Both the position numbers and the translations under genes were made by a program. From Bradyrhizobium ivorense (GTDB taxonomy: Bacteria > Pseudomonadota > Alphaproteobacteria > Rhizobiales > Xanthobacteraceae), in the NCBI RefSeq assembly GCF_900696085.1, contig NZ_CAADFC020000033.1:372001-436000 (forward strand): a stretch of DNA of 64,000 nt. Direction: 5' to 3'. Of this stretch, positions 1 to 64,000 are shown piece after piece; the stretch's first letter is position 1; each line of letters begins with the position of its first letter. The notes beneath the pieces were generated by a model. That model searched no databases. It had not been told where the DNA came from and was given only the letters and a program-made list of their open reading frames with translations.

Positions 1-1083
1 GGCAATGCGCGCCAGCGGCTCCTCGATGCCCTCGAACTTGGAGATCGAGATGCCGAACTGCTCGCGGATGCGGGCATAGGCGCCGGTGGTGCGCGCGGCA
101 TAGGCGGCGCCGGCGGCCGACAGCGACGGCAGCGAAATGCCGCGGCCGGCGGCGAGCGCGGTCATCAGCATCTTCCAGCCCTGGCCGAGCCGCTCTTGGC
201 CGCCGATGATGTAGTCGAGCGGGATGAAGACGTCGCGACCCCAATTCGGGCCATTCTGGAACACCTGCATCGCGGGCAGATGGCGGTGGCCGATCGAGAC
301 GCCAGGCAGATGGGTCGGGATCAGCGCCACCGTGATGCCGAGCTCTTCTTCCTGGCCGACCAGATGATCGGGATCATAGGCCTTGAAGGCGAGGCCGAGC
401 AGCGTTGCGACCGGGCCGAGCGTGATGTAGCGCTTGTGCCAGTTCAGCCTCAGGCCGATCACCTCACGGCCTTCGAACATTCCCTTGCAGATGATGCCGG
501 TGTCGACCATCGAGGCAGCGTCCGAGCCGGCCTCGGGGCTGGTCAGGCCGAAGCAGGGAATGTCGCGGCCGTCGGCGAGGCGCGGCAGCCATTTCTCCTG
601 CTGCTCCCTGGTGCCGAAGCGCATCAGCAGTTCGCCCGGCCCGAGTGAGTTCGGCACCATCACGGTGACGGCCGCGGTCAGCGAGCGCGAGGAGATTTTG
701 CGCACCACTTCCGAATGCGCATAGGGCGAGAAGCCGAGGCCGCCGAACTCCTTCGGGATGATCATGCCGAAGAATTTGTTCGCCTTGATGAAGGACCAGA
801 CCTCGGGCGGCAGGTCGCGCCATTCCCAATTGATCTTCCACTCGTCGAGCATCTTGCAGAGCTCGTCGACCGGGCCGTGCAGGAAGGCGTGCTCCTCGTC
901 GGTCAGCTTGGCCGGCGCATAGGCGAGGAATTTCGGCCAGTCGGGATTGCCGGTGAAGAGATCGGCATCCCACCAGACGTCGCCGGCCTCCAGCGCCTCG
1001 CGCTCGGTGTCCGACATCGTCGGCAGCACGCCACGCGCCCAGGAGAAGATCGGTTTTGTAATATTGTCGCGGCGGAAGCTCAT
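1..1083 (-). CDS. fadE: FadE-type acyl-CoA dehydrogenase, C-terminus cut by window edge
   Basis: First step of fatty acid beta-oxidation: FAD-dependent oxidation of acyl-CoA to enoyl-CoA. About 361 N-terminal residues are present. The start resembles the conserved part of E. coli FadE: KPIF.WARGVLP, then MSDTEREALEAGD, WWDADLF and a GLTSPEAGSD substrate/FAD-binding stretch. FadE is about 800 residues, so more than half lies outside the window. I chose the ATG at 1083 because GAGGA sits 6 nt upstream; an in-frame ATG at 1095 is possible. The protein lacks the N-terminal membrane segment of E. coli FadE. An EcfG-like promoter match lies at 1201-1225. Confidence 0.9.
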   Translation of the reverse strand, partial: MSFRRDNITKPIFSWARGVLPTMSDTEREALEAGDVWWDADLFTGNPDWPKFLAYAPAKLTDEEHAFLHGPVDELCKMLDEWKINWEWRDLPPEVWSFIKANKFFGMIIPKEFGGLGFSPYAHSEVVRKISSRSLTAAVTVMVPNSLGPGELLMRFGTREQQEKWLPRLADGRDIPCFGLTSPEAGSDAASMVDTGIICKGMFEGREVIGLRLNWHKRYITLGPVATLLGLAFKAYDPDHLVGQEEELGITVALIPTHLPGVSIGHRHLPAMQVFQNGPNWGRDVFIPLDYIIGGQERLGQGWKMLMTALAAGRGISLPSLSAAGAAYAARTTGAYARIREQFGISISKFEGIEEPLARIA

Positions 1084-1200
1084 GGCGGTCCTCATGAAAC
1101 GGCAGCGCGGATAGCTGATCTTATCGGAAAGTGCCGTTCACCGGTGAACACTTCGCTGTTCAAATAAAGCGAAATTGACGCGGCCAGCACGCCGTTCGTT

Positions 1201-1225
1201 AACGGCGCGCCGCGCGTCGGGTTCC
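1201..1225 (-). promoter_or_regulatory. Possible EcfG-type promoter upstream of fadE
   Basis: On the minus strand the sequence reads GGAAC, 16 nt, CGTT, matching the general-stress sigma factor EcfG consensus of alphaproteobacteria. It would give a leader of about 110 nt to fadE. One match of this quality is expected by chance in a window this size, so it is weak on its own. Confidence 0.25.
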
Positions 1226-1270
1226 GAAAACCGAGGTGCGGCAATCAGGTAGCGGGGGGTGCGCGGTGCT

Positions 1271-1392
1271 CACCTCTCCCATTGGGAGAGGTCGGCGCGG
1301 AGCGCCGGGTGAGGGGTTATGGTCTCTCGTTGGAGCCGCGGCCCCTCACCGATTTGCTGCGCAAATCGACCTCTCCCCGCTGGGGAGAGGTG
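1271..1392. repeat. 122-bp palindromic repeat, family A copy 1
   Basis: The ends are inverted copies (CACCTCTCCC and GGGAGAGGTG) with smaller hairpins inside. The reverse complement of 38637-38758 matches it with about seven differences over 122 bp. Looser relatives lie at 2864-3005 and 54067-54191. It is a REP/MITE-like non-coding element between convergent or spaced genes. Confidence 0.85.
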
Positions 1393-1399
1393 ACGCAAG

Positions 1400-2620
1400 T
1401 CAGCCCGGTCCGGCGCCCTGGGTGGCCAGGTAGACCGCGTAGAGCGACTGGCTGGCGGCCATGAACAGGCGGTTGCGCTTGGGGCCGCCGAAGGTGATGT
1501 TGCCGCAGACCTCCGGCAGGCGGATGCGGCCGAGCAGCTTGCCGTCCGGCGACCACACCGTCACGCCGCTGTAGCCGACGGCGCGGCCGGCATTGCTGGA
1601 GCACCAGACATTGCCGTTGACGTCGCAGCGGATGCCGTCGGGTCCGCACTTCACGCCGTCGATCATGAAATCGCTGAAGCGCTTGCCGTTCGAGAGCTTG
1701 TTGTCGGCGCCGACATCGAACACGAAGACGTCGCCCTTGCCGCCCGGACCGCTGTCGCCTGGCCCCTTGCCGGTCGAGACCACGTAGAGCTTCTTGTAAT
1801 CCGGCGAGAAGCAGAGGCCGTTCGGGTCAGGCACCTGGTCCTCGGTCACCACGAGATCGACGCGGCCGGAGGGATCGATGCGGTAGCAGTTGGTCGGCAG
1901 CTCGCGCTTGCCCGGTACGAAGCCCGCCGGCTGGCCGATCCGCGGATTGAGCTTGCCGGCGGGGTTGCTCGGGCCGCTCGCGGCGTCGGGCTCACCCTCG
2001 TAGAGCTGGCCGCCATAGGGCGGATCGGTGAACCAGTAGCTGCCGTCGGGATGCGCGACGATATCGTTCGGCGAGTTCAGGCGCTTGCCATTGTAGGAAT
2101 CGGCGAGCACCGTCGCGGTGCCGTCGTGCTCGTAGCGCGTCACGCGGCGGGTCAGATGTTCGCAGGACAGCTGGCGGCCCTGGAAGTCGAACGAGTTGCC
2201 GTTCGAGTTGTTGGACGGCGTGCGGAACACGCTGACATGGCCGTCATCTTCCGACCAGCGCGTCTGCCGGTTGTTGGGGATGTCGCTCCACAGGAGATAG
2301 CGGCCCTGCGAGCTCCAGGCCGGCCCCTCGGCCCAGAGCAGTCCCGTGTAGAGACGCTTGATCGAGGTGTTCGGCTGGGCGAGGTCGTTGAAGGACGGAT
2401 CGACCGCGATGACGTCGGGGTCCCAGAAGTAGGTGGTCGGCGCCCCGCGCGGGCTGAAGTCGCGCGGCGGGCTGGTGATCGTGGTCGGCGGTCCGACCGG
2501 GGCGGCGTTCTGGGCCAGTGCGCTGCCGATACCCGTTGCGCCGGCGGCTGCGGTGACCGCAAGACCCTGGACAAGCGTTCGTCGTGAAACGTTTGGATCG
2601 CGCTTCTGTTGGCGTGTCAT
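1400..2620 (-). CDS. Tat-exported SMP-30/gluconolactonase family protein
   Basis: Probable periplasmic lactone hydrolase with a six-bladed propeller fold, 406 residues. The N-terminus has a Tat signal (SRRTLVQG, then an alanine-rich stretch ending in SALAQ near residue 35). SMP-30 signatures include LLWAEGPAW (metal-binding Glu), NSPNDIVAHPDG, DPNGLCFSPD and PDGIRCDVNGN. The reading frame is open further upstream, but the ATG at 2620 has GGGAGGATGCG before it and places the Tat signal correctly. The gene is isolated between repeat clusters. The physiological lactone cannot be told from sequence. Confidence 0.88.
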   Translation of the reverse strand: MTRQQKRDPNVSRRTLVQGLAVTAAAGATGIGSALAQNAAPVGPPTTITSPPRDFSPRGAPTTYFWDPDVIAVDPSFNDLAQPNTSIKRLYTGLLWAEGPAWSSQGRYLLWSDIPNNRQTRWSEDDGHVSVFRTPSNNSNGNSFDFQGRQLSCEHLTRRVTRYEHDGTATVLADSYNGKRLNSPNDIVAHPDGSYWFTDPPYGGQLYEGEPDAASGPSNPAGKLNPRIGQPAGFVPGKRELPTNCYRIDPSGRVDLVVTEDQVPDPNGLCFSPDYKKLYVVSTGKGPGDSGPGGKGDVFVFDVGADNKLSNGKRFSDFMIDGVKCGPDGIRCDVNGNVWCSSNAGRAVGYSGVTVWSPDGKLLGRIRLPEVCGNITFGGPKRNRLFMAASQSLYAVYLATQGAGPG

Positions 2621-2759
2621 CGCATCCTCCCACTGGGTTGACCGGCCGTTGATCCGGCCTGGCGGGTGGAGGTTAGACTGCTCCCGGCGAGGTTGCGAGT
2701 GACGGTTTTTCATGCCTGCGCGCGAAAAGGTCACGGCGCTGCGTGCGCGCTCTTCACCG

Positions 2760-2844
2760 CGTCGTTGCGAGCGAAGCGAAGCAATCCATCTATCCCGCGC
2801 GTGGATGGATGGATTGCTTCGTCGCTTCGCTCCTCGCAATGACG
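2760..2844. repeat. Family B palindromic repeat, copy 1
   Basis: Starts CGTCGTTGCGAGCGAAGCGA and ends with the inverted counterpart CCTCGCAATGACG. The arms carry GCAATCCAT and ATGGATTGC, so the whole unit can fold into a long hairpin. Confidence 0.85.
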
Positions 2845-2863
2845 GCGCGCGGGCTGGCGCCTT

Positions 2864-3005
2864 CACCTCTCCCCGCTTGCGGGGAGAGGTCGGAGCGCAT
2901 CGGCAGATGCGTTCCCGGGTGAGGGGGTACAGGTCTCACTGCGTTCACGACTCGCGGAGGCGGCCCCTCACCCCGCCCTCTCCCCGTGAAGAACGGGGAG
3001 AGGGA
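2864..3005. repeat. Family A palindromic repeat, copy 2 (diverged)
   Basis: Shares CACCTCTCCCCGC, GGGTGAGGGG and CCCTCACCCC blocks with the 122-bp unit at 1271-1392, but the central part differs. Confidence 0.75.
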
Positions 3006-3021
3006 GACGATAGAGCGCGGC

Positions 3022-3645
3022 TCAATCCGGCCGGATCATCTCGAACATGTTTTCCGGCTTGATCTCGAAATAATCGCCTCGGCGGCCGGCGCGGACGATC
3101 GGGTGGGTGAGCGCGGTCTGGTAGACGCCGTCCTTGATGAAGGCCTTGTCGATATAGACGGCGACGACCTCGCCGAGCGTCAGCCAGGCTTCCGCCTTCT
3201 TGCCGTCGGCGCCCTGCAGCTGGACGATCTGGCTGACCTTGCACTCGAACGACACCGGGCTCTCGGCGACGCGCGGCACGTTGACGAGCTTGCCGGGGAG
3301 CTGCGTGAGGCCCGCCAGCTTGAACTCGTCGACGTCGCGGGCGACATGCGCCGCCGTCGCGTTCATGTGCTTGGCGAGATCCATCGTCGCCAGATTCCAG
3401 ACGAACTCGCCGGTCTCCTGGATGTTGGCGACGCTGTCCTTCCAGTTGGTCGAGGAGAAGCCGATGATCGGCGGCACGTAGCAGAAGGCGTTGAAGAAGC
3501 TGTAGGGCGCAAGGTTGACGTTGCCGTCGGGGTCGCGCGAGGAGATCCAGCCGATCGGGCGCGGCGCGACGATGGCATTGAACGGGTCGTGCTTCAGGCC
3601 GTGGCCGTACTTCGGCTCGTAGAAATGCAGGTCTTTCGCGGTCAC
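3022..3645 (-). CDS. Flavin reductase family protein (FMN-binding split barrel)
   Basis: 207-residue flavoprotein of the flavin reductase-like family (PF01613 type). It probably binds FMN and supplies reduced flavin or acts as a small oxidoreductase. The region IVAPRPIGWISSRDPDG followed by NLAPYSFFNAF is the family's FMN-binding signature. I chose the GTG at 3645 because GAGGAGG lies 8 nt upstream. The frame stays open to 3747, but that extension is encoded by the palindromic repeat at 3660-3742 and is not credible protein. The gene follows the efflux operon's TetR gene on the same strand, with the repeat between them. Confidence 0.85.
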   Translation of the reverse strand: MTAKDLHFYEPKYGHGLKHDPFNAIVAPRPIGWISSRDPDGNVNLAPYSFFNAFCYVPPIIGFSSTNWKDSVANIQETGEFVWNLATMDLAKHMNATAAHVARDVDEFKLAGLTQLPGKLVNVPRVAESPVSFECKVSQIVQLQGADGKKAEAWLTLGEVVAVYIDKAFIKDGVYQTALTHPIVRAGRRGDYFEIKPENMFEMIRPD

Positions 3646-3659
3646 GGCTGGAGCCTCCT

Positions 3660-3742
3660 CGTCATTCCGGGATGGTGCGCTAGCACCAGACCCGGAATCT
3701 CGAGATTCCGGGTTCGATGCTACGCATCGCCCCGGAATGACG
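3660..3742. repeat. Family C palindromic repeat, copy 1
   Basis: Begins CGTCATTCCGGG and ends CCCCGGAATGACG, with an inner CCCGGAATCTCGAGATTCCGGG hairpin region. It abuts the Shine-Dalgarno of the flavin reductase gene, so it probably lies in that gene's leader. A longer relative is at 21289-21402. Confidence 0.85.
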
Positions 3743-3749
3743 GGCAAGT

Positions 3750-3785
3750 CAACTGACGAGTGCGTTAGTATATGGGGGTCAGTTG
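3750..3785. promoter_or_regulatory. Candidate TetR operator between tetR end and flavin reductase
   Basis: CAACTGAC at the left is mirrored by GTCAGTTG at the right, around the tetR stop codon. Inside is ACTGACG-AGTG-CGTTAGT, a near-perfect dyad with one mismatch. The box CTGACGAGTG (3753-3762) recurs with one base changed at 8846 and 8877, upstream of the efflux operon. Confidence 0.4.
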
Positions 3786-4387
3786 GGCCGGGTGCGCGGC
3801 GACAGGCCGGCGATGACGAAATCGATCATTTCGTCGATGGTCGGGCCCGGCTTGGTGGCGCACTGGGCGATCATCTGCGGGTGGAAGAAGCGCATCATCG
3901 CGGTGCAGGCGCACAGCGAGGCGAGCTGCAGGTCCTTGACCTCGAATTCGCCGGTGGCCGCGCCGTGCGCGATCACCTCGCCGATGACGCCCGCGATCAT
4001 CTCCATGTGGGCGACGCAGACGTCCCAGTCCTCCTGCATCGCGATCTCGACCATCTCGTGCAGCTTGTTGTCACCGACATAGCGCTCGGTGTTCATGCGA
4101 TTGACGGTCGTCATCACCTCGCGCAGGCGAACCACCGCCGGGCCGGGCGTCCGGGCAATGCGTTGCGCCTCGAGCTCGACCTCGCCCATCAGCCGCCGGG
4201 CCACGCCCTCGTGGATCGACTTCTTCGAATCGAAGAAGCGGTACACGTTGGCGGGGCTCATCCGCAGCTCTTTGGCGATGTCGGCCACCGTGGTCTTCAG
4301 GTAGCCGATCTGCCGGAACAAACGCTCCGCCACCACGAGAATCCGTTCGCGGGTATCGGTTTCGGTATGTTCCGAGATGAGCGTCAT
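3779..4387 (-). CDS. TetR family regulator of the adjacent RND efflux operon
   Basis: 202 residues. The N-terminal HTH is typical: RERILVVAERLFRQIGY, then TTVADIAKELRMSPANVYRFF. The C-terminal half is a ligand-binding domain and looks like the TetR_C family found with RND pumps. It is the last gene of an operon: 22 nt separate it from the pump stop codon, and AGTAGG lies before the ATG at 4387. A TTG at 4402 is possible but less likely. The gene probably autoregulates the operon through boxes near 8846-8906, and perhaps acts on the flavin reductase through 3750-3785. Confidence 0.85.
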   Translation of the reverse strand: MTLISEHTETDTRERILVVAERLFRQIGYLKTTVADIAKELRMSPANVYRFFDSKKSIHEGVARRLMGEVELEAQRIARTPGPAVVRLREVMTTVNRMNTERYVGDNKLHEMVEIAMQEDWDVCVAHMEMIAGVIGEVIAHGAATGEFEVKDLQLASLCACTAMMRFFHPQMIAQCATKPGPTIDEMIDFVIAGLSPRTRPN

Positions 4388-4409
4388 GTTTGGCCTACTC
4401 AATCTTCAA

Positions 4410-7400
4410 TTATTCGGCCGCCTCAGCAAGCGGAATTGCACGTTGCGCATTCCCGGCATGCTGCGGCGCAGTATCGGCTTGCTCGCTGGGACCGCACTCG
4501 TCCAGGGTCTTGCGGAACCAGAGGGCGTAAAGGCCCGGCAAATACAGCAAGGTCAGGAAAGTCGCAACAAACAATCCACCCATGATGGTGATCGCCATCG
4601 GGCCCCAGAACGCGGAGCGGGACAGCGGGATCATGGCCAGGATGGCGGCAAGCGCGGTCAGCACCACCGGCCGGGCGCGCCGGACGGTGGCTTCGATGAT
4701 CGCCTCGCGCCGGGTCAGGCCACTCGCCACATCGCTCTCGATCTGGTCGACCAGGATCACCGCGTTGCGCATGATCATGCCGGCCAGCGCGATCAGGCCG
4801 AGCAGCGCCACGAAGCCGAACGGCTGGTTGGCGACGTTGAGCCCGAGCGAAGCGCCGACGATGCCGAGCGGCGCGGTCAGGAACACCAGGAACAGGCGCG
4901 AGAAGCTCTGCAGCTGGATCATCAGGAGCGTCAGCATCACCATCACCATCACGGGGAAGAGGATGAAGATCGACGCATTGCCCTTGGCGGATTCCTCGAA
5001 CGCTCCGCCCGGCTCGATCCGGTAGGCCGGCTCGAGATGGGCCTGGATGTCCTTCAGCTTCGGCGCGATCTGGTTGGTGACGTCGGGCGCCTGCACGCCG
5101 TCGACGACGTCGGAGCGCACCGTGATCGCCATGTCGCGGTTGCGCCGCCACAGGATCGGCTCCTCGTGGGCATATTCGAGCTTGGCGATCTGCTGCAGCG
5201 GCACCGCCACGCCGTTGCGCGAGGTGATGGTGAGATCGCCGACGCGGCCGAGATCGAGCCGCTCGGCCGGCACGGCGCGGGCGACCACGCCGACCTTTTC
5301 GATGCCGTCGCGGATCGTGGTGACCGGCGCGCCCGTGATCAGCATCGACAGCGCCTGCGAGACGTCCTGCGGGGTGAGGCCGAGGGCGCGTGCCCGATCC
5401 TGGTCGACGACCAGCTTCAGGTAGGGCGACTGCTCGTTCCAGTCGAGCTGGACGTCCTTGACGCTGGGGTTCTGGCGCATGATCTCGCGCACCTGGTAGG
5501 CGATGTCGCGCACCTTGTTGGCGTCGGGGCCGATCACGCGGAACTGGACCGGGAAGCCGACCGGCGGGCCGAAATTGAAGCGGTCGACGCGGACCCGCGC
5601 CTCGTTCAGCATGCCGTCAGCGGCCGCCTGCTCGATCTTCGCCTTGACGCGCTCGCGCGCCTCGACGTTCTTGGCGAGGATCACGATCTCGGCGAAGGCC
5701 TCGTTCGGCAGCTGCGGGTTGAGGCCGAGCCAGAAGCGCGGCGAACCCTGGCCGACATAGGCGGTGTAGGTCGCGATGTCCTGGTCGTCCTTGAGCAGGC
5801 CCTCGGCCTTCTTCACGGCCTTCTCGGTGACGTTGAAGGCGGTGCCTTCCGGCAGCCGGAGCTGCAGGAACAGTTCGGGACGCTCGGACAGCGGGAAGAA
5901 CTGCTGCTGGACGTGGCCGAAGCCGACGATCGAGGCGACGAACACGCCGACGGTCGCCGCCACCACCGTGATGCGGTGGTTGACGCACCACTGCACCACG
6001 CGGCGCAGGCCGCGATACATCCGCGTATCGTAGATCGCATGCGGGTCGTGGTTCTGGTGCACCTTGATGTTGGGCAGCAGCTTGACGCCGATATAGGGCG
6101 TGAAGATCACCGCGACGAACCAGGAGGCGACCAGCGCAATCGCCACGATCCAGAAGATGCCGCCGGCATATTCGCCGACCGCAGAATTGGCAAAACCGAT
6201 CGGCAGGAAGCCGGCCGCGGTGACCAGCGTGCCGGTCAGCATCGGAAACGCGGTGGATTCCCAGGCAAAGGACGCCGCCTTCATGCGGTCCCAGCCCTGC
6301 TCCATCTTCACCACCATCATCTCGACCGCGATGATGGCGTCATCGACCAGAAGGCCGAGCGCGATGATCAGCGCGCCGAGCGTGATGCGGTGCAGGTCGA
6401 GCGACATCGCGTTCATCACGATGAAGACGATGCCGAGCACCAGCGGCACCGACAGCGCCACCACGATGCCGGTGCGCCAGCCGAGCGCTATGAAGGAGAC
6501 GAACAGCACGATCGCCAGCGCTTCGACGAAGGAGTGCACGAACTCGCCGACGGCGTGCTCGACCACCTTGGGCTGGTCGGCGATCTGCTCGATCTCGACA
6601 CCCTGCGGCACCGCCTTGACGAAGTCGGCGGTGGCCTGCTGCACCTGCTTGCCGAGCTCGAGGATGTTGGCGCCCTTGGCGGTGACGAGGCCGATGCCGA
6701 GCGCTGGCTTGCCTTCCTGGCGCACGGTGAAGGTCGGCGGATCGACATAGCCGTGGCTGACGGTGGCGATATCGCCGAGCCGGAATACGCGGCCGTTGCT
6801 CTCGACCGGGGTCTCGGCCACCGCCTTGACGCCGTCGAGCGCGCCGGTAACGCGCAGCGGCACGCGCTGCGAGGAGGTTTCCACGGTGCCGGCCGGCGTC
6901 ACGTTGTTCTGCTTGGCGAGCGAATCGAACAGCGCCTGCGGCGTGATGCCGAGCGTCGCCAGCTTGGCGTGGGAGAATTCGACGTAGATGCGCTCGTCCT
7001 GGATGCCGTAGAGGTCGACCTTGGTCACGCCCGGCACCTTCAGCAGGCGCTGGCGAAAGCCCTCGGCGACCTTCTTGAGCTGCGCGTAATCGGCGCCGTC
7101 GCCGGTCATCATGTAGAGGATCGAATCGACGTCGGAGAATTCGTCGTTGACCACGGGACCTAAGATGCCGGACGGCAGCTGACCCTGCACGTCGACCAGC
7201 TTCTTGCGCAGGAGGTAGAAGAGATAGGGCACATCCTTCGGCGGCGTCGAGTCGCGGAAGGTGACCTGCATCGCGGTGAAGCCCGGCTTGGAATAGGTCT
7301 GCACCTTCTCGAAGAACGGCAGCTCCTGCAGCTTCTTCTCGATGGGATCGGCAACCTGCATCTGCATTTCCTGCGAGGTCGCGCCCGGCCACATCACCGA

Positions 7401-7550
7401 GACGTTCACCACCTTGACGGTGAAGAACGGGTCCTCGGCGCGGCCGAGCTTCTCGTAGGAGAAGAAGCCGGCGGCGCCGAGCACGAGCATCAGGAACAGC
7501 ACCAGCGTCGGATGGCTGACCGCCCAGGCCGAAAGGTTGAAGCGCTTCAT
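4410..7550 (-). CDS. RND family multidrug efflux permease
   Basis: Inner-membrane proton-driven pump, 1046 residues, the full RND length. The first membrane helix is AWAVSHPTLVLFLMLVLGAAG. Periplasmic porter domains follow, then the TM4 region GLLVDDAIIAVEMM containing the conserved acidic pair used for proton relay, and a second membrane block near residues 840-1020 with GMIMRNAVILVDQIE. GGAGAG sits 4 nt before the ATG at 7550. The start MKRFNLSAWA and the 'GRAEDP' motif resemble the AcrB/CzcA-like HAE subgroup. The membrane-fusion gene lies upstream; no outer-membrane TolC partner is in the window. Confidence 0.93.
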   Translation of the reverse strand: MKRFNLSAWAVSHPTLVLFLMLVLGAAGFFSYEKLGRAEDPFFTVKVVNVSVMWPGATSQEMQMQVADPIEKKLQELPFFEKVQTYSKPGFTAMQVTFRDSTPPKDVPYLFYLLRKKLVDVQGQLPSGILGPVVNDEFSDVDSILYMMTGDGADYAQLKKVAEGFRQRLLKVPGVTKVDLYGIQDERIYVEFSHAKLATLGITPQALFDSLAKQNNVTPAGTVETSSQRVPLRVTGALDGVKAVAETPVESNGRVFRLGDIATVSHGYVDPPTFTVRQEGKPALGIGLVTAKGANILELGKQVQQATADFVKAVPQGVEIEQIADQPKVVEHAVGEFVHSFVEALAIVLFVSFIALGWRTGIVVALSVPLVLGIVFIVMNAMSLDLHRITLGALIIALGLLVDDAIIAVEMMVVKMEQGWDRMKAASFAWESTAFPMLTGTLVTAAGFLPIGFANSAVGEYAGGIFWIVAIALVASWFVAVIFTPYIGVKLLPNIKVHQNHDPHAIYDTRMYRGLRRVVQWCVNHRITVVAATVGVFVASIVGFGHVQQQFFPLSERPELFLQLRLPEGTAFNVTEKAVKKAEGLLKDDQDIATYTAYVGQGSPRFWLGLNPQLPNEAFAEIVILAKNVEARERVKAKIEQAAADGMLNEARVRVDRFNFGPPVGFPVQFRVIGPDANKVRDIAYQVREIMRQNPSVKDVQLDWNEQSPYLKLVVDQDRARALGLTPQDVSQALSMLITGAPVTTIRDGIEKVGVVARAVPAERLDLGRVGDLTITSRNGVAVPLQQIAKLEYAHEEPILWRRNRDMAITVRSDVVDGVQAPDVTNQIAPKLKDIQAHLEPAYRIEPGGAFEESAKGNASIFILFPVMVMVMLTLLMIQLQSFSRLFLVFLTAPLGIVGASLGLNVANQPFGFVALLGLIALAGMIMRNAVILVDQIESDVASGLTRREAIIEATVRRARPVVLTALAAILAMIPLSRSAFWGPMAITIMGGLFVATFLTLLYLPGLYALWFRKTLDECGPSEQADTAPQHAGNAQRAIPLAEAAE

Positions 7551-7597
7551 CGAACTCTCCAAGTCCAATTCGAAGTCCAATTCGTTTCGACTTCAGC

Positions 7598-7716
7598 CGT
7601 CATTGCGAGCGAAGCGAAGCAATCCATTCTTCCGCTTGCGACGACATGGATTGCTTCGTCGCGGAGCCTGTCATCGGGCGCGCGATCGCGCGACCCGTTG
7701 GCTCCTCGCAATGACG
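7598..7716. repeat. Family B palindromic repeat, extended copy 2
   Basis: Lies between the adaptor and pump genes of one operon. It has the usual CGTCATTGCGAGCGAAGCGA and CTCGCAATGACG ends, plus a 43-bp block (7662-7704) with the hairpin GGGCGCGCGATCGCGCGACCC. The block is shared with 12692-12734, with one difference. Confidence 0.85.
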
Positions 7717-7721
7717 AGCGA

Positions 7722-8828
7722 CTAGAACGACAGCGACGAGACGACCCGTACCTTCTGGCTCGGATCGAGCTTCTGCACGCCGAGCGTCACGACCCTGGCG
7801 CCCTCGTCGACGCCGCCGGCGATCACGACGTTGTCGCTCTCATAGCCCTTCACCTTGACCGGCTTCAGCGCGAGCTCGCCCTTGTCGTCGACGATGTAGA
7901 GCGAGGGATCGCCGCCCTGGCTGTACAGTGCCGACAGCGGCAGTTTTGCCACCCGCTCGCTGGCCTTGTCGGCCAAGGTCAGCGTCGCGGTCATGCCGAG
8001 CGAGACGGCCTCGTCGGCATCCGGCAGCGAGAACTTTGCGAGATAGGTGCGGGTGGCGGCATCGGCCTGCGGCGCGACCTCGCGCAGCTTCGCGGCATAG
8101 GTCTTCTTGGCGTCCGACCACAGCGTAACCGTGGCTACGCCCGACCTGGCACGAGCGAGAAGCGTCTCTGGGATCGCGACGACGGCTTCCTTCTCACCAA
8201 GTCGGGCGACACGGATCGAGGCCTGGCCCGCGGCAACCACCTGGCCGGGCTCGATCATGGTCGCGGTGACGACACCCTTCGTGTCGGCCACCAGCGTTGC
8301 GTAAGAGAGAGAATTCTTGGTCAGCTCGACCGAGCGCTCGGCGCGGTTCAGCCGGGCGCGGGCTTCATCGCCGGCGGCCTTGGCGGAATCGAGCTGGGCG
8401 TCGGTGGTCCAGCCCTTGGCCTTCAGATCCTTGGCGCGCTGCTCGGCGGCGGCGGCCTGCGCCAGCACGCCGGTGGCGGCGCGGAATTCGGCCTCGGCCT
8501 GCTCGGCCTGCAGCTTCAGATCGACCTCGTCGAGGGTGGCCAAGGGCTGATCGACGTCGACTGTCTGTCCGACCTCGACCAGCCGCTTGGCCACCTTGCC
8601 GGCAACCCGAAAGCCCATATCGGCTTCGATCCGGGGCTTGATCGTGCCAACAAAACTGCGCTCAGGGGTCTCGGCTTCGTAATGGACGGTCGCCACCAGA
8701 ACCGGGCGCCCGGGATCGGCCTTTTCGGCCGCCTTTTCGTTGCAGCCGGTCAGCGCGAACACCGCGAAAGCCAGCAGCGCTCCAGTCAAGAGCCTGTAAT
8801 AGCTCGAGAAAACGGAACGGACGAACAT
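7722..8828 (-). CDS. RND efflux periplasmic adaptor (membrane fusion protein), lipoprotein
   Basis: 368 residues. It links the inner-membrane pump to an outer-membrane channel. The N-terminus has a hydrophobic segment ending in the lipobox LTGC (Cys about residue 29), so it is probably a periplasmic lipoprotein. The HlyD-like order is clear: beta-barrel/lipoyl half (GFRVAGKVAKRLVEVGQTV), an alpha-hairpin coiled coil (LQAEQAEAEFRAATG onward), then the second lipoyl half (GVVTATMIEPGQVVAAGQ). GGAGAG precedes the ATG at 8828. It is the first gene of the adaptor-pump-TetR operon; 171 nt including a repeat separate it from the pump. Confidence 0.92.
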   Translation of the reverse strand: MFVRSVFSSYYRLLTGALLAFAVFALTGCNEKAAEKADPGRPVLVATVHYEAETPERSFVGTIKPRIEADMGFRVAGKVAKRLVEVGQTVDVDQPLATLDEVDLKLQAEQAEAEFRAATGVLAQAAAAEQRAKDLKAKGWTTDAQLDSAKAAGDEARARLNRAERSVELTKNSLSYATLVADTKGVVTATMIEPGQVVAAGQASIRVARLGEKEAVVAIPETLLARARSGVATVTLWSDAKKTYAAKLREVAPQADAATRTYLAKFSLPDADEAVSLGMTATLTLADKASERVAKLPLSALYSQGGDPSLYIVDDKGELALKPVKVKGYESDNVVIAGGVDEGARVVTLGVQKLDPSQKVRVVSSLSF

Positions 8829-8845
8829 CTGATCTCTCCATCGGG

Positions 8846-8906
8846 CTGACGACTGATGAAGAGTATCGATTTATCACTGACGAATGTCAATAATCGTCAC
8901 TGATAA
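8846..8906. promoter_or_regulatory. Operator region of the efflux operon
   Basis: Contains CTGACGACTG (8846-8855) and CTGACGAATG (8877-8886). The second lies in an inverted repeat: TTATCACTGACG (8871-8882) is mirrored by CGTCACTGATAA (8895-8906) with one mismatch and a 12-bp spacer. This lies 18-78 bp upstream of the adaptor start codon, where a TetR repressor would act. Confidence 0.5.
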
Positions 8907-9019
8907 CCAATTCGTGAGATTTGGGTGATTAACGGGTGATTCACCGTGTGGGCTGCCGTCGCCGGAAGGAGCCAAACGGATCGCGCGATGAGGTGCAGGA
9001 CCGGATGGGTAGCGCGAAC

Positions 9020-10345
9020 TTACTTCGTGCCGGCGAACTCGGCCTTGGTCTCGTGGCCGCCGAGGAACACCAGCAGGCCCGCGACCAGCGGCAGCAGCGA
9101 CAGCACCAGCAAGCCCGTGGACGTGCTGCCGGTCGCTTCCTTGACCCAGCCGATCAGATACGGACCGCCGAACCCGGCGAGGTTGCCGATCGAGTTGATC
9201 AGCGCGATCGCGCCGGCGGCCGCGGTGCCGGACAGCCAGGCGGTCGGCAGTGTCCAGAACACCGCAAAGCAGCAGAACACGCCGATCGCCGCGATCGTCA
9301 GCACGATCATGGTGATGGTCGGATCGGTGATGTAGCTGGAGATGCCGAGCGCCAGCGCGGTCAGCAGCAGCGGCGCGCCGACGTGGAAGACGCGCTCGCG
9401 CGTGGCGTCGGAATGGCGCGCCCACAGGATCATCGCGATGGTGCCGAACAGATAGGGGATCGCGGTGACGAAGCCGGTCTGCGCGTTGGTGAGGCCGAAC
9501 GCCTTGACGATCTGCGGCAGCCAGAACTGCATGCCGTAGAGCGCGCCGACGAAGCCGAAATAGATCGCGCTGAGCGCCAGCACCTTTGGCGAGGCCAGCG
9601 CCTCGCCCAGCGAGAAATGCTTCACCGCCTGCTTGGCCGCGATCTCGGCGTCGAGCTTTGCCTTCAGCCACGCCTTCTGCTCGGCCGAGAGCCAGTCGGC
9701 CTTCTCCGGCTTGTCGGTGAGATAGAACCAGGTGACGATGCCGAGCAGCACCGAGGGAATGCCCTCGATGATGAACAGCCCCTGCCAGCCCTTCAGCCCC
9801 ATCGCGCCGTCGAGCCCGAGCAGGAGACCCGAGATCGGCGCGCCGATCACGGTCGAGACCGGCACGGCGAGCGCGAACGCGGCGAGGAAGCGCGCGCGGT
9901 ATTGGGCCGGATACCAGTAGGTGAGATAGAGGATGATGCCGGGGAAGAAGCCGGCCTCGGCGACGCCGAGCAGGAAGCGCAGCACATAGAAGCTGGTCTC
10001 GCCCGAGACGGTTGCCATCAGCGCCGAGATGACGCCCCAGGTCACCATGATGCGGGCGATCCACTTGCTGGCGCCGAACTTCTCCAGCGCCAGATTGCTC
10101 GGCACCTCGAAGATGAAGTAGCCGATGAAGAAGATGCCGGCGCCGAGCGAGAACACCACCGGCGTGAACTTCATGTCCGCGTTCATGGTCAGCGCGGCGA
10201 AGCCGAGATTGACGCGGTCGAGATAGGAGAAGAAGTAGGCCAGGATCAGGAACGGTATCAGCCGCCACGAGATTGCACGGATCGTCGATGTTTCGACTTC
10301 GCTACGTGCGGCGCCGTCGGACGCGAAGGTTGTGGTCTGGCTCAT
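9020..10345 (-). CDS. MFS transporter, anion:cation symporter (ACS) family
   Basis: 441 residues, 12 predicted membrane helices. The ACS signature YFFSYLDRVNLGFAAL in helix 1 and RFLLGVAEAGFFPGIILYL in helix 4 are typical of carriers for organic acids such as tartrate, phthalate, hydroxyphenylacetate or sugar acids. GGGGG lies before the ATG at 10345. The gene stands alone, with the efflux operon promoter downstream and a repeat upstream. The substrate cannot be assigned. Confidence 0.88.
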   Translation of the reverse strand: MSQTTTFASDGAARSEVETSTIRAISWRLIPFLILAYFFSYLDRVNLGFAALTMNADMKFTPVVFSLGAGIFFIGYFIFEVPSNLALEKFGASKWIARIMVTWGVISALMATVSGETSFYVLRFLLGVAEAGFFPGIILYLTYWYPAQYRARFLAAFALAVPVSTVIGAPISGLLLGLDGAMGLKGWQGLFIIEGIPSVLLGIVTWFYLTDKPEKADWLSAEQKAWLKAKLDAEIAAKQAVKHFSLGEALASPKVLALSAIYFGFVGALYGMQFWLPQIVKAFGLTNAQTGFVTAIPYLFGTIAMILWARHSDATRERVFHVGAPLLLTALALGISSYITDPTITMIVLTIAAIGVFCCFAVFWTLPTAWLSGTAAAGAIALINSIGNLAGFGGPYLIGWVKEATGSTSTGLLVLSLLPLVAGLLVFLGGHETKAEFAGTK

Positions 10346-10477
10346 TGGTTTCCCCCCGGGCTATTGCTTGGCTTGAGGATTATTGGGTCACCCCGCATTG
10401 AGCAATGGCAAAATCTCATAGCTCACAGCGCCAAACGGGAACCGAGTGGGACAGCGATCGGCCGAACCGACCACCAC

Positions 10478-10557
10478 CGTCATTGCGAGCGGAGCGAAGC
10501 AATCCATGGCTCCGCATATGCGGCTCGATGGATTGCTTCGCTCCGCTCGCAACGACG
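10478..10557. repeat. Family B palindromic repeat, copy 3
   Basis: CGTCATTGCGAGCGGAGCGA at one end and CGCTCGCAACGACG at the other. It lies between the MFS gene and the YcaQ-like gene, and could act as a hairpin terminator. Confidence 0.85.
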
Positions 10558-10571
10558 GATAGAAGTGAGCC

Positions 10572-11735
10572 CTACTCCGCCAGCTGAAAGCGCTCGAAGC
10601 GGCCGAGTTCGTCCTCGATGCGGCGCTTCAGCTCCTTGCGCGCAGCTTGCTTCTTGCCGTTGCCGACCCAGGTCCATTTCTGCATCAAGAGCTTCTTGTT
10701 CTGGCGGTCGGTCTTGAGGTCGATGGCGGCGACGATGTCGTCGCCGACCAGCACCGGCAGGGCAAAATAGCCGAACACGCGCTTTTCTTTCGGCACATAG
10801 GCCTCGAAACGATGGCCGTAGCCGAAGAACAACTCGGTGCGCTTGCGCTGGATGATCAGGGGATCGAACGGCGACAGGATGTGGACCAGGCCCGGATCGG
10901 CATCGCCAACCTGCTCCAGCAGCTCCGGCCGAACCCAGTGCTCCTGCTTGCCGGCGCCCTCGAGCGCGAGCGGGATCAGCTCCTTGCGGCGGACGCGCGC
11001 CTCGATCAAGCGGCGCACCGCCTTCTTGCTCGGCGCATCGAGATGGCAGACCGAATCCAGGCTGACGACGCCCTGCGAACGCAGCGCGCGGTCGAGCAGA
11101 TAGGCCGTCTGCTCCGACGCCGACGCCGGCTTCGGCGGCTTGTCCCAGCCGAAATGCCGCGTCATCAGCTCATAGGTCTTGAGCATGCCGTTGCGCTCGC
11201 TGACCGTGGCGACGCCGCCGTAGAAGGCGAGCTGCAGCGCGCGCTTGGACGGCTTGCGGCTCTGCCACAGATGCTCCTTCTCGGTCAGCACGTCGTCGTC
11301 GATGTCGCGGATGGTGAGCGGGCCGGCGCGCAGCAGCCGCATGATCTTGCGGGTGTCGGCCGGCGTGACGGACGAATACCATTGATGACCGTCGCGCTTG
11401 TGCGCCTTCATCGCCGGCAGGAAGAAGCGAAAATCCTTCGACGGCACGTAGGACAGCGCGTGCGTCCAATACTCGAACACGCTCTTGTCGGTGCTCTGCG
11501 CCTGCTTGAGGTCGGCGCGGCGATAGTCCGGAATCCGCGAGAACAGGATGTGGTGATGGCAACGCTCGATCACGTTGATGGTGTCGATCTGCACATAGCC
11601 GAGATGGTCGACGGCATCAGCCACCGCCGACGCGCCCTCGGCGAACGGCGCTCTGGTATCGAGCCGCTGCGCGCGCAGCCAGATGCGGCGGGCGGCGGCA
11701 TTGCTCAACGGCTGGGGGTCGGCTCGGCGGGGCAT
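10572..11735 (-). CDS. Winged-helix DNA glycosylase-like protein (YcaQ/AlkZ family)
   Basis: 387 residues. Members of this family (HTH_42, YcaQ) unhook interstrand DNA crosslinks or remove bulky alkyl adducts. The stretch GYVQIDTINVIERCHHHILFSR carries the QID motif that matches the catalytic Q-hydrophobic-D of YcaQ. Repeated winged-helix segments follow, and HILSPFDPLIIQRKR near the C-terminus is also typical. The frame is open to 11873, but residue conservation begins near MPRRADPQPLS, so I place the start at 11735. The gene stands alone. Substrate range is inferred from the family. Confidence 0.82.
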   Translation of the reverse strand: MPRRADPQPLSNAAARRIWLRAQRLDTRAPFAEGASAVADAVDHLGYVQIDTINVIERCHHHILFSRIPDYRRADLKQAQSTDKSVFEYWTHALSYVPSKDFRFFLPAMKAHKRDGHQWYSSVTPADTRKIMRLLRAGPLTIRDIDDDVLTEKEHLWQSRKPSKRALQLAFYGGVATVSERNGMLKTYELMTRHFGWDKPPKPASASEQTAYLLDRALRSQGVVSLDSVCHLDAPSKKAVRRLIEARVRRKELIPLALEGAGKQEHWVRPELLEQVGDADPGLVHILSPFDPLIIQRKRTELFFGYGHRFEAYVPKEKRVFGYFALPVLVGDDIVAAIDLKTDRQNKKLLMQKWTWVGNGKKQAARKELKRRIEDELGRFERFQLAE

Positions 11736-11960
11736 TTGCCCGGCAATGTAGTGAGATTCGCGCGATTGTGGAGAGCGGTCCGGCTGCGCGTCATCAGTCC
11801 AGCGCTTTGCCCGTTCCGGCACCGTGCCGGTCGACATCCCGGTCACCGACAACGCAACCGTGACCAAGATCACATTCGAAGGTTTGAACCGGTCCTAGAG
11901 TTCCCGCATCAAAACGACAGCAAGCCAGATCTGGTTGGCACGATTTCAAGGACCAAAGCC

Positions 11961-12605
11961 ATGACCCGCTCTCTCTCCGTTTCCCTTCTGACGATCGGCG
12001 CTGCGCTGTCGATGACGGCGGGCCTCGCACTGGCCGGCAGCGACACCGTTCCCGCCGCCAAGATCCTCGATGCGCTGAAGCCGAAATCGGCCACCCGCGG
12101 CCTGTCGGCCGGCCCGCAGGTCGACCCCGCGGCCTCGGCCAAGGAATCGGCCAAGGAAGCCGGCTTCCTCAACAGCGTCCGCAACCGCTCCACCCGTTCG
12201 CTGTCATCAGGCGAACGCCAGGAGATCGCCGAGATCGCCGCCAACAAGCCGAAGATCGATCTGGAGATCCACTTCGACTACAACTCCGCCGACATCAGCA
12301 AGGGCTCGACCCAGGCGGTGCAGGAACTCGGCAAGGCGCTGTCGGACGCCAGCCTGAAGGGCTCGACCTTCGTGCTCGCCGGCCACACCGATGCGGTCGG
12401 CGGCGAGAGCTACAACCAGGATCTGTCGGAGCGTCGCGCCGACACCATCAAGAAATACCTGGTCGAGCATTACGGCCTGATCGGTTCCAACCTCGTCACC
12501 GTCGGTTACGGCAAGACCAAGCCGAAGGATCCGAACGCGCCGTTCGACCCGACCAACCGCCGCGTGCAGGTCGTGAACATGGAGACCAAGACCGCGTCGC
12601 AGTAG
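11961..12605 (+). CDS. OmpA family protein
   Basis: 214 residues. A Sec signal peptide is followed by a linker and a C-terminal OmpA peptidoglycan-binding domain (about 97-205), with IHFDYNSADIS, the loop GHTDAVGGESYNQDLSERRA and NRRVQVV at the end. It probably anchors the outer membrane or a periplasmic lipid-linked part to peptidoglycan. I chose the ATG at 11961, with AAGGA upstream; the longer open frame upstream is antisense to the YcaQ-like gene. It has no beta-barrel domain, so it is not a full OmpA porin. Confidence 0.9.
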   Translation: MTRSLSVSLLTIGAALSMTAGLALAGSDTVPAAKILDALKPKSATRGLSAGPQVDPAASAKESAKEAGFLNSVRNRSTRSLSSGERQEIAEIAANKPKIDLEIHFDYNSADISKGSTQAVQELGKALSDASLKGSTFVLAGHTDAVGGESYNQDLSERRADTIKKYLVEHYGLIGSNLVTVGYGKTKPKDPNAPFDPTNRRVQVVNMETKTASQ

Positions 12606-12622
12606 GCGTTGCTGCCTCCTCC

Positions 12623-12743
12623 CGTCATTGCGAGGAGCGAAGCGACGAAGCAATCCATGTCTCCGCTTGCGTGGAGGGATGGATTGCTTCGCGGAGCCTG
12701 TCATCGGGCGCGCGTTCGCGCGACCCGTTGGCTCGCAATGACG
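12623..12743. repeat. Family B palindromic repeat, extended copy 4
   Basis: Sits between the convergent ompA-like and glycosyltransferase genes. It carries the same 43-bp block (12692-12734) as the copy at 7598-7716, with one base different, and the usual CGTCATTGCGAG/CTCGCAATGACG ends. It could form a strong two-way terminator hairpin. Confidence 0.85.
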
Positions 12744-12747
12744 AGAC

Positions 12748-14040
12748 TTAGATCCAGCTCTGGAACAGCATCAACCGGTTAAACGTCGCCATCGACGTTT
12801 CGACGATCGCCGCCGTGACCGGCAGCATTGCGACGAAGCCGATGCAGCCGACCGCCACGAACGCCCACAGCAGCCAGCGCGGCGCTCCCTTGCGGGTCAG
12901 CGCATAGACCAGCGCGTAGCTCGCCGTGGTCGCCGCCGGCAGATAGTAATAGATGAAGCCGAGCGTGCGCGGCAGCAGCGCCCAGGCGAGATAGGGGCCG
13001 AGATAGAACGCCAGCACCAGGAATGCGTCGCGCTGGCGCGCCACGATCCAGTCGCGCAACGCGACAACGAGCGCGATCAGCGCCGGCCACAGGATCAGCG
13101 GATTGCCGAGAAACACCACCGCCGCGATCCGGTCATCGCTGAGCTTGTCGAAGAGATACCAGACCGGCCGCACCAGGAGCGGCCATGACGGCCACGGGCT
13201 CATATAGGTGTGGCCTGCGATCGCGGTCGTGGTGTTGTCGGCAAAGATGCGGCGCTGCGCCTCCACGATCGCGGAGACCGAGAAACCGTATAACGGCACG
13301 AAGGTCGCGAGATAGACGACCGCCGGGATCAGCACGAAGCAGGCGATGAAGTGATGGACGCGAAAATCCGGCCACAGGTCCGGCCGGTACCAGTCCTCGG
13401 CAGTGGCGTCGGCAAAGCGGGTGCGCCAGCTCCGCAGCAGGCTGACAGCCGCGACGATGACGATACAGGTCGCGAGCACGAACAGGCCGCTCCATTTGCA
13501 GGCGGCCGAAAAGCCCGCGGCAAGCCCCGCCAGCGCGAAAGCGAGCTGCGGCCGCTGCTGCCTGAAGCCATGGATGAACGCCGCGATCGCGAACAAGCCG
13601 AAGGCCAGCGCGAAAATATCCAGCATCGCGATCCGCGACTGTACGAACAGCATCTGGTTGAAGAAGGCGAGCAGCGTGGCCGCGAGCGCGCGTCCCTGTG
13701 CGGCGAACAGCGCGAGGCCGCCGAGATAGACGCCGACCAGCGCCAGCGCACCGAACAGCGCGGCGGGATAGCGCCAGCCAAACGGATTGTCGCCAAACAC
13801 TTTGATGGAGCGTGCGATGATCTCCTTGGCCAGGGGCGGATGCATCGGGTTGAGGATCGGCGCCTCCGGCGCCGGCGAGAGCATCTGCCGCGCCGCCGGC
13901 ACGTAGTGCACCTCGTCGAAATAGAGCTTGTCGGGCACCGTGATCCCGATCAGCAGCACCATGTGGGCGACGACGAAGATGATCGCGGCGACGACGGCCG
14001 TGCGCGGCAGAACAGAATGTGAATCGGGTTGGACGCTCAC
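12748..14040 (-). CDS. PMT-family glycosyltransferase (GT39-like), membrane protein
   Basis: 430 residues with many membrane helices. It has the first-loop signature YFDEVHYVPAARQML, whose DE pair is catalytic in protein O-mannosyltransferases, and MHPPLAKEIIA. The family transfers a sugar from a polyprenyl phosphate to a protein or glycan on the periplasmic side. ATG at 14040. The protein is shorter than eukaryotic PMTs and lacks a MIR domain. The acceptor is unknown, and no glycan cluster surrounds it. Confidence 0.82.
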   Translation of the reverse strand: MSVQPDSHSVLPRTAVVAAIIFVVAHMVLLIGITVPDKLYFDEVHYVPAARQMLSPAPEAPILNPMHPPLAKEIIARSIKVFGDNPFGWRYPAALFGALALVGVYLGGLALFAAQGRALAATLLAFFNQMLFVQSRIAMLDIFALAFGLFAIAAFIHGFRQQRPQLAFALAGLAAGFSAACKWSGLFVLATCIVIVAAVSLLRSWRTRFADATAEDWYRPDLWPDFRVHHFIACFVLIPAVVYLATFVPLYGFSVSAIVEAQRRIFADNTTTAIAGHTYMSPWPSWPLLVRPVWYLFDKLSDDRIAAVVFLGNPLILWPALIALVVALRDWIVARQRDAFLVLAFYLGPYLAWALLPRTLGFIYYYLPAATTASYALVYALTRKGAPRWLLWAFVAVGCIGFVAMLPVTAAIVETSMATFNRLMLFQSWI

Positions 14041-14282
14041 GGATTGGACGCAATGCGAGGCGAACGCATGTGAGCGAAGGAGCTAGGTTGGCGTCGTGGC
14101 GCGTGATGTGTGTGAGCGGAACTTACGTTCATATCCACCGCATTGAACGAATTCACCTTCGTCGGTAACGAGCCTACAGTATCAGATGCAAGCGCGATCC
14201 GGTACGATGACAAAGGGTCTTGCAACGCGGCTGATCGACCGCGGCGTCGGGTTGCGGATCGATGCTTGATCCGCCGAGCTGC

Positions 14283-16373
14283 CTAGCTTCTGGATTTCTT
14301 CGCTGACTTTTTCGGTGCTGCCTTGCGCTTTCGAACGGCCTTGGCGACCTTCTTGGCTTTTCGGGCCGGCTTGGCCTTCTTTGCCTTCTTTGCAGTTTTG
14401 ACCTTCTTGGCCTTTTTGACCTTCTTGGCAGTGGCGCCCGGCTTGGTCGCGCCAGCCGTTGTCTTGCCCGTTGCGGTCGATCCCGGTCCCGGCTCCAGCA
14501 CCGAGCCCCTGCGTTTGGTGATGGGGAATTTCGGGATGCGCGCCGCGAGTGGCTGACCCTCCGAAACCCAGAACAGACGCTCCAGCATCGCCATGCTCGA
14601 TGGATCGAAGTAGCGGTCCTGCCAGCTGTCGTTTGGCTCGTTGTGCTTCCAGCTGACGACCTGATCGAAGAATTTCGAGGCGGGGAAGTTCTTCTTCTGA
14701 TCCTTGTCGCCACCCGCCTTCATCCAGGCTGCGTTGGCGAGCCGCTGGGCCTTCAGCATCTGGTAGTAACGCCAGCGATAGTGGCTGTAGATGTCGAAGA
14801 CGTGGGTCGCGTAGGCCTGGGCGATGCGGCGGTCGCCGCGCAGGATCAGCAAGTTCTCGTCGTTGTTGTGGGAGGCACGATAGCCCAGATTGTGGCTGCC
14901 GGTCGCAACGACGCAGTTGGTCGGGGAGAATGGATCGATCACGACGATCTTGTCGTGCACGATCGCATTGCCGAACCGGTAGAACTCCTTTTCCCATTCC
15001 GCAAAGCCGTCGAGAATGCCCGCCGGCGCGATCACGTCGGCGTCCTCGTCCGGATCCCGGAATTTCATGAATTCCTCGGCCTCGGCCTGATCGCTGATCA
15101 CACCGCGGATCAACAGATACGGCTTCTTCTCCGATACGCCGGACAGGAACTTGACGATTGTGGAAATTTCCGAGCCGGCGCCGCCGGGCTGGAAGCAAAG
15201 GAACATCACCGCCTGCTCGGCGGCCTCGCAGAGCGCAAACAACTGCTTGAGGTCGGGCGGCAGCTTGGCGGGTTTTCTGATTAGCCCCGGCATGTTCGGA
15301 GAGAACCACACCTGCGCGCTCGGGCCGCCCGCGATTGCAAGCGCGGGCCGCGGCTTGGCATCGTCCTTGCGCAGCGTGTCGCCCTGTATGTCCGGCATCG
15401 GCTCGGGCGTCGGAGGAATGCCGGCCGTCTCGGCGTCGGCCTTAAGCTCATGCCAATAGTCGAGATACTGTTTGGCAAGGTCGGACGATTCGACGATCAT
15501 GCAGTTGTTGGATTGGGTGCAGAGGCCGGTCGCGGTCCAGTTGGTGCTTCCGGTCAATACCGACTTCGGCGCGCCGTCCGGTCCGACATAGACGATGAAC
15601 TTGTTGTGGCCGATCTGCCCCTTGGGCATGTAGCGCCGGGTCAGTGGCTTGCCTGCCAGTTGTTCCGCCGCGAAGGCATTGCCGTCGTCATATGGCTTTC
15701 CATCGTCGCCGGTCCCGTTGTTCGACAGGATGATCTCGACCTTGTCGAGCGAGACCAGTTCGGCGATCAGCTGGGTGTCGGTCAGTTCGTACAGCGACGC
15801 ATAGCACTTGCCGCCTTCCAGCTTGGCGCGCTTGATGATCGACAGCAAGGCATCAAGCAGCTGTCCGGTCAGGCCGAGCCTGATCGGGTCGCCCTCCTTC
15901 CTGATATGCGGATCCAGCGCGGCCGGCGACGGCTTCTTGCCTTCGGCGATCAGCGCTCGTGACAGGTGTTGGGTGGAGAGAATGCCGCGGTTGAAATAGA
16001 CGCGGATATTTCCATAGGTGTCGGTCGCGGTGACCGCCGGGGTAATCATCGGCTTGAAGTTCGGCACCGGCTGCGGGTTTTGCGGCGGCCCCTGCATCGG
16101 CACGATCTTGTAGCGGACGGGTTTGCCACGCTCAGGCGCAAGGTCGCGCCAGCGAAAGTTGGCGATAGGCTGCAGCGTGGTCGGCTTTGCGATCCACTTG
16201 TTGGGATCGGTCTCCTCGAATCCAACGTGCGATGTGAGCGGCACTTCGGGGAGATCGACGTCCGCGGGGAGACGATACACGGCGAAGCCAAGACACCCGG
16301 GCAGCTTCTCGTCGATGCTCCAGCCGATCTGCACGACATCGTTGTTCGCGTATGCGATTGCCTTCGCCGCCAT
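14283..16373 (-). CDS. Phospholipase D-like protein with lysine-rich histone-H1-like tail
   Basis: 696 residues. It has two PLD half-sites. The first has H256-x-K258 (IGHNKFIVY) followed by GSTNWT at 275. The second has H473-x-K475 (VHDKIVVID) followed by GSHN at 492 and ENLL at 506. PLD enzymes cleave phosphodiester bonds in lipids or nucleic acids through a His nucleophile. Residues about 632-696 are a Lys/Ala/Pro-rich tail like histone H1, with repeated KKAKK units. No signal peptide is evident, so it is probably cytoplasmic. The start at 16373 has a GAGGGGG stretch upstream. DNA binding by the tail is inference; a nuclease role is possible. Confidence 0.8.
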   Translation of the reverse strand: MAAKAIAYANNDVVQIGWSIDEKLPGCLGFAVYRLPADVDLPEVPLTSHVGFEETDPNKWIAKPTTLQPIANFRWRDLAPERGKPVRYKIVPMQGPPQNPQPVPNFKPMITPAVTATDTYGNIRVYFNRGILSTQHLSRALIAEGKKPSPAALDPHIRKEGDPIRLGLTGQLLDALLSIIKRAKLEGGKCYASLYELTDTQLIAELVSLDKVEIILSNNGTGDDGKPYDDGNAFAAEQLAGKPLTRRYMPKGQIGHNKFIVYVGPDGAPKSVLTGSTNWTATGLCTQSNNCMIVESSDLAKQYLDYWHELKADAETAGIPPTPEPMPDIQGDTLRKDDAKPRPALAIAGGPSAQVWFSPNMPGLIRKPAKLPPDLKQLFALCEAAEQAVMFLCFQPGGAGSEISTIVKFLSGVSEKKPYLLIRGVISDQAEAEEFMKFRDPDEDADVIAPAGILDGFAEWEKEFYRFGNAIVHDKIVVIDPFSPTNCVVATGSHNLGYRASHNNDENLLILRGDRRIAQAYATHVFDIYSHYRWRYYQMLKAQRLANAAWMKAGGDKDQKKNFPASKFFDQVVSWKHNEPNDSWQDRYFDPSSMAMLERLFWVSEGQPLAARIPKFPITKRRGSVLEPGPGSTATGKTTAGATKPGATAKKVKKAKKVKTAKKAKKAKPARKAKKVAKAVRKRKAAPKKSAKKSRS

Positions 16374-16553
16374 CACCGCCCCCTCTGATGCAGACGTGCT
16401 GATACAGACCTGCGTGCGTTGTAGCAGGACACCTGAATCAAGGCAACCTGTAGTTGTTTCAATGCAAAAGGCGACGAAGAAAGTTTGTCGGATGCTGGCG
16501 CGGAGGGCCGCGCCGGCTCGACTGGAGATCACATTCGCGGGGCTGCTCAGCCC

Positions 16554-16588
16554 GAAACAAAAGCCGGCCGGACCGTGCTCCGGCCGGC
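16554..16588 (-). terminator. Rho-independent terminator after the PhnB-like VOC gene
   Basis: On the minus strand, GCCGGCCGGA, a 6-nt loop and TCCGGCCGGC form a perfect 10-bp stem followed by TTTTGTTTC. It begins about 25 nt after the stop codon at 16614. Confidence 0.8.
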
Positions 16589-16613
16589 GCCGCCACGGTT
16601 CACCCAGGACGCA

Positions 16614-17096
16614 TCACACGCCCTGATAGGCCCGGCGCAGGCCTTCGACATCGAGCTTGATCATGCCGAGCATCGCCTGCATCGCGCGTCCGGCGCCGGC
16701 CGGGTCCGGTCCGGCGATGGTGTCGTGAACGGCCGTGGGCACGATCTGCCACGGCACGCCGAAGCGATCGCGCAGCCAGCCGCACTGCTCCGCCTTGCCG
16801 CCATCGGCGAGCAAGGCGTCCCAGAGCCGGTCGACCTCGGCCTGATCGGCGCAATCGATCGAGAACGAGGCGGCGTGCGAATATTCCATCTTCATGCCGC
16901 CGTTCAGCGCGATGTAGCTCTGGCCGGCCAGCGTGAAATAGACCACCAGCACCGTGCCGGCCTTGCCGGCCGGGCAGTCGACGACGTTCTTCTGGACCTT
17001 CTCGATCCGGGAATTCGGTAGCAGCGAGACGTAGAAGTTAGCGGCCTCCTCGGCCTCGCCGTCGAACCACAGGCAGGGCGACACTTTTGACATCAT
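16614..17096 (-). CDS. VOC family protein, PhnB/3-demethylubiquinone methyltransferase-like
   Basis: 160 residues, a small glyoxalase-fold protein of the PhnB-like group. MSKVSPCLWFDGEAEEAANFY at the N-terminus, then LNGG and RFGVPWQIVPTA near the C-terminus are typical. Such proteins often have no assigned reaction. The start is MM at 17096/17093. It follows a second VOC gene at 17125 by 28 nt and is closed by a strong terminator, so the two form a small operon. Confidence 0.85.
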   Translation of the reverse strand: MMSKVSPCLWFDGEAEEAANFYVSLLPNSRIEKVQKNVVDCPAGKAGTVLVVYFTLAGQSYIALNGGMKMEYSHAASFSIDCADQAEVDRLWDALLADGGKAEQCGWLRDRFGVPWQIVPTAVHDTIAGPDPAGAGRAMQAMLGMIKLDVEGLRRAYQGV

Positions 17097-17124
17097 GCAA
17101 CTCTCCTCGCGTCGGCGGATGCGA

Positions 17125-17562
17125 TCAGGCGTTGGCGGCAGCCGGCTGGCCCTTGGTCGCGGCCTCGACGTCCATCCACATCACTTCCCAGATGTGGCCA
17201 TCGAGATCCTCGAAGCTGCGGCCATACATGAAGCCGTAATCCTGCTTCGGCGAAGGATCGGCGGTGCCGCCGGCGCCCGTCGCCTTGCTCACGGTGTCGT
17301 CGACCGCCTCGCGGCCGTCGGCGGAGAGGCAGATCAGCACTTCGCTCGAGGTCCTGGCGTCGGAGATCTTCTTTGGCGTGAACTGGCGGAATTTGTCGTG
17401 GGTCAGCAGCATCACGAAGATGGTCTCGGAGATCACCATGCAGGACGCGGTGTCGTCGGAGAATTGCGGATTCTTCGTCGCGCCAATTGCCTCGTAGAAG
17501 GCGGTCGATCGGGCGAGATCGGAAACCGGCAGGTTGACGAAGATCATCTTGGCTTGGGACAT
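17125..17562 (-). CDS. VOC family (glyoxalase/lactoylglutathione lyase-like) protein
   Basis: 145 residues. It has a VOC fold with FVNLPVSDLARSTAFYEAIG at the start and SFEDLDGHIWEVMWMD at the end. The family binds a divalent metal, but the precise ligands and reaction are not clear. The ATG at 17562 has AAGGAG about 9 nt upstream; the longer open frame to 17625 has no such support. It is the first gene of a two-VOC operon. Confidence 0.83.
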   Translation of the reverse strand: MSQAKMIFVNLPVSDLARSTAFYEAIGATKNPQFSDDTASCMVISETIFVMLLTHDKFRQFTPKKISDARTSSEVLICLSADGREAVDDTVSKATGAGGTADPSPKQDYGFMYGRSFEDLDGHIWEVMWMDVEAATKGQPAAANA

Positions 17563-17666
17563 GGGAAGGCACTCCTTTGGCGGGGTTGTGCCCCAAGGAC
17601 GAAGCCGAGGGCGCGCTCCCGACATTTGATCTTGAGAATTTTCGTTGCGACGTCCTGCCGCAGGCC

Positions 17667-18677
17667 TCAGGTGACGATCGGGGTCGGCATGGTCAGGAAC
17701 GCCCGCGTCACATGCCAGAACAGCTCGCGGTTGGTCGCCAGCGCCACCGAATGGGCGGTGCCGGGCAGGATGACGAACTGGCGGTCGCCGTTCGGCAGCT
17801 TGTTGTAAAATTCTTCGAGATCGGGGACGGTCGCGATCCCGTCATATTCGCCGCGGACCAGCAGCACCGGCGCAATCACTTTTTCCGGATGCACCACCGG
17901 CAGATTGGCGGTCATGTCGAGATAGGTGCCGGTCGGGATCTGGTCGCCGAACTGCATCTCGACATCAGCCAGCACTTCGACCACGGCGGGATCCGACGTG
18001 CCCGGCTTGTCGCGGGTCGCGATCGAGCGGATCATGTCGCGGTCGCGCTTGCGCATATTGTGGCTGCGGTAATAGGCGAGCTGCTCGGCGCGTTTTGCCA
18101 GCGTCGGCGAGCCCTCGCCCTTGTAGGTGAAAGCCGCGAACACCAGCCGGTCGATCCGCTCAGGCGCCGCCATCGCATAGGCGCCGGCGCGCAGCGCGCC
18201 CGAGGATTCGCCGACGAAGTGATATTTGGTTTGCCCGGTCTCGCGGGCGATCACCTCGACCGCGGCTTTGAGGTCCTCGACGCCGCTCGCGATATCGGCA
18301 TTGCCGGAGGTGCGTCCCGACTTGCCGTAGTTCTCGTGGTCCATGGTCCAGCAATCGAAGCCGTAGCGCGCGAAGGTGTTGAGCAGTGAATACTCGCCCT
18401 TGCCGGGCACGGTGAGGTCGAACACGCGCGATGTCACCGACGAGCCGTGGACGAAGAACACCACGGGCCGCGCCGCCTCGCCCGGTTTCGGCGCGCCGAT
18501 CCGCTTGCGGAACATCCACAGCGGAATGTCGCGCTTCTTCGCCCAGTACTCGCTGCTCCAGATTTCGCCCTCGGCGGGAACCGCGGTTGCGGCCTGCGCG
18601 CCGCCGAGCATGCCCCCTGCCGCTGCAACGCCTAGGCCCTTGATGATGGTGCGGCGCGAATGGTCGGAATGCGTCAT
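17667..18677 (-). CDS. Tat-exported alpha/beta hydrolase
   Basis: 336 residues. The N-terminus carries a Tat signal (SRRTIIKGLGVAAAGG, cleavage near residue 30). The hydrolase core has an oxyanion segment VVFFVHGSS, the nucleophile elbow GESSG, an acid site near GEYDG and a His in GTAHSV. It probably acts as a periplasmic esterase or lactonase. The substrate is unknown. The ATG is at 18677. The gene is divergent from the amidohydrolase at 18950, with a family B repeat between. Confidence 0.85.
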   Translation of the reverse strand: MTHSDHSRRTIIKGLGVAAAGGMLGGAQAATAVPAEGEIWSSEYWAKKRDIPLWMFRKRIGAPKPGEAARPVVFFVHGSSVTSRVFDLTVPGKGEYSLLNTFARYGFDCWTMDHENYGKSGRTSGNADIASGVEDLKAAVEVIARETGQTKYHFVGESSGALRAGAYAMAAPERIDRLVFAAFTYKGEGSPTLAKRAEQLAYYRSHNMRKRDRDMIRSIATRDKPGTSDPAVVEVLADVEMQFGDQIPTGTYLDMTANLPVVHPEKVIAPVLLVRGEYDGIATVPDLEEFYNKLPNGDRQFVILPGTAHSVALATNRELFWHVTRAFLTMPTPIVT

Positions 18678-18745
18678 AGCTCGCCTCCCTTCATGGTGGG
18701 GCTTCGTTCGGTCCCCAAAGGTTGAGCAATGCTAGCATCCACGCC

Positions 18746-18825
18746 CGTCATTGCGAGCGCAAGCGAAGCAATCCATGCCGCCGCTTGCGGAAGCATGGAT
18801 TGCTTCGCTTGCGCTCGCAATGACA
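18746..18825. repeat. Family B palindromic repeat, copy 5
   Basis: The intact short form: CGTCATTGCGAGCGCAAGCG at the left is mirrored by CGCTTGCGCTCGCAATGACA at the right. It lies in the divergent region between the hydrolase and amidohydrolase genes. Confidence 0.88.
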
Positions 18826-18949
18826 GCAAATTCGGCGCACGATTTTGTGAATGGCGGCAACGGCGATCGGGACGGGACGGCGGCCGGACTTGCGCCTAGT
18901 CTCCGCCGCGGTCCGACCGGAAATATCCGGCGAGAAGCGGGAGCGAAGA

Positions 18950-20476
18950 ATGAGCAGCAACCTCACCGACGAAGAACTTGCCGCCTTGATGCCCTCCGAA
19001 CTGTGCCAGTACCAGACGCCGATCCCGACCCAGATCGTTTCCAGCGACGAATTCTATCCCGATCCGCAGAATGAACGGCAGCGCGAGGTCGAGGCGCGGC
19101 TGCTCGCGATGGCCGACGATCTCGGCGGCAAGCAGGGCCTCGACCGCCGCAGATTTTTTCAGACCGCGGCTGGCATGGCCGCCTCGTTCGTCGCGATGAA
19201 CCAGGTCTACGGCCCGTTGTTCGATGTGACGCCGGCGGAAGCCGCGACGCCGGCAATGGCGCAGGAGCGCGCCAGCGCGCTGAAGGACCAGTTCATCATG
19301 GACATGCACACGCATTTCCTGCGCGACGACACCCGCATCATGGGCTTTGTCGAAATGCGCAAGGCGGTCGGCAAGGCCGGCTGGAACAAGCAGCTCAGCG
19401 ACCACGAGCAGACCATCGAGGATCTGAAGTTCAACAACTACAAGAAGGAGATGTTTCTCGATTCCGACACCAAGATCTCGCTGATCTCCTCGGCGCCGTC
19501 GGATATCGAGCAGGACTGGTTCCTGACCAACGAGCAGATGGCCGACGCCCGCAAGAAGATCAACGACGAGGCCGGCGCGCGGCGGGTGTTCTGCCATGCC
19601 ATCTTCACCCCCGGCCAACCCGGCTGGCTCGACAAGCTCGACGCCGCATTGGCGCTCAAGCCGGAGTCCTGCAAGGGCTACACCATCGGCGACAACACCC
19701 ACAAGGAGATCAGCCGCTATCCGTGGCGGCTCGACGACGAGAAGGTGGCCTACAAGGGCTACGAGAAGATGGTGCAGGCGGGCATCAAGAATGTCTGCGT
19801 CCACAAGGGGCTGTTCCCGCCCGGCATCGAGAAGCAGTATCCCAATCTGCGCGGCTTTGCCGACGTCGCCGATGTCGGCCAGGCGGCCAAGGACTGGCCG
19901 CAGCTCAACTTCATCATCTACCACTCGGCCTATCGCCATGTCGGCGGCGATCCCCGGGTTGCGCTCGCCGAGTTCGAGCGCACCGGCCGCATCGCCTGGA
20001 CCTCCGACCTCGCCGACATCCCGGCGCAATACGGCGTCAACAATGTCTATGGCGATGTCGGGCAGCTGTTCGCGACCACGCTGGTCGCCGAACCCAATGT
20101 CTGCGCCGCGCTGATGGGAACGCTGATCAAGGGCCTCGGCGTCGATCACGTTTGCTGGGGCACCGACGCGCTGTGGACCGGCGCGCCGCAATGGCAGATC
20201 GAGGGTTTCCGCCGGCTGGAGATCCCCGAGGTGATGCAGAAGAAGTTCGGCTACGCGTCGCTCGGCCCCGCCGACGGACCGGTGAAATCAGCGATCTTCG
20301 GCGACAACAACGCCCGGCTCTACAACGTCCAGCCGAAGCGCGCGATGCTGGAGCTCAAGGGTGACCGCTTTGCGATGATGAAGGCGCAGTATGAGAAGGC
20401 CGGCGTCGAGCCGTCGAACACGCGCTACGGCTATGTGGTGCCGAACGGGGCGATTGATCACCGGGTGTTTGTGTGA
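18950..20476 (+). CDS. Amidohydrolase family protein with late Tat motif
   Basis: 508 residues. Residues about 115-430 fit an amidohydrolase_2 metal-dependent TIM barrel: MDMHTHF near the start, NVCVHKGLF and IYHSAYRHVG in the middle, and VCWGTDALW near the end. It probably hydrolyses or decarboxylates a small ring or acid. RRRFFQTAAGMAASF at residues 67-80 looks like a Tat signal, but about 65 residues precede it. An internal ATG at 19109 would shorten this, but no good ribosome site precedes it. The start at 18950 follows GGGAGCGAAGA. Confidence 0.8.
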   Translation: MSSNLTDEELAALMPSELCQYQTPIPTQIVSSDEFYPDPQNERQREVEARLLAMADDLGGKQGLDRRRFFQTAAGMAASFVAMNQVYGPLFDVTPAEAATPAMAQERASALKDQFIMDMHTHFLRDDTRIMGFVEMRKAVGKAGWNKQLSDHEQTIEDLKFNNYKKEMFLDSDTKISLISSAPSDIEQDWFLTNEQMADARKKINDEAGARRVFCHAIFTPGQPGWLDKLDAALALKPESCKGYTIGDNTHKEISRYPWRLDDEKVAYKGYEKMVQAGIKNVCVHKGLFPPGIEKQYPNLRGFADVADVGQAAKDWPQLNFIIYHSAYRHVGGDPRVALAEFERTGRIAWTSDLADIPAQYGVNNVYGDVGQLFATTLVAEPNVCAALMGTLIKGLGVDHVCWGTDALWTGAPQWQIEGFRRLEIPEVMQKKFGYASLGPADGPVKSAIFGDNNARLYNVQPKRAMLELKGDRFAMMKAQYEKAGVEPSNTRYGYVVPNGAIDHRVFV

Positions 20477-20487
20477 CGCTCTAACCG

Positions 20488-20518
20488 CGTCATTGCGAGC
20501 CAACGGGTCGCAATGACG
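20488..20518. repeat. Deleted family B repeat, copy 6
   Basis: 31 bp, CGTCATTGCGAGCCAACGGGTCG then CAATGACG. The first 23 bases equal the reverse complement of the right end of the extended copy at 12623-12743. It looks like an extended element with its middle removed, between convergent genes. Confidence 0.7.
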
Positions 20519-20531
20519 GTAGGATGGAATC

Positions 20532-21269
20532 CTACTTCCCCGTGAACCGCGGCTTCCGCTTCTCCGCAAACGCCTTGACGCCTTCCTTGAGATCGTCGCT
20601 GTCCCTGACTTCATCGAGCAGCCGCCGCACGTCGGCGACGGTTTCCAGCGGTCCCTTCGGCATCGCCTCGCGCGCCAGCCTCTTCAGCGCGCGGACCACC
20701 AGCGGTGCATTGCCGGCAATTTTCGCCGCCATCTCCTGCGCCATCGCGACATGCTGGCCTTTCGGCGCGACCTTGTTGACGAAGCCGATCTGGTAGGCGC
20801 GCTCCGCCGACATTTCCTCGCCGACCAGCAGAAACTCCATCGCGATCTTGTGCGGCATCCGCGCCATCACCGATGACACGCCGCCCGCGGTGGTGCCGAT
20901 CTTGCCCTCGGGATAGATGAAGCGCGTCGTCTCCGACGCCACGCACAGGTCGGCCATCTGCACCAGCACGAAGGCGCCGCCGACGACCCAGCCGGAGGTC
21001 GCCGCGATCACCGGCTTGTCCAGTTCGACGCCGAGGCCGGGCACGGCGTGCCACATGTTGACGGGGAGATCGCCGACATCGGCGCCAACGGAGAAGTACT
21101 TGTCCTCCGACGAGGCCAGCACAGCGACCCGATCGTCGCTGTCGCGAAACCGTAGCCAGGCGTCACGCAACGCCGTGCACAACGCGTTGTTGAGCGCGTT
21201 GTGCTTCTCGCTGCGCGCCATCGTGATGGTCGCGACGTGGTCGGCGCTGTCGTAGCGGACGAGTGTCAT
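20532..21269 (-). CDS. Enoyl-CoA hydratase/isomerase family protein
   Basis: 245-residue crotonase-fold protein, acting on acyl-CoA thioesters. The oxyanion-hole segments are present (SVGADVGD; SGWVVGGAFVL). The second catalytic Glu position is kept (YPEGKIGTTAGG), but the first (normally GGG.E in this loop) is replaced, giving GGAFVLVQMAD. It may be an isomerase or other crotonase rather than a hydratase. The start at 21269 is the only conserved ATG. Its 5' region carries a family C repeat. Confidence 0.8.
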   Translation of the reverse strand: MTLVRYDSADHVATITMARSEKHNALNNALCTALRDAWLRFRDSDDRVAVLASSEDKYFSVGADVGDLPVNMWHAVPGLGVELDKPVIAATSGWVVGGAFVLVQMADLCVASETTRFIYPEGKIGTTAGGVSSVMARMPHKIAMEFLLVGEEMSAERAYQIGFVNKVAPKGQHVAMAQEMAAKIAGNAPLVVRALKRLAREAMPKGPLETVADVRRLLDEVRDSDDLKEGVKAFAEKRKPRFTGK

Positions 21270-21288
21270 GCTGGCCTCCCTCTGATGC

Positions 21289-21402
21289 CGTCATTCCGGG
21301 GCACGCGCAGCGTGAACCCGGAATCTAGAGATTGCAGCGCGAGATTCTCAGGTGCGCAATTGCGCACCATAGTTCGATGCTGCGCATCGCCCCGGAATGA
21401 CG
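21289..21402. repeat. Family C palindromic repeat, copy 2 (longer)
   Basis: CGTCATTCCGGGG to CCCCGGAATGACG, as in 3660-3742, with extra sequence including GTGCGCAATTGCGCAC, a 16-bp perfect palindrome. That palindrome also occurs in the family E repeat at 51351-51473. Confidence 0.8.
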
Positions 21403-21420
21403 GTGGGGGTTACCACACCG

Positions 21421-21936
21421 TCATTTCTTCTCATCCGGATGCCGGTGCACCGGATCGACCCACAGCACCGTCTCCGGCTTCTCCACCGGCTCGATGTCGA
21501 GATTGATCGCGACCGCCTCGCCGTCGGAGCGCACCAGCACGCATTCCAGCACCTCATCGCGGCTGGCGTTGATTTCCTGGTGCGGCACGTAAGGCGGCAC
21601 GAAGATGAAATCGCCGGGCCCGGCTTCGGCGGTGAACTGCAGCTTCTCGCCCCAACGCATCCGCGCCTTGCCCTTCACCACATAGATGATGCTTTCGAGA
21701 TGGCCGTGGTGATGCGCGCCGGTCTTGGCGTCCGGCTTGATGCTGACCGTGCCGGCCCACAATTTCTGCGCGCCGACGCGGGCGAAATTGATCGCGGCCT
21801 TGCGGTCCATGCCGGCGGTCGAGGGCACGTTGGGATCGAGCTGGTTGCCGGGAATCACGCGGACGCCGTCATGCTTCCAGCGCTCGTCGTCATGATGATG
21901 GTCGTGGGAATGGGTATGGTCGTGGGAACCGCTCAT
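21421..21936 (-). CDS. Cupin domain protein with His-rich N-terminus
   Basis: 171 residues. The cupin barrel shows motif 1 HHHGHLESIIYVVKGKARM and motif 2 PGDFIFVPPYVPHQEINA, so it probably binds a divalent metal. The first 16 residues (HDHTHSHDHHHDD) are a His/Asp tract that could bind Ni, Zn or Co. The ATG at 21936 is the only sensible start. Its function cannot be read from sequence. It is divergent from the csbD gene. Confidence 0.82.
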   Translation of the reverse strand: MSGSHDHTHSHDHHHDDERWKHDGVRVIPGNQLDPNVPSTAGMDRKAAINFARVGAQKLWAGTVSIKPDAKTGAHHHGHLESIIYVVKGKARMRWGEKLQFTAEAGPGDFIFVPPYVPHQEINASRDEVLECVLVRSDGEAVAINLDIEPVEKPETVLWVDPVHRHPDEKK

Positions 21937-22011
21937 CGTGCTTGCTTTCGCGAGTAGAGTTTCGTGTACGGAACGCTAGCGAAAAGCGTTGGTTCGAGCG
22001 AGGGGAAAATC

Positions 22012-22037
22012 GGAACATTGCCATGTTCCGGCGCGTT
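22012..22037 (+). promoter_or_regulatory. EcfG-type general stress promoter of csbD
   Basis: GGAAC (22012-22016), 17-nt spacer, CGTT (22034-22037). This matches the alphaproteobacterial EcfG consensus exactly. Transcription would start near 22045, giving a leader of about 50 nt to the CsbD start. CsbD genes are usual members of general stress regulons. Confidence 0.6.
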
Positions 22038-22059
22038 GCCTCCATGCATGACGAAGAAG

Positions 22060-22095
22060 AAATCCAGGGAGAAATCCAAATCCAGGGAGAAATCC
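22060..22095 (+). repeat. Two perfect 18-bp tandem repeats carrying the csbD ribosome site
   Basis: The unit AAATCCAGGGAGAAATCC occurs at 22060-22077 and 22078-22095 and ends immediately before the ATG at 22096. Each copy holds AGGGAG, so the Shine-Dalgarno is duplicated. The second copy has spacing suitable for the ATG. Confidence 0.9.
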
Positions 22096-22311
22096 ATGGG
22101 CAGCACAACGGACAGAATCAAGGGGACCGCCAACGAGGCGATCGGCAAGGTCAAGCAGCGGCTCGGCGAGGCCACCGGCTCTTCGGCGATGCAGGGACGA
22201 GGCGCGATCCAGCAAGCCAAGGGCAAGGGCCAGAAGGCGTGGGGCAGCGCCAAGCAACTGGTCAGGAATGCCTTCAACAGGGCCACCGGAACCGGCACCT
22301 GGAAGACTTGA
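22096..22311 (+). CDS. CsbD family stress protein
   Basis: 71 residues. MGSTTDRIKGTANEAIGKVKQ matches the CsbD signature, and the central KGKGQKAWGSAKQ is also typical. CsbD proteins are small stress-induced cytoplasmic proteins without a settled function. I chose the ATG at 22096, placed behind a duplicated AGGGAG and about 50 nt after an EcfG-type promoter. The frame also opens upstream; an ATG at 22048 would add KSREKS twice, encoded by the tandem repeat. Confidence 0.85.
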   Translation: MGSTTDRIKGTANEAIGKVKQRLGEATGSSAMQGRGAIQQAKGKGQKAWGSAKQLVRNAFNRATGTGTWKT

Positions 22312-22376
22312 ACGCCGGACGATGAATTGCGGAGACCGGTCGAACGGGCCGGCCGTTTGCGCGTCAGTGACGCTTG

Positions 22377-23366
22377 TCAGCCCCGCGGGCGGGCCTTTGC
22401 CAGCACATCCGGATTGACCACATCGGTCGGTCTGCCGGCGGCGTAGGCCAAAATCTGATCGAAGATGTCGGTGAACTGGATCTCGTACTCGTCGCGCGAG
22501 ACGTAGCCGAGATGCGGCGTGCAGACGACGTTGTCCATGTTGAGCAGCGGATCTGAGGTGTCGCGCAGCGGCTCTTTCTCATAGACGTCGACCGCGGCCA
22601 TGCTGGGCCGGCCGGCGCGCAGCGCACCAACCAGCGCGCCCGGCTCGATCAGCGGCGCGCGGCTGGTGTTGACGATCAGTGCAGTCTGCTTCATGCGTGC
22701 CAGATCTTCCGCCTTGACGATGCCGCGCGTGGCGTCGACCAGCCGCATGTGCAGCGAGAGCACGTCGCAGCGCGCGAAGAAATCCGCCTTGCTGGCGGCA
22801 GTCTCGTAGCCGTCGGCGCGCGCCTTGGCCATCGCGGCCTCGCGCGCCCAGACCAAGACGTTCATGCCGAAAGCCTTGCCGTAGCCTGCGACCACCGCGC
22901 CGATCCGGCCATAGCCGTAGATGCCGAGCGTCTTGCCCCGCACCGAGTGGCCGACGCCGATCTGCCACTTGCCGGCCTTCAGCGCCGCCATCTGCTGCGG
23001 GATCGCGCGCATCGCCGCCAGGATCAGGCCCCAGGTGAATTCGGCGGTGGCGTAGGACGGCGTATCCGCATGCTGGCCCGAGGACACGACGATGCCGAGC
23101 CGCGTGCAGGTGTCGATATCGATGTGCGGATAGACGCTGCGCTGGCTGATCAGCTTCAGCTTCGGCAGCCGCTCCAGCAGCGGCGTGCGGATCTGGGTCC
23201 GCTCCCGGATCAAGACCAGCACGTCGGTGTCGCGCAACCGCTCGACCAGCGCATCGACGTCCTGGACATGATCGTTCCAGACCGTGACGTCGTAGCCGTC
23301 GAGCTTGCGGAAGGCGTCGAGGGTGCGCAGCGTGTCGAAGTAATCGTCGAGGATCGAGACCTTCAT
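22377..23366 (-). CDS. D-2-hydroxyacid dehydrogenase family protein
   Basis: 329 residues. It has an NAD-binding Rossmann motif ([13 protein letters not shown]), with conserved catalytic Arg in NTSRAPLIE, Glu in DVYEKEPL and His in CTPHLGYV, as in 2-hydroxyacid dehydrogenases. It reduces a 2-keto acid or oxidises a D-2-hydroxy acid. The ATG at 23366 is near the FKBP stop at 23395, so it ends a three-gene operon. The substrate is not known. Confidence 0.87.
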
Positions 23367-23394
23367 CGCTGCGCCTCCCCTTGTTGCGGGCTTG

Positions 23395-23853
23395 CTACTT
23401 CACGCCCAGCAGTTCGACGTCGAACATCAGCGTCGCATTCGGCGGGATCACGCCGCCGGCGCCGCGCGCGCCATAGCCGAGCTCCGGCGGGATGATCAGC
23501 GTGCGCTTGCCGCCGACCTTCATGCTGGCGACGCCCTCGTCCCAGCCCTTGATGACGCGGCCGGCGCCGATCGGAAACTCGAACGGCTCGTTGCGGTCGA
23601 CGGAGGAGTCGAATTTCTTGCCCTTCTGGCCGTTCTCGTAGAGCCAGCCGGTGTAGTGCATGACGCAGATCTGGCCGGATTTCGGCGAAGCGCCGGTGCC
23701 GACCTTGCTGTCGATGATCTGGAGGCCTGAAGCTGTGGTCATGGGCTTTCCTGCAGTTTGGGCCGCTGCCATCTCGCTGACAACGGGCGTGGAGACCGCG
23801 GCCGCAAGGCCGGCGAGCGCAGTCCTGATGATCGTGCGTCGGGAAGATCGCAT
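23395..23853 (-). CDS. FKBP-type peptidyl-prolyl cis-trans isomerase, exported
   Basis: 152 residues. The N-terminus has a Tat-like signal ([18 protein letters not shown], cleavage near residue 32). The FKBP domain follows with [34 protein letters not shown] and [18 protein letters not shown], so the active-site pocket looks complete. It probably helps fold proteins in the periplasm. It is the middle gene of the operon GGT-FKBP-dehydrogenase, with 25 and 28 nt gaps. Confidence 0.9.
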
Positions 23854-23878
23854 CTTATCGTTCTCCTTGATATGGCAA

Positions 23879-25465
23879 TCAGTAGCCGAGCGCGCAGCCG
23901 TCCTTGCGCGGATCGGAGCCGCCGGTCAGCGTGCCCTTGTCCCAATCGATCCAGATCGCCTGGCCGCCGCCGAGCGGCGGGACCACGCGGACGGTCTTGT
24001 GGCCGATCTTCTTCAGCCCTTCGACGATCTCGGCCGGCACGGAGTCCTCGAGCTGGTAGACGCCCTCGTAGTGCAGGCCGCGCGGCATGTCGATCGCCTC
24101 CTGCACGTCGCAGCCATAGTCGAGGATGTTGGTCAGCACATGGGTCTGGCCGACCGGCTGGTACTGGCCGCCCATCACGCCGTACGGCATCACGGCGCGG
24201 CCGTTCTTGGTGGCCAGCGCCGGGATGATGGTGTGCAGCGGACGCTTGCCCGGCGCGATGCAGTTGGGATGGCCGGGCTGAATGCGGAAGCCGCCGGCGC
24301 GGTTCTGCAGCAGGATGCCGGTCTTGTCGGACACGATCGCCGAGCCGAACGAGTGCGCGATCGAATTGATGAACGAGCAGGCGTTGCGGTCCTTGTCGAC
24401 CACGGTGATGTAGACCGTCGACGGATTCATCGGCGGTGCGACGTTGGGCAGATCGAGCAGCCGGTCCATCCGGATGTTCTTGATGTGCTCGTCGGCGAAT
24501 TCCTTCGACAGGATGCCGGCGACGTCGACATGCACCTGCTGGGGATCGCCGATATGCTGCTCGCGCATCATGTAGGCGATGCGCGCGGCTTCCGCCTCGA
24601 GGTGGAAACGCTCGATGCTGAGCGGCTTGAATTGCGTCAGGTCGAAGCGCGACAGGATGTTGAGCATCACCAGCATGGTGATGCCCGGGCCGTTCGGCGG
24701 GCACTGCCAGACGTCATAGCCCTTGTACATCGTGCCGATCGGCGACGTCGTCTCGGTCGAATGCGCGGCGAAATCCTCCAGCGTGTGCAGGCCGCCGATG
24801 CGGCGCAGCGTGTCGACCATGTCGGCCGCGATCTCGCCGGAGTAGAAGGCGTCGCGCCCCTTCTGGGCGATCGCGCGCAGCGTCTCGCCGAGTTCGGGCT
24901 GGCGGATCACGTCGCCGGCCACCGCCGGCTTGCCGTGCGGCAAGAGATAGCGCTCGGTGTTGGTGCCGTTCTTCAGCTTCTCAAAACCGTTCTTCCAGTC
25001 GAAGGCGATGCGCGGGGCGACCACATAACCCTCCTCGGCGGCCTTGATCGCCGGCTGCAGCAGCCGGTCGAAGCCGAACTTGCCGTGATCCCGCAGGATC
25101 ACGTCCCAGGCGTCGATCGCGCCCGGGATGCTGACGGCGTGCGCCGAGGTCAGCGGCACCGAATGGATCTTGCGCTCGAGGTACCAGTCCGCGGTCGCCG
25201 CCATCGGCGCGCGGCCGGAGCCGTTATAGGCGATGATCTTGCCCTCGCCGCGCGGCTGGATCAGCGCAAAGCAATCGCCGCCGATGCCGGTCGATTGCGG
25301 CTCGATGACGCCGAGCAGTGCGCAGGCCGCGACCGCAGCGTCGGCCGCGGTGCCGCCCTCGCGCATCACCTCGATGGCCGCGAGCGCCGCCTCCGGATGC
25401 GAGGTCGCCACCATCGCGTTCTGGGCGTGGACCGTGGAACGGCCGGCGAAATGGAAATTCCTCAT
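23879..25465 (-). CDS. Gamma-glutamyltransferase family protein
   Basis: 528 residues. GGT-like Ntn-hydrolase. The N-terminal part has MVATSHPEAALAAIEVMREGG and GIGGDCFAL. The autoprocessing Thr is most likely in MNPSTVYITVVDKD, and GGQYQPVGQ near the C-terminus is also a family feature. Without a signal peptide, it resembles the cytosolic YwrD-like branch. I chose the ATG at 25465 as the start of conservation; a longer open frame upstream lacks support. It may cleave gamma-glutamyl amides or act as an acylase. Confidence 0.86.
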   Translation of the reverse strand: MRNFHFAGRSTVHAQNAMVATSHPEAALAAIEVMREGGTAADAAVAACALLGVIEPQSTGIGGDCFALIQPRGEGKIIAYNGSGRAPMAATADWYLERKIHSVPLTSAHAVSIPGAIDAWDVILRDHGKFGFDRLLQPAIKAAEEGYVVAPRIAFDWKNGFEKLKNGTNTERYLLPHGKPAVAGDVIRQPELGETLRAIAQKGRDAFYSGEIAADMVDTLRRIGGLHTLEDFAAHSTETTSPIGTMYKGYDVWQCPPNGPGITMLVMLNILSRFDLTQFKPLSIERFHLEAEAARIAYMMREQHIGDPQQVHVDVAGILSKEFADEHIKNIRMDRLLDLPNVAPPMNPSTVYITVVDKDRNACSFINSIAHSFGSAIVSDKTGILLQNRAGGFRIQPGHPNCIAPGKRPLHTIIPALATKNGRAVMPYGVMGGQYQPVGQTHVLTNILDYGCDVQEAIDMPRGLHYEGVYQLEDSVPAEIVEGLKKIGHKTVRVVPPLGGGQAIWIDWDKGTLTGGSDPRKDGCALGY

Positions 25466-25647
25466 AATCGAGCGCTCGCTTGCTTCTGATGTTCTGACGC
25501 GGCTGCGGTGGGTGCGAGGTACATGACACATTCATCCCCGGCTGGGCAATGCCTGGCATACCAGTGAATCATCAGGGGAATTATCTCGCTAGCGCATGGC
25601 TTTGCGGGGTTTCGCCAGCCTGGTCGGGCTGATAAACCCCCGCCATC

Positions 25648-26400
25648 ATGCCGCTCAAGGTCGCCGCCTTCTACCAGTTCGCCGCGCTGCCCGATTTCCG
25701 CGCACTGCGCGAGCCGCTGCGCGCGCTCGCCGCCGGGCACGATCTCAAGGGCAGCGTGCTGCTGGCGCATGAGGGCATCAACGGCACCGTCGCCGGCCCG
25801 GCCGCAGGCATCGACGGCTTCGTCGCGGAGTTGCGGCACGGACCGCTGTTCGGCGGCCGGCTCAGTGATCTCGAGCTGAAATTCTCCGCAGCCGCGCAGA
25901 TGCCGTTCGGGCGGCTCAAGGTGCGGCTGAAGAAGGAGATCGTGACGCTCGGCGACACCACGGTCGACCCGACCCGGCAGGTCGGCACCTATGTCGACGC
26001 CGCCGACTGGAACGCGCTGATCGCCTCGCCCGACATGCTGCTGCTCGACACCCGCAACGCCTTCGAGGTCGCGATGGGCACGTTCGAGGGCGCGCTGGAT
26101 CCCAAGATCGCGCGCTTCGGCGAGTTCAAGCAGTTTGCCGCGCGTCACCTCGATCCCGCCAAGCACAGGAGGATCGCGATGTTCTGCACCGGCGGCATTC
26201 GCTGCGAGAAGGCCAGCGCCTATCTGCTCGCCCGCGGCTTTGCCGAGGTCTATCACCTCAAGGGCGGCATCCTGAAATATCTCGAGGCGACGCCGGAGCG
26301 CGACAGCCGCTGGCGCGGCGACTGCTTCGTGTTCGACGAGCGCGTCGCGCTCGGCCACGGCCTGCGCCAGCGCGGCTTTGAGGCCACCGCCGATGAGTGA
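25648..26400 (+). CDS. trhO: tRNA uridine(34) hydroxylase, rhodanese domain (TrhO)
   Basis: 250 residues. The protein is close to TrhO/YceA, which hydroxylates uridine 34 of tRNA to give 5-hydroxyuridine. The N-terminal acylphosphatase-like domain has LAHEGINGTV, and the rhodanese domain holds MLLLDTRNAFEV and the active-site loop FCTGGIRCEKAS with the catalytic Cys. The start codon is at 25648. The last 8 nt overlap slyX, so the two are co-transcribed. Confidence 0.92.
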   Translation: MPLKVAAFYQFAALPDFRALREPLRALAAGHDLKGSVLLAHEGINGTVAGPAAGIDGFVAELRHGPLFGGRLSDLELKFSAAAQMPFGRLKVRLKKEIVTLGDTTVDPTRQVGTYVDAADWNALIASPDMLLLDTRNAFEVAMGTFEGALDPKIARFGEFKQFAARHLDPAKHRRIAMFCTGGIRCEKASAYLLARGFAEVYHLKGGILKYLEATPERDSRWRGDCFVFDERVALGHGLRQRGFEATADE

Positions 26401-26608
26401 CGCCGCAAAGCTCAGCGAACGGATCGATGCGCTGGAGGTCCGCCTGACCTACCAGGACGAGACCATCGAGACGCTGAACCAGACCATCACGGCGCAGTGG
26501 AAGCAGATCGACGCGCTGACGCGCCAGATCGCCGAGTTGCGCGACCGGCTGCAGGAGGCCGAGCGCCAGGCGCCGGACCCCGCCAACGAGCGCCCGCCGC
26601 ACTACTGA
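26393..26608 (+). CDS. slyX: SlyX family protein
   Basis: 71 residues. A small coiled-coil protein: LSERIDALEVRLTYQDETIETLN and an acidic-basic heptad pattern, ending in the RPPHY-like tail that marks the SlyX family. Its role is unclear. It overlaps trhO by 8 nt (ATGAGTGA), so translation is probably coupled. A perfect hairpin follows the stop codon. Confidence 0.88.
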   Translation: MSDAAKLSERIDALEVRLTYQDETIETLNQTITAQWKQIDALTRQIAELRDRLQEAERQAPDPANERPPHY

Positions 26609-26610
26609 CC

Positions 26611-26630
26611 GGCGCCGCCGTGGCGGCGCC
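26611..26630. terminator. Hairpin between convergent slyX and LysR genes
   Basis: GGCGCCGCC, 2 nt, GGCGGCGCC: a perfect 9-bp stem 2 nt after slyX and 4 nt before the LysR stop. There is no T-run, so it is a terminator candidate only. Confidence 0.45.
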
Positions 26631-26634
26631 AGGC

Positions 26635-27522
26635 TTACAGGTTGCTCACCTGACGGATCGGCTTGGCGCCGCTGAAGAACAGGCTAGACAGGCGCTGCAC
26701 CAGCGCCGTCGCGCGGCTTCCTTCGAGGCCCGGGCGCACGCACAGCAAGCGCTTCTGCACCGGCAGCTCCGGCAGGTAGTAGTCCTTGGCCGAAACCAGG
26801 AACGGCGGAATCATCCGCTCGGGGCACGCCGTCAGGCCGTAGCCGGCCCGTGCGGCCTCGAGCCGCAGCTGATGGTTCGGGCTTCTGAACACGATCTTGT
26901 AGGAGATGTTGTGCTTGGTCAGGGTGCGGATCATCCAGTCGTCACCCGGCCACGCCAGCACCGGGATCGGCGCCCCCGGCCGCAGCACAAAATCGCGTGA
27001 TCGCACCCAAACCGAGCGTTCGTCGGCCTCGTTGGCGATCGTCATCTCGTCTTCGGCCTCGAGCAACGGATTGCTGTAGACGAAGGCAATGTCGATGTAG
27101 CCGTCGATCAAGCCTCTGATGATCGTCGGCGACATGTCGGCGTGGACCAGGACATCGGCCAGCGCGTCGGACGGATGCAGCTTGAGGAATTCCTCGGCGA
27201 GCATCGTGCTCAACCCGAGCCGCAGCGGCTGCGGTCCTTCATGAGTGCCACCGAGCCGAAGCAGCTGGTCGTTCGCCTCCAGGATCCGCCGGGCCTGCTG
27301 CACGGCGACTTTTCCGAGTTCGGTGGTCGTGGTGCCATTGGCCGTTCTGATGAAGAGCGCGCCGCCGACCAGGCTCTGCAGTCGCTTCACCTGCGAGCTT
27401 ATCGCCGGCTGGCTGAGACCGAGCCGCTCCCCGGCCTTCGATAGGCTTCCTGTCTCTGCAATGGCAACGACCGTGCGAACGATCTCAGTAGGAATATTCA
27501 AATGCTGACGTGGTCTGTGCAT
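26635..27522 (-). CDS. LysR family transcriptional regulator
   Basis: 295 residues. The HTH is TVVAIAETGSLSKAGERLGLSQPAISSQVKRL at about residues 17-48, followed by the periplasmic-binding-like effector domain. I chose the ATG at 27522; an ATG at 27567 adds 15 non-conserved residues. The neighbouring gene on the other side is tadE, divergent. A LysR regulator commonly acts on such a divergent neighbour, but no matching enzyme gene is present, so the target is unknown. Confidence 0.85.
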   Translation of the reverse strand: MHRPRQHLNIPTEIVRTVVAIAETGSLSKAGERLGLSQPAISSQVKRLQSLVGGALFIRTANGTTTTELGKVAVQQARRILEANDQLLRLGGTHEGPQPLRLGLSTMLAEEFLKLHPSDALADVLVHADMSPTIIRGLIDGYIDIAFVYSNPLLEAEDEMTIANEADERSVWVRSRDFVLRPGAPIPVLAWPGDDWMIRTLTKHNISYKIVFRSPNHQLRLEAARAGYGLTACPERMIPPFLVSAKDYYLPELPVQKRLLCVRPGLEGSRATALVQRLSSLFFSGAKPIRQVSNL

Positions 27523-27909
27523 CGCGAGCGCTCCAATCTCAGCACGGGACGCAGTTACGATCTCCATAGTATGTGGTTGAGCTATACTAACATTTGGTTG
27601 CAGCTTGGTTTAGCTGCAATTTTCGGCGCCGATACAGTATTCCAGCCCCTTATGCATCGTTACGTGCATTGCTACGTAGTGCTACGGTATCGGACGAGGG
27701 CATCCGCCAGTCCGCGCTGCTGCACACCCGCATTTCTCCGGACATCGCATCAAGGATTTTGATCGCCCCATAAGGCATCGCGGACCCAATAAATTTGGTG
27801 CGGCCATTTGTCCGGATTGGCACCACTGATTCGCGGAAGCGTTTTCATAGTTTTCCTTAATCAAAGCCTCGCAACGTGGTGGCACAAATTGCATTGCGAG
27901 GTATGTGCA
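27523..27909. other. Divergent intergenic region, LysR/tadE
   Basis: No gene seen. This region is less GC-rich than its surroundings. It contains a stem-loop with a T-run (27598-27623) and a cluster of TACGT/TACGG elements (27661-27689) that includes TACGTA. Regulatory sites are likely here. Confidence 0.5.
27598..27623 (+). terminator. Stem-loop with T-run in the LysR/tadE region
   Basis: TTGCAGCT, loop TGGTTT, AGCTGCAA, then TTTT. It is a perfect 8-bp stem like a small terminator or the 3' end of a short RNA. No upstream coding gene on this strand ends near it. Confidence 0.4.
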
Positions 27910-28323
27910 ATGATCAGGTTTTTCCGCTGTCGAAGCGGCACATCGGCCGTCGAATTCGCACTGATGCTGCCGCTGTTTCTCGCCGTGATATTCGGCATCG
28001 TCGTGTTCGGCTCGTATCTGGCGATGGTGCATGGCGTTCAGCAACTCGCCGCCGAGGCGGCGCGATCATCGGTCGCCGGGATGACCGACACTGAACGCAA
28101 CAGCCTCGCGACGAGCTACGTCGCCGCGAACGCTTCGACCTACCCGCTATTGGTGCCCGGCAATCTCACGGTCAGCGCCGCGCCGTCGCCGTCGAACGCC
28201 AACGTCTATGTGGTGACGGTCAACTACAACGCGGCCAACAGCTTCATCTACAGCCTACCCTTCGTTCGCGCGCCGTCGACCACCATCGTGCGCTCGGCCG
28301 CAATCCAGTACGGAGGATTCTAA
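27910..28323 (+). CDS. tadE: TadE-like pilus assembly protein
   Basis: 137 residues. The N-terminus is RCRSGTSAVEFALMLPLFLAVIFG, the TadE/pseudopilin-like motif with a Gly and a Glu at +5 positions and a single membrane helix. The rest is exported. The ATG at 27910 has GAGG upstream; the frame opens further upstream without support. It pairs with the TadG-like gene 2 nt downstream. The rest of a tad/flp pilus cluster is absent from the window. Confidence 0.8.
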   Translation: MIRFFRCRSGTSAVEFALMLPLFLAVIFGIVVFGSYLAMVHGVQQLAAEAARSSVAGMTDTERNSLATSYVAANASTYPLLVPGNLTVSAAPSPSNANVYVVTVNYNAANSFIYSLPFVRAPSTTIVRSAAIQYGGF

Positions 28324-28325
28324 CA

Positions 28326-30002
28326 ATGAAAATGGCAGGGACCGTCAATCTGGTTCGGCGCTTCGGCGCCGATGAACGAGGCAACTTCGCGATGATCAGC
28401 GCGGGCCTGATGACACTGGTCATCGGCTGCGCCGGGCTTGCGGTCGATCTCGGCTCCATCTTCGCCGACCGGCGCAAGACGCAGAGCACCGCCGACCTCG
28501 CCGCGATCGTCGCTGCCGCCAATCTGAACAACCCGACCAACGCCGCCACCGCGACGGTGACGCAGAACAATTATCCGGCCAGCGCGCTGGTCAGGGTCGA
28601 AACCGGGACCTACACCGCAAACAGCGCGATCGCACCGCAGGCGCGGTTCGTGACCCCGGCCGTCGGCACCCCCAACGCCGCGCGCGTCACGCTGAATACC
28701 CAGACCCCGCTTTATTTCGCGCGCTACCTGACCGGCTCGAGCACCTTCTCGATCCGGACCACCGCCACCGCGACGTCCACCGAGATGGCGGCGTTCCAGA
28801 TCGGCTCGCGGCTGCTCGCGGTCAACGGCGGCGTGCTCAATGCGATGCTCGGCAGCATGCTCGGCACGACGATTTCGCTCTCGGTGATGGACTACAATGC
28901 GCTGATCAGCGCCAAGATCGACGCGCTGGATTTCCTGTCGGCGCTGGCGACGCGGGTCAGCCTGACCGGCGTCACCTACAGCGACCTCTTGAGCAGCAAC
29001 ATCAAGGTCGGCGACATCATGGCCGCCGCGCTGACCACGCAGCAGATCACCAACGGCGCGAACGCCGCGACCACCGCGCTGTCGACGATCTCGCAGGCCG
29101 TGACCGGCTCCTCGACCAAGATCACGCCCGGCTCGCTGGTCGACCTTGGCCCCTTTGCCAACCTCACGGTGGGGCAGAAGCCCAAGGTCGGCGCCAGCGT
29201 TTCGGTATTCGACCTCGTCAGCACGGTGGCGCAGATCGCCAACGGCAGCCACCAGATCGCAACCAGCGTGAATCTCGGCCTGCCCGGCATCGCCAATGTG
29301 AGCGTGCTCGCCACGGTCGGCGAGCGCCCCGTCGGCTCGAGCTGGATCGCGGTCGGCACCCAGGGCGTCAGCGTCCACACCGCGCAGACCCGGCTGCTGG
29401 TGTCGGTCCAGGTGCTCGGCAGCGGCAGCGTCTCGACGATCAACCTGCCGATCTATGTCGAGGTCGCCTCCGGCACCGCGACGCTCAATGCGGTGTCCTG
29501 CGGCCATCCGAACATCAACACGTCCCAGGTCACGATCGGGGTGACGCCGGGAATCATCGATGCGTGGATCGGCAATGTCACCGTTGCCGACATGACCAAC
29601 TTCACGCACAAGCCGAATCCGCCGCCGGCGACGCTGGTCAATGTGCTGGGCGCCACGGTCAGCGGGCTTGCCCATGCCGGCATGGGCAACACCACGCCGA
29701 CCAACGTCAATTTCAGCTACAGCGAGATTCAGTCGGGAACGAAGAAGACGGTGACGACGACCAATTTTCTCTCATCGCTGACCAGCAGCCTGCTCGGCGA
29801 CCTGTCCCTCACCATCGGTGTCGGCCCGCTCGGATTGCCGATTCCGGGACTGGGCGGCCTGGTCACCGGCATCCTGAACGGCGTGACCGGTCCGATCGAT
29901 CAGGTGCTGGCATCCTTGCTGGCGACGCTCGGCGTCGGTCTCGGCCAGGTCGACGTCACGGTGATGGGCATCCGCTGCGACGGCGCGGTTCTGGTGAACT
30001 AG
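28326..30002 (+). CDS. tadG: TadG-like protein
   Basis: 558 residues. DERGNFAMISAGLMTLVIGCAGLAVDLGS is the TadG N-terminal membrane anchor, followed by RRKTQSTADLAA, as in TadG/von Willebrand factor-like pilus proteins. The large C-terminal part is glycine/serine/threonine-rich and repetitive, without an evident VWA MIDAS motif. The start codon is 2 nt after tadE, and the GGAGG lies at the end of that gene. It may be a minor pseudopilin-like adhesion or assembly component. Confidence 0.75.
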   Translation: MKMAGTVNLVRRFGADERGNFAMISAGLMTLVIGCAGLAVDLGSIFADRRKTQSTADLAAIVAAANLNNPTNAATATVTQNNYPASALVRVETGTYTANSAIAPQARFVTPAVGTPNAARVTLNTQTPLYFARYLTGSSTFSIRTTATATSTEMAAFQIGSRLLAVNGGVLNAMLGSMLGTTISLSVMDYNALISAKIDALDFLSALATRVSLTGVTYSDLLSSNIKVGDIMAAALTTQQITNGANAATTALSTISQAVTGSSTKITPGSLVDLGPFANLTVGQKPKVGASVSVFDLVSTVAQIANGSHQIATSVNLGLPGIANVSVLATVGERPVGSSWIAVGTQGVSVHTAQTRLLVSVQVLGSGSVSTINLPIYVEVASGTATLNAVSCGHPNINTSQVTIGVTPGIIDAWIGNVTVADMTNFTHKPNPPPATLVNVLGATVSGLAHAGMGNTTPTNVNFSYSEIQSGTKKTVTTTNFLSSLTSSLLGDLSLTIGVGPLGLPIPGLGGLVTGILNGVTGPIDQVLASLLATLGVGLGQVDVTVMGIRCDGAVLVN

Positions 30003-30175
30003 CGCATGACCCCGGAGATGGGTGAAGCGGCTTTCCCTCGCGACCAACGCGGAACGCGTTTGCGCGGCGAACATGCGCAAACAAACAGCCAAAGCGCGAT
30101 GACGATTCAACACAATCTCGTCGCGCATTAGCGAACGTTCTCGGCCGGCACCATGACAGGGTCAGGAGACCTGCG

Positions 30176-30466
30176 GTGAGCACAACAATAAAACGGTACA
30201 AAACCGACAGCCAGCGAAACATCCTGATGAAGCGCGGCACGATCTACTTCCGCGACAGCAGCCTCGGATGCCTCGTGCTCAACATCTCGACCGGGGGCGC
30301 AGGTCTCGCCGTGGAAAGCGACGTCGCAATCCCGCTCGCGTTCGAACTCGAGATCGAGAGCGAACCGATCCGGCGGCGCTGCGTCGTCGCCTGGCGTCTG
30401 GAGCGCCGGCTCGGCGTGACCTTCGAGTTTGATCGGGTGCCGCGCCCCGGTCCCGGACCGATCTAG
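30176..30466 (+). CDS. PilZ-like domain protein
   Basis: 96 residues. RGTIYFRDSSLGCLVLNISTGGAGL carries an N-I-S-T-G-G-A motif matching the (D/N)xSxxG box of PilZ, which binds cyclic di-GMP. The upstream RxxxR box is not evident (TDSQRNILMKRG), so binding is uncertain. The GTG start at 30176 has AGGAG 7 nt upstream. It lies 173 nt after tadG on the same strand. Confidence 0.65.
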   Translation: MSTTIKRYKTDSQRNILMKRGTIYFRDSSLGCLVLNISTGGAGLAVESDVAIPLAFELEIESEPIRRRCVVAWRLERRLGVTFEFDRVPRPGPGPI

Positions 30467-30525
30467 GACTTCGCGTGCTAGAATCCGGCTTGCATCGTGG
30501 TTAGCGAAGCGCTGGTGCAAAGCCG

Positions 30526-31907
<1,382 letters not shown>

Positions 31908-31932
31908 AGTAGCCCGCAATCCGCTCTCTCAC

Positions 31933-32078
31933 CGTCACCCTGAGGTGGCCGCTTCTTCAGCGGCCCTCGAAGGGTCGACGGCCGGGTTGCCGCCACGAGT
32001 GGAACGTGCCGCGCGTGGAGATTTCCGGGCCGTGCATCCTTCGAGGCTCGCCGAAGAGGCGAGCACCTCAGGATGACG
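31933..32078. repeat. Family D palindromic repeat
   Basis: CCTGAGGTG (31939-31947) is mirrored by CACCTCAGG (32064-32072), with CCTTCGAGG/CCTCGAAGG pairs inside. It lies between convergent hemE and GMC oxidoreductase genes, ending 3 nt from the latter's stop codon. Only one copy was seen in this window. Confidence 0.75.
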
Positions 32079-32080
32079 GA

Positions 32081-33694
32081 TTACCGCGCGTCCTCCAGAA
32101 TCATATCCGAGGCCTTTTCCGCGATCATGATGGTCGGCGCGTTGGTGTTGCCCGACATCAGGTCCGGCATGATCGAGGCGTCGACCACGCGCAAGGCCTC
32201 GATGCCGCGCACCTTCAGCCGCTGGTCGACGACGGCGAGCGGATCGTTGCCCATCCGGCAGGTCGAGGTCGGGTGATAGACCGTGCCGCCGGTGCGGCGG
32301 CAGAATTCGAGCAGATCGTCGTCGCTGACCACCTTGGCGCCGGGATCGACCTCCGCGACCGCATAAGGCTTCAGCGCCGGCGCCGCCAGAATCTTGCGCA
32401 GGATGCGGATGCCGTCGATGAAGGCGCGGCGGTCGGTCTCGGTCGCCAGATAATTGATGCGGATTTCCGGCGGCACGCTGGCGTCGGCGCTCCTGATCTT
32501 CAGCGAACCGCGGCTTTCCGGGCGCAGCTGGCAGACCGAGGCGGTGAAGCCCGAGAACGGGTGCAACCTCTCGCCCATCTTGTCGGTCGAGAACGGCAGG
32601 AAGTGGATCTGAATGTCGGGCGAGGCCAGCCGCGGGCTGGTCTTGAAGAACGCGCCCGAGGTGCCGGCCGCGATCGTCAGCGGCCCCTTGCGCAGCGCGG
32701 CGTAGCGCAGGCCGGCCATGACCCGGCGCACCGGATTGTTGACGATATCGTTCAGCGTGACCGACTGCGCGCAGCGCGTGATGAGGCGCACCTGCATATG
32801 GTCCTGCAGATCGTTGCCGACGCCGGGCGCATCGAGCACGATCTCGATGCCGTGCTGCTTCAACAGATCGGCGGGACCGACGCCGGACAGCTGCAGCAAT
32901 TGCGGCGAGTTGTACGCGCCGCTCGACACCAGGATCTCCTTACGCGCCTTCGCCTTGCGCAGTTGCCCGTGCTGTTTGTACTCCACCGCGCTGGCACGCC
33001 TGCCCTCGAACAGGATGCGCTGCGCCAGCGCCGAGGTCTCGACGTGCAGATTGCCGCGCGTCAGCGCCGGCCGCAGATAGGACCACGCGGTGGACGCGCG
33101 CCGGCCGCGCCGGGTGGTGGTCTGGAAGAAGCCGGCGCCCTCCTGGGTCGCGCCGTTGAAATCCGGATTGGTCGGAATCCCGACCTCGGCCGCGGCATGC
33201 ACGAACGCTTCCGACAGCGGATCATGATGCCGCCAGTCCGACACCGGCAGCGGACCGCCGGCACCGTGATACTTGTCGCTGCCGCGCTGCTGATCTTCCG
33301 CCTTCCTGAAGTACGGCAGCACGTCGTCATAACCCCAGCCGGCATTGCCGCGCTGGCGCCAGCGGTCGTAGTCCTCGTGCTGGCCGCGCACATAGAGCAG
33401 GCCGTTGATAGAGCTGGAGCCGCCGAGCACCTTGCCGCGCGGCTGGAACACCTGCCGGCCGTTCAGACCCGGCTCCGGCTCGGTCTGGTACATCCAGTTG
33501 ACGGATTTTTCCTTGAACAGCTTGCCGTAGCCGAGTGGGATGTGGATCCAGATGTTGCTGTCCTTCGGGCCGGCCTCGAGCAGCAGCACCGAATGCTTGC
33601 CGTCGGCGCTCAGGCGGTTGGCGAGCACGCAGCCGGCCGAGCCGGCGCCGACGATGACGTAGTCGAATTCGGCCGCGTCATGATTGCTGTTCAC
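32081..33694 (-). CDS. GMC family FAD oxidoreductase (choline dehydrogenase-like)
   Basis: 537 residues. FAD-binding motif FDYVIVGAGSAGCVLANRLS, the family signature GKVLGGSSSINGLLYVRG, and the C-terminal STCRMGNDPLAVVDQRLKVRG with the active-site His region YHPTSTCRMG. It oxidises an alcohol or amino alcohol. I chose the GTG at 33694 because GGGGGAAG lies upstream; the open frame to 33838 is otherwise unsupported. It follows the MhpA-type hydroxylase by 61 nt and may belong to the same transcript. Confidence 0.88.
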   Translation of the reverse strand: MNSNHDAAEFDYVIVGAGSAGCVLANRLSADGKHSVLLLEAGPKDSNIWIHIPLGYGKLFKEKSVNWMYQTEPEPGLNGRQVFQPRGKVLGGSSSINGLLYVRGQHEDYDRWRQRGNAGWGYDDVLPYFRKAEDQQRGSDKYHGAGGPLPVSDWRHHDPLSEAFVHAAAEVGIPTNPDFNGATQEGAGFFQTTTRRGRRASTAWSYLRPALTRGNLHVETSALAQRILFEGRRASAVEYKQHGQLRKAKARKEILVSSGAYNSPQLLQLSGVGPADLLKQHGIEIVLDAPGVGNDLQDHMQVRLITRCAQSVTLNDIVNNPVRRVMAGLRYAALRKGPLTIAAGTSGAFFKTSPRLASPDIQIHFLPFSTDKMGERLHPFSGFTASVCQLRPESRGSLKIRSADASVPPEIRINYLATETDRRAFIDGIRILRKILAAPALKPYAVAEVDPGAKVVSDDDLLEFCRRTGGTVYHPTSTCRMGNDPLAVVDQRLKVRGIEALRVVDASIMPDLMSGNTNAPTIMIAEKASDMILEDAR

Positions 33695-33755
33695 TGGCTT
33701 CCCCCGGGAGATGTTGTTTCCTCGGTGGTACAGACAAAGCAGCGGCTTGAAAAGA

Positions 33756-35345
33756 TTAGCGCCCTGCGCTGAGGTTCTGGAGCAGTTGTCCGACAAGCAT
33801 ATTGAGCTCGTCGGCGCTGGCGGCGGCACCGAACACATAACGGTCGGGCCGCACGATCACCGCCGCGACGGTATTTTGCCGCATCCAGTCAGCGAACAAT
33901 CCGTCGCGCTCGACCACGGTGAGGATGCCATTGCTGTCCGTGGTCTCGCCTGACGTCGCGATGACGACGCGCTCGCCGGAGAGACGCTGCCAGGCGGCGC
34001 GTGACGCATCCGACAACCATGCCAGCGTCTCCGTTGTTGCCGCGACGATCGCGAACTCCGGTTTCAGCAGATCGTCCAGGCGGCAGGTCCGCCGATCCGG
34101 CGCACGCACATGGGGCTGCACGAACAGCCGTCCCGCGAGCTTTGCATCGCGCGCGATCAGGCCGGAGACGAGATCGGGAATGAACTTCTGCCGGATCGTC
34201 TCCGCCCGGCCGGCCTTCAGATCGGCGCGCAGCCGCGCATCGCGCTCGGCGGCGGCGACCGGATCGAGCTCGCCGATCACCTTGCCGAATTCCTTGGCGC
34301 TGGCGACCACCGCGCGGACATGCGGCTTGCGCTCGATCTCGTAGCTGTCGAGCAGCGCCTCGCCGGCGTCGCCGCGCAGCACCAGCCGCAGCTTCCAGGC
34401 CAGGTTGGCCGCGTCGCGGATGCCGGCGCAGAGTCCCTGCCCGAGGAACGGCGGCGTCTGGTGCACGGCATCGCCCATCAGCAGCACGCGGCGGTCGCGC
34501 CAGCGCTGTCCGAGCAGGGCGTGGAAGCGATAGACCGCCGAGCGCCAGATCGTGAGGTCGGAGATGTCGGTAAAACCTTTCAGCAGTTTTGCGACATTGT
34601 CGGGCGCGCCGGCGGCGTCCGGATCCTCGCCCTGCAACAGCTTGATCTCCCAGCGCCGCAGATTGCGCGGGCCGGGGATGAAGGTGCCGGGACGCGCTGG
34701 CCAGCAATACTGAAAGCCCTTGGCCGGCCGCTTGGCGGGCTCGCTGGTCAGGGTATCCACCACCATCCACCATTCATCGAAGGCGAGGTCTTCGAGGCCG
34801 ACACCAAGCTGCTTGCGCACAAAGCTGTTGGCGCCGTCGCAACCGACCAGGTACCGCGCGCGGATCACGAGCTCGTCGCCGGACTCGCGGCGGGCGACCA
34901 GGGTGGTCGCATCGTCATCCTGCTGCAGCGACACGCCGGTCGCGCCGAGAAAGACGTCGGCATTGCCGTGTTCGGCCAGCCTGTCGCGCAGCGCCTGTTC
35001 CGCCTCCGGCTGCACGAAGGTGACGTTGGGCATCCAGCCGAGCGGAAACGGCGGCGGCATCGGATCGAACTTCTTGATGATCTCGCCGTCGACGCCGAGA
35101 AAGTGCGAGCCGTTGTGCGGAGCGATCGCCCGCTCCATGGCGTCGCCGAGCCCGATCGCCTGGAAGATCCGCAGCGCCTCGTGGTCGAGCGTGATCGCGC
35201 GCGGCTTGTCGTAGACGACGCCGGCGCGCTCGACCACCGCGACGCGCAAGCCGCTGGTCGCGAGCAGATTGGCGAAGATCGCGCCGACCGGTCCGAGGCC
35301 GACGATCGCCACATCATAGATCGAATTCACCGGGGACGCCGACAT
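33756..35345 (-). CDS. FAD-dependent aromatic hydroxylase (MhpA-like)
   Basis: 529 residues. Class A flavoprotein monooxygenase that hydroxylates an aromatic ring with NAD(P)H and O2. It has the N-terminal FAD motif VAIVGLGPVGAIFANLL, the DG motif GCDGANSFVRKQLG, and the GD motif GDAVHQTPPFLGQGLCAG. Length and motifs fit 3-(3-hydroxyphenyl)propionate hydroxylase (MhpA). The start codon is one base after the stop of the upstream dioxygenase gene (TAGCATG), so translation is coupled. The exact aromatic substrate is not known. Confidence 0.87.
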   Translation of the reverse strand: MSASPVNSIYDVAIVGLGPVGAIFANLLATSGLRVAVVERAGVVYDKPRAITLDHEALRIFQAIGLGDAMERAIAPHNGSHFLGVDGEIIKKFDPMPPPFPLGWMPNVTFVQPEAEQALRDRLAEHGNADVFLGATGVSLQQDDDATTLVARRESGDELVIRARYLVGCDGANSFVRKQLGVGLEDLAFDEWWMVVDTLTSEPAKRPAKGFQYCWPARPGTFIPGPRNLRRWEIKLLQGEDPDAAGAPDNVAKLLKGFTDISDLTIWRSAVYRFHALLGQRWRDRRVLLMGDAVHQTPPFLGQGLCAGIRDAANLAWKLRLVLRGDAGEALLDSYEIERKPHVRAVVASAKEFGKVIGELDPVAAAERDARLRADLKAGRAETIRQKFIPDLVSGLIARDAKLAGRLFVQPHVRAPDRRTCRLDDLLKPEFAIVAATTETLAWLSDASRAAWQRLSGERVVIATSGETTDSNGILTVVERDGLFADWMRQNTVAAVIVRPDRYVFGAAASADELNMLVGQLLQNLSAGR

Positions 35346-35346
35346 G

Positions 35347-36346
35347 CTATTTCGCGAGATAGGCTTCGAGCGTCAGCGGCTTCGGCTTCAGCTGCGGCTC
35401 GCGGATCGCGACATCGGCGAACGGCGTCGCCTCCTCGAACCAGGCCTGCCGCGCCGGCAGGCCCCACGGAAACGAGATCGCATGGTCGGACGGATCCCAG
35501 CCGACCGGCTCGTTCTCGATGTCCATGATCTGGTAGTGGGTGTTGAACAGCTCGACGCGGTGGCCGTCGGGGTCGCGCATGTAGACATACATCGCGTGCC
35601 CCGGCCCGTGCCGCCCCGGGCCGCGCTCGACCGACGCGCCGTAGCCGAGTTCGCCGGCGACGTCGCAGGCGTGCAGCAGATGATGCACCTCGGGCGCCAG
35701 GAACGCGAAATGATGCAGGCGCGGGCCGGCGCCGTTGAAGAACACGATGTCGTGCGGATTGCCCTTGCGCTGCAGGAACACGCCGCGCAAATCGAACGCG
35801 CCTGAGGGCGCGATGTACTCGCTGAGGCGGAAGCCCGCGGCGGTGTAGAACTCGCACGCCTTGCGCACCTCCGGCGTCAGCACCTGGTAATGATCGATCG
35901 AGCCGCAGCGCCGAGCCGCCGGTGTGACGGCTGAACTTGGTGATCATGCGCGGCACGACCGGCATGGTCGCACAAAACTCCAGCGGCGTGCCGGCGGGAT
36001 CGGTCGCCTGCAGCGTGCGTCCCTGGTGCGGCACATCGACCCACATCGCGGTGCAGCCATGGGCCTCGAAAAACGCCTTCAGCCGCTCGAGGTCATGCTC
36101 CTGGAAAACCCGCAGGCCGAGCCGCGCGCACGCCGGCGCGTCGCCCCTGCGCAACACCAGGCTGTGATGGCACGCTTCCTCGATCCCACGGAAATACAGC
36201 GCGTCTCCGTCCTCCGCGGTCAGGATCAGCCCGATCACCTTTTCGTAGAACTGCCGGCTCGCCGCGAGGTCGCGGACGTGAAGCACGACATGGCTGGCGC
36301 GCGTGATGCGAAACCCGGGATCGTGGTTCGTGGTCGGGAGGCTCAT
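35347..36346 (-). pseudogene. Extradiol ring-cleavage dioxygenase (VOC type), frameshifted by GATC duplication
   Basis: Two overlapping frames together make one extradiol dioxygenase of about 331 residues. The first half (from the ATG at 36346) holds SHVVLHVRDLAASRQFY and an intact N-terminal VOC domain. The second half holds LHHFAFLAPEVHHLL and HRVELFNTHYQIMD, with the His and Glu iron ligands. The frame breaks at 35892-35899, where GATCGATC stands; removing one GATC restores LRLDHYQVLTPEVRKAC. It lies directly before the MhpA-type hydroxylase, so meta-cleavage of the product would be lost. Confidence 0.8.
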
Positions 36347-36630
36347 GCGCACCTTCTGGTTTGCCGTCGCGGGACATGACTCATCGCGAAAAACCGACGT
36401 GGGATCAAGCAGCGCGGCCGGCGGCAGCTTTTGCCGGTCACGTCACGTCACGGATCCGGCGCCGGGGTCAGGCGTGCATTTGTATCGATTTGTTAGCAAT
36501 GCCCGCGAACGGGAACCGGAACGCCCACCCGCCGCGGCACGGTTGATCCCAATAGTTCATAGTTTGTCAAAGGTTTGCAGCGAATTTTGCCGACGCGGCG
36601 CCGGGGCCCCATCGCGCGAGCAGCGTAGTG

Positions 36631-38592
36631 ATGCGTACCTACCTGAGTTCATATTTCGCGAAACTGTTCGCCGGCGATCTGGCGGCCTTCGGTGCACCAC
36701 CGACGGATGAAGCGTTGGCCGGCCACATCCGTGCCGAGCAGGTCTCGCTGGTGCTCGGCTATTCCTTCGGCATCATGCTCGCCAATGCCTGCAACGCGCT
36801 GGTGCTCGCGGTCGCGCTGTGGCAATCGCCCGACTGGATCTTTGCGCTGGTGTGGGCAACCGCCGTAAGCTGCGCTGCGCTGTTCTTCGGCCTGCAGGCG
36901 CGCGCCGCGCGACGGATCGCCAAGCCGCAATTCGTCTCGCGCCGGGCCATGTACCGGCTGGTGCGCAACGCACTGGCGCTCGGCACCGCCTGGGGCATCG
37001 TTCCGGTGGCGTTCTTCGCCGACGCTTCCAGCGGCGCGCAATTGGTGATCACCTGCCTGTGCGCCGGAATGCTGGCCGGCGGCGCCCTCGCCTTCGCCAC
37101 CATCCCGATCGCGGCGATCGCATTCACCGCGCCGATCTTCGTCGGCACCGCGATCTGCCTCGGCCGCGAGGGCGACTACGTCTATCTCCTGGTCGCCGCT
37201 TTGGTCGTGGTCTACGGCACCGTGCTGCTGCGCGGCGTCTTCGTCAACGCGTTCGAGTTCCGGCGGCGGATCATCGCCCAGCACGAAGCGGAACGGACGG
37301 TGCGGCAGGATTCGCTGACCCATCTGCCGAACCGCGTCGCCTTCAACGAAGCGCTCGATGGCGCGCTGAAGCGGCTGGACCGCTCCGGCGAAGAATTCGC
37401 CGTGCTGATGCTCGATCTTGACCGTTTCAAGGAGGTGAACGAGAGGTTCGGCCGTCCGGCCGGCGACGAATTTCTGGTGCAGGTCGCAGCGAGGCTGCAG
37501 CGCTGCACGCGCGCGAGCGAGCACGTCGCGCGCATCGGCGGCGACGAGTTTGCGCTGATCATGTCCAATCTGGCCCGGCCCGAGGATGCGCTCGCCATCG
37601 CCGAGCGTTTCGTTGCGGCTTTTGCCGACCCGTTCGTGGTCGAGGGATACGAGGTCACTGGCGCGACCAGCGTCGGCATTGTGCTGGCGCCGCGCGACGG
37701 CAACACGCCGCATGACCTGCTCAAGCATGTCGACACGGCGCTCTATCGCGCCAAGAAGTCCGGGCCCGGAACGATCTGCTTCTTCGAGGCCAGCGACGAC
37801 ACGTCGGCGCGCGAGCGCCGCGCCTTGCAACACGACCTCGAACACGCGATCGAGGCCGACGAGCTGTTCCTGGTCTATCAGCCGTTCCTGGACATCCGCC
37901 AGGGCCGCATCACCGGCTTCGAGGCGCTGCTGCGCTGGCAGCACCCGGTGCGCGGCCTGATCCCGCCGAGCGTCTTCATTCCGATCGCCGAGGAGAGTGG
38001 ACTGATCCACCAGCTCGGCGAATGGGTGGTGCGCCGCGCCTGCGCGATGCTGGCGCGCTGGCCTGACGGCATCAGGATCGCGGTGAACTTCTCCGCGGTC
38101 CAGTTCCAGAATGTCGGCATCCTGCAGACCATCGTCGAGGCGCTCGCAGAAGCGAAGGTCGCGCCCGACCGGCTCGAAATCGAGATCACCGAATCGATGC
38201 TGATCTCGAAATACGGCGCGGCGCCCGCGATCCTGAACTCGCTGCTCGAGCTGGGGCTGACGGTCGCGCTCGACGATTTCGGCACCGGTTTCTCGTCGCT
38301 GACGTACTTGCGCAAGCTGCCGTTCAGCCGCATCAAGATCGATCAGTCGTTCATCCGCGATATGCTGACCCAGCCGGACTGCGCCGCGATCGTCAAATCG
38401 GTGATCGGCCTCGCGCAGGAGCTCAAGATCGGCGTCGTCGCCGAGGGCGTCGAGACGGTCGACCAGCTCGAATATCTCAGGCAGACCAGCTGCGACGAGG
38501 TGCAGGGCTATCTGATCGGCCGCCCGATGTCGGCGAGCGAGATCGCCAGCATGCTCGACACCAAGCCGCGGCAGTCCGTGCACGCCGCGTAG
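36631..38592 (+). CDS. Membrane GGDEF/EAL cyclic di-GMP protein
   Basis: 653 residues. Several membrane helices (about 45-205), then GGDEF (about 225-390) with the catalytic motif ARIGGDEFAL and EAL (about 405-645) with GFEALLRWQHP, EITESMLIS and DDFGTGFSSLTYL. Both domains keep their catalytic residues, so it may both make and degrade cyclic di-GMP. I place the start at the ATG at 36631; a GTG immediately before it (36628) is also in frame. An adjacent partner was not identified. Confidence 0.9.
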   Translation: MRTYLSSYFAKLFAGDLAAFGAPPTDEALAGHIRAEQVSLVLGYSFGIMLANACNALVLAVALWQSPDWIFALVWATAVSCAALFFGLQARAARRIAKPQFVSRRAMYRLVRNALALGTAWGIVPVAFFADASSGAQLVITCLCAGMLAGGALAFATIPIAAIAFTAPIFVGTAICLGREGDYVYLLVAALVVVYGTVLLRGVFVNAFEFRRRIIAQHEAERTVRQDSLTHLPNRVAFNEALDGALKRLDRSGEEFAVLMLDLDRFKEVNERFGRPAGDEFLVQVAARLQRCTRASEHVARIGGDEFALIMSNLARPEDALAIAERFVAAFADPFVVEGYEVTGATSVGIVLAPRDGNTPHDLLKHVDTALYRAKKSGPGTICFFEASDDTSARERRALQHDLEHAIEADELFLVYQPFLDIRQGRITGFEALLRWQHPVRGLIPPSVFIPIAEESGLIHQLGEWVVRRACAMLARWPDGIRIAVNFSAVQFQNVGILQTIVEALAEAKVAPDRLEIEITESMLISKYGAAPAILNSLLELGLTVALDDFGTGFSSLTYLRKLPFSRIKIDQSFIRDMLTQPDCAAIVKSVIGLAQELKIGVVAEGVETVDQLEYLRQTSCDEVQGYLIGRPMSASEIASMLDTKPRQSVHAA

Positions 38593-38636
38593 CGCGGGAT
38601 GAAGTTAGGTTAAATCTGTTTGACCGCGGGCTCGTC

Positions 38637-38758
38637 CACCTCTCCCCGACGGGGAGAGGTCGATTTGCGCAGCAAATCGGGTGAGGGGTCGCGGCTCCAA
38701 CGAGAGACCGTAACCCCTCACCCGGCGCTGCGCGCCGACCTCTCCCAAGGGAGAGGTG
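38637..38758. repeat. 122-bp palindromic repeat, family A copy 3 (inverted)
   Basis: The reverse complement matches 1271-1392 with about seven differences. It lies between convergent genes (GGDEF/EAL and VanB-like) and could form a long hairpin. Confidence 0.88.
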
Positions 38759-38804
38759 AACTTCCGATGCCGCCCAGCTCAACCCACTCTCATCGTTCCA
38801 GCGT

Positions 38805-39785
38805 TCACATCGCATCTGCGCGGTGCAGCGTGTCGACCGTGACGGTGCCACGGGCGCGCGAGACGCAGGCGCAGATCTTGCGGCCTTCGCGCTTCTGGTG
38901 ATCGCTGAAGAAGACGTCGCGATGGTCGATCTCGCCGTCGACCTCGACCACATCAAGCGCGCAGACGCCGCATTCGCCGCGGCGGCAGTCGCTCATCACC
39001 TCGTGACCGGCGGCGTTGAGCACGTCAAGCATCGAGCGGTCAGGCGGGATCACGAGATCGACGCCCTCCTGCTGCAGCCGGACGCGGAAGGCTTCGGTCG
39101 GCAGCAATCCGCTCGATCCGAAGGTTTCGTAGCGCAGGTCGGTCAGCGGCCGGCCGCCGGCTTCCCAGGCGTGCCGCGCCGCGTCCAGCATCCGCATCGG
39201 ACCGCAGAGCAGCGTCATCGCGCCCTGCGGCAGCGCCGCGAAGGCCGCACCGAGATCGAGCCGGCGGCCCTCGTCGCCGGCATGAACGACCAGGCGCGAA
39301 CCGAGCAGCGCTTCGAGCTGATCAAGATAAGCGGCATCACCACGCGAACGCACCGCGTAATGCAGCGTGACGTCGGCGTTGCGGCGCGCCAGCGCCTGGA
39401 CGGCACCGAGGATCGGCGTGATGCCGATGCCGCCCGCGATCAGGCAAAAATGCCGCCGCGTCCAGTCGAGCTGGACCAGCGACGCCGGCAGCGTGATGGT
39501 GATGCGCGCGCCCGGCACGAGCGACCACATGTAGCGCGAGCCGCCGCGGCTATCAGGCGCGCGGCGCACCGCGATCCGGTAGCCTTGCGTATCGGCCTCG
39601 CCGACCAGCGAATAGGACCGCGTCTCGGGCCGGCCATCGATCGTGACGGCGACCTGGATGTGGCTGCCGACCGGATAGGGCGACACGTTGAAGCCGTCGG
39701 GACGCAGCAGGAATTCGCGAATGCCGGGCGTGAGATCCCGGATGGCGACGACGGTTGCGGCCGTCCAGGTGTCGATGAAGCGCAC
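38805..39785 (-). CDS. vanB: Vanillate O-demethylase reductase-like (VanB/PDR family)
   Basis: 326 residues. FNR-like FAD/NAD part (RSYSLVGEA; IAGGIGITPILGAV) followed by a C-terminal plant-type [2Fe-2S] domain, CRRGECGVCALDVV and a further Cys (ICACVSRA). It passes electrons from NADH to a Rieske oxygenase. It is last in the operon, 12 nt after the GntR gene. The vanA-like oxygenase at 40557 is the likely partner. The gene name is by family and context. Confidence 0.85.
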   Translation of the reverse strand: MRFIDTWTAATVVAIRDLTPGIREFLLRPDGFNVSPYPVGSHIQVAVTIDGRPETRSYSLVGEADTQGYRIAVRRAPDSRGGSRYMWSLVPGARITITLPASLVQLDWTRRHFCLIAGGIGITPILGAVQALARRNADVTLHYAVRSRGDAAYLDQLEALLGSRLVVHAGDEGRRLDLGAAFAALPQGAMTLLCGPMRMLDAARHAWEAGGRPLTDLRYETFGSSGLLPTEAFRVRLQQEGVDLVIPPDRSMLDVLNAAGHEVMSDCRRGECGVCALDVVEVDGEIDHRDVFFSDHQKREGRKICACVSRARGTVTVDTLHRADAM

Positions 39786-39797
39786 AAGCCTCTCCGT

Positions 39798-40553
39798 TCA
39801 ATCAGCCGCCGCCGATTTGATCAGCGCCAGCGCCGGCAACAGGTTGAGATGGGTGCGGTTGCGCAGCGCCAGCCGCAGATTGCGCGCGGCAAGCCGCGCA
39901 TGCTCGCGCATGATCGCCTCAGCCCGCGCGCCTTCGCGGTTCTCGATGGCGTCGACCACGATGCGATGATGGTCCTGCGCGATCAGCAGGATCTGCCGCG
40001 CCTCCGGCAGGGCCGATTGCGCCATCACGAAGCCGCTCGGCGAGGCGAACGGCAGCGCCGAGGCACGGTCGATCTGCCGGATCACCGGCGCACTGCGCGA
40101 CAGTTCGGTCAGCAGCGCATGGAAGCGCGCGTTCAGCGCGACGTAGGACGAGAACGCCTCGACCGAGATCGGGTCCTGGCGCACCAGGCCGTCGATCTCG
40201 TTGAGGCATTCCTTCAGCGGCTCGAGATCGCGCGACGAGACGCCGCGCTCGGCGGCAAAGCGCGCGGCGAGCCCTTCCAGCGTGCCGCGCAGCTCGATCG
40301 AATCGAGAATGTCGCGCTCGGAAAACGCCTTCACCATGAAACCCCCGGACGGGATCGCCTCCAGCAGCCCTTCCTCTTCCAGCCGCACCAGCGCCATCCG
40401 CACCGGCGTGCGCGATACGCCGGTCGTTTCGACCGCCTGCAATTCCGAGATGCGCTCGCCGGGACGCAAGCCCCCCGAGAGAATGAGATCGCGCAGCGCG
40501 AGCTGCGCCCGCACGGTCTGCGACACGGAACGATCGGCCTCGCGCTCGGCCAT
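39798..40553 (-). CDS. GntR/FCD regulator of the vanAB-like operon
   Basis: 251 residues. Winged-helix HTH at about 15-75 (LRDLILSGGLRPGERISELQ, then TGVSRTPVRMALVRLEEEGLL) and an FCD effector domain with metal-binding His at about 155-225. It sits between the oxygenase and reductase genes: 3 nt after vanA-like, 12 nt before vanB-like. In this setting it is probably VanR, repressing the operon until vanillate or a similar acid is present. A candidate operator is TGTATACC at 41707-41714. Confidence 0.85.
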   Translation of the reverse strand: MAEREADRSVSQTVRAQLALRDLILSGGLRPGERISELQAVETTGVSRTPVRMALVRLEEEGLLEAIPSGGFMVKAFSERDILDSIELRGTLEGLAARFAAERGVSSRDLEPLKECLNEIDGLVRQDPISVEAFSSYVALNARFHALLTELSRSAPVIRQIDRASALPFASPSGFVMAQSALPEARQILLIAQDHHRIVVDAIENREGARAEAIMREHARLAARNLRLALRNRTHLNLLPALALIKSAAAD

Positions 40554-40556
40554 GGC

Positions 40557-41618
40557 CTACTCCGCGGCCTGCAGATGTTGCGGCGGATTCTGCGGTGGAT
40601 TTTCTTGCGCCACCATGCGGTCGATCACGCGCCGCGCCCACATCGCGCCGGCGTCGATATTGAGGTTGTAGAACACCCGATCCGGATTCTCGTCCATCGC
40701 GCGCTGCTGCGCCTCCAGGATGATCTCGTCCTCGTGGAAGATGCCGGCGACGCCCTCGCGGATCTCCGTGGTCAGCCGCTGCTCGGTGAGGCGGTGATTG
40801 CGGACGAAGGCCCAGAAGTAGTGGCAGGTCTTGTCGGTCTCCGGCGTGATGGTGTTGAGCACATAGCCGTTGACGCCCTGCGCGCGGTCGCCTTCGGGCG
40901 CGCCGGTGCCGGCCGGCGCGACGCCGACGTCGATGTTCACGGTGCACGGCGCCTCGAAGCGGATGATCTGCCAGCGGTCGACCGGGCCCGGCTTCTGCAG
41001 CTGCTTGGCCCAGAACGGCGGCGGCGCGATGCCCTTCATCCAGCGCGTCACCGTCACGGTCTTGTCGCCATGGGTGACGTCGAACGGCGCCTCGGCGACC
41101 GCGTCGTTGCCGATGCTGGAGCCGTGCACAAAAGTCTCGTGCGTCAGGTCCATCAGATTGTCGACGACGAGGCGGTAGTCGCACTTCACATGAATGGTCT
41201 TGCCGTCGCCGGCCCAGGCGGGATCGTCGTTCCAGTGCATGTCGGGCACCAGCGCGGGATCGGCCAGCGCCGGATCGCCCATCCAGAGCCAGATGAAGCG
41301 GTGGCGCTCGACCACCGGATAGGCGCGCACGCAGGCCGACGGATTGATCGTCTCCTGCGAGGGCATGAAGGTGCAGCGGCCCTGCGCATTGTATTTCAGC
41401 CCGTGATAGCCGCAGACCACGGTGTCGCCGTCGAGCCGGCCCTTCGACAGCGGCACCAGGCGGTGCCAGCAGGCATCTTCCAGCGCCACCACCTCGCCGT
41501 CGCCGTTCCGGTACATCACGACATGCTTGCCGCAGATCGTGCGCGGCAGCAGCGCGTGCTTGATCTCGGCGTCCCAGCCCGCTGCGTACCAGGCGTTCAT
41601 GGGGAAGGGTTTTGGCAT
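40557..41618 (-). CDS. vanA: Vanillate O-demethylase oxygenase-like (Rieske, VanA family)
   Basis: 353 residues. The Rieske [2Fe-2S] cluster uses CWH (residues about 50-52) and CGYHG (about 69-73). The mononuclear iron site shows DNLMDLTHETFVH. Like VanA it has FPMNAWYAAGW at the start and LNIDAGAMWARRVIDRM at the end. It probably removes a methyl group from vanillate or a related methoxy-benzoate. The start at 41618 has GGAGG 5 nt upstream, and the open frame to 41672 is unsupported. First gene of vanA-gntR-vanB. Confidence 0.87.
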   Translation of the reverse strand: MPKPFPMNAWYAAGWDAEIKHALLPRTICGKHVVMYRNGDGEVVALEDACWHRLVPLSKGRLDGDTVVCGYHGLKYNAQGRCTFMPSQETINPSACVRAYPVVERHRFIWLWMGDPALADPALVPDMHWNDDPAWAGDGKTIHVKCDYRLVVDNLMDLTHETFVHGSSIGNDAVAEAPFDVTHGDKTVTVTRWMKGIAPPPFWAKQLQKPGPVDRWQIIRFEAPCTVNIDVGVAPAGTGAPEGDRAQGVNGYVLNTITPETDKTCHYFWAFVRNHRLTEQRLTTEIREGVAGIFHEDEIILEAQQRAMDENPDRVFYNLNIDAGAMWARRVIDRMVAQENPPQNPPQHLQAAE

Positions 41619-41704
41619 GCGATCCTCCGCATTGGATACGAGATGCATACAATAATCTGGACGAATAGGCAATATCCGCGGAAAGTCGGCAATTTATGGG
41701 GCCT

Positions 41705-41716
41705 AATGTATACCAG
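41705..41716. promoter_or_regulatory. Candidate GntR/VanR operator upstream of vanA-like gene
   Basis: AATGTATACCAG, centred on the palindrome GTATAC, lies about 90 bp upstream of the start. A related GCATACAAT half lies nearer the gene (about 41643-41652). The GTATAC core is common in FCD-family operators. Confidence 0.4.
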
Positions 41717-41834
41717 ATCATCCAAATGGCCGCCGAGCGACGCAAGGGGAATTCCCTAGCCGCTGTCGAGCCAGAACGATGGTGAGTGACCGGTATGGGA
41801 GGGTCGCCGGCAGAGCCGAGACGGCGCGGGCTGC

Positions 41835-42854
41835 TTACGAGTTCGAGGCCGAGCGGGTCGAGGCCGACTGGATGTCCTTGATGCTGACCACGACGGCGAT
41901 GCGCTTGACGGTGCCGTTGCGGTAGGCCTGCAGGAACTTGTCGTAGTGCTTGACCGAGATGCAGCCGTTGGAGTCGCCGTTCGGCCCGAGCATGTAGCTG
42001 TGCACCAAGAGGCCGACGCGGCCAAAGGTGTCGCTGCCGTCGACCGGGTTCATGCGCAGCGCCGGCACGCCGTGGAACAGCTTTTCGCGCGGCTTCATTT
42101 CATAGATGCCGGGCGGCGTCGCGCCGGCATTGCGCGCCTTTACGTGCGCGGGATCGTCGAGCAGGTTGCCGAGGCCGGAATGCGCCTCGTATTTGGTGCC
42201 GTCGGGCATGTACACCACGCGGGCGGTGATGTCGTAGACGGCGGTGCTGCCGTCGTAGCCGAGCGCGTTCAGATCCGGGCTCGGACCGGACAGCACGTCA
42301 TTGGGATCGATCGAAGCCAGCTGCAGCTTGGCCGGCATCATGTCGGCGATTTTCTGCAGGAAGGTGCGGTTGTCGGCCTGCTGGATTGGCGCAGACGGCG
42401 GTGCCGAAACATCGTTCCGCGCCAGATTTGCTTCGGCCGGCCGGGAGCGCGGCATCGGCACCGTGGTGGTGGCGACGGCCTGCGGAGGCGTGATCACAGG
42501 CTGGTTGGTCAGATCGGCCTGCGTATTGCGCAATTGACCGGCCAGCGCGTCCTCGATCCGATCGAACTCGGTGTTGAAGTCACCACGGTCCGACCGAATG
42601 CCGCGGCGCAACGGATAGTAGATCGACGCCGTGCTCAGCGTCGAGCGCGAGCCGAAGCGATCGTCGAAGTTCAGCGCAGCGCTGGTGTTGGCGAGGGCGG
42701 CTCCATGCAGCCAGGCGACGGGATTGATGCCGACCATCCAGGCGGCAAAACTCGACGACAAAGCGAGCGCGCCGACGGCGAATGCCGTGCTGCCCACCAA
42801 AGAAATGCCGCGGCTTGACTTACGCGCGGCAGCTTTCGTCGTACGTTGACCCAT
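41835..42854 (-). CDS. Tlde1/DUF2778 domain protein, membrane-anchored
   Basis: 339 residues. A short basic N-terminus and hydrophobic helix (about 18-48) anchor it, with a long Pro/Ala linker. The C-terminal DUF2778 (Tlde1-like L,D-transpeptidase) domain from about 215 shows GTKYEAHSGLGN, then HSYMLGPNGDSNGCISVK, with the His and Cys that would be catalytic. It may cut or cross-link peptidoglycan. The start is at 42854. No type VI secretion genes accompany it here, so a housekeeping cell-wall role is as likely as an effector role. Confidence 0.82.
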   Translation of the reverse strand: MGQRTTKAAARKSSRGISLVGSTAFAVGALALSSSFAAWMVGINPVAWLHGAALANTSAALNFDDRFGSRSTLSTASIYYPLRRGIRSDRGDFNTEFDRIEDALAGQLRNTQADLTNQPVITPPQAVATTTVPMPRSRPAEANLARNDVSAPPSAPIQQADNRTFLQKIADMMPAKLQLASIDPNDVLSGPSPDLNALGYDGSTAVYDITARVVYMPDGTKYEAHSGLGNLLDDPAHVKARNAGATPPGIYEMKPREKLFHGVPALRMNPVDGSDTFGRVGLLVHSYMLGPNGDSNGCISVKHYDKFLQAYRNGTVKRIAVVVSIKDIQSASTRSASNS

Positions 42855-43009
42855 TCATCCCCAAGTTCGGTGCGTCTCGGGCCAGTTACGGCCCCCTCCG
42901 GGATTCACCGATCACTCATCATATCAGGGAATTAGAGTAAGGCATAATCGAGACCGATCGGGCAACGATAAGCTTTTTAAGCATTTTTCCGATCGCACTG
43001 GCGCGCGAA

Positions 43010-45472
43010 TCAGGGCCGGCGGCGGCCGAAAGCGCCCAAAATAGTCCCGAATCGGGACGATTTTACCGTCAGGCGATCTTCTCTTCCCCGGAGGGTGAAG
43101 ACCGGGACCGGCTTTCCGATGGCATAGCCCTGGGCGTAATCGACCCCGATCTGGCGGAGTTCCTCCAGGATGGCGGCGCTTTCGACGAATTCCGCCACCA
43201 CCTGCTTCTGCATGATCTTCGCGGTCTTGGTGATCATCTCGACCATCGCGCGATCGACCTTGCTGTTCAAAATCTCCCTCACGAACGAGCCGTCGATCTT
43301 GATGACGTCGACCGGCAGGTGCTTCAGATAGGCGATCGACGACATGCCGGTGCCGAAATCGTCCAGCGAGAAGCTGCAGCCGATCTCGCGCAGCCGCGCG
43401 ATGAACTTCTGCGCCTCGTCGAGATTGGAGATCGCGCTGGTCTCGGTGATCTCGAAGCACACCTTCTTCGGCGGCACGTCGTGCTGCGCGAACAGCTCGG
43501 CGACGAAGTCGACGAAATCGCCATCGCCGATGGTGGCGCCGGACAGGTTGATGGCGTAGCCGACCACCTTGTGCGAACTGCGCCGGCGCTCCGCGATCAG
43601 CTCGAAGGCGCGGCGGACCACCCAGCGGTCGATCAGCGGCATCAGCCCGTAGCGCTCGGCGGCGGGCAGGAAGCTGCCGGGCGGCACCAGGCCGCCGCTT
43701 TCATCGCGCAGCCGCAGCAGCAGTTCGCGCCGCTCCTGGCCTTTCAGCGCAGCGGTGATGGGACGGATCTCCTGCTCGTAGAGGCAGAAGCGCCCTTCAT
43801 CCAGGCCTTTGCGGATGCGATTGACCCAGCTCATCTCGGCGACCCGGACCGTCAGATCGGTATCCGCCGGGAAATGCTGCTGGACGCGGTTGCGGCCCTT
43901 GTCCTTGGCGAGGAAGCAGGCGACGTCGGCAAGCTGCAGCGCGTCCTGCACGCCGGCGCAATCGCCGAGCCTGACCAGGCCGATGCTGGCGCTGATCCGG
44001 AAGCTCGAGCCGTCGTGCACGAAGCTCGATTGCTCGACCACCGCCCTGATCCGCTCGGCAACGTCGGAGGCGACATCGTAGGCGGCGGTGCCGTCGGCGC
44101 GCAGCAGGATGCCGAACTCGTCGCCGCCGAGCCGCGCCACCAGCCCGCTGCCGCCGACTTCCGCGGCCAGCAGCCTGGCCACGTGCTTCAACAGCCGGTC
44201 GCCGGCCATGTGGCCGCAGGTGTCGTTGACGATCTTGAACTGATCGAGATCGATCAGCATCAAATCGGCGCGCGCGGCCGCGGGTCCCGACATCAAGGCA
44301 TGAAGCTCGAACTCGAACTGCCGCCGGTTGGCGAGCCCGGTCAGCGCGTCGTGGGAGGCGGCCCAGGCCAGTTCCTCGACCAGCCGCCGCTCGGCGGTCA
44401 TGTCATGGATGATCATGACGCGGCCCGCCCAGTGCCCGTCATGCACGATCGGGGTTTCGACCACCGAGACCGGCACGCTGGACTGATCCGGCCGCACCAG
44501 GAGCCGCTGCTGCAGCCGCTCCTCGCCCTCGGCCTCGGCGGTGCGGAACGATCCCTGCACCGACTGCTCGGTGATGCTGAACAGCGACGACAGCAGCCGG
44601 TCGGTGACATCCTGCCCTGCCGCGATCATCCGCTCGGCGGCCGGGTTCATGTAGCCGACGCGATCCTCCGGCGTCGTCACGATGACGGCGTCGCCGATCG
44701 AGGCCAGCGTGAGCTGGGCGCGCTCCTTCTCGACCGCAAGCGCGGTCTCGGCGAGCCAGCGCCGCAACAGCATCCGCCGCGTATGGAACAGGACGATGCC
44801 GGCGAGGCAGGTTCCGATCAACGCGTTGACCAGCAGCAGCAGCGAGGAGACCTGGCGCGAGGCATGGCCGAGATGATCAGAGAAGCCGATCGCGAGGATG
44901 CCGAGCGCCGCGTCGACGGTACCGATCCGTTCCGCCCAGTGCCGGATGGTCGCAGCCGACGGGTCGTGCAGCGCAACGTCGTCCGCGGCCTCGTTGCGGA
45001 TCGCGATCAGCTGGTCGAGCAGGGCATCCGACTCCTGCCACGCCTTCACCGCGGCAGCGACGTGGTGCATGCCGCGGAAATATTTGAACAGCCAGATCAG
45101 GCCGCCGATGTCGTCGTCATGATTGCCCGCCTTGGCGAAGCCGGCGCGCGCCACCGCATCGTTGTTGCCGGGCGATTTCAGCGCGAGCCGCGCGGTGCGA
45201 TCGGCGAGCGGCACCGCGATCGCGGCGTCGAATTTCTTCAGATAGTCCGGCGTGCCGGTGCTGACATAGGACTGCAGGTAGTAGACGGCGTCCTTCTGCC
45301 CCTTCGACCACATGCTCTCGCCCGCCACATAGGCGCGCACCGCGGACATCACCTGGAGGCTGCCCGCCGACACGCTGGCCTGCAGCAACACGATCGCGAC
45401 CAGTGGCCCGACCACCCGCCACAGGGACCAGCTTCGGAACGAAAAGAACATGCCCAAATGCGCCCACCACAA
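43010..45472 (-). CDS. GGDEF/EAL protein with PAS domain and membrane anchor
   Basis: 820 residues. Two membrane helices (about 12-40 and 210-230) flank an extracytoplasmic sensor of about 170 residues. PAS (about 240-365), GGDEF (about 370-535) with the active-site motif LVARLGGDEFGIL, and EAL (about 550-800) follow. EAL keeps ELLLR (in place of EALLR), EITETSA and DDFGTGMSSIAYL. Both signatures look functional. The start at 45472 or MFFSFRSW at 45451 is uncertain. It faces a divergent region with no cyclic di-GMP target nearby except the PilZ genes at 49-50 kb. Confidence 0.88.
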   Translation of the reverse strand: MWWAHLGMFFSFRSWSLWRVVGPLVAIVLLQASVSAGSLQVMSAVRAYVAGESMWSKGQKDAVYYLQSYVSTGTPDYLKKFDAAIAVPLADRTARLALKSPGNNDAVARAGFAKAGNHDDDIGGLIWLFKYFRGMHHVAAAVKAWQESDALLDQLIAIRNEAADDVALHDPSAATIRHWAERIGTVDAALGILAIGFSDHLGHASRQVSSLLLLVNALIGTCLAGIVLFHTRRMLLRRWLAETALAVEKERAQLTLASIGDAVIVTTPEDRVGYMNPAAERMIAAGQDVTDRLLSSLFSITEQSVQGSFRTAEAEGEERLQQRLLVRPDQSSVPVSVVETPIVHDGHWAGRVMIIHDMTAERRLVEELAWAASHDALTGLANRRQFEFELHALMSGPAAARADLMLIDLDQFKIVNDTCGHMAGDRLLKHVARLLAAEVGGSGLVARLGGDEFGILLRADGTAAYDVASDVAERIRAVVEQSSFVHDGSSFRISASIGLVRLGDCAGVQDALQLADVACFLAKDKGRNRVQQHFPADTDLTVRVAEMSWVNRIRKGLDEGRFCLYEQEIRPITAALKGQERRELLLRLRDESGGLVPPGSFLPAAERYGLMPLIDRWVVRRAFELIAERRRSSHKVVGYAINLSGATIGDGDFVDFVAELFAQHDVPPKKVCFEITETSAISNLDEAQKFIARLREIGCSFSLDDFGTGMSSIAYLKHLPVDVIKIDGSFVREILNSKVDRAMVEMITKTAKIMQKQVVAEFVESAAILEELRQIGVDYAQGYAIGKPVPVFTLRGREDRLTVKSSRFGTILGAFGRRRP

Positions 45473-45604
45473 ACCTGCCGGGCAAGCCTAGGAATCGTGA
45501 CTTAACCTCACGTTGCAAAACGCGATGAGTTTGAAACGACTTGGTTGCAGTGAAATTGCGTCAAACTTTACGCGTCCGGGAGCGGAACCGGGCCGCGCCG
45601 CCGC

Positions 45605-46015
45605 TCACGGCTGCAGCGTTGGCGTGGTGTTCGGCGCCGGCGCCTGCTCCATCTCGGCCTCCTCGGGCAGCTTGTCGGCGTGGACGGCGAGCGGCGTGCC
45701 GATCCAGAGCGGATCCTCGGCATGATCGCGGCGCGGATTGGTGGTGTTGGGATGCACCAGGATGCTGAGGCTGCCGCGATTGAGCATCAGCCATGGCACG
45801 AAGGTCGGAAACAGTTCGGTGGCAAACGCCACCTGATACATCGCCTGATCATGCGGGCCGACCTTGATGTCGTGCCAGCGTCCGAGCGTGACCAGAAAGC
45901 GTTCGCCGATCCATTCGCGCAGCCGCTCCGCCTCGCCGCGGCTGGTCGCGGGATCGTAATAGACATGGGCGTGATAGCTCGCGATCTCGCCGATCGCGCG
46001 TGGCGCGTCCATCAT
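45605..46015 (-). CDS. DOPA 4,5-dioxygenase family protein
   Basis: 136 residues. Small single-domain extradiol dioxygenase fold (PF08883 type). His pattern: SYHAHVYYD near the N-terminus, [11 protein letters not shown] in the middle and LVHPNTT. The reaction in bacteria is poorly known; fungal relatives open DOPA between C4 and C5. The start MM is at 46015/46012. It lies 6 nt after the methyltransferase, so the two are likely one operon. Confidence 0.82.
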
Positions 46016-46021
46016 CTCGAC

Positions 46022-46651
46022 TTACCTCTCCTTCGACCGCCGCAGGACACTGAACTGGAACGACTGCGTCGCGCCCCACGGCGTGACGTGTTGATGTGGC
46101 ACCTCGGCGATCAGCTCGAACGCCGGACCGATGGTCCGGCTCAGCGTCGCGGCATCATAGCGCTGCACCGGCAGCCCGCTGCATTTCTCCGGACCGTCGA
46201 GCGCGAACGTGGCGATGATGGCATGGCCGCCGGCCCGCACGCCGCGATGCAGCCGCTCGATATAGGCCTCGCGGTCGCGCGGCTCGACCAGGAAATGAAA
46301 CGCCGCGCGATCGTGCCAGACGTCGAACGGCTGCGGCGGCTGCCAGACGGTGGCATCGGCGGCGATCCACTGCACGGTGCTTGCAGCGGCGCCGACGCGC
46401 TCCCTCGCCCTGCGCAGCGCCGCCTCCGACAGATCGAGCACCGTCAGCGCATCAAATCCCCGTTCGAGCAGCGCATCGACGAGGCGCGACGCGCCACCGC
46501 CGATATCGACGATCGATGCGTGACGATCGGCAACGGCGCTTTCGATCAGGCGCAGCGACGGCTGCGGATCGGCCTGCGACCAGCTGACCTGCTGTTCGTT
46601 CTTTGTCTGATAGACGGTCTGCCAGTGCGATTGACGATCCGGGGCGGTCAT
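46022..46651 (-). CDS. Class I SAM-dependent methyltransferase
   Basis: 209 residues. SAM-binding motif I is IVDIGGGASRLVDALLERG, with later motif VLDLSEAAL and an acidic catalytic region near WHDRAAFHFLV. No target-specific domain was recognised. It is followed by the DOPA dioxygenase-family gene with a 6-nt gap, suggesting a link to a small phenolic molecule, though this is inference. The start at 46651 is the first conserved Met. Confidence 0.78.
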   Translation of the reverse strand: MTAPDRQSHWQTVYQTKNEQQVSWSQADPQPSLRLIESAVADRHASIVDIGGGASRLVDALLERGFDALTVLDLSEAALRRARERVGAAASTVQWIAADATVWQPPQPFDVWHDRAAFHFLVEPRDREAYIERLHRGVRAGGHAIIATFALDGPEKCSGLPVQRYDAATLSRTIGPAFELIAEVPHQHVTPWGATQSFQFSVLRRSKER

Positions 46652-46880
46652 GGCGATGGTCTTTGGCGATGTTCTTTGGCGATAAGCTCCAGCAGCAGGC
46701 GGTGGCGAGCAACCCGCGTCACGCGCCGGCTAGCCATGAGCTAGGCGCGGCGGCCTCGACCGTCAACCCGACGCAGGCCGCCGCCTGCATGCCGGCCTGC
46801 CGCGTTGCGGCAAATGCCGCATTTGCTTCGACGAAATTTCCATTTAACCTGACGGGAGGGTAGCGATCGGGGCGCTCGAT

Positions 46881-47594
46881 ATGGCCACTTTTGGCTGGAC
46901 ACGCGTCAACAAGCCTGATCCCGCGGAGGACGCCGCCGTCGACCTGCGCGGCCTCACCGATCCGTCGGCGTTGCTCACCGCGCTCGGCAAGGTGGTGCCG
47001 CGCTATCTCGATCTCGCCGACAACGGCGTGCTGGTCTATCCGGCCTGCAAGCGCAAGCCGACCGACCTGTTGGGCGACCTCCGCGCGATCTGGGAACACA
47101 CCCGGCTCGAGGCGATGCGCTACATCCCGATGGTGCCGCGGCAGGAAGCTGCGCTGCTGGTCGATCCGGCCCGCCAGGCCGAGATGATCGACGCCTTCCT
47201 GCGGCAACAGCCGCACGAAAATACGGTGGTCGATTTCACCGGCACCGCGATCGAGGATTACGGCATCGCGATCTACGCCGGGCTGAACTGGCTGAACCAT
47301 TGCGGCGCGGTCGCGGGCGCCGATCCGCAAAAATTCTCCGGCACGCTGCGCAGCTTTCGGCGGGTCATGGTCGTGGCCCGGCAATGGTGGGCGATCGACG
47401 GCGCGGCGGAGCGTTGCCGCCAACTGCTCGAGGCCCGCGAGCGGCCGCCGCTGGTGTTCTTCCTGCTGTGGGCCGAGTGCACCAATCTCGGCCGCGAAAT
47501 CGCACTCGCGGCCGCCGGCGCGAGCTTGCCGGAGGACGCGCTCGCGCGCGTACGGTCGGCGCTGGATCCGGAAGAGCTCGAGGCGAAGGGCTAG
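46881..47594 (+). CDS. Unrecognised protein, 237 residues
   Basis: I do not recognise the family. No signal peptide and no membrane helix of convincing length; the middle (about 120-190) is hydrophobic and tryptophan-rich (GLNWLNHCG, ARQWWAIDG, FLLWAECTNLG). The codon use fits the neighbours. The ATG at 46881 has only a weak ribosome site. The next gene, an actinobacterial-type DapD, begins 110 nt later on the same strand. The two could be unrelated. Confidence 0.5.
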   Translation: MATFGWTRVNKPDPAEDAAVDLRGLTDPSALLTALGKVVPRYLDLADNGVLVYPACKRKPTDLLGDLRAIWEHTRLEAMRYIPMVPRQEAALLVDPARQAEMIDAFLRQQPHENTVVDFTGTAIEDYGIAIYAGLNWLNHCGAVAGADPQKFSGTLRSFRRVMVVARQWWAIDGAAERCRQLLEARERPPLVFFLLWAECTNLGREIALAAAGASLPEDALARVRSALDPEELEAKG

Positions 47595-47704
47595 ACCCCG
47601 ACGGAAATGCCCCAAAGCAAACGCGTTTGAAAGTCCGGAAGTTGCCATGTCGACGAGAACTCGCGTATGCATGACGCGCAGGATCGTAACGTGAGACATT
47701 CAAA

Positions 47705-48676
47705 ATGGCGATGGAACTGAAGGGCGCGAGCGGCGAGGGATTTGCGACGATTGCCGCCGATGGTCGCGTGCTGGACTCCTGGTTTCTTCAGCCGCGCCTG
47801 GTTGCGGAGGCCGGCAAGGCCGCGACGGTCCGGCTGACGAGCGAGGAGATCATCGGATCGCTGGGTGAGTCAGCAGACGGATATGCGCGCCACGACGACA
47901 TCCGCAATGTCGAGATCGTTGCCATTCGCACGGAAATCGACTCCCTCGCATCCGCGCCGGCTGATGTGCACGACGCCTATCTCCGGCTCCATCTCCTGAG
48001 CCACCGGCTGGTCCAACCGAATTGCCTGAACCTTGACGGAATTTTCGGTCTGCTGCCGAACGTGGCCTGGACGACGCTCGGTCCCTGTGAAAGCTCTCGT
48101 GTACCGCAAGCGCGCATCGCAGCGCGCAAGCGTGGCCTCGCGTTCGAGGTGACCGGCGTGGACAAGTTTCCGCGCATGACGGACTATGTGACGCCCGCCG
48201 ACGTGCGCATTGCAGATGCGGATCGCGTCAGGCTCGGAGCCCATTTGGCGGCGGGCACGACCGTCATGCATGAGGGCTTTTGCAATTTCAATGCGGGTAC
48301 GCTCGGTCCCTGCATGGTCGAAGGCCGGATCAGCGCCGGCGTGGTCGTCGGAAGCGGCAGCGACATCGGCGGCGGAGCCTCGATCATGGGTACGCTGTCC
48401 GGAGGCGGCAAGGAGCGGATCACGGTTGGCGAGCGCTGCCTGATCGGAGCCAACGCCGGTATCGGCATTTCATTGGGTGACGATTGCATCGTCGAAGCGG
48501 GCTGTTACGTCACGGCAGGCGCGCGCATCCTTTTGCAAGATGGCCGAGTCCTGAAAGCCAAGGAACTCTCGGGCCAGAACGGCCTGCTGTTTCGTCGCAA
48601 TTCCCAGAGCGGCGCGCTGGAGGCGACCAGACGTAACCAGAATTGGGACGGCCTCAACGCGCAACTTCACGGCTAG
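47705..48676 (+). CDS. dapD: Tetrahydrodipicolinate N-succinyltransferase, actinobacterial type
   Basis: 323 residues. It closely matches the form of DapD found in Mycobacterium: SGEGFATIAADGRVLDSWF, DAYLRLHLLSHRLVQPN, GVDKFPRMTDYV, IADADRVRLGAHLAAGTTVMH, GRISAGVVVGSGSDIGGGAS and LLFRRNS. The left-handed beta-helix lies at about residues 170-300. It succinylates tetrahydrodipicolinate in lysine synthesis. The usual alphaproteobacterial DapD is shorter (about 280 residues) and of a different subtype, so this is probably an extra, horizontally gained gene. ATG at 47705; M3 is also possible. Confidence 0.85.
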   Translation: MAMELKGASGEGFATIAADGRVLDSWFLQPRLVAEAGKAATVRLTSEEIIGSLGESADGYARHDDIRNVEIVAIRTEIDSLASAPADVHDAYLRLHLLSHRLVQPNCLNLDGIFGLLPNVAWTTLGPCESSRVPQARIAARKRGLAFEVTGVDKFPRMTDYVTPADVRIADADRVRLGAHLAAGTTVMHEGFCNFNAGTLGPCMVEGRISAGVVVGSGSDIGGGASIMGTLSGGGKERITVGERCLIGANAGIGISLGDDCIVEAGCYVTAGARILLQDGRVLKAKELSGQNGLLFRRNSQSGALEATRRNQNWDGLNAQLHG

Positions 48677-48748
48677 GCCGCTCGATCGAAGAGGTCGGCG
48701 GCGACATGTGGCGCGCGATGTCACGTTGTGGCTTGGCGTGATCGCCGT

Positions 48749-49027
48749 TCACCACCAGTATGGCCAGCGCCACGCCTCATAACGGACCCACGACGACTCC
48801 AGCGGCGGACCGTATGGATCGACCCGGTCGTCTTCAGGGCGAAAACGATATCGTGGAACAACATTATAATCCCACGGAGTTGGCCTGATCACGGGCGTCG
48901 GGATGATAACCCGTCTTGGTTCATGAACGACTTGTACTTTCCGCGCCCGGGCTTCAGCACCGGACGTCCCGAGGTTGCACAGCACGAGGGCCGCTCCGAG
49001 AGCGCACGCGACGGTCATTTTCTTCAT
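48749..49027 (-). CDS. Small secreted protein, function unknown
   Basis: 92 residues. The first 25 residues are a Sec signal peptide (MKKMTVACALGAALVLCNLG). The mature part is basic and proline-rich with conserved aromatic residues (RFRPEDDRVDPYGPPLESSW, then WRWPYWW at the C-terminus). The start at 49027 has AAGGAGG about 7 nt upstream. I do not recognise a family. Confidence 0.7.
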   Translation of the reverse strand: MKKMTVACALGAALVLCNLGTSGAEARARKVQVVHEPRRVIIPTPVIRPTPWDYNVVPRYRFRPEDDRVDPYGPPLESSWVRYEAWRWPYWW

Positions 49028-49168
49028 GCATCGGCCTCCTTGCCTGAGAGTGCAAAAGGACTCGAAGCAAGACAAGCTAATTCTCGCTCGGGCAGACGGT
49101 GCACGGCAACAAATCATCGTGGCAAAGCATCATGTGTACGTCCGCTTCTGATCTGATCCCGCGCCGGT

Positions 49169-49486
49169 CTAGCCGCCCTGCTCGTTCTTTGCCGCGGGTT
49201 GCGCCGGCTTCTTGCCGCGGCGCAGGAAGGTGACGCCGATCTGATCGCCATTGACCCAGGCCAGCTTGCAGCGCCGGTAGGCAAGCCCTTTTGTCGAGAG
49301 CAGCAGGAAGAACTCTTTCAGTTGCAGGCCTTCGATCGAGGAGCCGACGATCAGCTTGGCGCCCTCCTCGGAGACGTCCTCGATCGCGCATTCACGGCGC
49401 CAGGTTCCGTCGATCGCCATCATTTGCGCAGGCATCGGCTTCTCGAACCTGACACGTGGAGTTGATCGTCGTTCGTGCGCTGGCAT
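49169..49486 (-). CDS. PilZ domain protein
   Basis: 105 residues. It has the two PilZ boxes: RRSTPRVRF near the N-terminus and DVSEEGAKL about 30 residues later, followed by a beta-barrel region. It probably binds cyclic di-GMP. The ATG at 49486 lies 4 nt after the stop codon of the upstream PilZ gene (49491), so the two are co-transcribed. The open frame to 49549 is not needed. Confidence 0.83.
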   Translation of the reverse strand: MPAHERRSTPRVRFEKPMPAQMMAIDGTWRRECAIEDVSEEGAKLIVGSSIEGLQLKEFFLLLSTKGLAYRRCKLAWVNGDQIGVTFLRRGKKPAQPAAKNEQGG

Positions 49487-49490
49487 CGTC

Positions 49491-50144
49491 TCAGGCGACC
49501 GTGTCCGCCGCGGCGGACACGGTCTGAAGCTCCTTGGTCTTGCGCGCAATCAGGCGCAGCAGGTCATTCTGCTTGTAGGTCTCGACGAACTTGATCGCGA
49601 AGCCGCTCGGAAGATGCCGGACCACGCGCCCGACGCAGGCGCCGATCGCCAGCGGCGTGCCGAGCGGCGGCTGCGCGGCGGAGGACACTGCGGCACCCGA
49701 CAGCGACATGTCGATGATGAAGCAGCTCTGCATGCTGCCGTCCGCCAGCGTCAGCATGGCGTGCGGCGCGGCGGGAATGAAGCGCGGGCTGTTGCGCGCG
49801 TCGCGGATGCTCGGATCCTTCTGCTTCTTCTCGATCCAGGTCAGCTTGTCCGCGAACTTCTCGCGCATCGCATGCGTCATCTCGAGCTCGTACAGGAAGC
49901 TGCCGCTCATGGTCTCGGTGATGCGGCCTTCGAACTTGCCGAACTCCTCGAAATAGGACGTCAGGCGGTCGCCGACCTTGCCGACCACGGGGACGTCCAC
50001 GATCATGCGGAACGGCGACACGCGCGTGGTGCGGCAGGCGAAGCTGCGCAATCGGCCCTGCGCGTCGTACCAGTTCGGCAACGTGTAGCTGCCGTCCACG
50101 GTGATCTTGACTGCGCGCTGCTTGAGGAACTTTTCGACAGACAC
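49491..50144 (-). CDS. PilZ domain protein with N-terminal extension
   Basis: 217 residues. The C-terminal PilZ domain has NSPRFIPAAPHAML (box 1) and DMSLSGAAVSS (box 2), so cyclic di-GMP binding is likely. The N-terminal half (residues 1-110) has no motif I recognise and may be another barrel-like domain, possibly YcgR-like. The start is GTG at 50144; an ATG at 50270 is open but precedes the conserved region. A second PilZ gene follows immediately. Confidence 0.8.
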   Translation of the reverse strand: MSVEKFLKQRAVKITVDGSYTLPNWYDAQGRLRSFACRTTRVSPFRMIVDVPVVGKVGDRLTSYFEEFGKFEGRITETMSGSFLYELEMTHAMREKFADKLTWIEKKQKDPSIRDARNSPRFIPAAPHAMLTLADGSMQSCFIIDMSLSGAAVSSAAQPPLGTPLAIGACVGRVVRHLPSGFAIKFVETYKQNDLLRLIARKTKELQTVSAAADTVA

Positions 50145-50529
50145 AACTGGACCCTCGCCTGAGGCGATGAGAGTGCATGGGGTCGGGGATTGACCGGCTC
50201 CCTTGCCGGTCCGGCGGTAAGGACGTCCGTGACCGACGCGAATGCAGCAGGAAGGAGAGCAGTGCGGCACGCGTCCCAGCGCGTCGCGGGCTCGTCCTGG
50301 CGCGCAGGTACGTACAGGCGTACCGTCGAAAAACTAAGAAAGGCTGAATCGGACAGGGAGCGGGCGACGCACTGTATGGCCGAACCCTTTCCGATTGGTT
50401 TATTTTGCGAGCCGTACAACTACCGGAGGAAACATCGCGCAGCGATGCAATCGTGGCGCGCTGTAAACCGCCTGCCTCGTCTTCCGAACGGATGCTACTT
50501 TGGTCCGAAACCAGATTTGGAACCCGCGC
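50145..50529. other. Divergent intergenic region, PilZ pair and crotonase
   Basis: No convincing gene. It contains two hairpins: GACCGGC-TCCCTT-GCCGGTC (50192-50211) and GGTACG-TACAGG-CGTACC (50307-50324). Both lie in the leader of the PilZ operon. No further signal was recognised. Confidence 0.5.
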
Positions 50530-51342
50530 ATGGCCGATACTTCAGAGCAATCGCTTGCCGACGGCAAGATCCTGCAACGCGTCGTCGACGGCGTCGGCGT
50601 CGTCACCTTCAACAATCCCGACAAGCGCAACGCGATGTCGCTGGAGATGTGGGAAGGTTTTGGCGAGGCGCTGGCGGCATTGCGCGACGATCCCGCCGTC
50701 CGCGTCGTGATCCTGGTCGGGGCCGGCGACAAGGCCTTCGTCTCGGGCGCCGACATCAGCCAGTTCGAGAAGACGAGGCACAACGCGGAGGCCTCCGAGG
50801 AATATTCGCGGCGCAGCGAGGCGCAGCGCGCGCTGCTCGCGAGCTATCCGAAGCCGACGATCGCCTGCATCCGCGGTTTCTGCCTCGGCGGCGGCATGCA
50901 GGTGGCGATGCTCGCCGACATCCGCATCGCGGGCAAAAGCGGGCAGTTCGGCATTCCCGCCGCCAAGCTCGGCATCGCCTACGGCTATCAGGGCTTGCGC
51001 AATCTGGTGTCGCTGGTCGGGCCGTCCTGGGCGCGGCTGATCATGTACACGGGCATGCGGATCGACTCGGCCGAGGCGCTGCGGATCGGGCTGGTCGACC
51101 GCGTGCTGCCGGATGCCGAATTGTGGGACGCCACCATGGAGATCGCGCGCACCATCTCCACCAACGCCCCGCTCGCGATCAAGGCCGCCAAGATCACCAT
51201 CGCCGAGGTGCTGAAGGATCCGGCCGAGCGCGACATGGCCGCGATCAGGCAGATCGGCATCGACTGCATGGACAGCGAGGATTTTCGCGAAGGTCGCCGC
51301 GCCTTCATGGACAAGCGCAAGCCGCAGTTCAAGGGGCGGTAG
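50530..51342 (+). CDS. Enoyl-CoA hydratase/isomerase family protein, glutamates replaced
   Basis: 270 residues, crotonase fold. Oxyanion-hole segments are present (AFVSGADISQF; FCLGGGMQVAMLAD). Both usual catalytic Glu positions carry other residues: the first loop reads GGGMQVA and the second reads IPAAKLGIAYGYQG. It may therefore be an isomerase, decarboxylase or CoA hydrolase-like crotonase. The ATG at 50530 begins the conserved part; GGAA lies upstream. Confidence 0.82.
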   Translation: MADTSEQSLADGKILQRVVDGVGVVTFNNPDKRNAMSLEMWEGFGEALAALRDDPAVRVVILVGAGDKAFVSGADISQFEKTRHNAEASEEYSRRSEAQRALLASYPKPTIACIRGFCLGGGMQVAMLADIRIAGKSGQFGIPAAKLGIAYGYQGLRNLVSLVGPSWARLIMYTGMRIDSAEALRIGLVDRVLPDAELWDATMEIARTISTNAPLAIKAAKITIAEVLKDPAERDMAAIRQIGIDCMDSEDFREGRRAFMDKRKPQFKGR

Positions 51343-51350
51343 CTATCCGG

Positions 51351-51473
51351 TGTCATCATCCGCGCAGGCGGGTGATCCAGTATTCCAGAGACGGTAGTGC
51401 TTGAGCCAATGGGCCGCGGCGTACTGGATCGCTCGGTCCATGTGCGCAATTGCGCACAGGCCGGGCGATGACA
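51351..51473. repeat. Family E palindromic repeat
   Basis: TGTCATCATCCGC at the left is mirrored by GCGATGACA at the right, with GATCCAGTA/TACTGGATC inside (ATCCAGTATTCC versus GTACTGGATCG). It contains GTGCGCAATTGCGCAC, also found in the family C copy at 21289-21402. It lies between convergent crotonase and SDR genes. Confidence 0.75.
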
Positions 51474-51509
51474 GTTGAGGATGAGGACGCCGCCGCCCCC
51501 CGCAACGCG

Positions 51510-52289
51510 CTATTTCTCGCTGACCGGCACCGTGTAGTTCAGGATCAGCCGCCCGCCGTCGGGATAGATGGTCTGGCCGGTGATGTAGGAGGCATCGCTG
51601 GAGGCGAGGAACGCCACCACGGCGGCGACCTCGCTCGGCTCGCCGCAGCGGCCGGCCGGCGTGCGCGACAGCACGCTGCGCCGCGCGTCCTCGGATGAGA
51701 AGATCGCAGTCGCCACCATCTCGGTCAGGATCGTGCCGGGCCCGACCGCCACCACGCGGATGCCGTGCGGCGCCAGCGCCACCGCGGCCACCGAGGTGAG
51801 CTGCTTCATCGCGCCCTTGGACATCGCATAGGTCGCGAGCGAGGGGATCGCCAGCAGCGCATTGACCGAGGACATGTTGACCACGACGCCGCCGCCGCCC
51901 TGCGCGATCATCTGGCGCGCCGCGGCCTGGACGCCGAAGAACGCGCCCTTCAGGTTGATCCCCATCACGTCGTCGAACTCGGCCTCGGTGATCTCGAGAA
52001 AATCGCGGTTGCGCGCCACCCCGGCGTTGTTGACCATGACGTCGAGCCGGCCGAACTCCTTCGCCGCGGTGGCGACGATGCGGTCGACATCGGCGCGCTT
52101 GCTGACGTCGGCCTCGACGGCGCGCAGGTGGCTGGACGGTCCGAGTTCGCCGGCCGCCCTGGCGAGCGAGGCGGCGTCGACATCCGAGATCACGACCTTG
52201 GCGCCGTCGGCCAGGAAGCGTTCGGCGCAGGCCCTGCCGATGCCGCGCGCTGCGCCGGTGATGGCGACGACCTTGCCGGAAAACTTCAT
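51510..52289 (-). CDS. SDR family oxidoreductase (FabG-like)
   Basis: 259 residues. Rossmann motif VAITGAARGIGRA, NNAG at MVNNAGVARN, catalytic Ser in VNMSSVNALL and the YxxxK pair in LATYAMSKGAMK. It reduces or oxidises a keto/hydroxy group with NAD(P)H. The ATG at 52289 has GGAGG 7 nt upstream. The C-terminal DGGRLI is typical of 3-oxoacyl reductases. No fatty acid cluster surrounds it, so the substrate is open. Confidence 0.88.
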   Translation of the reverse strand: MKFSGKVVAITGAARGIGRACAERFLADGAKVVISDVDAASLARAAGELGPSSHLRAVEADVSKRADVDRIVATAAKEFGRLDVMVNNAGVARNRDFLEITEAEFDDVMGINLKGAFFGVQAAARQMIAQGGGGVVVNMSSVNALLAIPSLATYAMSKGAMKQLTSVAAVALAPHGIRVVAVGPGTILTEMVATAIFSSEDARRSVLSRTPAGRCGEPSEVAAVVAFLASSDASYITGQTIYPDGGRLILNYTVPVSEK

Positions 52290-52573
52290 GGGAGTGCCTC
52301 CAGGACTTCGGTTTGCGCCTTCCGCCAGAGCCTGACTGACGCATGCAGTACGAGCAATAGCCCATTCCCGGACGCGAGGGAACGCGGCGGATTCACCGCT
52401 GCGTGCCGTTTTCGACCGCGCTTCAGAAACGACTCCGCCCTGTTCGTCAAGCGGGCAAGTCAGCGCGGCAGCCAACCACTTCGCGCGCCTGCTCCCGCTC
52501 GGGATGGCCTGATATAGCGCGATCGATGTCGGCTCACCCAGCCGCCCCACCAATCTCGCTCCGGGAGACCACC

Positions 52574-54031
52574 ATGTCGATCACCGACCGCCGATCGCTG
52601 CTGCAGGCTGCGGCCACCATCCCCTTCGTCGCGTCGGCCGCGACCTCGGCGCTGGCGCAGACGCCGGCCGAACCGGCCAAGGGAGCGCCGGCAAAGGACG
52701 TGACGCGCAAGCTCGCGCAATATCTCGTCGGCGCGACGTACGAGGACTTGCCGGCCAATGTCCGCAAGGAAGGCGTCCGCACGCTGTTGAACTGGGTCGG
52801 CGTCGCGATCGGCGGGTCGCATCACCAGACCGTCGACATCGCGGTCTCGGCGCTGGCGCCGTTCTCGGGTCCGGCGCAGGCATCGCTGTTCGGGCGGCGC
52901 GAACGCTTCGACATCATGAACGCCGCCTTCCTCAACGGCGTGTCGAGCCACATTTTCGACTATGACGACACCCATTTGAAGACGGTGATCCATCCGGCCG
53001 GCCCGGTTGCGTCCGCCATTCTCGCGCTGTCGGAGCTGCAGCCGGTGTCGGGCAAGGAGTTTCTCAACGCGCTGGTGCTGGGGGTCGAGACCGAATGCCG
53101 GATCGGCAACGCGGTCTATCCCAATCACTACGACGTCGGCTGGCACATCACCGGCACCGCGGGCGTGTTCGGCTCGGCGGCCGCGGTCGGCAAGCTCTTG
53201 AACCTCAACGAGCAGCAGATGGTGTGGGCGCTCGGCCTTGCCGCATCGCAGCCGGTCGGCCTGCGCGAATCCTTCGGCTCGATGAACAAGAGTTTCAATC
53301 CCGGCCGTGCTGCATCGAACGGCATCTTCGCGGCGATGCTCGCTTCGAAGAATTTTACCTCGTCGGACGGCATGATCGAGGCCAAGCGCGGCTGGGCCAA
53401 CACGATCAGCACCAAGCAGGACTATGCCGAGATCCTCGGCGACCTCGGCAAGCGCTATGAGGCCGCGCTCAACACCTACAAGCCGTTCGCCTGCGGCATC
53501 GTCATGCATCCGGCGATCGACGCCGCGATCCAGCTGCGCAACGAGAACAAGCTGACCGCCGACCAGATCGAGCGCGTCGATCTCAAGGTGCATCCGCTGG
53601 TGCTCGAGTTGACCGGCAAGAAGACGCCGCGCGAGGGCCTCGAAGGCAAGTTCAGCATCTACCACGCGGTTGCCGTCGCGCTAGTCGAGGGCGCCGGCGG
53701 CGAGAAGCAGTTCAGCGACCGCGCGGTGACCGATCCGACCATCGTCGCGCTGCGCTCCAAGGTGGTGCCGGTCGTTACCCCCGGCATCGATGCGGCGCAG
53801 GTCGACGTGACCATCGTGCTGAAGGACGGCCGCACCCTGCATCGTCATATCGAGCATGCGATCGGCAGCGTCGAGGCGCCGATGACCGACAAGCAGCTCG
53901 AGACCAAGTTCGCCGACCTCGCGGACGGCATCATTCCGACCGCTGCGGCGCGCCGCGTGATGGACGCCTGCTGGAATATCGAGAGCCTGCCGAATGCCGC
54001 CGAGATCGCCAGGATGTCGGTCTCGACCTGA
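52574..54031 (+). CDS. Tat-exported MmgE/PrpD family protein
   Basis: 485 residues. MmgE/PrpD-like (2-methylcitrate dehydratase or cis-aconitate decarboxylase fold): NAAFLNGVSSHIFDYDDTH, GVETECRIGNAVYPNHY, GTAGVFGSAAAVGKLL and KPFACGIVMHPAIDA. The N-terminus is a Tat signal (DRRSLLQAAATIPFVASAAT, ending SALAQ near residue 29). Family members are usually cytoplasmic, so export is unusual. The ATG at 52574 has GGGAGA upstream. It is divergent from the SDR gene. Confidence 0.85.
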   Translation: MSITDRRSLLQAAATIPFVASAATSALAQTPAEPAKGAPAKDVTRKLAQYLVGATYEDLPANVRKEGVRTLLNWVGVAIGGSHHQTVDIAVSALAPFSGPAQASLFGRRERFDIMNAAFLNGVSSHIFDYDDTHLKTVIHPAGPVASAILALSELQPVSGKEFLNALVLGVETECRIGNAVYPNHYDVGWHITGTAGVFGSAAAVGKLLNLNEQQMVWALGLAASQPVGLRESFGSMNKSFNPGRAASNGIFAAMLASKNFTSSDGMIEAKRGWANTISTKQDYAEILGDLGKRYEAALNTYKPFACGIVMHPAIDAAIQLRNENKLTADQIERVDLKVHPLVLELTGKKTPREGLEGKFSIYHAVAVALVEGAGGEKQFSDRAVTDPTIVALRSKVVPVVTPGIDAAQVDVTIVLKDGRTLHRHIEHAIGSVEAPMTDKQLETKFADLADGIIPTAAARRVMDACWNIESLPNAAEIARMSVST

Positions 54032-54066
54032 AGTCAGGCTAAGTCGGTCTCGCGGCAGGCTCGCTG

Positions 54067-54191
54067 CACCTCTCCCGCTTGCGGGGGAGGTCGCATTGCA
54101 TTGAAGATGCAATGCGGGTGGGGGCTCTCTCCACATTGCGACTCGCGGAGAGAGCCCCCACCCCACCCTCCCCCGCAAGCGCGAGAGGGAG
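54067..54191. repeat. Family A palindromic repeat, copy 4 (diverged)
   Basis: Starts CACCTCTCCCGC and holds GGGGGCTCTCTCC/GGAGAGAGCCCCC arms. The ends resemble the 122-bp family A unit, but the middle is different. It lies between convergent genes. Confidence 0.75.
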
Positions 54192-54256
54192 CCCACGGCC
54201 TTCGCGATGACTGTTCAACCTGATCTCATCCTGCTCTAAGACATCGTCGAAGGTGG

Positions 54257-55201
54257 TCACGCTGTCGCCTTGCGTGACCCCGAACTGCGCCGCGCCAAAA
54301 TCCGGTCGGCCTCGGTGCGCCAGTCCCCGCTGCGGGCGAATTCGGGCGATCCCTTGATCCCGAACACGCCCTCGTCGGCGAGGTCGGCGACCCAGGCCCG
54401 GCGTTCCGCCGTGCCCGATGCCGACCATGGCGTCAGCCCGGCCTCGCGCACGGTCTCCGCCACCTCGCGCACCTCGTCGGCCCGCCGCCGTCCGTGCTCG
54501 ATCACGCGCTGGAAGAAATAGGCACCCTGCTTCTCCCAGTCGATGGCGGGAAAGGTCTCCTTCAGCGAGGCGAGCACCGCATCCTCGACGCCATAGGCGC
54601 GCGCGGTCGTAAAACTCTCGATCACCATGGCCTCGAGGCCCTTGATCATGATGCTGCGGCACATCTTGACTGCCGAGGACACGCCGAGCTCGTCGCTCGC
54701 GACCTTGGCCGCAAAGCCGAGCGTCACCAGCAGCGGCGCCAGCTCGCGCGCGCCGCTGCCGCCGAGCAACAGCGGCACCTTGATGCGGTACGGCGGCACC
54801 GAGGTCATCACCGCGCCCTCGACATAGCGCCCGCCGGCGCCGTCGATAAGAGCTGCGGCGCGCTGCTTGGCGCCGGGCGACGCCGAGTTGAAATCCAGGA
54901 ACCAGGTGTCCTTCCGGATCGCCGGCGCGCAGGCCTCGGCGACCGCCACCGCCTGGCTCGCCGTCACCGCCGAGACGATGAAGTCGGCGCCGGCTGCCAG
55001 CTCGGCATGCGACCGCATCAGCTCGACCCCGATGCGAGCGGCGTGCTCGCGCAGCGACGCGCCCTGCTCGCGGTCGAGCTTGATGTCGTAGGCGGCGACC
55101 TTGATATCCTGCTTGCGCAAATCCTCCGCGAGGATGCGGCCGACCTCGCCATAGCCGAGCAGGCCGATCTGCCACCGCCGTGGATCGCTGGAGACTGTCA
55201 T
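54257..55201 (-). CDS. NAD(P)-dependent oxidoreductase with DUF1932 domain
   Basis: 314 residues. N-terminal dinucleotide fold IGLLGYGEVGRILAEDL, as in 6-phosphogluconate/3-hydroxyisobutyrate dehydrogenase relatives; the C-terminal DUF1932 domain has SSAVKMCRSIMIKGLEAM. It oxidises an unidentified hydroxy acid. The ATG at 55201 lies 51 nt after the TetR stop, so the TetR and this gene probably form one transcript. Confidence 0.83.
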   Translation of the reverse strand: MTVSSDPRRWQIGLLGYGEVGRILAEDLRKQDIKVAAYDIKLDREQGASLREHAARIGVELMRSHAELAAGADFIVSAVTASQAVAVAEACAPAIRKDTWFLDFNSASPGAKQRAAALIDGAGGRYVEGAVMTSVPPYRIKVPLLLGGSGARELAPLLVTLGFAAKVASDELGVSSAVKMCRSIMIKGLEAMVIESFTTARAYGVEDAVLASLKETFPAIDWEKQGAYFFQRVIEHGRRRADEVREVAETVREAGLTPWSASGTAERRAWVADLADEGVFGIKGSPEFARSGDWRTEADRILARRSSGSRKATA

Positions 55202-55252
55202 CAGTTCAAATCCCGTGTTGTATCGTCGAACAGTCGTCGACCGAAGACCAGG

Positions 55253-55981
55253 TCAGCGTTCGCCCTTGGCGGTGGCGAGCGCCTTGCGCCGCGCGGGTGT
55301 CGCCTGATCGAGCGGCGCGGCCTGCAGCGAGGCAGCGGTGGCGCGCACCAGCTGCTCGATGGCGTGGCCGGCATCGGCGCCGTCGGCACTGCCGCGCGAC
55401 AGGCGCGAGACGCGCTCCGGCGTCACCAGCGAATAATACAGCGCGCCGAGCAGGAAGTGGCTGCGCCAGACGATGTCGGTGCGCGGGATGTGCGGCAGGC
55501 TCTCATGGATCGCATCGATGAAGGCGTGGCTGGTGTCGTCAAAAGTCTGCGCGATGATCTTGCGCACCACCTCATTGCCCTCGGCCGACATGATGGCGCG
55601 CAGCCGCGTAAACCGCGTGCCGCCGCCGGCGAGGTCGCTGCCCGAAGTGAACGCGGGCAGCACATAGGCGCGCACGATCGCCTCCAGCCGGTCCTGCAGG
55701 TCGCGCACCCGCCGCGCGGCCGCCAGCAATTCGGAACGCCGCCGGTTCATCGGCCCGCAATGGCGGCGATAGATTTCCAGCAGCAGGCCGTCCTTGGTCT
55801 TGAAATGATAGGTCACGCTGCCGGGATTGGCGCCGGCGGCCTGCGCGATGTCGCGCACCGATACCGCATTGAAGCCGTAGGTCGAGAACAATTCCTCCGC
55901 CGCGGCGAGGATCGCCTCCCGCATGTTCGGCTTGCGTGTGCTCGCGGCCTTGACGTCGGCTTTGGCGGCTTTGCGGACCAT
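55253..55981 (-). CDS. TetR family regulator with palindrome at its start
   Basis: 242 residues. HTH in REAILAAAEELFSTYGFNAVSVRDIAQAAGANPGSVTYHFKTKD, about residues 22-60; a C-terminal TetR_C domain follows. The ATG at 55981 starts 1 nt from TTTGTAC-TATC-GTACAAA (55983-56000), a perfect operator-like dyad, so it probably represses its own transcription. It is followed by the DUF1932 dehydrogenase gene, the likely target. Confidence 0.83.
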   Translation of the reverse strand: MVRKAAKADVKAASTRKPNMREAILAAAEELFSTYGFNAVSVRDIAQAAGANPGSVTYHFKTKDGLLLEIYRRHCGPMNRRRSELLAAARRVRDLQDRLEAIVRAYVLPAFTSGSDLAGGGTRFTRLRAIMSAEGNEVVRKIIAQTFDDTSHAFIDAIHESLPHIPRTDIVWRSHFLLGALYYSLVTPERVSRLSRGSADGADAGHAIEQLVRATAASLQAAPLDQATPARRKALATAKGER

Positions 55982-55982
55982 A

Positions 55983-56000
55983 TTTGTACTATCGTACAAA
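55983..56000. promoter_or_regulatory. Probable TetR autoregulatory operator
   Basis: TTTGTAC, 4 nt, GTACAAA: a perfect 7-bp inverted repeat immediately upstream of the TetR start codon. Confidence 0.6.
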
Positions 56001-56027
56001 CGATCAGGTCGCGTCAACAAGACGGCG

Positions 56028-56933
56028 TCAGGCGAGCCTGACGTCCGGCTCGGCGCGACCGCGTGCGCTCGCCTCGAGCAGAAACGTCTTGCCGTGCTCG
56101 GGATCTGCGGCGCGCTGCGCCGCGTCCATGTCCTGCCAGGCCGAGGTCACCAGCAGGCGCGAGAAATCGCGGCCGACGAACGCCGGGCAGCTCGATTGCC
56201 TTGCCGGCACCTGCAGCGAGCGCAGGCGGCGGCCCGCGGGATCGTAGACATCGACGCAGCCGCCGCCCCAGCGCGCGTTCCAGATCAGCCCGTCGGCATC
56301 GACCACCGCGCCGTCGATCCCGCCCGTGCCTTCATGCCGGATCAACACGGCGGGCTCGCCGGCCGGCAATCCGGTCGACGCATCGAGCGGCACGCGGTAC
56401 AGCAGGTTGGTCGCGGTATCGGCGAAATAGCCGATGTCGCCGGCGGGCGAAAAGCAGATCGCGTTCGGGATGGTGATGTCGGGGTAAAGCCGCGTGATGC
56501 GGCCACGGTGCAGCGCATAGATCGCGCCGGCCGCTTTCTCCGCGCGCTTCCCCATGGTGCCGAGCCAGAACGTGCCCGACGGATGCACCCGCGCGTCATT
56601 GGAGCGCGTCAGAGCATTGTCGGCCTCGAGCGCGGCGAACAATTCCATGCGGCCGCCGGCGATCTGCCGGATGTAAAGCCCGTCCTCGGTGAGGATCAGC
56701 TGCCGCGCATCGTCGATCCGCGCCAGCGCGCTCGCCATCTTCGGCAATTCGTGGATGACCGTGCGTCCGTCGGCAAAGCGATGCTCGAACAGACGGCGCT
56801 CGCGGATGTCGAACCACCAGGCCGTGTCGGTCGTGGCATCGTAGGTGGGTCCCTCGCCGAGATGGCAGCGTTCGGCCGACAGCACCGACGTCGGCACGTC
56901 TTCCATCAAGGCATCGGCGCCGTGGTCTGTCAT
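56028..56933 (-). CDS. SMP-30/gluconolactonase family protein of galactose operon
   Basis: 301 residues. SMP-30 propeller: LGEGPTYDATTDTAWWFD (metal-binding Glu), LTRSNDARVHPSGTFWLG, and GGIDGAVVDADGLIWNARWG. It probably hydrolyses galactonolactone made by the dehydrogenase two genes upstream. It overlaps galM by 4 nt (ATGA), so translation is coupled. Last of the GntR-galactose dehydrogenase-galM-lactonase operon. The open frame to 57656 is antisense noise. Confidence 0.86.
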   Translation of the reverse strand: MTDHGADALMEDVPTSVLSAERCHLGEGPTYDATTDTAWWFDIRERRLFEHRFADGRTVIHELPKMASALARIDDARQLILTEDGLYIRQIAGGRMELFAALEADNALTRSNDARVHPSGTFWLGTMGKRAEKAAGAIYALHRGRITRLYPDITIPNAICFSPAGDIGYFADTATNLLYRVPLDASTGLPAGEPAVLIRHEGTGGIDGAVVDADGLIWNARWGGGCVDVYDPAGRRLRSLQVPARQSSCPAFVGRDFSRLLVTSAWQDMDAAQRAADPEHGKTFLLEASARGRAEPDVRLA

Positions 56934-58009
56934 GTCGATGCTCCATCCGTTGCGAAACGATAGACGATCGTGCGCCGGTAGGTCTGCCCGGGATCGAGCC
57001 GAGCCGACGGAAAATCCGGCCGGTTCGGCGTATCCGGCCAGGCATGCGGCTCCAGACATAGCGCATCCGATTGGCGGTACAGAAGCCCGCCCTTGCCGGC
57101 CGTCGAGCCGTCGAGGAAATTGCCGGAATAGAACTGCAGCCCGGGCTGATCGGTGAACAGCTCCATCACCCTTCCGCTGCGCGGCGCCTCGAGCCGGGCG
57201 GCGAAACGCAGGCCGGTGCCTGGAGCCAGGCAGAAATTGTGATCGTAGCCGCGCCCGAGCCGGAGTTGCTCGTCGTTCATCCTGATCCGCGCACCGATCG
57301 CGGTGGGCTCGCGGAAATCGAACGGCGTGCCGTCGACCGGCCGCGGCGGTTCCGGCAACGGTATAGCCGTCGCGTCGACGGCCAGGAAATGATCCGATGC
57401 GATGGTCAGCCGGTGATCGAGGATCTGGGTGCCGGCGCGGGCGCCGTCGAGATTGAAGAAGCTGTGGTTGGTGAGGTTGAGCACGGTCGGGCGATCGGTG
57501 GTCGCCTCGTAGGTCACCGACAGCTCGGTAGCGTTGCGCACGCAATAGGTGACGCGGGCTTGCAGATTGCCGGGATAGCCCTCCTCGCCATGCGGGCTCT
57601 CGCGCTCCAGCACCAGCGTCGGCTCCGGATGGTCGGTGAGCGCGGCGATCCGCCAAAGCTTCCGATCGAACCCCTGCAGCCCGCCATGCAAGCCGTTGGG
57701 GCCGTTGTTGGCGTCGAGCGTGACGGGCGTCCCGTCGAGGACAAAACGCGCGCCGGCGATCCGGTTGGCGTAGCGCCCGATCGTCGCGCCGAAGAATTTT
57801 CGTTGCGCGAGATAGCCGTCGAACCCGTCATGGCCGAGCACGATGTCGTCGCAATGCCCGTTGCGATCCGGCGTCAGCAGCGCCTGCAGCGCGGCGCCGA
57901 AGGAAAGGATCGCGGCCTCGAAGCCGTCGGCGCCGCGCAGCGTCACGCGCTCGACCAGGGTGCCGTCAGGCAGCTTGCCAAAGGGCGCGCGATCGATCGT
58001 GGCACTCAT
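56930..58009 (-). CDS. galM: Aldose 1-epimerase (mutarotase)
   Basis: 359 residues. It interconverts alpha and beta forms of galactose or glucose. Active-site features: NGLHGG and NHSFFNL carry the conserved His residues, and the LEPHAWPD region bears the catalytic Glu. The ATG at 58009 is 2 nt after the dehydrogenase stop. Its stop overlaps the lactonase start. It probably feeds the beta-anomer to the dehydrogenase. Confidence 0.92.
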   Translation of the reverse strand: MSATIDRAPFGKLPDGTLVERVTLRGADGFEAAILSFGAALQALLTPDRNGHCDDIVLGHDGFDGYLAQRKFFGATIGRYANRIAGARFVLDGTPVTLDANNGPNGLHGGLQGFDRKLWRIAALTDHPEPTLVLERESPHGEEGYPGNLQARVTYCVRNATELSVTYEATTDRPTVLNLTNHSFFNLDGARAGTQILDHRLTIASDHFLAVDATAIPLPEPPRPVDGTPFDFREPTAIGARIRMNDEQLRLGRGYDHNFCLAPGTGLRFAARLEAPRSGRVMELFTDQPGLQFYSGNFLDGSTAGKGGLLYRQSDALCLEPHAWPDTPNRPDFPSARLDPGQTYRRTIVYRFATDGAST

Positions 58010-58011
58010 GG

Positions 58012-58941
58012 TCAGTCCTCAAACGCCTCGACGACGTGCCGCCGCCCGAGCATAAAACTGTCGGCGACGAGCTGCAGCGGCGCCAGGTCGACGTCGGATC
58101 TGCCGTCGGCCGTCAGCGCGAGAAAGTGACGATAGAGCGCGGGATACTCCTCCTTCTCGGCGTCGACGATCAGCCGGCCGCCATCGCGCAATTGCCTGCC
58201 GCCCTTCAGCAGCGCCACGGGTCCGGTATCGGTCTCGCAATGGATCTCCCAGGTCTGCGGGCCGGTCTGGCGGAAATCGAACGCGGCATGAACCGGCAGG
58301 CCGTTTTGATCGGAGAGTTCGAGCTCCGCCGCAATCGGCGCCGCGCGATTGGACGGAAATATCAGCTCCGCGCTTTTGGCAAACACCGGCTCGCAGAGGA
58401 TCCGCGTCAGGATCGACAGCGCGTTGATGCCGGGATCGAACACGCCAAAGCCGCCGGGCTCGAAGATCCAGGCCTGCCCGGGATGCCAGACCCGCACGTC
58501 CTCCTTCCAGGTGATCGCCACTTTGGTGATGTTGCGGCCGGCCAGCAGGGTCCGCGCCGGCTCGACCGCGGGCGCGAACCGCGAATGCCAGCTTGCGAAC
58601 AACGTCCGTCCCGCTGCGTGCGCGGCCGCAACCAGCGGCGCGAGCTCGCTGACGGCGGTGCCCGGCGGCTTCTCCAGCAGCACATGCTTGCGCGCGGCGA
58701 GCGCGGCGGCGGCCTGCTCGCGACGCAGCTGCGGCGGCGCGCAGAGCGCGACCGCGTCGATCTCCGGACCGTCGCGCAGCAGCGCCTGCAGATCGCGGAA
58801 ATGCGGCAGGTCCGGCGACGATCGGACGGGATCGGCCACCGCGACCAGCGCAGCGCGTGACGTCCTGGCGATCGCCGGCATATGCTGGCGGCGCGCGATC
58901 TCGCCGAACCCGACGATGGCGATACGTAGCGGTTCTGTCAC
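58012..58941 (-). CDS. Gfo/Idh/MocA dehydrogenase, D-galactose/L-arabinose 1-dehydrogenase type
   Basis: 309 residues. Rossmann motif IAIVGFGEIARRQHMPAI and EKPPGTAVSEL with the catalytic Lys of this family. ASWHSRFAPAVEPAR, WKEDVRVWHPGQ and GVFDPGINALSI match the galactose 1-dehydrogenase branch. It oxidises D-galactose or L-arabinose to the 1,4/1,5-lactone with NAD(P). It lies 7 nt after the GntR gene and 2 nt before galM. Sugar assignment rests on this context and family. Confidence 0.85.
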   Translation of the reverse strand: MTEPLRIAIVGFGEIARRQHMPAIARTSRAALVAVADPVRSSPDLPHFRDLQALLRDGPEIDAVALCAPPQLRREQAAAALAARKHVLLEKPPGTAVSELAPLVAAAHAAGRTLFASWHSRFAPAVEPARTLLAGRNITKVAITWKEDVRVWHPGQAWIFEPGGFGVFDPGINALSILTRILCEPVFAKSAELIFPSNRAAPIAAELELSDQNGLPVHAAFDFRQTGPQTWEIHCETDTGPVALLKGGRQLRDGGRLIVDAEKEEYPALYRHFLALTADGRSDVDLAPLQLVADSFMLGRRHVVEAFED

Positions 58942-58948
58942 TGCGGAC

Positions 58949-59707
58949 TCATGTCTTGGATTTGCCGTCGTACAAGGCGGGATCGACCACCGCCGCGCCG
59001 TGGCGGCGGATGCCGTGGAAGATGGCTCCGGTCATCGCGGCGGCGGCATCGGCGGCACGACCGTCGGCGATCGCATCGACGATGCGCTGGTGCCAGTTCA
59101 GCACCGTCTCGCGGTCGGCCGGATCGACCGGCGCGCTGACGACGAAGGATGCGCGCAGCGCGGCCTCGATCACGCCGTCGACCGAGCGCATGAACGGATT
59201 GCCCGACGCGTTGGCGACCGCGATATGCAGCGCCAGATCGCCGTCAGTGAAGGCATCGGAATCCGACGGCTCGCGGCGCATGATCTCGACGCAGCGGCGC
59301 AGCTCGGCGATGTCCGCGTCGGTGCGGCGCAACGCGGCCAGCGCCGCCGTGCGCGGCTCGATCGCAAGCCGGATCTCGGCGAGATCGCCGAGGAACTGCT
59401 TGTCGATGCCGACGTCGAGATGCCAGGCCAGCACGTCGGCATCGAACATGTTCCAGGCATTGCGCCCGCGCACCACGGTGCCCACCCGCGCCTTGGTGGT
59501 GAGCAGGCCCTTGGCCACCAGCGTCTTGATACTTTCCCGCAGTACCGGGCGCGACACGCCAAAGCTCGACGTCAGTTCGGCATCGCCCGGCAGCCGCGCG
59601 CCCTCGGCATAGCGGCCGGCGATGATGTCGATGCCGATGCTGCGCGCCACCTCGGCGTGGTTGGAATGCGCACGCCGCGCCGGAATGATCACGAGACCGG
59701 AAGTCAT
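58949..59707 (-). CDS. GntR/FCD regulator of the galactose operon
   Basis: 252 residues. N-terminal winged HTH: GRYAEGARLPGDAELTSSFGVSRPVLRESIKTLVAKGLL; C-terminal FCD domain with several His residues that bind metal (ALHIAVAN, WHQRIVDA). Start at 59707 (MTSGLV) or 59737. First gene of the galactose operon, so it probably autoregulates and senses galactonate or a related acid. An AGTCATATAATCTTAC stretch upstream (about 59774-59789) may hold half of its site. Confidence 0.84.
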   Translation of the reverse strand: MTSGLVIIPARRAHSNHAEVARSIGIDIIAGRYAEGARLPGDAELTSSFGVSRPVLRESIKTLVAKGLLTTKARVGTVVRGRNAWNMFDADVLAWHLDVGIDKQFLGDLAEIRLAIEPRTAALAALRRTDADIAELRRCVEIMRREPSDSDAFTDGDLALHIAVANASGNPFMRSVDGVIEAALRASFVVSAPVDPADRETVLNWHQRIVDAIADGRAADAAAAMTGAIFHGIRRHGAAVVDPALYDGKSKT

Positions 59708-59905
59708 CGATCGATCGGCTGCCCCTGATCGGCTCATGCCGCAAGGATGACCACAAGTCGGCGCCAATTCCTAGTCATATAATCTTACTTTTGGTGGCGC
59801 CCGGGCTACTTTGCATGGGGTTGTTTTCGCTGGTTTGGCCGCGCCCCCCCTGCGATGACCCGCAAGCGGGAGGGGAGCAGCCAAATTCATCGCCAGATCA
59901 CCGTG

Positions 59906-60931
59906 TCAGCGCGCGGCCTCGAACCCGCCGAGCACGGCGGTCAGGTTGGCGCCGAGGATATCGGAGAGATAGCCGCCCTCCTGCACCAGCACGGTCGGCA
60001 AGCCGATCCGGGCGAGCCGCTCGCCGATACGGCGAAAACCGTCGGTGGTGACGGCAAGGCCCGCCAGCGGATCCTTTTCCGAGGCATCGAGGCCGAGCGC
60101 GACCACCAACGCCGTCGGCGCAAAGGCGCGGATCGCCCTCTCCGCCGTTGCCAGCGCCTTGATGTAATCGTCGTCGCCGGTGCCTCTGGCGAGGGGAATG
60201 TTGAGATTGGTGCCGAGACCGGCGCCGGCACCGCGCTCATGCGCATAACCCCAGACGAAGGGATAGAAGAATGACGGATCGGCGTGGATCGAAACGGTGA
60301 ACACGTCCGGCCGCTCGTAGAAGATGCCTTGCGTGCCGTTGCCGTGGTGCACGTCGACGTCGAGGATCGCGACGCGCTCGTGCCGCTGGCGCAGATGCTC
60401 GGCGGCGATCGCGCTGTTGTTGAGGAAGCAGAAGCCGCCGGCGAGATCGCGATAGGCGTGATGGCCGGGCGGACGGCACAGCGCATACACCGCGTCCTCG
60501 CCATCGAGCACCATTTGCGCCGCGCTCACCGCGACATCGCTCGACGCGCAGGCGCCGGCCCAGGTGCCGGGACCGATCGGCGCGGCAGTGTCGACCGTGT
60601 GCCACCCCAGCTTGCCGACGATATGCGTCGGATAGGTGCCGGCGTTGCGCACCGGATGCATGTTGGCGATCATCTCCGGCCCGGCATCGCCGAGCGCGGT
60701 CCAGGCGTCCCAGGCTTCGGCGAGAAAGCTCAGATATTCCGGGCTGTGCACGCGCGCCCGCGGCCCCTGCCCGAATGTCGTCGGCTCGACCAGCGTGTGC
60801 TTGCCGGCCTTCAGCCCCGCCAGCAGGCGGTCGGCGCGCTCCGGCTGCTCGGTGGTGCGCTGGACCACACCGCGGACCAGGAAGAATTGCGGATCATGGC
60901 TGCGGTGCAGATCACTGTAGACGGCCTTCAC
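59906..60931 (-). CDS. Histone deacetylase-like/acetylpolyamine amidohydrolase
   Basis: 341 residues. Zn-dependent deacetylase of the HDAC/arginase fold. RPPGHHAYRD and ILDVDVHHGNGTQ carry the active-site His pair and Zn-binding Asp/His; the second Zn Asp is in GLDASEKD. The N-terminal MKAVYSDLHRSHDPQFFLVRG resembles bacterial acetylpolyamine deacetylases (AphA-like). It probably removes acetyl groups from polyamines or acetoin-like compounds. The start is at 60931. It is divergent from a TetR gene. Confidence 0.88.
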   Translation of the reverse strand: MKAVYSDLHRSHDPQFFLVRGVVQRTTEQPERADRLLAGLKAGKHTLVEPTTFGQGPRARVHSPEYLSFLAEAWDAWTALGDAGPEMIANMHPVRNAGTYPTHIVGKLGWHTVDTAAPIGPGTWAGACASSDVAVSAAQMVLDGEDAVYALCRPPGHHAYRDLAGGFCFLNNSAIAAEHLRQRHERVAILDVDVHHGNGTQGIFYERPDVFTVSIHADPSFFYPFVWGYAHERGAGAGLGTNLNIPLARGTGDDDYIKALATAERAIRAFAPTALVVALGLDASEKDPLAGLAVTTDGFRRIGERLARIGLPTVLVQEGGYLSDILGANLTAVLGGFEAAR

Positions 60932-61061
60932 GGGACACTCCTGCTCAATCGGTAGCGTTGTAGACTATCAGCGGCAACGATGATCCGAAACACCGCCTCG
61001 ATTTCATGCTATGCCCGCATGCACGGCAGTGATTCAAACATGCAGGGGACGAATTCCGGCG

Positions 61062-61673
61062 ATGGCGCGCAGCAAGGCGGAGACCGAGGATGCGACGACC
61101 GCGCGGCGTGGCCGGCCGCGCTCCGCCGCGACCACGGCCGCGATCCTGCAGAGCGCCTACGCGCTGATGGCGAGCACCGGCCTTGCCGCCACCACCATCG
61201 ATGCGATCGCAAAACACTCCAACGTCTCGAAGATGACGATCTACAAATGGTGGCCGTCGCGCGAGGCCTTGCTGATCGATGCCTTCCTCGACCAGGCCTC
61301 GCGCGCCGTGCCGCTGCCTGATACGGGCAACCCGGTGGCCCGGATCCGCCGCCATGTTGGCACCTATGTCGAGGCATTGCAGGGCGAGTTCGGACGGGTG
61401 CAGCTCGCGGTGATCTCGGAATGCATCTCCAGGACCGGATCGGCGGAGCTGTTCTACGAGCGCTACCTCGGGCTGCGCCGCACCAAAATGCTGGAGATCA
61501 TCGCCGCCGGCCAGAAGGACGGCAGCATCGGTGCGCCCGGCGTCCCCGGCGATATCTATGACGCGATCTACGGCAGCCTGTTCTATCGCTATGTGTTCGG
61601 CATCGGGCCGTTGACGCCGGCCTATGCGCGCAATCTCGTCAATCTGGTGCTGCGGCCGCGCGCGGACGCGTGA
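61062..61673 (+). CDS. TetR family regulator
   Basis: 203 residues. HTH at about residues 20-65: ATTAAILQSAYALMASTGLAATTIDAIAKHSNVSKMTIYKWWPSRE. The C-terminal domain is a helical TetR_C type. I placed the start at the ATG at 61062; the open frame begins at 61011 without support. It is divergent from the deacetylase and convergent with the desaturase; either could be its target. Confidence 0.82.
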   Translation: MARSKAETEDATTARRGRPRSAATTAAILQSAYALMASTGLAATTIDAIAKHSNVSKMTIYKWWPSREALLIDAFLDQASRAVPLPDTGNPVARIRRHVGTYVEALQGEFGRVQLAVISECISRTGSAELFYERYLGLRRTKMLEIIAAGQKDGSIGAPGVPGDIYDAIYGSLFYRYVFGIGPLTPAYARNLVNLVLRPRADA

Positions 61674-61696
61674 TCGCGGGCTCTCTTGCTCGAACA

Positions 61697-62644
61697 TCAA
61701 GTAGTCTGCCGCTGGCGGCGAAACCAGGCCCAGGTCTCGCGCGTCACGGCGCGATAGTTGCGGCCGCGATACACGATGTGGCCATCGACGATGGCGTTCA
61801 GCTTCGGCAGCGCATGAAACGGCACCGTCGGATAGGCATGGTGCTCGACATGGTAGGGCATATTCCAGGCGAACCACTTCATGACCCTGCCGGTCATCGT
61901 GGTGCGGGTGTTCTCGAACGCGCTCCGCGTCCGCTCGCACCCGGTGTGCTCGGCATAGAGATACGGACGCAGGATGAGCTGGCCGGCCAGCAGTGGCACG
62001 ATCCACACCCAGAGCAGGATCGCGCTGTGCAGCACCAGCGACGCCGCCAGGAGCAGCAGATAGCCCGCAAGATAGAGCCTTGCTTCCAGCACGATCGATC
62101 CGCGCTTGGCTTGCGGAATCCACGGCACGATCACCTGTCCGGTGATCGCATGCCGCAGCATCAGCCGGATGCGGACCAGCACCTGCAACAGCCCCGAATA
62201 GGCGATCGCGAGCTGCGTATCCGATTTTGGCTTGGGGCCGACAATCAGCTCCGGATCCTTCTCGGGATCCTGAGTGTAGCGATGATGGTCCCAGTGGAAC
62301 AGGCGGTAGTATTCATAAGGCAATCCGATCATGAACGCGGAGAGATTGCCGACGGCGAGATTGAGCGCATGGCTGCGGAACGCCGTCTTGTGCGCGGTCT
62401 CATGCACCACCATGAACAGGAACGCGACGAAATAGCCCTGCACGGCGATCAGCGGCACGGCCCACGCCAGGCCGTAGCGCGACGCGACCAGCCAGATCAG
62501 TGCGCCGACGATCGCGATCATACCGTAGTGGCTCGCCGCGCGCACCGCGCCTGAAAAGTTCGACTTGACCGACAAATCGCGCACATCAGCGGCGCTCAGC
62601 GGCTTCAGGCGAGGTCCGCCGTCATGGGTCTCTGCGATGCTCAT
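61697..62644 (-). CDS. Fatty acid desaturase family protein
   Basis: 315 residues. Membrane-bound di-iron enzyme. Three His boxes: HETAHKT, HWDHHRY and HVEHHAYP. It inserts a double bond or hydroxyl into a fatty acyl or related lipid substrate. The start at 62644 is 14 nt after the MetX-like gene's stop, so the two form an operon. The exact lipid is unknown; a ketolase/hydroxylase on carotenoids is a possible alternative because such enzymes share the boxes. Confidence 0.86.
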   Translation of the reverse strand: MSIAETHDGGPRLKPLSAADVRDLSVKSNFSGAVRAASHYGMIAIVGALIWLVASRYGLAWAVPLIAVQGYFVAFLFMVVHETAHKTAFRSHALNLAVGNLSAFMIGLPYEYYRLFHWDHHRYTQDPEKDPELIVGPKPKSDTQLAIAYSGLLQVLVRIRLMLRHAITGQVIVPWIPQAKRGSIVLEARLYLAGYLLLLAASLVLHSAILLWVWIVPLLAGQLILRPYLYAEHTGCERTRSAFENTRTTMTGRVMKWFAWNMPYHVEHHAYPTVPFHALPKLNAIVDGHIVYRGRNYRAVTRETWAWFRRQRQTT

Positions 62645-62658
62645 GATCGTCCCATCGG

Positions 62659-63690
62659 TCAGCGTTGCAGGAGCGCCGAGATCTCGGCGTTGATGAAGGC
62701 GCGGTCCGCGGCGTTGTTGACCGGATTGCCGGCGCGGTGGCCGTGGATCGATGGGATCGCGTGCAACGCAGCCGAGCGCGCATTGACCAGGCGGCCGAGC
62801 TCGTCCTCGTTGTTGCGCATGTCGAAGTAGCGGTCGGTACGCCCGGGCATCAGCAGCATATGCGCGCTGATCGCTGCGAGCGCGCGATCGAAGTCGCCGC
62901 CGAATTCATCGCAGCGGCTGATGTCGCCAGCTTGCCAGATCGCAATCTGCGCCAGCAGGTCGTTGGCATCGCGCCGCGCGAACGTCGTGTCCCACGAGCC
63001 GGCGAGGTAGTCCTCGAGAGATGTGAACCCAGCCTCGCGCCAGACTTCCTCGCGATAGAACTCGTGCGACATCGCCCAGCCGGCATAGACGCGCCCCATC
63101 GCGCGAAAGCCCGCCGTCGGCTTGGCGACGAAGCGGCCATCTCGATAGGCGGGATCGGCGGTCAGCGCTGATTTCACGCCTTCGAGGAACACATGGTTGT
63201 ACGGCGAGCATCGCGCGCTGCCGCAGACCACCGCCGCGCGCTCGACCATCTCGGGGTGGCGCGCGGCCCAATGATAGGCCTGCATGCCGCCCATCGACCA
63301 GCCATAGACCAGCGCGAGCTTGGTCACGCCGAACCGCTCGACCAGCAGCCGCCGCTGAACGGCAACGCCGTCGTAATAGCTGAAGGCGGGAAACCGCGCC
63401 GCGCCCAGCATGTCGCGCGAATTCGACGGCGAGGATGACAGGCCGTTGCTGAACTGGTTCGCGATGACGATGAAGTAGCGGTCGGGATCGAGCGCCCCAC
63501 CCCTCTGCACCAGCCATTCGATGTCGGCATGCTGGGCGGAGAAGGACGTCGGATACAGGATGACGTTGTCCTTGGCCGCGTTCAGCGTGCCAAACGTCTT
63601 GTACGCCAGTTTGAGCCGCGGGAACACGGCGCCGCCCTGCAGCGTGACGTCACCGGCTTCGAAGATCTCGTAATCGCGTGGCGCGGTCAT
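62659..63690 (-). CDS. MetX-like alpha/beta hydrolase (homoserine acetyltransferase superfamily)
   Basis: 343 residues. The nucleophile elbow is YGWSMGGMQ; the Asp site is in MPGRTDRYF and the His in IHGHRAGNP. Homoserine O-acetyltransferases share this fold, but key homoserine-binding features are not obvious, so it may be a different acyltransferase or hydrolase. I chose the ATG at 63690; the open frame runs to 63777 without support. First gene of an operon with the desaturase. Confidence 0.8.
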   Translation of the reverse strand: MTAPRDYEIFEAGDVTLQGGAVFPRLKLAYKTFGTLNAAKDNVILYPTSFSAQHADIEWLVQRGGALDPDRYFIVIANQFSNGLSSSPSNSRDMLGAARFPAFSYYDGVAVQRRLLVERFGVTKLALVYGWSMGGMQAYHWAARHPEMVERAAVVCGSARCSPYNHVFLEGVKSALTADPAYRDGRFVAKPTAGFRAMGRVYAGWAMSHEFYREEVWREAGFTSLEDYLAGSWDTTFARRDANDLLAQIAIWQAGDISRCDEFGGDFDRALAAISAHMLLMPGRTDRYFDMRNNEDELGRLVNARSAALHAIPSIHGHRAGNPVNNAADRAFINAEISALLQR

Positions 63691-63742
63691 TGCCGATCGC
63701 CTCCGGTCAGGCTGCCCGCGCGGCGGTTGCGCGCTTAATAAC

Positions 63743-63757
63743 TGTACTATTAGTACA
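63743..63757. promoter_or_regulatory. TGTAC-GTACA dyad upstream of the MetX-like gene
   Basis: TGTAC, 5 nt, GTACA. It resembles the TetR dyad at 55983-56000 (TTTGTAC/GTACAAA) but with a different spacer. It overlaps an AT-rich TATTAGTACATTA stretch that may be a promoter. Confidence 0.35.
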
Positions 63758-63798
63758 TTATTTGTCAACGGTGACATGACACCGGGCCGATCAATTCA

Positions 63799-63824
63799 AA
63801 ACCGGTATGGATCGATACCCGTTT
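63799..63824. promoter_or_regulatory. Candidate operator upstream of the ACS transporter
   Basis: AAACCGGTAT, 6 nt, ATACCCGTTT: two 10-bp arms with one mismatch, about 65 bp upstream of the transporter start. Its shape suits a LacI or GntR repressor. Confidence 0.45.
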
Positions 63825-63889
63825 GGGCTTGGACCCATTGCCGTCAACTCTCTAGGAGAGCCCTCGAGGAAATTTTCGAGGAGGCGCTA

Positions 63890-64000
63890 ATGAGCGCAAT
63901 TGCAACAGCTGCGGATACGCGGCGATCCCGCGTCCGACTTCTGATCGTGACGATGCTGTTTCTCGTCACCACCGTGAACTACGCCGATCGCGCCACGCTC
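63890..64000 (+). CDS. ACS-family MFS transporter, N-terminus only
   Basis: 37 residues are present before the window ends. The first membrane helix VRLLIVTMLFLVTTVNYADRA followed by TL matches the start of D-galactonate/glucarate/hexuronate carriers (GudP-like NYGDRATLSIAG). The ATG at 63890 has GAGGAGG 7 nt upstream. Its possible role in sugar-acid uptake fits the galactose oxidation genes 4 kb away, but the link is inference. Confidence 0.75.
   Translation, partial: MSAIATAADTRRSRVRLLIVTMLFLVTTVNYADRATL

Follow-up and report, generated by a model that had tools for sequence, protein, structure and literature searches.

dapD2, a solitary gene in the 64,000-nucleotide stretch of Bradyrhizobium ivorense DNA analysed here (the window), most probably encodes a horizontally gained isozyme of the native tetrahydrodipicolinate N-succinyltransferase (DapD), a spare able to take over the step of that enzyme. 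The evidence read from sequence comprises the subtype of the protein, the presence of a second dapD in the same genome, the retained active-site residues, purifying selection, the many genomic sites, the weak agreement with housekeeping genes and two deletions of native dapD.

Table 1. Coordinates of dapD2, its flanks and neighbours (window positions), and of native dapD (contig position)
Feature	Position	Strand	Description	Basis
dapD2	47705..48676	+	type A, actinobacterial-type tetrahydrodipicolinate N-succinyltransferase, 323 aa	TIGR03535, PF14789, PF14602, PDB 3fsx, codon usage
Codons E206-G207-R208 of dapD2	48320..48328	+	identical in 17/17 aligned sequences	
Conserved upstream block of dapD2	47600..47704	+	about 105 bp, travels with the gene	
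Conserved downstream block of dapD2	48677..48736	+	about 60 bp, weaker than the upstream block	
237-aa protein, upstream neighbour	46881..47594	+	no Pfam or NCBIfam match; outside the dapD2 unit	
122-aa protein, downstream neighbour	48749..49117	-	no family match	
Native dapD	G000:C5:161062-161883			TIGR00965

Two DapD subtypes in one genome

The dapD2 frame runs from ATG to TAG over 323 codons and fills its interval exactly. The protein matches the NCBIfam model of the actinobacterial subtype, TIGR03535 (DapD_actino), over residues 7-322 of 323 with 459.5 bits (E 5e-138), which exceeds the curated cut-off of 441.5 bits. It scores 348 bits with the model of the gammaproteobacterial subtype, TIGR03536, below the cut-off of 518, and 31.7 bits with another DapD model, NF008808, below the cut-off of 204. 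PF14789 and PF14602 are its Pfam matches, and the best solved relative is the DapD chain 3fsx (E 3e-115), which is the Mycobacterium tuberculosis enzyme according to the available excerpt of PMC3281039. On these scores, dapD2 is a full-length member of the actinobacterial DapD subtype. The sequence-only reading had described a 323-residue protein of mycobacterial type along its whole length, and this description is borne out; all four of the motifs it quoted, including GVDKFPRM and LLFRRNS, occur in the translation. The TIGR03535 subtype is the usual DapD of Actinobacteria. The term "actinobacterial-type" holds for family membership but not for a purely actinobacterial occurrence, since members or relatives occur as well in Limnohabitans, a Comamonadaceae bin, Paraburkholderia, Aminobacter and Rhizobium. 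Matches to dapD2 in named Bradyrhizobium records show 89-92% identity.

The genome of the window (9.41 Mb, 44 contigs) contains one TIGR03535 gene, dapD2, and one TIGR00965 gene, native dapD, which is the sole TIGR00965 match and lies on contig C5; dapD2 is not a member of that family. Native dapD is surrounded, by NCBIfam and Pfam assignment, by yidC, engB (here the YihA/YsxC GTPase), argB and a hypothetical gene on one side and by a DUF805 gene, dapE, truA, fmt and def on the other. The two proteins have no significant pairwise similarity (E 0.066), in agreement with the earlier statement that alphaproteobacterial DapD is usually a different subtype. A search for a native dapD with dapE had been proposed, and both were found in the yidC-engB-argB-dapD-dapE setting. 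The two findings named as fatal to the idea of a foreign second copy did not appear: dapD2 lies outside the DapD subtype usual in Alphaproteobacteria, and the genome has another dapD. The native enzyme and dapD2 have the predicted reaction in common, whereas native dapD has conserved surroundings and is near-universal in the genus (189/195). A repeat of about 100-300 bp lies between native dapD and the DUF805 gene (about 10413-10737 of locus L122) and is found at dozens of places in this genome and its relatives.

The codon usage of dapD2 is the most atypical (lowest score) of the 49 script-called genes in the window. Its GC3 is 0.746, compared with a median of 0.865 and with 0.936 for native dapD, whose codon usage is typical of the genome. 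The atypical codons of dapD2 suggest modest expression.

Residue roles were mapped through Pseudomonas aeruginosa DapD (3r5a) as described in the excerpted text of PMC3281039, in which Glu221 and Arg223 contact succinate and aminopimelate. In dapD2, E206 and R208 are the equivalents, read by eye from an alignment of structural relatives. The substrate and catalytic residues E206, R208, G223, S226 and N194 and the CoA contacts K284, R297, R298 and S300 are conserved in all three aligned type-A rows (type A being the lineage of dapD2). Two arginines of the far carboxylate were left out of the comparison because the numbering in that excerpt did not map cleanly. C193 and C267 were considered as a proteobacterial signature and dropped, as they are also present in some Actinobacteria. 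dapD2 is predicted to be a catalytically standard DapD. It would convert tetrahydrodipicolinate and succinyl-CoA to N-succinyl-2-amino-6-oxopimelate and would form a homotrimeric left-handed beta-helix, like its relatives in the available part of PMC3281039. With M. tuberculosis DapD (3fsx/3fsy, TIGR03535), dapD2 shares whole-length homology and active-site residues; unlike that enzyme, it is encoded in an alphaproteobacterium by a second gene that stands alone and changes place. With P. aeruginosa DapD, as far as it is described in the same excerpt, the fold family and ligand contacts are held in common, and that enzyme is a proteobacterial member of the wider subtype; dapD2 is set apart from the gammaproteobacterial type both by the TIGR03536 score given above and by a tree in which the gammaproteobacterial-type rows split off at 100/100.

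Distribution, genomic sites and spread of dapD2

Strong TIGR03535 matches (>390 bits) are found in 46 of 195 Bradyrhizobium genomes, and every carrier has a single actinobacterial-type copy; among the matches listed, the others in the genus reach at most 27.3 bits. Apart from the own genome, no strong TIGR03535 match was found in 149 family genomes, where other matches reach at most 37.9 bits, or in 249 order genomes (E <= 1e-40). At 1e-40, 47 of 398 phylum genomes match TIGR03535; besides the own genome, only G781 lies above the cut-off, with a copy that groups with Limnohabitans, and the other 45 score 372-398 bits. Among 72,556 plasmid records, 14 hold relatives of dapD2 at 48-67% identity. 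No relative was found in IMG/VR, and three phage records match dapD2, of which MT835995 covers 98% of the protein at 56% identity.

Three Bradyrhizobium lineages are seen in the trees. Type A, the lineage of the window, accounts for 42 of the 46 carriers of the genus sample (43 copies with genome G950). Type B (G183, G152, G145) falls together with a copy from an Aminobacter plasmid. Type C (G121) falls together with a copy from a Pantoea plasmid, in the quick tree only and on long branches. The quick tree contained every third actinobacterial row, with identical proteins and L156 left out. The careful tree was built from 43 chosen rows, without type C and R. leguminosarum, and separates 38 rows (among them all actinobacterial rows and type A) from 5 gammaproteobacterial-type rows at 100/100. 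The phylogeny proposed as a check thus places type A with the actinobacterial rows and apart from the gammaproteobacterial subtype. A group supported at 92/94, which is not firm, unites type A, type B with Aminobacter, Limnohabitans with other Burkholderiales, two Paraburkholderia and one Embleya. The actinobacterial-type family therefore already circulates in Proteobacteria, and the trees show no direct actinobacterial donor of type A.

The 237-aa neighbour, at 77% identity or more, marks 25 genomes as the window's part of the genus; type A is present in 19 of these, type B in two and type C in one, and three have none of the types. The three types never occur together in one genome (47 carriers). 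The chance that all three type B or C carriers fall among the six genomes without type A is 0.009 if genomes are independent, which they are not, and the mutual exclusion of the types is weak.

Relatives of the gene were also observed in other settings. The type-C gene of G121 (L136, 9639-10556, minus strand) lies between unrelated genes and has changes at G223 and K284. Its type-B counterpart on Aminobacter aminovorans plasmid pAA02 (L185, 9995-10972) has IS3- and IS21-family transposase genes 4-9 kb upstream, a possible vehicle of type B. On Rhizobium leguminosarum plasmid p3, typed as conjugative, a diverged relative (L187, 9971-10954; 49%) is changed at H189, E190, N196 and S300, and two short frames annotated as pyridoxal-dependent decarboxylase are nearby. 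In Limnohabitans (L050, around 8001-8960), an actinobacterial-type DapD gene stands between unrelated genes, its neighbours encoding acrylyl-CoA reductase, PhoD, a DUF4143 ATPase and acetoacetate-CoA ligase. On Pantoea agglomerans plasmid pPA-MXU-125 (L188, 6766-14573), a DapD-like gene belongs to a same-strand run that also encodes an octopine/nopaline-dehydrogenase-family protein, a phytanoyl-CoA dioxygenase-family protein, an SDR, an ATP-grasp protein, an MFS protein and a LysE transporter; these annotations give the run the look of a small gene cluster for a peptide metabolite. Annotations of one Klebsiella plasmid and of two further Pantoea plasmids contain DapD-SDR pairs of a similar kind.

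The 43 type-A copies occupy 28-30 neighbourhoods, depending on which of four criteria is applied; six of the 43 have less than 8 kb on one side, two of them (G109, G042) less than 500 bp, which may slightly raise this count. No gene of any kind is common to all type-A sites. As a control, yidC, engB and argB lie within one stretch in 67 of 67 native dapD loci, and all seven flanking genes are together in 61 of 67, where presence within one stretch and not gene order was scored. Six loci are exceptions: at least three are cut short by an early end of the stretch or contig, and G188 and G111 are without truA, fmt and def within 17 kb. At the window's site, the 237-aa gene lies on a different contig or far from dapD2 in other carriers, and the 122-aa gene adjoins dapD2 in the window and in G010 and lies elsewhere in seven other type-A carriers compared. 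The 237-aa gene and, on the PilZ side, the stretch 49457-50300 form the outer flanks of the window's site; they are separated by 30 bp in G010, by 1.6 kb in G003 and by 7.5 kb in G004, with no dapD2 between them in these genomes. The claim that no lysine gene is nearby agrees with the scan of seven neighbour proteins, none of which matches a lysine family and two of which match nothing. A secondary-metabolite cluster at dapD2 was considered and rejected: the seven scanned neighbours are unrelated or familyless, and neighbours differ between sites.

Short flanks travel with the gene. Mean pairwise identity is 0.70-0.85 over the last 75 bp upstream, similar to that of the third codon positions of dapD2 (0.76), and falls to 0.22-0.37 beyond -105; conservation peaks at about 47660-47674, ctcgcgtatgcatga. 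Downstream it is 0.47-0.57 to +60 and then 0.20-0.26. These values come from 27 of 29 site representatives, G161 and G078 having been left out for an unrecognisable upstream block. Matches between copy pairs end within 231 bp upstream and within 166 bp downstream (25 site representatives). The moving unit would be a solitary segment of about 1.1 kb, consisting of the upstream region, dapD2 and a short 3' block. The upstream block is presumably a promoter and ribosome-binding region, and dapD2 would be expressed from it. A strict sigma-70 scan found no promoter in 47600..47704, a terminator scan none in 48677..48736, and an Rfam scan of 46500-49500 no element, such as a lysine riboswitch, at gathering score. 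The upstream block has no match in the plasmid records. No transposase, integrase or repeat ends travel with dapD2 in the 25 site representatives. The ends of the unit were also tried as dispersed repeats and discarded as such, with three matches away from dapD2, to the ends of two copies, in 2.19 Mb of Bradyrhizobium DNA. The unit may have moved by ordinary recombination of transferred DNA and not by its own recombinase.

dapD2 and seven housekeeping genes were compared by their third-position differences in 37 of the 43 type-A carriers, with a rank correlation of 0.16. Over 500 label permutations the mean was 0.002 and the maximum 0.26, so that the observed value does not exceed all of them; some agreement between dapD2 and the housekeeping genes remains, and it is weak. 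Differences between the window's clade and all other carriers are 0.291 for housekeeping genes and 0.260 for dapD2. For pairs inside the window's clade, the dapD2 value is 0.221 versus 0.176 for housekeeping genes, and for pairs among the other carriers 0.283 versus 0.213. The extreme pair, G116-G102, differs by 0.087 in dapD2 and by 0.307 in housekeeping genes. Repeated transfer of dapD2 inside Bradyrhizobium is the simplest reading of these comparisons. Vertical inheritance also occurs, because some groups that share a site (e.g. G004, G108, G119) have close dapD2 sequences. These findings suggest that dapD2 was acquired horizontally and then spread between Bradyrhizobium lineages. The earlier proposal of a horizontally gained second DapD is supported by the native dapD on C5, the atypical codons of dapD2 and its patchy presence in the genus.

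Selection on dapD2 and loss of native dapD

Over 861 pairs of 42 type-A genes, dapD2 has a median dN/dS of 0.123, and by this ratio it is under purifying selection. The value falls among those of six core genes (0.09-0.22): it is slightly higher than in argB and def (0.086-0.104) and lower than in dapE, truA and engB (0.15-0.22) and in native dapD. Full-length copies of 320-323 codons are found in 42 of 43 type-A cases; in the remaining G128 copy, the first 25 residues are not recognisable. The dN/dS of native dapD is 0.220 in carriers and 0.178 in other genomes. Relaxed selection on native dapD in carriers was rejected as a specific effect, as the dN/dS of argB rises too (0.104 in carriers versus 0.086 in others).

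With absence judged at a threshold of E <= 1e-60, native dapD is present in 239 of 243 genus genomes that are at least 95% complete and is missing in G003, G950, G049 and G194. In G003, yidC, engB and argB remain, together with the hypothetical gene, dapE, truA, fmt and def, but native dapD and the greater part of the DUF805 gene have disappeared; 21 bp are left between the matching parts. G950 keeps the same genes and DUF805, and native dapD is absent; a repeated palindrome-like sequence was noticed by eye at the place of its loss. Both loci are continuous and free of N, and no remnant of native dapD was found in them, the best chance matches having E 0.003 for DNA and 0.079 for protein. Both genomes have an intact type-A dapD2 of 91-92% identity. 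The two losses look independent because G003 and G950 belong to separate large clades of the species tree, from which G049, G149 and G072 were left out (over half gaps), in which the non-carriers were hand-picked, and whose set does not include the native loci of G157, G150 and G025. Of the other two genomes, G049 has dapD2 and its contig ends before the dapD position, and G194 is without native dapD and dapD2, with the dapE region also missing. In the sample of 195 genomes, G090, G100 and G164 (72-87% complete) are without both genes as well. In the carrier G139, native dapD is in two frames (L328, 6707-7626), which is either a pseudogene or a sequencing error.

The DapD step is essential, and DapE acts on a product made after DapD. 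The retention of dapE without native dapD therefore implies that another DapD is present; none but dapD2 was seen. The chance that both clear losers are carriers is about 0.06 (46/195 squared), so that the argument for replacement rests on the essentiality of the step more than on counts. From these two natural losses, we infer that dapD2 has N-succinyltransferase activity.

Function of dapD2 as a probable spare

The preferred reading is that dapD2 would serve as a spare where both genes are present and, where native dapD has been lost, would carry the step alone and feed the retained native dapE. It would then suffice for the supply of meso-DAP and lysine. Ordinary DapD function is indicated because the two relatives without native dapD keep only dapD2. 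Of the readings for why roughly one in four sampled genomes of the genus keeps a spare, a benefit in gene dosage or regulation is the dullest and bypass of an inhibited target the boldest.

Such a bypass is unlikely. Here dapD2 would be a mobile means of self-protection, through which lysine and DAP synthesis continues when an antimetabolite from the plant, the rhizosphere or a competitor inhibits native DapD. The solitary, mobile and patchy gene and its lack of sequence relationship to the native enzyme are consistent with this, and the mutual exclusion of types A, B and C looks as if they fill one role. DapD-like genes in dipeptide clusters, as in the case of TabB (PMC3927611) and of the Pantoea plasmid gene, suggest that aminopimelate-type antimetabolites exist. 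However, no resistance gene is among the seven scanned neighbours, and patchy transfer would also be expected of a nearly neutral spare, though the low dN/dS argues against neutrality. We know of no inhibitor of native DapD.

A specialised role, which the sequence-only reading had suggested in the form of a secondary metabolite or variant cell wall, is improbable. In this case dapD2, as proposed for TabB, would supply the synthesis of a secondary metabolite or modified wall with an aminopimelate intermediate that is succinylated or cyclic. DapD-like proteins do occur in such clusters: TabB is thought to act in tabtoxin synthesis, according to the excerpt available from PMC3927611, and a DapD relative is found on a Pantoea plasmid, in an operon that also encodes an ATP-grasp protein, an oxygenase, an octopine-dehydrogenase-family protein and exporters. 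The grouping of the type-C copy with the Pantoea copy in the quick tree points the same way, but of the nine frames scanned around the G121 copy, some have no match and the others encode unrelated families, among them ribonucleotide reductase, aspartate decarboxylase and GapR. TabB and the Pantoea protein resemble dapD2 as DapD-like enzymes encoded outside lysine operons. They differ in that the TabB and Pantoea genes belong to multi-gene clusters, whereas type-A sites have no companion gene in common. The Pantoea and G121 copies are changed at the conserved positions G223 and K284, whereas type A keeps all the active-site residues compared. In addition, native dapD was lost twice where type A is present. 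The ordinary role is thus preferred to the specialised one, which may exist in addition, with no cluster, a standard active site and two relatives that keep only dapD2.

It is very improbable that dapD2 is a selfish or neutral passenger kept by frequent transfer alone and doing nothing that the host needs, for although different sites, weak agreement with housekeeping genes and atypical codon usage would fit, its dN/dS of 0.12 lies within the core-gene range, 42 of 43 copies are full-length, two hosts appear dependent on it and no mobility gene is common to its sites.

In the paper collection searched, none joins tetrahydrodipicolinate N-succinyltransferase with Bradyrhizobium. The foreign replacement of an essential gene is usually inferred only afterwards; here one genus shows the stages together, with genomes that have no spare, genomes that have the spare and the native gene, and genomes in which the native gene is deleted and the spare stands alone. 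dapD2 also illustrates clearly how one metabolic gene on its own spreads with no mobility machinery in sight. In rhizobia that carry the spare, a knockout of native dapD may give no phenotype.
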